From positions 1 to 25,734 of the IMG/VR virus record IMGVR_UViG_3300042894_001232: 25,734 nucleotides of DNA, one strand, 5' to 3'. The notes under the pieces were generated by a model. That model did no database searches. It saw only the letters and a list, made by a program, of their open reading frames with translations, and had not been told where the DNA came from. The DNA is from a virus. The translations under genes were made by a program, and so were the position numbers. This document shows positions 1 to 25,734 of the stretch, one piece after another (positions within the stretch are counted from its first letter, which is position 1; the number at the start of each line of letters is the position of its first letter).

Positions 1-1
1 T

Positions 2-2137
2 GACCTTAAATTCTCCGCTGGGGATCAATGGCCAGTAGAGGTACAAAACTCTAGAAACCTTGAGGCCAGACCCTGTTTAACGATTAACAAGCTAGATGGT
101 TTTATTCGCCAGGTCTGTAATCAGCAACGCCAAGCTAGACCCCGCATGAAAGCGCACTCGATGAACTCGGCTGCCAACGCCAAGGTAGCAGACATCCTTA
201 CTGGCATTTTTAAGCATATTGAGGTCAACTCGGACGCAGATACCGCCTACGATACGGCCTTTGAGTTTGCGGTCCGGATGGGCTGGGGTTACTGGCGCGT
301 TGTTACCGACTACACACGGTCAGACTCATTTGACCAAGAAATCTACATTAAGCCGATTGCCAACCCTTTTACCGTCTACTTTGACCCAAACAGTCAAATG
401 CCAGACGGCGCAGATGCTGAGTGCTGCCTGATTACTGAGGTAATGAGCAAGAAAGAATTTAAGGCCCAATACCCTAACGCGGACGATGGCGGTAACTTCA
501 ATATGCGCGGAACTGGGGACGCGGATGCCGAATGGATTATGAAAGATGACATTCGGATCGCTGAGTGGTGGTATACCGAGCGCAAAAAGACCAAATTGCT
601 CATGCTATCGGACGGTACGCAAGTCTATAAAGATGACGCGCCCAGCGATGAAATGATGATGGCAGCAGGCATTGAAGTAGTGGCCGAGCGTGAAACCATG
701 CGCAAGACCATCAAATGGGCCAAGCTGACCGGCATAGAAATCTTAGAGGAATCCACTTGGGCCGGTAAGTACATTCCTATTATTCCCGTCTATGGCCAAC
801 AGTTGGTAGTGGACGATAAGCGTAAGAAGTACGGCATTGTGCGCATGGCCAAAGACCCGCAGCGGATGTACAACTACTGGCGTACCGCTCTTACTGAGTC
901 GGTAGCTCTCGCGCCCAAGGCTAAATGGCTATTGGCAGAGGGTCAAGATGAGGGCCATGAGAATGAATGGAACCTAGCTAACATCAAGGCCACACCGGTA
1001 TTGCGTTACAAGCAAAAAGACATCGAGGGCCAACCTGCGCCACAACCGGTTAGATTGCAACCAGAGCCACCAGCTGCCGGCATCGTTGAGGCTACAAGCG
1101 CTATCAACAATGACCTGCAGACTGTAGTTGGGATATTTGACCCAAATATGATGGCTCAAGGCAATCAATCTGGTAAGGCTATTCGTGGCCAGCAGATGCA
1201 GATTGATATGTCAAACTTCCATTATTACGACAATTTGACCCGCTCACTCAAGCAAACTGGGCGCGTAATCTTAGACCTTATCCCAAGGATTTATGACAAA
1301 GAGCGTGTCATGCGGATCATTGGCTACGATAACCAGCCCGAAATGGTAACGATTAACCAACGCGCCGTGGATGAATCAGGCGCAGAAAAGATACTGAACG
1401 ATGTCACCGTGGGCGAATACGATGTTTATATGGATACTGGCCCAGGCTACCAATCCAAGCGCCAGGAGGCAGTTGAGTCGATGATTCCTCTAATCCAATC
1501 CAACCCTGAACTATTCCAAGCTGCCGGTGACCTAATATTCCGCAACATGGACTTCCCAGGCGCAGATGTGATTGCTGACCGCCTAGCTGCGATGAACCCA
1601 TTAGCCAAGATTGACGAGAAATCGGACATTCCGCCACAGGTCCAAATGCAGTTAATGGCCAGCCAAAAGACGGTGGCAGACTTGCAGCAACAAATTGCAG
1701 CCCTAACCATGAACTTGCAGCATCAAACCGATGTGCAGCGCATGAAAGAAGAAGGGTCAACCAAGCGCAAGCTAATGGATGTTACCTCTAGGGCGTACAA
1801 CACCGAGACCATTAATGAGGCCAAGGTCAACCAAACCAATATGAAGTCGATGACCGACCAAAACCGGTCCGAGTTAGATGCTATTACTAAACTGTTATTA
1901 AAGGGCATGGACTCACGCGCATTGCAGCAAGAAATATCCCGCAGAGATGCGGAACAAGGCCAAGTGGCTGCGTTTGCTGAGAGCGAAGTTAATATGAATG
2001 AGTCACCATTCTTGCAGCAAGAGATGGCGATTGCCCAAGAACCGTTGACTAACCCAGCAATGGATGACCAAATGATGGCGCAGCTGGCTGCACAAGAGAT
2101 GCAACAGTTAGAGCAGCCTGGAATGGGACCTCGTTGA
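2..2137 (+). CDS. Portal protein, P22 gp1-like (5' partial)
   Basis: Dodecameric portal at the unique head vertex, through which DNA is packaged and ejected. The frame is open from base 2, well before the first ATG at 146. The upstream 48 codons read as typical portal sequence (GDQWP, then RPCLTINKLDGFIRQV), so the gene starts outside the window and 146 is not its start. The visible 711 aa compare with 725 for P22 gp1, so only a few residues should be missing. Other P22-portal-like stretches are the early GWGYWRV segment and the NPFTVYFDPNS segment. The last ~150 residues are Gln/Met-rich and helical, like the portal barrel region. Scaffold and coat follow, as expected. The stop codon overlaps the -35 box of the next transcription unit. 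Family assignment is strong; the exact start is unknown. Confidence 0.93.
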   Translation, partial: DLKFSAGDQWPVEVQNSRNLEARPCLTINKLDGFIRQVCNQQRQARPRMKAHSMNSAANAKVADILTGIFKHIEVNSDADTAYDTAFEFAVRMGWGYWRVVTDYTRSDSFDQEIYIKPIANPFTVYFDPNSQMPDGADAECCLITEVMSKKEFKAQYPNADDGGNFNMRGTGDADAEWIMKDDIRIAEWWYTERKKTKLLMLSDGTQVYKDDAPSDEMMMAAGIEVVAERETMRKTIKWAKLTGIEILEESTWAGKYIPIIPVYGQQLVVDDKRKKYGIVRMAKDPQRMYNYWRTALTESVALAPKAKWLLAEGQDEGHENEWNLANIKATPVLRYKQKDIEGQPAPQPVRLQPEPPAAGIVEATSAINNDLQTVVGIFDPNMMAQGNQSGKAIRGQQMQIDMSNFHYYDNLTRSLKQTGRVILDLIPRIYDKERVMRIIGYDNQPEMVTINQRAVDESGAEKILNDVTVGEYDVYMDTGPGYQSKRQEAVESMIPLIQSNPELFQAAGDLIFRNMDFPGADVIADRLAAMNPLAKIDEKSDIPPQVQMQLMASQKTVADLQQQIAALTMNLQHQTDVQRMKEEGSTKRKLMDVTSRAYNTETINEAKVNQTNMKSMTDQNRSELDAITKLLLKGMDSRALQQEISRRDAEQGQVAAFAESEVNMNESPFLQQEMAIAQEPLTNPAMDDQMMAQLAAQEMQQLEQPGMGPR

Positions 2138-2162
2138 CAACTATTGAAAAACAGTTTCTAAT
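2134..2162 (+). promoter_or_regulatory. Sigma70-like promoter for scaffold-coat unit
   Basis: A perfect -35 TTGACA (2134-2139) is followed, after exactly 17 bases, by TCTAAT (2157-2162), a 5/6 match to the -10 consensus. The predicted start is near 2169, about 43 nt before the scaffold ATG. The -35 box overlaps the portal stop codon. With the terminator at 4691-4722 it would define a discrete scaffold, coat and 77-aa protein unit. The elements are read directly; activity is inferred. Confidence 0.62.
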
Positions 2163-2168
2163 AGATTT

Positions 2169-2190
2169 AACCTACCGATAGGTTTATCGG
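2169..2190 (+). promoter_or_regulatory. Two overlapping alternative hairpins in scaffold 5' leader
   Basis: One stem pairs AACCTA (2169-2174) with TAGGTT (2179-2184) around CCGA. A second pairs CCGATA (2175-2180) with TATCGG (2185-2190) around GGTT. They share bases and cannot form together. The first stem begins at the predicted transcription start. The scaffold ribosome binding site (GGAG near 2201) lies just downstream. A role in mRNA stability or scaffold translation is an inference. Confidence 0.4.
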
Positions 2191-2211
2191 GTTTATTCTT
2201 GGAGTTAATCC

Positions 2212-3138
2212 ATGTCAGATGCAGAAGTAGCACAGGAACCGGTAAGGAAACAAGCTGGTAACCTAGTAACAAGTGAGAATTTAGCTGAGTTTCATGCACA
2301 AAAACTTGGTTTAGCCACTCAAGAGTCTCCAACTGAGGCCGCGGATGCGGAGCCGGCTGTTGAGCAAGAGCGGAGTGAACCAGACGCAGAAACAGATGCT
2401 GTAGCAGGTGAAAAGAAACACAACCCGAAACTTGAAAAGCGGTTTTCGGAACTGACCAAGCAGCGCGAAGCAGCCCGCCAAGATGCGGACCGTGAGCGTA
2501 CTGCTCGTGAGGCTCTTGAGGCGCGCATTAAGGATTTGGAAGGGAAGTTAAATCCGCCGAAATCGGAAGAACCTGACCCTAAACCAAACCCAGCGCAATT
2601 CAATGATGCCTTAGAGTATGCTGAGGCTCTGGCCGAGTGGACTACTGATCGAAAGATGCGGGAGCGGGATCAAGCAGAACTTGCTCGCAAGGTTGAGGAG
2701 GAACAGTCGCGGATGCGGCAGAAGTTCCAAGACCGACTAGATGTTGCGAAACAAGATATGCCGGATTATGAGGAAATGATTGCGTCAAGCGATGTCTCGG
2801 TGTCACAACCGGTCACCGATGCAATTATTGAGAGTGATGTAGGACCACAACTCCTGTATTACTTGGCCGAGAATCCTGATTTTGCTCGTGAATTGGCGGA
2901 TAAATCCATCACTTCACAACTCCGTGCCATCGGGCGTTTAGAGGCTAAATTTGAAAAAATAGAGCCAGCTAAACCGAGCGTAAGAGAACCTGTTGCGAAG
3001 AAGTCTAATGCTCCGGCACCGATTAACCCATTGAAAGCCGGTGGGAATCCTAGCGATATTGCTTTGGATTCTGACCGTAAGTTTCATGGCACCTACCAGC
3101 AATGGAAAGCTGCAAGGGCCTCTGGGAAGATTAGATGA
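2212..3138 (+). CDS. Scaffolding protein
   Basis: Internal scaffold that directs coat subunits into a procapsid around the portal and is released on packaging. The 308-aa product lies between portal and coat and is close to P22 gp8 in length (303 aa). It is almost entirely charged and helical: an acidic, Glu/Ala-rich first 60 residues, then a predicted coiled coil (roughly residues 70-110) rich in Arg, Glu and Ala, and a second helical stretch around 140-175. The tail has a Pro/Ala linker and a basic end (YQQWKAARASGKIR), matching the usual coat-binding basic helix of scaffolds. The start follows a GGAG site about 8 bases upstream. Assignment rests on position, composition and the C-terminal motif, since scaffold sequences diverge quickly. 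Confidence 0.85.
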   Translation: MSDAEVAQEPVRKQAGNLVTSENLAEFHAQKLGLATQESPTEAADAEPAVEQERSEPDAETDAVAGEKKHNPKLEKRFSELTKQREAARQDADRERTAREALEARIKDLEGKLNPPKSEEPDPKPNPAQFNDALEYAEALAEWTTDRKMRERDQAELARKVEEEQSRMRQKFQDRLDVAKQDMPDYEEMIASSDVSVSQPVTDAIIESDVGPQLLYYLAENPDFARELADKSITSQLRAIGRLEAKFEKIEPAKPSVREPVAKKSNAPAPINPLKAGGNPSDIALDSDRKFHGTYQQWKAARASGKIR

Positions 3139-3171
3139 CGGGTAACTTTAAAATTAATTTGGAGAATTACC

Positions 3172-4419
3172 ATGGCAAATAACTTGCTAACCATCTCCAT
3201 GATCACCAACGAGGCGTTGATGGTCTTGGAAAACAGTTTGACCTTTACTGGTCGTGTAGATCGTAACTATGATGACCAGTTTGCGGTTGTCGGTGCAAAG
3301 ATTGGTAACACAGTCAATGTCCGCCGCCCAGGTCGTTTTATCGGTACTACCGGCCCAGCGCTGAATGTTGAGGACTTTAACGAGACTTCATCCCCCGTAA
3401 CCCTTAGTACCCAGTTCCATGTGGACACGCAGTTTACGACTCAAGACTTGTCTTTGTCGTTAGATATGTTCTCGGACCGTGTACTAAAACCAGCTATTGC
3501 AGCAATTGCCAACAAAATCGACTTTGACGGCACCACAATGGCAGTAGACAACACAGCTAATACCGTTGGTACAGCTGGTACAGTTCCATCTGACATCGCA
3601 ACATTCTTGACCGCCCAGGCATTCTTGGATGGTGAAGGCGCTCCCCGTGACGGTAAGCGTTCTTGCGTTGTTGACCCATTCACCGGCGCTAGTATTGTTG
3701 GCTCCTTAAAGGGTTTATTCAACCCCCAAGGTTCCATCGCTGGCCAGTATGAAAAGGGAATGATGGGTCGCGACACCATTGGTATGAACTGGTATATGGA
3801 CCAAAACATCGTGTCCCATACTTATGGTTCGTATTCAACCGCAACTTTAGCTACCAACACAGCAACCTTTACTGGTTCATTGACAACTGGCTGGGCTCAG
3901 ACTTCAACTATTACCATCTCTGCTGCAACCGCTAATGCTAGCTTAAAGCAAGGCGATACGATTCAGATTGCTAATGTGTTTGCAGTCAACCCACAGAACC
4001 GCCAGCCCTACGGTGGTAATGTATTGCGTAGCTTTGTAGTAACTGCCGATGTGACTATCACTTCCGGCAGTTCAGCATCTGTAACTGTTTCCCCAGCCAT
4101 TATTACTGCTGGTCAGTTCCAGAATGTGACCGTATCCGCTACCTCGTCAACTGCAGTTGTCACACCATTTAACAAAACTGGTATTGTCAGCCCGCAGAAC
4201 TTGGTGTTCCATCGCAATGCGTTTACCTTGGCTACTGCTGACCTCCAATTGCCAGACGGCGTACATTTTGCAGGCCGTGCAAGCGATAAGGACAATGGTT
4301 TGTCGATTCGTGTGGTGCGTCAATACACCATTAATAACGACTCCATCCCAACCCGTTTAGATGTTCTATACGGCTGGGCTCCGCTTTATCCAGAACTCGC
4401 CTGCCGCGTGGCAGCTTAA
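3172..4419 (+). CDS. Major coat protein, P22 gp5-like
   Basis: Main shell subunit, HK97 fold, P22 coat family. It is 415 aa against 430 in P22. The N-terminal region (MITNEALMVLENSLTF, then GNTVNVRRPGRF) is typical of the family, and the end (RLDVLYGWAPLYPELACRV) is the usual conserved C-terminus. Residues about 218-335 form a Thr/Ser/Val-rich beta segment containing GDTIQIANVFAVNPQNRQPYG. This sits where P22 coat carries its inserted I-domain, so it is probably an equivalent domain. GGAGAATTACC precedes the ATG. It is the middle gene of the promoter-terminator bracketed unit, consistent with very high expression. Confidence 0.93.
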   Translation: MANNLLTISMITNEALMVLENSLTFTGRVDRNYDDQFAVVGAKIGNTVNVRRPGRFIGTTGPALNVEDFNETSSPVTLSTQFHVDTQFTTQDLSLSLDMFSDRVLKPAIAAIANKIDFDGTTMAVDNTANTVGTAGTVPSDIATFLTAQAFLDGEGAPRDGKRSCVVDPFTGASIVGSLKGLFNPQGSIAGQYEKGMMGRDTIGMNWYMDQNIVSHTYGSYSTATLATNTATFTGSLTTGWAQTSTITISAATANASLKQGDTIQIANVFAVNPQNRQPYGGNVLRSFVVTADVTITSGSSASVTVSPAIITAGQFQNVTVSATSSTAVVTPFNKTGIVSPQNLVFHRNAFTLATADLQLPDGVHFAGRASDKDNGLSIRVVRQYTINNDSIPTRLDVLYGWAPLYPELACRVAA

Positions 4420-4439
4420 TAGGAAAGGAACCTTATATC

Positions 4440-4673
4440 ATGGCAAATCCAGGACCAGCAAGTACCCAAACCTCTAACTTCCTAATGAACGGAAGTGCTG
4501 CCGATGGTGTTTTACTCGGCATCGTTGGAGGTGAGGTTGGCTTTTACGGCGAGACTCCAGTAGTTCAAGCCGGTGCAATCACAACTTTGGCTGCAACTCC
4601 AACTACTGCTGAAACAGTAGCTGCGGTTAACGCCATCATCACAGCGTTAAAAAACATTGGTATTACTGCCTAA
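4440..4673 (+). CDS. Small coat-adjacent structural protein (putative decoration or head-fibre type)
   Basis: A 77-aa product encoded directly after coat and before the terminator, so likely co-expressed with coat. Its centre (GEVGFYGETPVVQAG) resembles a short motif common in small phage head-fibre or decoration-type proteins. The C-terminus (TAETVAAVNAIITALKNIGI) is the amphipathic helix often seen there. No signal peptide or membrane segment is evident. The ribosome binding site AAAGGAA precedes the ATG. Virion location is inferred from position and motif; a precise function is not claimed. Confidence 0.6.
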   Translation: MANPGPASTQTSNFLMNGSAADGVLLGIVGGEVGFYGETPVVQAGAITTLAATPTTAETVAAVNAIITALKNIGITA

Positions 4674-4690
4674 AATGTTTGTTTGATTGG

Positions 4691-4722
4691 AAAGGCCACC
4701 CCCATAAAGGGTGGCTTTTTTC
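4691..4722 (+). terminator. Intrinsic terminator after coat unit
   Basis: A 7-bp GC-rich stem, GCCACCC (4695-4701) with GGGTGGC (4709-4715), has a 7-base loop and is followed at once by six T. It lies 20 bases past the stop of the 77-aa gene. It ends just before the glycosyltransferase ribosome binding site, so it probably sets a high coat-unit level and partial read-through beyond. Confidence 0.88.
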
Positions 4723-4737
4723 ATTTACGGAGACCGC

Positions 4738-5421
4738 ATGAAACACATTATGATTGCAATGCCGGCCTATACTGGCACAGTCCATATGGGGACAATGCGT
4801 TCTTTATTTACCGATTTAATCTCTTTAATCAAAAGAGGCGATAAATTTACCTTAGTTGACGATGTAGGCAATGCCTTAATTGCCGATTGCCGAGGCGTAA
4901 TTGCCACTAATTTTTACCATTCTGATTGCGATGAACTGATTTTTATAGATTCAGATGTGGCCTGGCAGGCTGGCGCTTTGCTAAAGCTAGTAGACGCGCC
5001 CGTTGATTTGGTTGCCGGAATCTATCCTACAAGAGCAGAACCCATCAGATACAATGTCCGTTATCTAGATAAACCGGAGTTATGGGCCGATCCGGTTACC
5101 GGATTATTGGAGGTTCAATGCGCACCCACGGGGTTTATGAAGATTAGTCGCAATTGCATAGCAAAAATGATTGAGGCCTATCCAAAGACCGGATTTCATC
5201 ATGAATGTAAAACAGAGCAGTTTTACCCATTATTTGATTACATTTATGATGAAAAACTAAAATACAAATGGGGAGAAGATTACTCATTTTGTATCCGGTG
5301 GAGAGAAATTGGCGGTCAAGTATGGGTTGATCCCGAAATAGAAATGGGTCACATAGGATTAAAATGTTTCCAAGGACACTTAGGAAATTGGCTTAAAAGT
5401 AGGATAATTAAACAAACTTAA
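4738..5421 (+). CDS. Glycosyltransferase, GT-A fold, phage type
   Basis: Predicted nucleotide-sugar glycosyltransferase of 227 aa. The start is taken at 4738 (MKHIMIAMPAYTG), preceded by ACGGAGA. An upstream GTG at 4711 lies inside the terminator stem and is rejected. Residues 1-12 form the first beta strand. LIFIDSDVAW (67-76) carries the DxD-type metal-binding pair D71 and D73. LVAGIYPTRA (91-100) and GEDYSFCIRW (179-188) match the later acceptor and catalytic region of phage GT-A enzymes, and H205 could be a third metal ligand. It lies between coat and fibre genes, which suggests modification of a virion protein or of the host surface. The target is not readable from sequence. Confidence 0.85.
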   Translation: MKHIMIAMPAYTGTVHMGTMRSLFTDLISLIKRGDKFTLVDDVGNALIADCRGVIATNFYHSDCDELIFIDSDVAWQAGALLKLVDAPVDLVAGIYPTRAEPIRYNVRYLDKPELWADPVTGLLEVQCAPTGFMKISRNCIAKMIEAYPKTGFHHECKTEQFYPLFDYIYDEKLKYKWGEDYSFCIRWREIGGQVWVDPEIEMGHIGLKCFQGHLGNWLKSRIIKQT

Positions 5422-5436
5422 CCATAAGGATTAATC

Positions 5437-5769
5437 ATGGATTCCCTTAAAATTCTTTCCCCAACTTATCGGTTGGACCTAACAACATCTGCATCATCCG
5501 CTCTGCAGTTAATTACTAACACACCAACCCGCGCATTTCGCGTGGCCTTGTTAAATACTGGAACTGGAACGGCAGCCATTACTTTTGGCACAACTTCTAG
5601 CAATATGGCCACCCCAGCAATTGCGTCTACTGGTGGCAGCGGAGCGTATATTCTGGCTCCAAGTATGTTTTTGCCAGTCATTATTGATTGCGGCGCACCC
5701 GATGTATTCATTAAAGCCATTTCGTCAGGCACAAACTCGCTCTATTTGACACTCGTGGCCAACGAATAA
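5437..5769 (+). CDS. Small beta-rich putative virion protein
   Basis: Hypothetical protein of 110 aa, rich in Thr, Ala, Ser and Gly, with alternating hydrophobic residues typical of a beta-sandwich. The core FRVALLNTGTGTAAITFG and the closing SSGTNSLYLTLVANE resemble small accessory proteins placed next to phage coat or fibre genes. It has no charged coiled coil, signal peptide or membrane helix. AAGGATTAATC gives a ribosome binding site, and the next fibre gene starts 10 bases after its stop. A virion role is an inference from position and composition. Confidence 0.5.
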   Translation: MDSLKILSPTYRLDLTTSASSALQLITNTPTRAFRVALLNTGTGTAAITFGTTSSNMATPAIASTGGSGAYILAPSMFLPVIIDCGAPDVFIKAISSGTNSLYLTLVANE

Positions 5770-5779
5770 GGGATTTTCC

Positions 5780-7939
5780 ATGTCTAACGACACCGCAAAG
5801 ACTATAACAACCAATATAGTGCCGGTCCAAGGGACTTTTGAGCCCTTGCCGCCGTATGAGTGTATTAATTTAATTGGACCTGCTGGAACGCCGTTTTATG
5901 CCCCTATAAACCCCAATTTAGATGGGGTAAACATAACTAACAGTACGATTAACAGCACTACTATTGGGGCAACAACCCCGTCAACTGCAGCGTTTACAAC
6001 CGCAACTGGCAGTAACGCGCCCGTAGGCAATTTAGATTTAACAAACAAAGTCTATGTTGATTCCGCTATTGTTGGTATTTCTTGGAAACAACCCGTTGTT
6101 GCTGGAACCTTATCCACAAACATTACTTTATCCGGTGCGCAATCCATAGACGGTGTTTCGGTTGTTGCCGGTGAACGAGTATTGGTCAAGAATCAAACCG
6201 ATCAATCGCAAAATGGTATTTATGTTGCTGCAACTGGTGCATGGAGTCGGGCTCCTGACGCAGATACCTGGGATGATTTAGTTTCTGCCTTAGTATTTAT
6301 TGAGTCTGGAACTCAAGCGGGGACGGCGTGGTATTGCCCAATCCAGCCAGGCGGTACTTTAGGGACAACCTCTATTACTTGGTCTAACTTTAGTATTGCT
6401 GGAACCTATTACGCAGGTACCGGTTTATCGTTAGCAGCTAACACCTTTAGCATTACCAATACTGGCGTTGCTGCAGCTACTTATGGCTCTGCAAGTACAG
6501 TACCGACCATTGCGGTTAACGCCCAAGGCCAGATTACTAGCGCAACCAATACAAGTATTGCAATTGCAGCCTCTGCGATAACCTCTGGAACGATTGATTC
6601 TGCCCGTATTTCGGGTTCTTACTCTGGCATTACTACGGTTGGAACCCTATCAGGCCTTACTGTCAGCAGCACAATTACGGGTTCTATTTCGGGTAATGCA
6701 GCAACTGCAACAACCGCAACGACAGCTGCTAGTGCTACCAGTCTGATTGGTGGTGCTACGGGCTCAATCCCCTATCAAAGTAGCCCTGGAGCCACTACAT
6801 TTCTTGCTGCGGGCTCAAACGGGCAAGTTCTTACTTTGGCCGCTGGTGTTCCATCTTGGTCCACGCCCTCTACGGGCACGGTCACCTCAGTTGGTACTGC
6901 TGGAACTGTAAACGGATTAACCCTGACAGGTGGCCCAATTACTGGCTCCGGCACAGTTACTTTAGGCGGCACATTAGACTTATCCGCGCCCCCAACCATT
7001 GGCAATACAACTGCAAATACTGGCGCTTTTACTACATTATCTGGCTCTACAAGCGTAACAACGCCTATTGTTCAGGCTACCAATTCTGCTGGTTTAGCCC
7101 TTAGAAACTCCGCAGGTACTACCCAAATTAGCATGGGTGGCGGCGGTGGCGATAATGTGTCAATTAATGTATCTACAAATATTAATGGTACAAACGCACA
7201 AATTGACATAAGCCCAACAGGTAGCGGCCATGTTCATATGAAACCAACGGGCGCAGGATCAATTGAAATTGCACCAACAAGTGTTGGAACAATAAACAAC
7301 ATGACCATTGGAGCAACAACTGCAGCTGCGGCCAAGGTCACAACCTTAGACATTTCTAGCACTTTGGCTCTTGCTGGATCAACCGGAACTGCTGGATATG
7401 TATTGACCTCTAATGGCGCATCTGCACCAACCTGGCAGGTCAATGCCTCTGGTCTAGGTATTGTTGACGATACAACCACCAATGCAACCCGTTACATTAC
7501 TTTTACCGATGTCACAACAGGCACCATTACAACTGAAAATGTCTCATCGACTAAGTTGCAATACAACCCGTCAACGGGAACTTTAAGCGCAACTAAATAT
7601 CTTGGCGATGGTTCTTCCTTAACTGGCATCGTATCAGGCGCAACGATAAGCAATGACACAGCTACGGCCAGCAATCTGTTTCCATTGTTTTCTTCTGCCA
7701 CAAGCGGAACCCCAACAACGATTTTTACAAGTAACGCTAAGTATTTGTATAAGCCAAGCACCGGAGAATTACAAGCTAGTGCGTTAGTAGCAAGCAACGG
7801 TATTGTAGTAAACAATCAAACAATTAGCACAAGTTACACAATTGCTGCCGGTAATAATGCAATGTCTGCGGGCCCAGTCACCGTGGCAAGTGGTCAGACA
7901 GTTACAGTCTCCAGCGGTTGTCGCTGGGTCGTTTTATAA
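5780..7939 (+). CDS. Large tail fibre protein
   Basis: Fibre of 719 aa, Thr/Ser/Gly/Ala-rich with very little charge. After a short N-terminal part, residues about 85-205 hold a known fibre module containing VVAGERVLVKNQ, NGIYVAATGAW and APDADTWDDL. It is followed by YGSASTVPTIAVNAQGQI (235-252), also common in fibres. A weak repeat of the type IGATTPSTAAFTT recurs near residues 62-74, in the PPTIGNTTANTGAFTT segment, and at MTIGATTAAAAKVTT. The last ~40 residues (SYTIAAG, NAMSAGPVTVASG, then RWVVL) match a frequent fibre C-terminus. It is probably trimeric and involved in host attachment. Base composition here resembles the flanking late genes more than the A+T-rich fibre genes that follow. 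Confidence 0.85.
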   Translation: MSNDTAKTITTNIVPVQGTFEPLPPYECINLIGPAGTPFYAPINPNLDGVNITNSTINSTTIGATTPSTAAFTTATGSNAPVGNLDLTNKVYVDSAIVGISWKQPVVAGTLSTNITLSGAQSIDGVSVVAGERVLVKNQTDQSQNGIYVAATGAWSRAPDADTWDDLVSALVFIESGTQAGTAWYCPIQPGGTLGTTSITWSNFSIAGTYYAGTGLSLAANTFSITNTGVAAATYGSASTVPTIAVNAQGQITSATNTSIAIAASAITSGTIDSARISGSYSGITTVGTLSGLTVSSTITGSISGNAATATTATTAASATSLIGGATGSIPYQSSPGATTFLAAGSNGQVLTLAAGVPSWSTPSTGTVTSVGTAGTVNGLTLTGGPITGSGTVTLGGTLDLSAPPTIGNTTANTGAFTTLSGSTSVTTPIVQATNSAGLALRNSAGTTQISMGGGGGDNVSINVSTNINGTNAQIDISPTGSGHVHMKPTGAGSIEIAPTSVGTINNMTIGATTAAAAKVTTLDISSTLALAGSTGTAGYVLTSNGASAPTWQVNASGLGIVDDTTTNATRYITFTDVTTGTITTENVSSTKLQYNPSTGTLSATKYLGDGSSLTGIVSGATISNDTATASNLFPLFSSATSGTPTTIFTSNAKYLYKPSTGELQASALVASNGIVVNNQTISTSYTIAAGNNAMSAGPVTVASGQTVTVSSGCRWVVL

Positions 7940-7948
7940 GGAATCACT

Positions 7949-8479
7949 ATGAGCATTGTTTTAGTAGGTTCAACATCAGGTAGCGTTACATTACAAGAAC
8001 CAGCCGTTGCTGGTACTACTGTATTGGATTTGCCAGCTACATCGGGTAATGTGGTGGTGGATTCAGCTACACAAACCCTTACAAATAAAACCCTAACAAG
8101 TCCCACATTAACAACACCAAATATTAATTCTGCTCAATTTGCAACAGTAAGCGGAACTGCTCCTATTTATCCTTGTCGTGCATGGGTAAACTTTAATGGT
8201 ACAACTAATACTGGTGGATTTTGTACTATTCGTGGTAGTGGAAATGTAACTACAGTTGCTGATAGAGGGACTGGGCTTTACACAATTAATTTTACGACTG
8301 CTATGCCTGATGCAAATTACTGCGGAGTAGCGTCTGCAACAATAGGCGGGGCAAGTAATGCCAATAGAAGTGCGGCTGTTGGTCCTATTGACACTTTATC
8401 GGCTTATTGTAATTCTTGGAGTGATGATGGTGGTGTTGCCGAGGATGTTGCTGTTATCTGTGCTTCAATCTTTCGTTAG
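7949..8479 (+). CDS. Tail fibre / adhesin-like protein
   Basis: Fibre-type protein of 176 aa. The N-terminus (VTLQEPAVAGTTVLDLPATS) and then TLTNKTLTSPTLTTP form a widespread phage fibre repeat motif. From about residue 85 a distinct C-terminal domain begins with RAWVNFNGT, followed by GSGNVTTVADRGTGLYTINF and CGVASATIGG. This tip type occurs in environmental phage fibres. It has four C-terminal-half cysteines, unusual among its neighbours. AAGGAATC is the ribosome binding site. It starts the A+T-richer cassette. Receptor binding is inferred from architecture. Confidence 0.75.
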   Translation: MSIVLVGSTSGSVTLQEPAVAGTTVLDLPATSGNVVVDSATQTLTNKTLTSPTLTTPNINSAQFATVSGTAPIYPCRAWVNFNGTTNTGGFCTIRGSGNVTTVADRGTGLYTINFTTAMPDANYCGVASATIGGASNANRSAAVGPIDTLSAYCNSWSDDGGVAEDVAVICASIFR

Positions 8480-8488
8480 GAAAAATAA

Positions 8489-8680
8489 ATGACCCAACTA
8501 ATTATTTACCCAAATGACGATGGCGGTGTAGTTGTTCTTACTCCTGCACCTGAGTGTGGTTTAACCATTGAAGAAATTGCCGCAAAGGATGTACCACAAG
8601 GCAAGCCATACAAGATTGTGGATGGTAGCGATATTCCTTCAGATAGAACATTCCGTAACGCATGGGAGTACACAGCATGA
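8489..8680 (+). CDS. Small tail-fibre-associated protein, possible chaperone part 1
   Basis: A 63-aa acidic protein. The segment MTQLIIYPNDDGGVVVLTP and the ending DIPSDRTFRNAWEYTA match the N-terminal half of small phage proteins found beside fibres, where an RxAWE-type motif is followed by a helical half. Here the frame stops right after that motif, and the helical half is encoded as a separate gene that overlaps by ATGA. AGGAAAAATAA precedes the start. Fibre-assembly chaperone function is an inference from pattern and context. Confidence 0.6.
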   Translation: MTQLIIYPNDDGGVVVLTPAPECGLTIEEIAAKDVPQGKPYKIVDGSDIPSDRTFRNAWEYTA

Positions 8681-8904
8681 GTATCACCATCAATATAACC
8701 AAAGCTAAAGCGATTACTAAAGACCGCCTAAGAGCAGAGCGTACACTTTTATTACAGGCTCAAGATGTAGCGTTTCAACGAGCGTTAGAGTCTGGTGCAG
8801 ACACCACAGCAATCGTAGCTGAAAAACAACGGCTAAGAGATATTACCCAACTAGCTGACCAAGCCACAACGCTGGAGCAGTTAAAAGAATTAGGAGTGTC
8901 ATAA
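8677..8904 (+). CDS. Small tail-fibre-associated protein, possible chaperone part 2
   Basis: A 75-aa helical protein starting at the ATG that overlaps the previous stop (ATGA). An upstream GTG-type extension is rejected because translational coupling explains this start. The sequence opens with ITINITKAKAITKDRLRAER, then a hydrophobic/charged helix, AEKQRLRDITQLADQATTLEQLKEL, and a short tail. It matches the helical half of small fibre-linked proteins in other phages. It stops in a TAATG overlap with the S74 fibre gene, suggesting coupled synthesis with that fibre. Confidence 0.62.
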   Translation: MSITINITKAKAITKDRLRAERTLLLQAQDVAFQRALESGADTTAIVAEKQRLRDITQLADQATTLEQLKELGVS

Positions 8905-9953
8905 TGGCTGTCACAATAAATGCAAGTACAACCACAGGGCTGGTTCAGAGTGCAGATACAAGTGGAATTATTCAGTTACAGAGTAACGGCACTACTGCGG
9001 TAACTATTGATACTAACCAAAGAGCAGCTTTTGTAGCTGGTACAGCCGCACTTCCAGCAATCACTACAACAGGCGATACCAATACAGGTATCTTCTTTCC
9101 AGCCGCAGATACTATTGCTTTTGCTGAAGGCGGTGCTGAAGTAGCTAGGTTTGATAGTTCAGGTAACTTGGGTATTGGTACTACTAGCCCTGCAAGTAGG
9201 CTTCAAATTGGTGACGCAACTGTTTCTACATCTAATGGTATTATTTTTGGAAAATATCAAGCCGCTTCACAATCTAATTTACCAGCTATTCGTCAAGGTT
9301 CTTTTGATGGTGCGGCACAAGATTTAATTTTAGGGGCATCTTCAGGTACAGGAACAGTAAGAGTATTTACTGGTGCGGCAGATTCATCGTTAGATTTTGG
9401 TACAGCTAGTAGTGCAGAGCGGATGCGTATTACCTCTAGTGGTGCTTTGTGTGTTGGAACAACTTCTGCTACAGGTTCTGTACGATTTATAGTTGAATCC
9501 GATACTACAACTCTTAACCCAATGACTGTTAGCAATACTCGTTCAACTGCCGCTACTGATTATACAATATTATTTTATAGGGCTGGCAACATTGTTGGTT
9601 CTGTTCAAACATCACTATCAGCAACATCTTATGTAACCTCATCCGACTATCGTTTAAAAGAAAACATTGCACCAATGACAGGTGCTTTGGCTAAAGTAGA
9701 GTTGCTCAAACCAGTCACTTATGATTGGAAAACAGGCGGCTCATCACAAGGCTTTATTGCTCACGAGTTACAAGCTGTAGTGCCTGATTGCGTAGTAGGC
9801 GATAAAGATGAGGTAGATGCTGATGGGAATATTAAACCACAGGGTGTTGACACTTCATTCTTAGTGGCTACATTAACTGCCGCTATTCAAGAACTAAACG
9901 CTAAAGTAGATGCACAAGCAGTCCGCATCGCTGAATTAGAGGGAGCAAGATAA
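8904..9953 (+). CDS. Tail fibre with C-terminal S74 intramolecular chaperone
   Basis: A 349-aa fibre. The N-terminal part (GLVQSADTSGIIQLQSNGT) and LGIGTTSPASRLQIG (89-103) are common fibre motifs. The C-terminal ~105 residues are a peptidase S74 domain, the endosialidase-type chaperone that folds a fibre trimer and then cuts itself off. SSDYRLKENI (246-255) carries the cleavage Ser (S247) and Lys five residues later (K252). GFIAHELQAVVPD (283-295) follows, and a coiled-coil end (ELNAKVDAQAVRIAELE) should drive trimer formation. Mature fibre should end near residue 246. It is coupled by TAATG to genes on both sides. Confidence 0.9.
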   Translation: MAVTINASTTTGLVQSADTSGIIQLQSNGTTAVTIDTNQRAAFVAGTAALPAITTTGDTNTGIFFPAADTIAFAEGGAEVARFDSSGNLGIGTTSPASRLQIGDATVSTSNGIIFGKYQAASQSNLPAIRQGSFDGAAQDLILGASSGTGTVRVFTGAADSSLDFGTASSAERMRITSSGALCVGTTSATGSVRFIVESDTTTLNPMTVSNTRSTAATDYTILFYRAGNIVGSVQTSLSATSYVTSSDYRLKENIAPMTGALAKVELLKPVTYDWKTGGSSQGFIAHELQAVVPDCVVGDKDEVDADGNIKPQGVDTSFLVATLTAAIQELNAKVDAQAVRIAELEGAR

Positions 9954-11053
9954 TGCCTATAACCTTAGACGGCACAAACGGAATAACAACTCCCATGTAC
10001 AACGGGAGTATTACTGCTAATGCGGTAACCCCATCCGTTAATATGAAGAATCGCATCATCAATGGTGCGATGCTAGTAAATCAGCGTGGCGGTACAGTTA
10101 CAGGTAATGATAGTGCGTACAGTTTAGATAGGTGGAAAGCAAGTTGCGTTCCTGATGGTAAATTTACCATGCAACAATCTTCTACCGCACCAACAGGATT
10201 TATTAATTCGTTGTTGGTAACTTCAACATCTGCTTATTCAGTAGCATCTACAGATTTTATTGGTTTACGGCAAGACATAGAGGGTTTGAATTGCACAGAC
10301 TTAGGTTGGGGTACTGCTCAAGCCAAGACCGTCACCCTAAGTTTCCAAGTTTATTCTTCATTATTTGGTAATTTTGGCGGTTCATTATTTAACAATGCTG
10401 GAAACAGAAGTTATCCATTTAGCTACACAATATCTTCTGCAAACACTTGGACTACTGTTTCAGTAACGATTGCTGGCGACACAAGTGGAACTTGGCTTAC
10501 AACTAATGGTCGTGGTATTTGTGTATTTTTTAGCTTAGGTTCTGGCTCAAGCAATAGCGGTACTGCTAACGCATGGGCTGGTAGTTTTTTAGCACAGCCA
10601 ACTGGTTCAACATCCGTAGTCGGCACAAGCGGAGCAACTTTCTACATCACAGGAGTTCAGCTAGAGGTAGGCTCTACAGCTACTAGCTTTGATTACAGAC
10701 CTTATGGAACTGAATTGTCTTTATGTCAGCGGTATTATTATAAAGAGCCTGATGTTCAATATCGCCCTGCTATTTTAGGTGGAGGCTCTGCTGATTTTCC
10801 AGCAGCTTATATATATCACCCTGTTGAAATGAGAACTACACCAACAACAGTATTTGAAACACTTGCAAGGTTTGATTATAACTCTGGGTCTGCTGCTGCA
10901 AATTTTACTCCGTCAGGTGGAACTACTGCTTATGTTGGGAATACTCGTCTAGGGGTTTCAAGAAAAAACTCAATTAGTAACCCGCCAGCATCAAGCAATT
11001 CAACAAGAGTAGGCGAATGGAATGTTCAATTATCTTTTAGTGCGGAGTTATAA
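9953..11053 (+). CDS. Tail fibre with carbohydrate-binding-like lectin domain
   Basis: A 366-aa fibre-type protein. The N-terminus MPITLDGTNGITTP is a frequent fibre start. MKNRIINGAMLVNQRGG (31-47) and YSLDRWKA begin a large beta-sandwich region, closed by ITGVQLEVGSTATSFDYRP and then ELSLCQRYYYK (about 254-264). This combination is typical of phage proteins with a carbohydrate-binding-like jelly-roll. The last ~100 residues form a further small domain. Its start overlaps the previous stop (TAATG). Sugar or capsule recognition is the family expectation, not shown here. It is low in G+C compared with genes before 7939 and after 11556. Confidence 0.8.
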   Translation: MPITLDGTNGITTPMYNGSITANAVTPSVNMKNRIINGAMLVNQRGGTVTGNDSAYSLDRWKASCVPDGKFTMQQSSTAPTGFINSLLVTSTSAYSVASTDFIGLRQDIEGLNCTDLGWGTAQAKTVTLSFQVYSSLFGNFGGSLFNNAGNRSYPFSYTISSANTWTTVSVTIAGDTSGTWLTTNGRGICVFFSLGSGSSNSGTANAWAGSFLAQPTGSTSVVGTSGATFYITGVQLEVGSTATSFDYRPYGTELSLCQRYYYKEPDVQYRPAILGGGSADFPAAYIYHPVEMRTTPTTVFETLARFDYNSGSAAANFTPSGGTTAYVGNTRLGVSRKNSISNPPASSNSTRVGEWNVQLSFSAEL

Positions 11054-11251
11054 ATGTATAAACTAACAAAAGACCCTAGAACTGATGAAGTTAATGGTGT
11101 TTGCAAAGACGATAAATATGGAATTCCATTTGACCCAGCCAACACCGACTACCAAACCTTCAAAAAAGAAGTCTTAGCTGGTGCAGAACTGCAAGATGAT
11201 ACTGGGAATGTGATGACGGATGCTGCGGAGTATGTAAGGACATTACCATGA
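11054..11251 (+). CDS. Hypothetical small protein after fibre gene
   Basis: A 65-aa acidic, soluble protein beginning directly after the previous stop (TAAATG). It contains KDDKYGIPFDPANTDYQTFKKEV and ends EYVRTLP. The wording IPFDPANTDYQ.F resembles a small protein family placed behind fibres in other phages, where it may assist fibre assembly. No catalytic motif, membrane segment or signal peptide is visible. The next gene overlaps it by ATGA. Function is unknown. Confidence 0.6.
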   Translation: MYKLTKDPRTDEVNGVCKDDKYGIPFDPANTDYQTFKKEVLAGAELQDDTGNVMTDAAEYVRTLP

Positions 11252-11559
11252 CTAATTACCAATTAAAAATTTTAGAAACTCTCATTATTGATGGGGTTCT
11301 TAAATCTATTAAATATTGGTGCAAAGCAACAAATGACAAACAATCTGTTGAGACCGAAGGTAATTGGAAAATGCTTACTCCGCACATAGTGGATCAAGAT
11401 ACGACAGAACACCAAGTTATCCATTGGCTTGATTTAGATGCTACCCAAGACGGCAAACATCTTATAAAATACAGATTACAAGAGCAACTGGATGCGCTTA
11501 GTTCAGCAACAACAACTAAACTGCCCTGGGCCGTGGAAACATTTAAGGTGACGATATGA
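11248..11559 (+). CDS. Conserved hypothetical phage protein
   Basis: A 103-aa protein. The opening [30 protein letters not shown] and the following SVETEGNWK resemble a conserved phage family of unknown function. In that family a beta-strand region is followed by a helical end close to a Leu/Gln helix and a PW motif, seen here as [10 protein letters not shown] and [15 protein letters not shown] overlaps couple it to both neighbours. It is the last gene of the A+T-rich segment; base composition changes abruptly at the next gene. No function can be stated. Confidence 0.6.
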
Positions 11560-12521
11560 CACAACCAATCGACATCATCTCTCGCGCCCTTAAAGACATT
11601 GGGGCTCTGGAGGCTGGTGAAACTCCCGCTCCTGCGGATTCGCAAGACGCATTTGATATGCTCAATGATATGTGCGACCAATGGTCCAATGAGCAGATGA
11701 TGGTCTTTTACAAGACCGAAATCATATTTACCTTAACATCCGGCCAAACCCAATACACCATTGGTGCTGGTGGCCAAATTGGCGGGACTATTACTGGATC
11801 AATCAGCGGCACAACCTTAACTGTCACCAATGTAGCAGCTGGCGCAATTGCCTTGGGTATGACCTTAACTGGCTCTGGTGTTGCAGCTGGCACTAAGATT
11901 ACGCGCTTTGGTTCTGGAGCGGGCGGCAATGTTAATTCCAATGGAACTTATACCGTAAGCATCTCGCAGACCGTAGCCAGCACAACTATTAGTGCGTACT
12001 ACGAGCGCCCTTTGTCTATTAATTCGGCATTTGTAAGGGTAAACACTAACTCTAATGGGCAGCCTATTGTAAATGGCGGACTTGATTACCCAATAACCAT
12101 TCTTAACTTAGAAAACTATGAAATGATTGGTTTAAAGACCTTAAATGGTCCATGGCCCCGCGCCCTGTACTACCAGCCAAGTGAGGCCTTGGGAACTATT
12201 TTTGTGTGGCCTAATCCAGCGCAAGGCGAAATGCATATTTTTGCGGATACCTTATTTCAGCGCTTTACCACCATCAATGATGAGATAGTTATCCCACAAG
12301 GCTATTTAATGGCCCTCAGATGGTGTTTAGCCGAGCGTTTAATGCCAATGTATGGCAAAGCCAGCCCAACGCAAATACAGATGATTAATAGCTTTGCTGG
12401 TCATGCCAAGGCAACCATTAAGCGCAACAATATGAAACCCATGCAAGTGGCGCGATTTGAGGATTCATTGATTGTAGGTAAGAGAGCGGATGCGGGCTGG
12501 ATTCTGTCTGGAGGCTTTTAA
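11556..12521 (+). CDS. Head-closure / tail accessory protein, P22 gp4-like
   Basis: Packaged-DNA stabilisation adaptor that binds below the portal and starts tail assembly. The N-terminal helices ([18 protein letters not shown], then [16 protein letters not shown]) are the hallmark of the P22 gp4 tail-accessory family. The helical C-terminal half ([19 protein letters not shown]) also fits. At 321 aa it is larger than P22 gp4 (166 aa). About 70 residues of the excess form an inserted Thr/Gly/Val beta-domain at residues 77-147, related to two copies in the next gene. It overlaps its upstream neighbour by ATGA and the downstream gp10-like gene by TAATG, matching the P22 order gene 4 then gene 10. 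Confidence 0.85.
11784..11996 (+). repeat. Inserted beta-domain, copy A (in gp4-like protein)
   Basis: Encodes residues 77-147 of the gp4-like protein. The core is [10 protein letters not shown], then [16 protein letters not shown], then [15 protein letters not shown]. The same pattern recurs twice in the next gene at 12914-13111 and 13130-13321. Nucleotide sequences have diverged, so the copies are old or independently acquired. The role is unknown; such domains can decorate the virion surface. Confidence 0.8.
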
Positions 12522-14392
12522 TGCCAGACTTTGGATTCGTTGGCGCAGCTTACGAGGCGCCCTCTATCTATCAGGATGCGCAGGAATGCATTAATTTTTA
12601 CCCTGAAATAGACCCTACTAAGCCGCAAGGTGACCGTGGCATTATGGCGCTATATCCAACGCCTGGACTTGAGACGGTAGTTATTCTTCCCAATCAGGAG
12701 GAAGTACGAGGCATTCGTACCCTGTCTGGTGGCACCCAAGTATTAACCGTATGCGGTGATTTTGTGTATGTGATGGAATCAGACTACACGCCAAAAATGA
12801 TTGGCCAAATGAATTCCTCTACAGGCTTAGTCGGGATTGTGGATAACGGCGTGAATGTCTACATTGTGGATGAGACTTACCGGTATTGCTGGTTTATCTC
12901 TAATCCATCTGCAGCAACCTTTACTGGATCAATATCAACAACAACCCTAACGGTTACCTCGGTTTTGAGCGGCACTATTGCCGTTGGCCAGGCTATCTTT
13001 GGACAGGGAGTTGATCAAAATACTGTGATTACTGCTTTGGGTACAGGTACGGGCGGAACTGGAACTTACACGGTTAGCGATTCCCAAACGGTTGCATCTA
13101 CCACTATCAACTCGGTTGCCTCGCCCGCAATTGTTACTGGTGCTATATCAGGAACAACTTTAACGGTCTCTGCGGTCACAAGCGGTACTCTTAAAATTGG
13201 CCAAACCATTGAGGGTACTGGCGTAACCGATGGCACCATTATTAAGGCCTTTGGGACGGGGTCAGGCGGAGTAGGGACCTACACCGTTAGCGCATCACAA
13301 ACAGTCAGCAGCACGACTATATTTGCCTTAAATTGGACTGTATTGCCTGCAACCGATGGCCCATTCCAAGGTGGCGGAACGGTTGATATTACCGACAATT
13401 ACTTTGTTTATAACAAACCTGATTCTCAGCTATGGGCTGCCTCAGACTTACTAAGCCCCATTACCGACCCATTATCCTTTGCTAGTAAAGATGGCTCACC
13501 CGATGATCTAGTGTCCATTATTGTTGACCGCCGAGAAGTCTATTTATTGGGTGAGATGTCCTCCGAAGTCTGGATTAATTCGGGCGCGGTGCCGTTTCCC
13601 TTTACTCGTATTCCTGGCACATCCACCCAGCAAGGTATTGCAGCGCAATATTCCATGTCTAGGATGGGTAACTCGTTTGCGTATGTTTCAAAGAACAATC
13701 GCGGCGAGGCAATGGTGGTGCGTATGAATGGATATTTTCCTGAAAGAATATCGACTCATGCGGTAGAAACAACATTAGTAAACCAAAATGTCTCAGACGC
13801 TATAGCGTGGACCTATCAGTTAGAAGGCCATGAAGTCTATGTGGCAACCTTTCCCTCTATTGGGACTAACGGCTTAACTTGGGCATATGACAATACAACC
13901 GGCCTTTGGCATAAGTGGTTGTACCGTAACAACCAAAACGAATACGAGCGCCACCGCGGTAATTGCTGCGCATTCTTTAACCAGCAGGTATTGGTTGGAG
14001 ACTATGAAAATGGCAAGATTTATCAGTTAAGCCGCAACTATTACACAGACGATGGCCAGCCAATCCGCCGGATTCGCAGAGCCCCGCACATTACATCGGA
14101 CCTACAGCGCCAATATTTCCATGAGTTGCAGATTCAGTTCCAGCCAGGCGTTGGATTGTCTACTGGCCAAGGCGATGATCCCCAGGCAATGTTGCGCTGG
14201 TCTAATGATGGCGGATCAACTTGGTCTAATGAATATTGGACAACCATTGGAAAACAAGGAAAATACTTAAATCGTGCTATTTGGCGGCGGTTAGGATTTT
14301 CCCGTGATAAGGTTTTTGAGGTATCCATTTCTGACCCCGTCAAGGCAGTTATTATTTCTGCAAACTTAAAGGCAGAGGCTGGAGAAAACTAA
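12521..14392 (+). CDS. Packaged-DNA stabilisation protein, P22 gp10-like
   Basis: Tail hub/adaptor that plugs the portal after packaging. The first 30 residues, [21 protein letters not shown] followed by ECINFYPE, are characteristic of the P22 gp10 family. Also fitting are YPTPGLE (45-51), [21 protein letters not shown] and the [18 protein letters not shown] segment. It is 623 aa against 472 for P22 gp10. Two tandem inserted beta-domains (residues about 132-197 and 204-267) account for most of the extra length. The gene is coupled to gp4-like (TAATG) and to the following small gene (TAATG). Assignment is strong. Confidence 0.9.
12914..13111 (+). repeat. Inserted beta-domain, copy B (in gp10-like protein)
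   Basis: Encodes residues 132-197: [20 protein letters not shown], then [20 protein letters not shown] and TTI. It shows clear protein similarity to copies A and C, with the same order of strands and the closing TYTVS.SQTV.STTI pattern. Confidence 0.82.
13130..13321 (+). repeat. Inserted beta-domain, copy C (in gp10-like protein)
   Basis: Encodes residues 204-267: [20 protein letters not shown], then [20 protein letters not shown] and TTI. It is separated from copy B by only six residues. B and C are more alike than either is to A in the GTG.GG.GTYTVS part, suggesting tandem duplication. Confidence 0.82.
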
Positions 14393-14610
14393 TGACCACA
14401 CCGCAAAACCAACGGCTGCCAACCAGCCCATTGATTGATGATACGGGACGGCCAACTCGCGCCTGGCAGTTGTTTTTGCTTAATCTATTGAACTTCTCTA
14501 GCGCCGCAACGGCTACGGCTGGATCAGCGACTTTACCGGCAAACCCAGAGGGGTTTATTGAAGTGACTGTAAACGGTGAATCTAAGAGAATTCCCTATTA
14601 CAACATATGA
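14392..14610 (+). CDS. Hypothetical small protein after gp10-like gene
   Basis: A 72-aa protein, recurrent in type next to gp10-like genes of environmental phages. It contains LPTSPLIDDTGRPTRAWQLF followed by a short hydrophobic helix (LLNLLNF), an Ala/Thr-rich stretch and a small beta end, GFIEVTVNGESKRIPYYNI. The mid helix is too short to call a membrane span. It sits where P22 carries its tail-needle gene 26, but no needle-like coiled coil is seen, so that role is not supported. It overlaps both neighbours (TAATG, ATGA). Confidence 0.6.
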   Translation: MTTPQNQRLPTSPLIDDTGRPTRAWQLFLLNLLNFSSAATATAGSATLPANPEGFIEVTVNGESKRIPYYNI

Positions 14611-15038
14611 ACGAACAATTACTTGCCCCTCTTAATCTGCCACCAGCTGCGCAAAGATGGCTTATAGATTTCTTTTGGGTTATTCAAGGCCTAGACGATT
14701 GGCGCGATGATGACCCAGTAGAGCCAAAACAGAAAGAAAAAGTAATTTATCAGGTTATGGTGGAATTACCCCAAAACCATTTCTTCCAAAGTAACTCCCA
14801 TAATTTACTGCCTATTGTAAGTATTCTTATTTTGAAGTGGATTGGCGCTAACAAATTAGAAGATAATAGAGAACAATTACACAAGGCCTATATGTGGCGG
14901 GCTGCGTACTACGATTTAATATTAGAGGTAGTGCGTTTAGTCCACGGGTTTGATGGGGCGGCAAGTGCTGCCGAATATGTTGCCAAATTGTATGGCGAGA
15001 CTTATGAAGATTATGTAAAGGAGTTTGAGAATGCCTGA
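14607..15038 (+). CDS. Conserved hypothetical phage protein
   Basis: A 143-aa helical protein. The opening LLAPLNLPPAAQRWLIDFFW and then GLDDWRDDDPV, plus the FFQSNSHNLLPI and MWRAAYYDLILEVVRLVHG segments, look like a conserved family found between head-closure and ejection genes in similar phages. Trp and Asp are plentiful; no membrane helix or catalytic motif is clear. Position corresponds to P22 genes 26/14. It starts in an ATGA overlap and ends 8 nt into the next gene. Function is not known. Confidence 0.62.
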   Translation: MNEQLLAPLNLPPAAQRWLIDFFWVIQGLDDWRDDDPVEPKQKEKVIYQVMVELPQNHFFQSNSHNLLPIVSILILKWIGANKLEDNREQLHKAYMWRAAYYDLILEVVRLVHGFDGAASAAEYVAKLYGETYEDYVKEFENA

Positions 15039-15804
15039 TCCAGTCACCGGTACTATGGCAGCCGTTTCTATTGGAAGCGGCATTATGCAATCAAATGCAG
15101 CAAGAAGCGCTGCACAAATGCAAGCTGACTCGGCTAGTCGCGCTATGGAACAAGAACGGGCCATGTACGAGCAGTCAAGGGCGGATTTAGCCCCATACAG
15201 AGAACAAGGGTATACCGCTCTAAAAGACATAGAACGGATGAAGCCGTTTTTAACTTCTCAATTTGGACCAGAGCAATTTGGACAATATTTAGACCCTAGT
15301 ATGGCGTTTCGCCAGCGAATTGGAACTCAGGCTACTGAACGATTAGCTAATGTTGGTGGCGGGGCAATCGGCGGTAATACCTTACGCGCTTTAACAGATT
15401 ATGGTCAAAATCTAGCAGCTACTGAATATGGCAGCGCATTTGATAGATTTCAGAAAGAGCGGGGTAATATTTATAACACCTTAGCCAATATTGCCGGCAT
15501 GGGTCAGGGAGCGGTAAATACTGGCGTAAATGCTGGGCAAAGTTTTGCAGGGCAACAAACCGGATTAATAACGGGTGGCGCTGCAGCACAAGCAGCCGGA
15601 ACGGTTGGCGCATCAAATGCGCTTGCAGGAGGATTCCAGGGGGCAAGTAACGCATATCTACTTAATCAATTTATGAACAACCGTCAGAACCCAGTTGCAC
15701 CGCCAGGTGGGTATGGCAATGTAACCATGAATCAGCCTGGCAATTTTGGATCAAGGTTGCCGACCACATATGGCCCTGATCAACCATTGTTTGCCGCTAG
15801 ATAA
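15031..15804 (+). CDS. Ejection / DNA-transfer protein, small (P22 gp7 position)
   Basis: Putative virion protein released into the cell with the DNA, 257 aa. The start is set at 15031 because AAGGAG at 15018-15023 is 7 bases upstream; a TTG at 15025 would be too close to it. A Gly/Ala/Ser N-terminus (GTMAAVSIGSGIMQSNAARS) leads into an Ala/Gln/Met helix. RADLAPYREQGYTALKDIER (about 48-67) is a pattern often seen in small phage ejection proteins. The second half is Gly/Ala/Asn-rich (GMGQGAVNTGVNAGQSFAG). Length is close to P22 gp7 (229 aa) and position matches the first of its three ejection proteins. Confidence 0.68.
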   Translation: MPDPVTGTMAAVSIGSGIMQSNAARSAAQMQADSASRAMEQERAMYEQSRADLAPYREQGYTALKDIERMKPFLTSQFGPEQFGQYLDPSMAFRQRIGTQATERLANVGGGAIGGNTLRALTDYGQNLAATEYGSAFDRFQKERGNIYNTLANIAGMGQGAVNTGVNAGQSFAGQQTGLITGGAAAQAAGTVGASNALAGGFQGASNAYLLNQFMNNRQNPVAPPGGYGNVTMNQPGNFGSRLPTTYGPDQPLFAAR

Positions 15805-15827
15805 ATATTTTTTAGAAAAGACTAATC

Positions 15828-17186
15828 ATGGCAATTAATATAAAACCAGACATCTCACTAAGTGCTAAACCACCGGCAACTATGACATTGCCGGAAATGA
15901 TTAATATGGCCCGTGGTGCGCAAGCATACCAGCGTGAGCGGGAAATATTCCCTGAGTTAGTCCAGCAAGCCAAGACACAAACACAACAATCCCAATTTTC
16001 TTTGGATAAAGACCAAACTGCGGGAATTATGTCTATAGTTGGTGGTTATCGAAATGACCCTCGAATTATTAGCGGAAACCCTGATCAAGCTATAGATGCA
16101 ATGTCAGAGATTAGATCAAAAGCGGTAGCTATTGGAATTCCTGAAAAACGGGTTGATGATTTAATGCGGATGGGTATGTCAATTGCGGTCCGCAATCCTG
16201 CAAAACTGCCCCAATATTTTGACAATGTAATCCAATCTCAGATTGGACCTACAGGCCAACAAGGATTACAAACGCCACAATTAGTTACATCTGGTGGCCA
16301 AACTGGCATATTCCGTGGTGGTCCAGCTACTGTAACAACACTACCTTTGCCTGGAGCAGCACCAGCGCCCGTTGGAGTTACACCAGCAGATATGACTGCC
16401 CCAATCCAGCCAAAACCAGTAGTTGCTCCGGCAGCTGGTCCAGCGCCTGTAGTTACTCCTACATCGCAAATGGTGCAGCCAGATACAGGCCGGCTACCTG
16501 TTGCTTATCCTGTGCGTCAAGCAGGCGTACCGTATGCTGCATTACCTCAAGAAGATACAGACCGCGCCGCCGGCAGCCAATATCGCAACGGTTTAGTGCA
16601 GCGGCAATCTGAACTAACAACAGCACGGCGTAATTTGCAAGAAGTTGTTAAAACTGCCCAAAAATTGCAAGAAGAATCGGTATTGCCAGAAACAGGCCCA
16701 GTTGGTGCAGTAAAAAGAAAATTTGCGGATATTGTCGGTGATCCTACCTATAAACAGTTGTCTAAAGATTTGGCTAATGTGCAAATTGCAAACATTAAAG
16801 CTATGGGAGGATCATTAGATACAGTTGGCGGCCAAGGATTAATTCGTATGGCCAGCGGTGATGAGACTTTCCCGCCTGATGTATTGCTAAGTATTGCTCG
16901 CCGAGCAGATGCCGATATTACCAATCTTGATATGATGGCCACCGGAATGCAGCGCCACACTCAAAAATTTGGTGATGCCAACGCTAAACGATTCCAGCAG
17001 ATGTGGTCATCTAATGCAGATTCACGCATATTTGAGATTATGAATATTGCGCGAGATGTAAAAGATGTTAAAAAACGCGAGGAATTAACAAACAAATTGC
17101 TCGGCGGCCTGGATGACAACCAACGCAAAGACTTGTTCCGTCAATACAACAATTTAATCAAATTAACCAATACAGGTGATTTGTAA
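15828..17186 (+). CDS. Ejection / internal virion protein, middle (P22 gp20 position)
   Basis: Large helical protein of 452 aa, likely an internal virion component. Residues 1-150 are helical and Gln-rich. A Pro/Ala/Val linker (about 150-235: PGAAPAPVGVTP, VVAPAAGPAPVV) separates this from a helical C-terminal half (LTTARRNLQEVVKTAQKLQE and later IMNIARDVKDVKKREEL). It lacks signal peptide, membrane helix and enzyme motifs. It is the second of three consecutive ejection-type genes and close in length to P22 gp20 (471 aa). Its stop overlaps the next ATG (TAATG). Sequence homology to gp20 is not evident; the call rests on context and composition. Confidence 0.6.
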   Translation: MAINIKPDISLSAKPPATMTLPEMINMARGAQAYQREREIFPELVQQAKTQTQQSQFSLDKDQTAGIMSIVGGYRNDPRIISGNPDQAIDAMSEIRSKAVAIGIPEKRVDDLMRMGMSIAVRNPAKLPQYFDNVIQSQIGPTGQQGLQTPQLVTSGGQTGIFRGGPATVTTLPLPGAAPAPVGVTPADMTAPIQPKPVVAPAAGPAPVVTPTSQMVQPDTGRLPVAYPVRQAGVPYAALPQEDTDRAAGSQYRNGLVQRQSELTTARRNLQEVVKTAQKLQEESVLPETGPVGAVKRKFADIVGDPTYKQLSKDLANVQIANIKAMGGSLDTVGGQGLIRMASGDETFPPDVLLSIARRADADITNLDMMATGMQRHTQKFGDANAKRFQQMWSSNADSRIFEIMNIARDVKDVKKREELTNKLLGGLDDNQRKDLFRQYNNLIKLTNTGDL

Positions 17187-19570
17187 TGCAAGATATTGGC
17201 CAACTTATTTTAGGTAGTTCCAAACCACCACCACAACTACAGTCTGGCGATTCTTTTCGTTTTGAGAATTTGCAGCCACCTCAAGTACAAATGGCGGTTA
17301 AGCGCTTTACTGAAATGGGTTACAACCCTGGTCGATTAGAGGAAATATTAACAACGCCTGACAAGTTTAATAATTATCCATTAGAGGTTCGTAAACAGTT
17401 TTTTGAGTTGTCCTCTGGTGCGCAACCAGCAATGTCTAGGTCGATTGCCAATGAACCCGTAACCTCACAAGTTACAGTTCAAGTGGGTGCGGCACAACCA
17501 ACTATGCGTCAAGCCGTTGCCGACCCTGTTGGTAACATGATTTTAGGCAAACCAGTAGAAATTCAAACAACTGAGACCTCAACGCGCAAAGTTGGCAAAG
17601 TTAAAGATATGACCCAAGCCGGCCCATTGACGCAGTTTGGCCGTACTGCTGCTAGTTTTTATGATGCAACGGTTGGTAGCGTTGTCCCAGGCATAGTAGA
17701 GCCAGTTACCTATGCTGGAGCCCGTGCCATTGGCAAAACGCCAGAGCAGGCTAAAGAAATTAGTACGGCAGCAGCTGCGCCCTTTGAGTCTGGTATGGGC
17801 AGAACATTTGGGGTAACTGAAACTCCAGAATATCAAAGCGAGGCAACCCGCCGATTAGTTAATTTTGTCGGTGAAAACTTCCAAAAAGGCGCGGCATGGA
17901 TAGCTGAAAAAACAGGTTTGCCAGCGACTGATATTGAAAACATGATGGGAACTGTTGCAGCTGGTGGAGGCATAAAAGCTGCCCCAGCCGTGCAGCGTGG
18001 AATTGTTAAGGGCGCAGAAACTGTAGAAACTGCCTTGGGAACTAATGTACCAAAAGCCCCAGAGGCACCAAAAATTGAACCTACTTTGGCCGGAAAACCT
18101 AAAGTAAGTTATGAGGAGTTTCAAGCTCAATTAAAAGCCAAGCAACCTGGTGGCACAACACAAGTATTGCCGCCATCGCAAAAAATACAGACTCCAACAA
18201 TGCCTGCCCCAACACAAACGCAGCCATTTCCTGAAGTTAAATATGCAACTAAGGGCAAGGTTAATCTAGCAGAACAAGAGCAGCGCAAACAGATTTTGTC
18301 ACGCGTTGGCTTAGAAAATGCCCGCGAGTCATCTGTTTTAGGTGACGGTACTGCGTCAGCTAACGAATTCCAAACAAGTAGGGTAGATAACCCTGTCGGT
18401 CAATTATATAAAGATACCTTGGCGAATGAACGCGCCACCCTAGAAAATTTTGGTCAAAAAATAATTGAGCGCACCGGCGGAACCGTTGGTTTAGATGAAA
18501 CTGCGTTATATGACCGCGGTACAAGAATTACGCGTCCATTTGATGATTTTAAGAATGTGCTGCAAACTCAAATGGACCAGGCTTACAACTCGTCTAAACA
18601 AATAGCGGGTACTAAGCCAGCCGTTATACCAAGCGACATACAAAAATTCTTAGATACAAACTCTAACTTTACGGTAAACGACAGTTTTATGGCCTTACGC
18701 CGCGGCATTGAGTCACATTTAAAAGAAAATGATTTATTAGACGCTGGTGGCAAAGTTAAGCCAATGACAGTAGAACAGGCCGAAGGCCTGCGTAGATACA
18801 TTAATTCCAACTGGAACAATGAGCGGTCTGGAATTATTGGTCGCTTAAAAGATAAAATTGACAATGATGTAACTAAGGTCGCTGGTGAGGATGTTTACAA
18901 AAAAGCCAGAGACATTCGCACTAAAATTGCTCGTTTATTAGATGATCCAAAAGGCGTGGCCAAGATTATGGATTACGATCCACAGTCACCCATGAACCGC
19001 GCCGTGCCGTTTGAAAAAATTGCCTCAACCATTGAGCGAATGGATGTAGATCAGCAGCGGCATTTAATTAAACTTTTAAAAGAAATGCCAGACGAATTGC
19101 GGCCTCAAGCCGATGCAGCTATTGCGGAAATTAAGGCACAGTTTGCTAATCGTATATTGCAAGAAGGCTCTAAAAACAAGGGCCAATGGAATGCTGGAAA
19201 TGTTACCAAATACCTAAATGACAATAACCGCAAACTTGGCGTTTTAATGGAAGATAAAGAATTAGCCCAAATGGTTAAGGATTTGCACGATGCGGGCCAT
19301 TTAGTTAAATATGATGCGTCTTATCCTGGCGCTGCCATTCAAGCCCATAACCTAATTCGTTTGGGCGCGGTGCCTTTACTGGGTACTTTAGGAACCTCAG
19401 TAGGCGGTGCGTTTGGTGGTGCGCTTGGTGGAGTTCCAGGAGCCGGAATTGGTGCAACTGTAGGCGGTATGTACGGTGCAAAAAAAGGTGTTGCGATGTC
19501 AGAAAAATCTGCATTAAAAAAAGCGCAGAAAAAAATGATTCCTCTTAAAGATGTTGGTAAAGGACAATAA
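17186..19570 (+). CDS. Ejection / internal virion protein, large, with glycine-zipper C-terminus (P22 gp16 position)
   Basis: A 794-aa protein, the third and largest of the ejection-type set (P22 gp16 is 609 aa). An N-terminal helical region and a low-complexity Pro/Gln/Thr linker (about residues 300-350) precede a long helical part with charged heptads (ERMDVDQQRHLIKLLKEMPD and similar). Residues about 723-768 form a Gly/Ala-rich membrane-active segment with many GxxxG-like steps (GTSVGGAFGGALGGVPGAGI), then a Lys-rich tail. This suggests insertion in the host inner membrane during DNA delivery. No lysozyme or transglycosylase motif is recognised. Function is inferred from position, size and the zipper. 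Confidence 0.65.
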   Translation: MQDIGQLILGSSKPPPQLQSGDSFRFENLQPPQVQMAVKRFTEMGYNPGRLEEILTTPDKFNNYPLEVRKQFFELSSGAQPAMSRSIANEPVTSQVTVQVGAAQPTMRQAVADPVGNMILGKPVEIQTTETSTRKVGKVKDMTQAGPLTQFGRTAASFYDATVGSVVPGIVEPVTYAGARAIGKTPEQAKEISTAAAAPFESGMGRTFGVTETPEYQSEATRRLVNFVGENFQKGAAWIAEKTGLPATDIENMMGTVAAGGGIKAAPAVQRGIVKGAETVETALGTNVPKAPEAPKIEPTLAGKPKVSYEEFQAQLKAKQPGGTTQVLPPSQKIQTPTMPAPTQTQPFPEVKYATKGKVNLAEQEQRKQILSRVGLENARESSVLGDGTASANEFQTSRVDNPVGQLYKDTLANERATLENFGQKIIERTGGTVGLDETALYDRGTRITRPFDDFKNVLQTQMDQAYNSSKQIAGTKPAVIPSDIQKFLDTNSNFTVNDSFMALRRGIESHLKENDLLDAGGKVKPMTVEQAEGLRRYINSNWNNERSGIIGRLKDKIDNDVTKVAGEDVYKKARDIRTKIARLLDDPKGVAKIMDYDPQSPMNRAVPFEKIASTIERMDVDQQRHLIKLLKEMPDELRPQADAAIAEIKAQFANRILQEGSKNKGQWNAGNVTKYLNDNNRKLGVLMEDKELAQMVKDLHDAGHLVKYDASYPGAAIQAHNLIRLGAVPLLGTLGTSVGGAFGGALGGVPGAGIGATVGGMYGAKKGVAMSEKSALKKAQKKMIPLKDVGKGQ

Positions 19571-19572
19571 TT

Positions 19573-20307
19573 ATGGCAGTCAATCTATCCCCCATAGGCA
19601 ATGGTTTTCAGTTTTTTAATAACGATGGCCTGCCATTAAACGCTGGAAAACTTTATACCTACCAAGCTGGGTCAACTACCCCGCTTACATCCTATACAGA
19701 CTCTAGCGGTCTTATTGCTAATACCAACCCTATTATTTTGGGAACCGATGGCCGGCCACCCTCTACCATTTGGTTAACAGATGGATTTTTCTATAAATTT
19801 GTACTTGCAACCTCAAGCAATGTAACCATACAGACTTATGACAATCTCTATGGAATTATTGGTGCAACTCCTCCGGCTGCAACACCAATACCAGCTGGAG
19901 GCATTTTTCTGTGGTCTGGATCAATTGGATCAATACCAGCTGGATATGCTCTGTGTAACGGTTCAAATGGTACGCCAGACCTTAGAGACCGATTTGTAGT
20001 TGGGGCGGGGTCTACCTACGCAGTAAATGCAACAGGAGGCTCTGCTGATGCTGTAGTTGTGTCGCATACTCATAGTGCAACTTCAACTGTTACTGACCCA
20101 GGACATTTACACTCAGGAGTTTACACACCAGGAAGCGGTGAAGCCTATGGTTTTGTTGGTGCTAACCCTTATTTGTCAGCATCACGCAATACAGCGACTA
20201 ACACAACAGGAATTACTGTTGCCACAACTAATGCTACTGCTGGTGTAAGCGGAACAAATGCTAATCTGCCTCCTTATTACGCTCTTTGCTACATAATGAA
20301 AACCTAA
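19573..20307 (+). CDS. Tail fibre / collar-domain adhesin
   Basis: A 244-aa protein in two parts. Residues 1-95 (FNNDGLPLNAGKLYTYQAGS, then NTNPIILGTDGRP and the WL.DG motif) resemble the head- or virion-binding N-terminus of podovirus spikes. Residues 108-244 are a phage tail collar domain (FLWSGSIGSIPAGYALCNG, GTPDLRDRFVVGAG, closing LPPYYALCYIMKT). The middle has two HxH pairs, H165/H167 and H178/H180. In T4 tail fibres HxH pairs coordinate metal ions that stiffen the tip. Its place after the ejection genes parallels the P22 tailspike. AGGACAATAATT precedes the start. Confidence 0.85.
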   Translation: MAVNLSPIGNGFQFFNNDGLPLNAGKLYTYQAGSTTPLTSYTDSSGLIANTNPIILGTDGRPPSTIWLTDGFFYKFVLATSSNVTIQTYDNLYGIIGATPPAATPIPAGGIFLWSGSIGSIPAGYALCNGSNGTPDLRDRFVVGAGSTYAVNATGGSADAVVVSHTHSATSTVTDPGHLHSGVYTPGSGEAYGFVGANPYLSASRNTATNTTGITVATTNATAGVSGTNANLPPYYALCYIMKT

Positions 20308-20308
20308 T

Positions 20309-20563
20309 ATGGAATGGCAAACGATTATCAACATTGGCCTTGGATGCGTTATTGCATCTATTGGCTGGTTTGCTAGAGAACTTTGGGATTCTGTCAAAGA
20401 GTTACGCAGAGAAATACACCAGGTTGAAAAAGACCTGCGTGAACTGTATGTGCGCCGTGATGATCTAAAAGAGGTCCGAATAGAAATGGCCGCACGGTTT
20501 GACAAGCTGGAAAGCATCATGGCCTCGTTTTTTGACCGATTAAACGACAAAGCGGATAAGTAA
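20309..20563 (+). CDS. Small N-terminal-membrane coiled-coil protein
   Basis: An 84-aa protein with one N-terminal membrane helix (residues about 5-22, TIINIGLGCVIASIGWFA). A highly charged coiled coil follows to the end (ELWDSVKELRREIHQVEKDL, then DDLKEVRIEMAARFDKLES). The Arg/Lys residues next to the helix suggest that the coiled coil faces the cytoplasm, unlike a spanin. It lies in a block of small membrane genes before the holin, so a lysis-control or accessory role is possible. It starts 2 bases after the previous stop and overlaps the next gene by TAATG. No confident family. Confidence 0.68.
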   Translation: MEWQTIINIGLGCVIASIGWFARELWDSVKELRREIHQVEKDLRELYVRRDDLKEVRIEMAARFDKLESIMASFFDRLNDKADK

Positions 20564-20778
20564 TGGATGTGCCATATAACAATGGCAAAATTAAGATAGG
20601 TTGTGCTTATTATTTAAACCCGTTGAGGCCAAAATACATTGAGTACGATGAGGATATGCTGGAGTTGCAGAGTTACCTAATTCACGACCCACGCATCTTA
20701 AATCAACAGTATTGGCTTAAACGGATTTATATATTAATCCTTTTATTTGTATTAACCATTATGCTAATGGCCCACTAA
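20563..20778 (+). CDS. Small C-terminal-membrane protein
   Basis: A 71-aa protein with a soluble N-terminal half rich in Tyr, Asp and Glu (YNNGKIKIGCAYYLNPL, YIEYDEDMLELQ). A single C-terminal membrane helix is seen at about residues 52-69 (IYILILLFVLTIMLMA). It overlaps both flanking small genes by TAATG, so the three are probably translated together. Function is unknown. Tail-anchored topology and position next to holin suggest a membrane role. Confidence 0.65.
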   Translation: MDVPYNNGKIKIGCAYYLNPLRPKYIEYDEDMLELQSYLIHDPRILNQQYWLKRIYILILLFVLTIMLMAH

Positions 20779-20951
20779 TGTTAATGACCATACTCAATAT
20801 GTTTGCTTTATTTGTCGCAATTTTTGCGGTCATTATTTTTGCGGTCTTATTTGCTTTCTTCTTATTTATTATGTTTGCCTGTGTCTGTATTGGCTGGAAA
20901 GAAATTAACTCAACGCCAATTGCGGATATATGGCAAAGACTAAAAAAATGA
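20778..20951 (+). CDS. 57-aa membrane protein
   Basis: A short frame opening at the ATG overlapping the previous stop (TAATG) and running 57 codons to TGA at 20949-20951. The N-terminal ~37 residues are almost wholly hydrophobic (MLMTILNMFALFVAIFAVII, continuing FAVLFAFFLFIMFA). A short polar tail follows (WKEINSTPIADIWQRLKK). It fills a gap between genes exactly and keeps the coupled pattern, so it is likely real. It could be a holin- or antiholin-like peptide; the sequence alone does not decide. Confidence 0.68.
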   Translation: MLMTILNMFALFVAIFAVIIFAVLFAFFLFIMFACVCIGWKEINSTPIADIWQRLKK

Positions 20952-20957
20952 TGATAT

Positions 20958-21410
20958 ATGTCAGACGAACTAGGGTTATCGGCTGGTGCCAAGGGTATCA
21001 GCGAAGGGATTAAGACAGGCAGGGAAGCTGGTCGTGAGATTGGCAAGAACATTGAAGAAGTACAGAAAGAAGCGGTTGATGTAGCCAGGCAGCAAGCAAA
21101 TGCAAAGATTCGTGAGCGCAGGGAAACAGAGTTTAAGAAAGAACGGGCTATATTTAAAGCCCTTGAAGAATACAAACACCGGAAAAAGATTTCGGATGAG
21201 GAATATCAGCTGCGCATCGACTTTATTAAGAAGTATGGCACCAAAGAATGGCAGCGATTAATAGATATAAAGATCGAAATTGAGCGGCTTGAGAAAGAAG
21301 ATAAGAAGTATTTTGACGCAGAGTTGTCAAAGGTTAAATGGGTGCAGTTTTGGTGCTTTTTAGCAGCTGGCTGGATTGCTTATTTTATAGTATGGGGCGG
21401 TAAAAAATAA
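20958..21410 (+). CDS. Coiled-coil protein with C-terminal membrane anchor
   Basis: A 150-aa protein. The Gly-rich N-terminus (GAKGISEGIKTGREAGREIG) passes into a strongly charged coiled coil (about 30-75) and a second helical segment (80-120, rich in Lys, Glu and Ile). One membrane helix lies at about residues 127-146 (KWVQFWCFLAAGWIAYFIVW), with GGKK at the end. Most of the protein would be cytoplasmic with a C-terminal anchor. It precedes the 205-aa membrane protein, coupled by TAATG. Role unknown; it could tether a phage complex to the membrane or assist lysis timing. Confidence 0.66.
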   Translation: MSDELGLSAGAKGISEGIKTGREAGREIGKNIEEVQKEAVDVARQQANAKIRERRETEFKKERAIFKALEEYKHRKKISDEEYQLRIDFIKKYGTKEWQRLIDIKIEIERLEKEDKKYFDAELSKVKWVQFWCFLAAGWIAYFIVWGGKK

Positions 21411-22027
21411 TGGCCGATGAAAAACTAAACGCCAACGACACGTTATCTAAGGTATTGGCGTATGTAGACTCCCCATTTAAACTGTTTGCAGTTGTCTTGA
21501 TGGCTGCTTTTGCGTTTGCTGGATACATTATTTATGACCACCAAGAGTTAATTGTTGGCACCTATAAGGAAAGCCAAAAGTTACCAAGTATTGCCGAAGA
21601 TAGGGTAGATGATGCTGCAGTTCATTTATTTAAAACAACTGACGCAACCGTTGTAGCAATATTTAAAGTAAACCCGTTGTTTGGCACTAGAGTACAGTAC
21701 CGAGCCTATACAAAGACTGGTCGGGATAAAACCAATGATGGGCTAGATGTTGGGTTGTTTACATCTAATCAAGCAAATAATCACGATGTCATTTCTTTAA
21801 TGTCTGGCAATGTACCATGCGGAGAATATAAGGCAGCACAGTCAGAAATTGGACTTTGGTATCTTGAAAAAGGGATGACCTTTGGCTGTAGAATTGGTGT
21901 ACCCCCAGACCCCAGTAGGTTTGTAGGGCAGATTACCGTTGGTTGGGATAAACCCCCAGCCGATTTAGAGCAAACTAAAGCAATGCTTTTTATTGCTGCA
22001 ACCATGTTATCAAGGAGCAAAAAATGA
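21410..22027 (+). CDS. Single-span membrane protein with possible GAF-like domain
   Basis: A 205-aa protein with one membrane helix at about residues 24-42 (KLFAVVLMAAFAFAGYIIY). A mixed alpha/beta domain of about 160 residues follows. Two cysteines, C137 (MSGNVPCGEY) and C160 (MTFGCRIGVPP), precede FVGQITVGWDKPP, a layout that recalls small GAF/PAS-like folds but is not diagnostic. The side of the membrane is not certain; two Cys would suit an exported disulphide. It is coupled by TAATG upstream and ATGA to holin. Unknown function, possibly lysis regulation or superinfection exclusion. Confidence 0.66.
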   Translation: MADEKLNANDTLSKVLAYVDSPFKLFAVVLMAAFAFAGYIIYDHQELIVGTYKESQKLPSIAEDRVDDAAVHLFKTTDATVVAIFKVNPLFGTRVQYRAYTKTGRDKTNDGLDVGLFTSNQANNHDVISLMSGNVPCGEYKAAQSEIGLWYLEKGMTFGCRIGVPPDPSRFVGQITVGWDKPPADLEQTKAMLFIAATMLSRSKK

Positions 22028-22530
22028 TGGATACCTTATTAGGACTTCTTAAAGGAGTTGCTCCTGTTTTAGCTACTGCTGTTGCTGGCCCAGCTGGTGG
22101 CGCTGCCGTAGGTTGGATTGCAAGCAAACTAGGAATTGATGACGCTACCGTAGAAGGGGTTACCCAGGCTTTAACCGGCAACCCTGAAATGGCCTTAAAA
22201 CTTAAAGAATTAGACCTAGAGTACGCAAAGTTAGAAGTAGCTGATCGCGACTCTGCCCGCCAGGCTTATGCTGCGGTGGCCACATCTCAATATGCAACCA
22301 AGCTAGATAAGTTGGTTGTACCTTTGTTAGCCCTTGGGGTTGTGGGTCTGGCCTTTGTATTAATAGGTGTATTGATGTTTGTTGATACGCCAGACAACCA
22401 GCAACAATTGGTTATTTTTGCTCTTGGGTTTATAACCTCGGCTGCGGGACAAGTTCTATCTTTTTACTTTGGGTCCAGCCAAGGCAGCAAAAACAAAACA
22501 GAAGAAATGAAAGGGATGATTAAAAAATGA
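22024..22530 (+). CDS. Holin, 3TM type
   Basis: A 168-aa membrane protein resembling the 3TM holin family. An amphipathic Gly/Ala/Val N-terminal helix (about 7-34, APVLATAVAGPAGGAAVGWI) precedes a charged linker with DRDSARQAYA (74-83). Two clear membrane helices follow (about 96-120 and 128-150) with a polar Lys-rich tail. It would permeabilise the inner membrane to release the endolysin. The ATGA overlap with the previous gene offers two adjacent ATG starts (22024, 22027). Its stop overlaps the endolysin start by ATGA, a typical lysis pair. Confidence 0.85.
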   Translation: MMDTLLGLLKGVAPVLATAVAGPAGGAAVGWIASKLGIDDATVEGVTQALTGNPEMALKLKELDLEYAKLEVADRDSARQAYAAVATSQYATKLDKLVVPLLALGVVGLAFVLIGVLMFVDTPDNQQQLVIFALGFITSAAGQVLSFYFGSSQGSKNKTEEMKGMIKK

Positions 22531-22961
22531 TTACTCCACTTACCCTCCACTTTAGCTTAGAGGAGTTGACCACTACTGACCACCGGCAGTTTGACAATAC
22601 GCCAAACCCCGATGAATTGGCCAACTTAAATCGACTAGCTAAGTTCTTAGAACAGGTCAAAACCGTATTAGGCGGTAAACCTGTAATGATCAACTCTGCC
22701 TTTAGGTCAGAAGCCGTGAATACAGCCGTTGGAAGTCGCAATACCTCACAACACCGGATTGGGTGCGCAGCCGACATTCGTGTGCCAGGCATGACTCCCG
22801 ATGAGGTTGTTAAAACTGTGATGGCTGCGGGACTTGGTTATGACCAGATTATTAGAGAGTTTGACCGCTGGACCCATATCTCAATCCCTAATAACCCAGA
22901 GGATAAACCTAGGCAACAGGCATTGATTATTGATCGCAGCGGGACTCGTCCATACGCGTGA
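22527..22961 (+). CDS. Endolysin, peptidase M15 family
   Basis: Zinc peptidase cutting peptidoglycan cross-links, 144 aa. INSAFRSEAVNTAVG (55-69) is followed by SQHRIGCAADIR (74-85), with zinc ligands H76 and D83. WTHISIP (115-121) supplies H117, and E111 in IIREFD is the likely catalytic glutamate. This set matches the M15A single-domain type. No signal peptide or SAR helix is evident, so release depends on the adjacent holin. Start in ATGA overlap with holin. The plus-strand late genes end here, followed by a terminator. Confidence 0.9.
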   Translation: MITPLTLHFSLEELTTTDHRQFDNTPNPDELANLNRLAKFLEQVKTVLGGKPVMINSAFRSEAVNTAVGSRNTSQHRIGCAADIRVPGMTPDEVVKTVMAAGLGYDQIIREFDRWTHISIPNNPEDKPRQQALIIDRSGTRPYA

Positions 22962-22965
22962 TACA

Positions 22966-23139
22966 CTAAATATTGATTTCGTTGGTTTCCTTTAAACTCT
23001 CTGGCCCTACCTCTTTGGTGGGGCTCTTTTTTTCATAGGTTATAGCATCTGTAAACCCCTCACGGTACGCATTGTGAACGGCCTCCAGGTGCCATAAAAC
23101 TAACAAAACCGCACCGACAATCAGTAAAGCGGGGCGCAA
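22966..23139 (-). CDS. Probable 57-aa single-span membrane protein, TTG start
   Basis: An open frame of 57 codons not preceded by any in-frame ATG or GTG. A TTG at 23139 lies about 7 bases after GGTGGA, a fair ribosome binding site inside the lipoprotein gene. The product has an N-terminal membrane helix (MRPALLIVGAVLLVLWHL), then a charged tail (YREGFTDAITYEKK and on to ESLKETNEINI). It overlaps the lipoprotein 3' end by 19 nt. Lipoprotein plus single-span protein is the composition of a two-component spanin, but size and order are atypical. The plus-strand terminator lies inside it. Confidence 0.5.
   Translation of the reverse strand: MRPALLIVGAVLLVLWHLEAVHNAYREGFTDAITYEKKSPTKEVGPESLKETNEINI
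23004..23033 (+). terminator. Intrinsic terminator of late (+) transcription
   Basis: A stem of 8 bp, GCCCTACC (23004-23011) with GGTGGGGC (23017-23024), includes one G-T wobble and has a TCTTT loop. TC and then seven T (23027-23033) follow. It sits 43 bases after the endolysin stop, between convergent genes. The minus direction lacks a T-tract, so it should act only on plus-strand transcripts. Confidence 0.85.
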
Positions 23140-23375
23140 GTGACATCCACCACAACATCGCGGGTCATACCGCCGACTTTGCGCTTGCCGTAAATGACTA
23201 TGGCTCTAGTCTTAGAAACCTGGCAGTCCTGAATGGCCGTAACCACCTCAAGCCGGCTCATGGAATGAACTTTATCGTCTACAACCAGCATCTGCTCTGG
23301 CATGGCGTTTTTGTCGGGCAGGATGCCGCAACCACTTAAAATTAGTAAACAAACACCGGCTATGATCATTTTCAT
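23121..23375 (-). CDS. Small lipoprotein
   Basis: An 84-aa exported lipoprotein. A Lys-containing start and a hydrophobic core end in the lipobox LSGC (C16), so it should be lipidated and held in the periplasm. Two later Cys (C50, C80) could form a disulphide. The mature part has the TRAIVIYGKRKVGGMTRDVV segment. The start is well supported by AGGAGGG 4 bases upstream. It lies last-but-one in the recombination operon. Candidate for an outer-membrane spanin subunit or a superinfection-exclusion lipoprotein; neither is proven. It lacks the Pro-rich character of Rz1. Confidence 0.82.
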   Translation of the reverse strand: MKMIIAGVCLLILSGCGILPDKNAMPEQMLVVDDKVHSMSRLEVVTAIQDCQVSKTRAIVIYGKRKVGGMTRDVVVDVTCAPLY

Positions 23376-23384
23376 AACTCCCTC

Positions 23385-23786
23385 CTAGAATGGGTTGTCA
23401 TCGTTAATATCACCCGCATATGCCCGTGAAGGGTATTTTCCGGCGCTCTGAGGCGTTTGTGGCTGCGAATCGGGCTTGGACCCAGCAAACTCTAATTCGC
23501 CCACCCTTGCCCTAAAAGTAACCCCCTCGGTGCCGTCCTTTCGTTTATAGGTTTCTACATGGGGTTCAGTCATGCTGACAAACAAAAGTTGGCCTTTGGC
23601 TAAATGGGGCTTTAACTTCTCGCACCGCTCCCCCCACATGGTCCCGTTGACCCATTGGGTCGGCTGCTTACCATCAACCTTACGGCCATAAGAAAACGCC
23701 AAGGACAAATCCATAATGGCCTTGCCATCTGGCGTGTAGCGTAACTCTGGGTCATTGCCCAGGCGGGCTAATCCGATTAATAACAT
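23385..23786 (-). CDS. ssb: Single-stranded DNA-binding protein
   Basis: OB-fold SSB of 133 aa. LIGLARLGNDPELRYTPDGK (3-22) is the classic SSB opening. QWVNGTMWGERCEKLKPHLA continues the fold, and KGQLLFVSMTEPHVETY carries the later strands. A short linker ends in the acidic tip DINDDNPF, the partner-binding tail of bacterial SSBs. It coats single-stranded DNA made by the exonuclease next to it and recruits recombination partners. Its ATG overlaps the exonuclease stop by one base, with AGGGAG as ribosome binding site inside the exonuclease end. Confidence 0.92.
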   Translation of the reverse strand: MLLIGLARLGNDPELRYTPDGKAIMDLSLAFSYGRKVDGKQPTQWVNGTMWGERCEKLKPHLAKGQLLFVSMTEPHVETYKRKDGTEGVTFRARVGELEFAGSKPDSQPQTPQSAGKYPSRAYAGDINDDNPF

Positions 23787-24433
23787 TAAAAACTCCCTTT
23801 ATCAAAATAATTCGATTCATCATTAAAAAACTCAAATAGTGCATCGCACTCGGCTAAAAACTTCTCAGCAGCTGCCTCCACCTCGGCCAACTCCTCTGGA
23901 GTCGGAACATATTTCTTGATAAATAAGTCTTTCCCCTCACCCATGCGCGGGTCATAAGACACAAACCAAACATCCTTACCGGTACAGGCTGACTGCAATA
24001 GCATCTGTGGCTTGTACTCTGGCGGGATAGCCTGGTTGGCTACATATTTCATGTGTGTCTTGGTTTTTGGGCATTTGACTTCGATCAGCGATCCATCTGA
24101 CACGAACCCGTCAGGACTCACCCCGCAATGGTCAATACTTGGATGGTCAACAAAACCAACATCCTTAACCATGAGACCGGTGATGTTCTCAAAGGCCTCT
24201 TTGGCTGCGGCCTCCTGCTCTACGCCCCATTGCATATCCGAGGTCATATATTTATCGGCAAAGGTGTTGGTAATGCGCTCGGCCACCACCTCGTAACGCA
24301 GGTTTTCCCGCTCACTAGACTCTTTGCCAGACTTTAGGAAGTTCATGGCCGCAGCCATCCGAGAACCGGTTAACTTACCAAGGCGGTCATTCCACCAGGT
24401 CCCGTCTTGCTGAAATGGATTTGGTTCACGCAT
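23786..24433 (-). CDS. YqaJ/lambda-type exonuclease
   Basis: PD-(D/E)XK alkaline exonuclease that resects double-stranded ends. It is 215 aa, close to lambda exo (226). The family motifs are in order: WWNDRLGKLTGSR (13-25), WGVEQE (69-74), GVSPDGF (104-110) with metal-binding D108, and LIEVKCP (116-122) with E118 and K120. The helical C-terminal part with PEYKPQMLLQSACTGKD is also typical. It is coupled to the ERF gene upstream and SSB downstream, forming a two-component exonuclease/annealase system. AAGGAG precedes the ATG. Confidence 0.92.
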   Translation of the reverse strand: MREPNPFQQDGTWWNDRLGKLTGSRMAAAMNFLKSGKESSERENLRYEVVAERITNTFADKYMTSDMQWGVEQEAAAKEAFENITGLMVKDVGFVDHPSIDHCGVSPDGFVSDGSLIEVKCPKTKTHMKYVANQAIPPEYKPQMLLQSACTGKDVWFVSYDPRMGEGKDLFIKKYVPTPEELAEVEAAAEKFLAECDALFEFFNDESNYFDKGSF

Positions 24434-24974
24434 TTTGATCTCCTTTTAATTTGGTGTGATGTTTGGCTGCAAAGTCCCGCACCATTTCGCGCTCGTCTGC
24501 TGCCAATGTTTTCCATGTTGCGGTCAGCTGGTCGGTTGATGTGGCTGCCGTAATCAAGGCCTCAATTTCTGCCTTGGTACGGGTAGATTTAGGTTTTACT
24601 GGGCGCGATGCTTGGTTGCCGTCATCGTCCTCTGGCGCAATACCACAAGCAGCCTGGAGCGAATACCGGCGGGCATAGGTCATGGCACTACCGTAGCCCT
24701 GGGCATCCTGTTTGGTAGCTGGCACATGAAGTTTGCCGCCGGAAATCATCTCGCCAGACTCATGGATAAAAATGGTCTCGATGATAATTCCATCGGCGCA
24801 GTCATGCGAATGCTGAACCAAGGCAATTCCATTGTCGTTAAGGGCATCAATCACGGCCTCAACACAAGCTGCCAAGTCGGCATACCTTGATTTGAAGTGT
24901 GGATTGGTGGACGATTTGAGCGCAGGTCCAAAGGCCTTTTGTGCTTTGACTAACGCGGTTGCTATTTTCTGCAT
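24426..24974 (-). CDS. erf: ERF-superfamily single-strand annealing recombinase
   Basis: A recombinase that anneals single strands coated during end processing, giving genome circularisation or concatemers. The start is set at 24974 (MQKIATALVKAQKAF) because GGAGGG is 5 bases upstream; a longer reading adds 25 non-conserved residues. NPHFKSRYADLA (24-35), YGSAMTYARRYSLQ (94-107) and EDDDGN (115-120) are the ERF landmarks. The 182 aa fit the short ERF forms. It overlaps the exonuclease gene by 8 nt. The C-terminal half is Lys/Thr-rich and variable. Confidence 0.9.
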   Translation of the reverse strand: MQKIATALVKAQKAFGPALKSSTNPHFKSRYADLAACVEAVIDALNDNGIALVQHSHDCADGIIIETIFIHESGEMISGGKLHVPATKQDAQGYGSAMTYARRYSLQAACGIAPEDDDGNQASRPVKPKSTRTKAEIEALITAATSTDQLTATWKTLAADEREMVRDFAAKHHTKLKGDQNA

Positions 24975-24985
24975 ATTCCCTCCGA

Positions 24986-25114
24986 TTAAATAAATGCTAA
25001 AAGTAAAATAAAGACTACTAAACCTACTGCAGCGAAGGCCTCCATCCAAGGAGATTCTTTTTTAGTAAACACATTGCGCTGCCATTTGTTTGCCTCAAAG
25101 TTAGTTTTTCTCAT
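24986..25114 (-). CDS. 42-aa membrane peptide in recombination operon
   Basis: Short gene starting at the ATG (25114) that overlaps the stop of the winged-helix gene (ATGA). It gives a basic N-terminal half (RKTNFEANKWQRNVFTKKES) and a single C-terminal membrane helix (EAFAAVGLVVFILLLAFI). The longer upstream reading is not supported by a ribosome binding site. It could be a small membrane regulator or exclusion factor. Function unknown; the hydrophobic pattern and coupled start support it as a gene. Confidence 0.65.
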   Translation of the reverse strand: MRKTNFEANKWQRNVFTKKESPWMEAFAAVGLVVFILLLAFI

Positions 25115-25335
25115 GCTGACACCCGACTTTTGCGTGGTACTGACATCAAGCGATAGACTGCGTAACGCACACCAGACGGCTCTTTGACCATGTCGGTAAC
25201 AATGTCCCAACCCTCGGCCTTGAGGTCAAAAATAATGTCAGCTAGTCGTGTGGCGTGATAGCGCTCAATTGCCTCCCAGCTGGTTATCTTTTTCTTGCTG
25301 ATTAAATGTTTTGCTACTAAGTTGATTTTGGTCAT
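25111..25335 (-). CDS. Winged-helix DNA-binding protein
   Basis: A 74-aa protein, start at 25335 supported by GGAGGAAGT. The sequence KKKITSWEAIERYHATRLAD, then IIFDLKAEGWDIVTD and YAVYRLM, has the helix-turn-helix then wing pattern of small phage regulators of the winged-helix type. It begins in an ATGA overlap with the preceding gene and ends in one with the 42-aa gene. It probably regulates phage or host transcription; target sites are not visible here. Confidence 0.72.
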   Translation of the reverse strand: MTKINLVAKHLISKKKITSWEAIERYHATRLADIIFDLKAEGWDIVTDMVKEPSGVRYAVYRLMSVPRKSRVSA

Positions 25336-25589
25336 ACTTCCTCCACGGTGATTTTGTAATGACGGCCATTGCAATCGACAACAAACAAATGCTTTTTGGT
25401 ACTAAGAAACTGACCCTCTGGGCTCAAGTCCCAATGAATGCGACCCGCACCATAAACAATATCTAATGGGTCAGGTGCGTTAAGGGCTCTTTTGGTAATG
25501 TGAGCGATGTAGTCGCAATATGCTGGCTGCGCCTGTTGCTCTTGGTGCTGCAGCTGCTGGTGGTGATGTAAGTCTTGTAAATCGTCCAT
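25332..25589 (-). CDS. Hypothetical protein with His/Gln-rich N-terminus
   Basis: An 85-aa protein. Residues 4-22 are rich in His and Gln (LQDLHHHQQLQHQEQQAQ), an unusual low-complexity run. The rest is mixed with KHLFVVDCNGRHYKITVEEV at the end, which looks like a small beta-hairpin. GGAGAGAAGAA precedes the ATG. Its stop overlaps the next start by ATGA. The His run could bind metal, but this is speculative. No family recognised. Confidence 0.65.
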   Translation of the reverse strand: MDDLQDLHHHQQLQHQEQQAQPAYCDYIAHITKRALNAPDPLDIVYGAGRIHWDLSPEGQFLSTKKHLFVVDCNGRHYKITVEEV

Positions 25590-25607
25590 TTCTTCTCTCC
25601 GAGTGAT

Positions 25608-25621
25608 GGGGCCGAAGCCCC
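25608..25621 (-). promoter_or_regulatory. cUUCGg tetraloop hairpin in operon leader/gap
   Basis: On the minus strand, GGGGC-TTCG-GCCCC forms a 5-bp GC stem capped by the very stable C(UUCG)G tetraloop. It is located between the upstream stop (25632-25634) and the ribosome binding site of the 85-aa gene. No T-tract follows, so it is not a standard terminator. An RNA-stability or processing element is an inference. Confidence 0.5.
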
Positions 25622-25631
25622 GTTAATTAAT

Positions 25632-25734
25632 TTATATACCGGCCTTAATTGCACGGGCTAATGCACGGGCATAACAGGCTTTAGCTGATTCAAATTTACC
25701 CTCTGATTTAAATTTATCGCCAGCTGCGTCAAGC
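25632..25734 (-). CDS. Hypothetical protein, 5' partial (cut by window end)
   Basis: C-terminal end of a minus-strand gene: 33 codons in frame from 25733 down to TAA at 25632-25634. The residues are Lys/Ala/Phe-rich (DKFKSEGKFESAKACYARAL, then ARAIKAGI), fitting one amphipathic helix. The start lies beyond the window. The 42-base gap to the next gene holds the tetraloop hairpin. No function can be given. Confidence 0.55.
   Translation of the reverse strand, partial: LDAAGDKFKSEGKFESAKACYARALARAIKAGI

Follow-up and report, generated by a model that had tools for sequence, protein, structure and literature searches.

The window, a stretch of 25,734 nucleotides (IMG/VR virus record IMGVR_UViG_3300042894_001232, positions 1 to 25,734), comes from a small freshwater phage. 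It contains a row of five genes for small membrane proteins of 84, 71, 57, 150 and 205 aa, here called p84, p71, p57, p150 and p205. The row is followed by the holin gene p168 and by the gene of a peptidase M15 endolysin, in which neither a signal nor a transmembrane (TM) segment was detected. The initial annotation had listed the five open reading frames at the coordinates in Table 1, and we confirmed them there. Most starts overlap the previous stop, as had been noted: the p84/p71, p71/p57 and p150/p205 junctions are TAATG overlaps (at 20563, 20778 and 21410). The p205/p168 junction is an ATGATG overlap (22024-22027). The p57/p150 junction is the sole non-overlapping one of the five, with a 6-nt gap at 20951/20958.

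Table 1. Features of the window and of compared loci (L numbers denote other loci)
Feature	Position	Strand	Description
p84	20309..20563	+	N-terminal TM (predicted N-out/C-in) and cytoplasmic coiled-coil-like domain; PHROG 462
p71	20563..20778	+	C-terminal TM anchor
p57	20778..20951	+	N-terminal two thirds hydrophobic, then a short basic tail
p150	20958..21410	+	C-terminal TM after a predicted cytoplasmic helical domain; candidate regulator
p205	21410..22027	+	T4-T-like holin candidate, PHROG 31287; amphipathic N-terminus, one TM, GAF-like outer domain, invariant C137 and C160
p168	22024..22530	+	3TM holin of GTA/TeaA type by profile; phrog_1544
Endolysin	22527..22961	+	peptidase M15, PF08291 (E = 4e-17)
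Lipoprotein gene (84 aa) and overlapping 57-aa TM gene	22966-23139 and 23121-23375	-	converge on the endolysin gene
Proteins in the p205 slot	L122:8450-8710; L095:8450-8800		86 aa (1 TM) or 116 aa (2 TM); cassettes otherwise matching
Secreted two-Cys gene	L249:5642-5914; L270:5630-5905; L282:5642-5962; L266:5648-5992; about 25 more loci		overlaps the stop of the sister-clade p205-type gene
Tandem p205-type genes	L265:3553-4158 and 4902-5654; also L267		two copies

Compared with relatives, the five genes had median dN/dS values of 0.052 (p84), 0.073 (p71), 0.114 (p57), 0.040 (p150) and 0.072 (p205), and third codon positions carried 60 to 74% of the changes. The low dN/dS, 0.04 to 0.11, together with the third-position bias, therefore indicates that all five are real genes. 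Their topologies are broadly those first described, except that the N-terminal helix of p84 and the C-terminal helix of p150 are weaker: averaged over 19 residues, the Kyte-Doolittle value passes 1.6 only in p71, p57 and p205. The earlier view that none of the five belongs clearly to a known lysis family also held in scans of Pfam, NCBIfam and PHROGs. No Pfam or NCBIfam family attained its cut-off with any of the five products. The PHROGs scan placed p205 in PHROG 31287 and p84 in PHROG 462, neither of which is a named lysis family, and these scans yielded nothing usable for p71, p57 and p150.

We then focused on p205. Its profile match to PHROG 31287 has an E value of 4e-15. This family is listed as "unknown function", and its members include proteins from Citrobacter phage Ci1, Edwardsiella phage GF-2 and Cronobacter phage S13, to which p205 is only 18 to 21% identical and whose cassette differs. 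The p205 family alignment has ten invariant positions, including C137, C160 and P165-P166 in the outer domain. Hydropathy places a TM segment at residues 23 to 41, followed by about 160 residues; the orientation is inferred. An AlphaFold2 model (pLDDT 65) contains a helix at residues 8 to 18, a TM helix at 22 to 43 and an alpha/beta outer domain. The N-terminal helix is amphipathic, with a hydrophobic moment of 0.45, which 3% of shuffles attained; that of phage T4 holin T is 0.51.

Foldseek matched the p205 model to all solved periplasmic domains of T4 holin T (PDB 6psk, 6px4 and 6pxe) with E values of 4.8e-5 to 5e-4 and a TM-score, normalised to T, of up to 0.69, although plain GAF domains match it equally well. 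Among the predicted viral structures of BFVD, the matches at E<=1e-3 that are named by function are T/class III holins or GAF-domain proteins. A search of the p205 sequence against PDB sequences gave chance matches only, and the known T-holin families (Pfam and phrog_860) did not recognise p205 up to an E value of 1. In an early profile comparison with T holins that used 12 sequences, several shuffles attained the score. With 38 diverse sequences, the outer domain scored above 100 of 100 column shuffles, and the N-terminus and TM segment aligned with T over 48 gap-free columns.

T4 holin T, a class III holin, begins with an amphipathic helix in the cytoplasm, which is essential; a single TM segment and a globular outer domain for antiholin control follow (PMC12162936). 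This domain layout of T has been described as unique among holins (PMC12162936). p205 resembles T in size, in its amphipathic N-terminus, in its single TM with a presumed N-in orientation, in the modelled fold of its outer domain and in a weak collinear profile similarity. In addition, p205-type genes adjoin the endolysin gene, as in T5-like phages. However, p205 lies outside the T sequence families, in the separate family phrog_31287. Its second cysteine is placed elsewhere, and the cysteine spacing differs in the sequence comparison. Moreover, the window has no RI gene, and a second holin comes after p205.

The position of p205 homologues in isolated phages supports a holin role. Edwardsiella phages GF-2 and Edno5 have the order Q, p205 homologue, lysozyme and Rz-type gene, and a lysozyme gene and an Rz/Rz1-like pair likewise come after the homologue of Vibrio phage IKEMa6-1. 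In all three of these lambdoid-type cassettes the lysozyme gene starts before the p205 homologue ends. No N-terminal TM segment was seen in the three lysozymes, which are soluble. A scan of the + strand found no TM open reading frame before the lysozyme other than the p205 homologue, and in GF-2 the lysozyme gene is followed by one for an Rz-like spanin (phrog_312, E = 2e-46). Therefore, as the sole TM gene before lysozyme and Rz, the p205 homologue occupies the holin position, with no adjoining alternative.

Scans of IMG/VR returned 467 candidate relatives of p205 and 306 of p150. We mapped the families onto the fetched loci. Among 127 distinct IMG/VR contexts, the gene after the p205 type was a 3TM holin in 90, a secreted antiholin-like gene in 28 and an endolysin in 3; in two of the last three, the 3TM gene comes after the endolysin. 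In most loci p205 lies directly 5' of the 3TM holin gene and overlaps it. Some loci are unusual in other respects. Two carry p205-type genes as a tandem pair (L265 and L267), with dicarboxylate-transporter-like and aspartate-racemase-like genes, so named from sequence, flanking the first copy. L174 (PQ492659.1, Limnohabitans phage DC33) is filed under Inoviridae and is probably misclassified; its 39-kb genome and its endolysin gene resemble those of a tailed phage. The sole bacterial-genome match of the p205 family is L286 (CAIRTT010000055.1), an Armatimonadetes MAG contig that is possibly a co-binned phage contig. As one match in the genome-contig scan for hosts, it is uninformative about the host.

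By profile, p168 is a 3TM holin of the GTA/TeaA type. It is 38% identical to the "Holin of 3TMs" of Phage DSL-LC04, and hhalign compared it with a PF11351-matching family at an E value of 5e-26. A direct hmmscan of p168 alone did not match PF11351 (GTA_holin_3TM); the protein falls into phrog_1544. Holin activity has been tested for a holin of this kind, TeaA of phage ICP1 (PMC7182436). The cassette thus probably encodes two holins that differ in class, the T-type p205 and, next to it, the TeaA-type p168. We recognised no spanin on the + strand of the cassette. On the - strand, a conserved lipoprotein gene and an overlapping TM gene (Table 1) match spanins very weakly (E = 0.05 to 0.3); they could be the spanin of this cassette. 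Labels such as Spackle or Cor could be attached to the neighbours only from weak matches.

We conclude that p205 most likely works as a T4-type holin, with a probability of about 0.7. It is T-like by layout, modelled fold and position, and it is outside the known T sequence family. The link to lysis that had been proposed for the five proteins is thus supported for p205 by its fold, its architecture and the synteny, and by the fact that its homologues in other phages occupy the holin position. In the mechanism that we infer for hole formation, its regulation and the cooperation of two holins, p205 would sit N-in via its one TM helix and oligomerise. Once it is triggered, its N-terminal amphipathic helix would aid the opening of a hole that lets out the cytoplasmic endolysin. 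The GAF-like domain outside the membrane would be the regulatory part; its T4 counterpart binds the antiholin. p168 would serve as a second holin. p150 and p84 would have accessory or regulatory functions on the cytoplasmic face, and any roles of p71 and p57 are likewise conjectural.

Because a recognised holin, p168, adjoins it, p205 is not necessarily the protein that makes the holes in this phage. It might instead be an antiholin or a lysis-timing sensor for p168: its GAF-like outer domain would detect a signal from the envelope, and its TM helix would restrain or trigger p168. The overlap with the 3TM holin gene in most loci fits this proposal, as does the fact that GAF domains are often sensors. 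The p205 slot also alternates among small membrane proteins, and the 3TM holin is always retained there. However, GF-2, Edno5 and IKEMa6-1 have no 3TM holin beside the lysozyme to regulate. p205 also accompanies several divergent 3TM types, which argues against a specific pairing, and in T4 the same architecture is that of the holin itself. We therefore consider a purely regulatory p205 unlikely.

A role for p205 outside lysis, as a GAF-fold sensor anchored in the membrane or as the product of a host-takeover gene located in the late region by chance, would agree with the GAF-like fold. It would also agree with Cronobacter phage S13, where the p205 homologue lies among head genes and not beside an annotated lysis gene, which speaks against a holin. 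But start overlaps with endolysin or holin genes recur in many unrelated phages, and the homologues hold the holin position in lambdoid-type cassettes, so that we regard this role as very improbable.

From the comparison of the loci, we interpret the region as the 5' portion of a late lysis cassette with exchangeable parts, which consists here of p84-p71-p57, p150, p205, the 3TM holin p168 and the M15 endolysin. The first position is held by a zinc-ribbon gene, by p84-p71-p57 or by a small XhlA-like gene, and the second by a p150 variant. The third holds p205, p86 (1 TM) or p116 (2 TM), which are unrelated membrane proteins. One of several 3TM holin types comes fourth, and an endolysin of the M15, GH24, GH19 or GH108 class comes fifth (the classes other than M15 were read from the sequences). 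The cassette is therefore a mix-and-match one, common to many environmental phages. The 116-aa protein found in the p205 slot has a marginal holin match (E = 0.05).

The initial annotation had looked to conserved gene order. The order p84-p71-p57-p150 is indeed kept in about 30 related loci, but the five-gene set is not a conserved unit. p71 and p57 are restricted to their own phage group in the IMG/VR loci, and most loci with p150 and p205 lack p84, p71 and p57. p150-type genes are mobile and, in many phages, lie just 5' of a gene of the p205, p86 or p116 type, and relatives of p84 lie directly 5' of p205-type genes in L249, L281 and L283. Even among close relatives that retain p84-p71-p57-p150, p205 is swapped for p86. 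Since the trio, p150 and p205 differ in range, and since p205 is exchanged, the five genes are not one unit. They form three modules: the phage-group-specific trio p84-p71-p57, then p150, then p205. The proposal that the five proteins make up a single complex in the membrane, with a role in lysis timing or superinfection exclusion, draws on the gene overlaps and on the order kept in the close relatives. But the trio is limited to a single phage group, p150 and p205 recur without it, and p86 replaces p205 in otherwise identical cassettes, so that this is the least credible reading. Nothing directly supports superinfection exclusion; at most, a T4-type holin would tie superinfection to lysis inhibition, via an antiholin.

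In a sister clade, some of whose contigs are as long as 262 and 345 kb, the p205-type gene overlaps one that encodes a secreted protein of 90 to 114 aa. This protein starts with a signal sequence and has a four-helix domain (model pLDDT 87.5) and two invariant cysteines. Like the T4 antiholin RI, it is small and helical, has a signal sequence and two cysteines, and is coupled to a T-like gene. However, Foldseek with its model returned no RI structure among the 50 matches listed and none of 62 at E<=0.001. No sequence family matched the protein either. We thus call the protein antiholin-like by its placement and do not claim homology to RI. A secreted antiholin-type gene was looked for in the window and was not found.

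Among 104 contexts with adequate flanks, 68 had only a p150 type upstream, 22 only the secreted gene downstream, 1 both and 13 neither, a near-exclusion that is confounded by descent, as the secreted gene marks one clade. Because the two types almost exclude one another, p150 is a candidate regulator. In its predicted topology, a single TM with N-out/C-in orientation, p84 matches the Mu releasin gp25 (DUF2730) and, like it, lies near the endolysin (PMC9239132). However, p84 has no DUF2730 match and no sequence relation to gp25, and the endolysin here is not a SAR endolysin.

Among the papers searched, we found no earlier description of PHROG 31287 as a holin. Tentatively, PHROG 31287 may be a second, independent T4-type holin family that is common in environmental phages (contigs of about 34 kb to 345 kb) and usually has a 3TM holin as its partner in two-holin lysis. 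One of its clades would be coupled to a secreted two-Cys antiholin that is not homologous to RI, which would imply lysis inhibition of the T4 kind in natural waters. Very few phages have had their lysis inhibition worked out. If this proposal is true, a large environmental T-like family, partly coupled to an antiholin-like gene, would make the spread of lysis inhibition and of two-holin timing in natural waters testable. PHROG 31287 would gain a function, and order would be brought to a region that usually goes unannotated in the genomes of many environmental phages.
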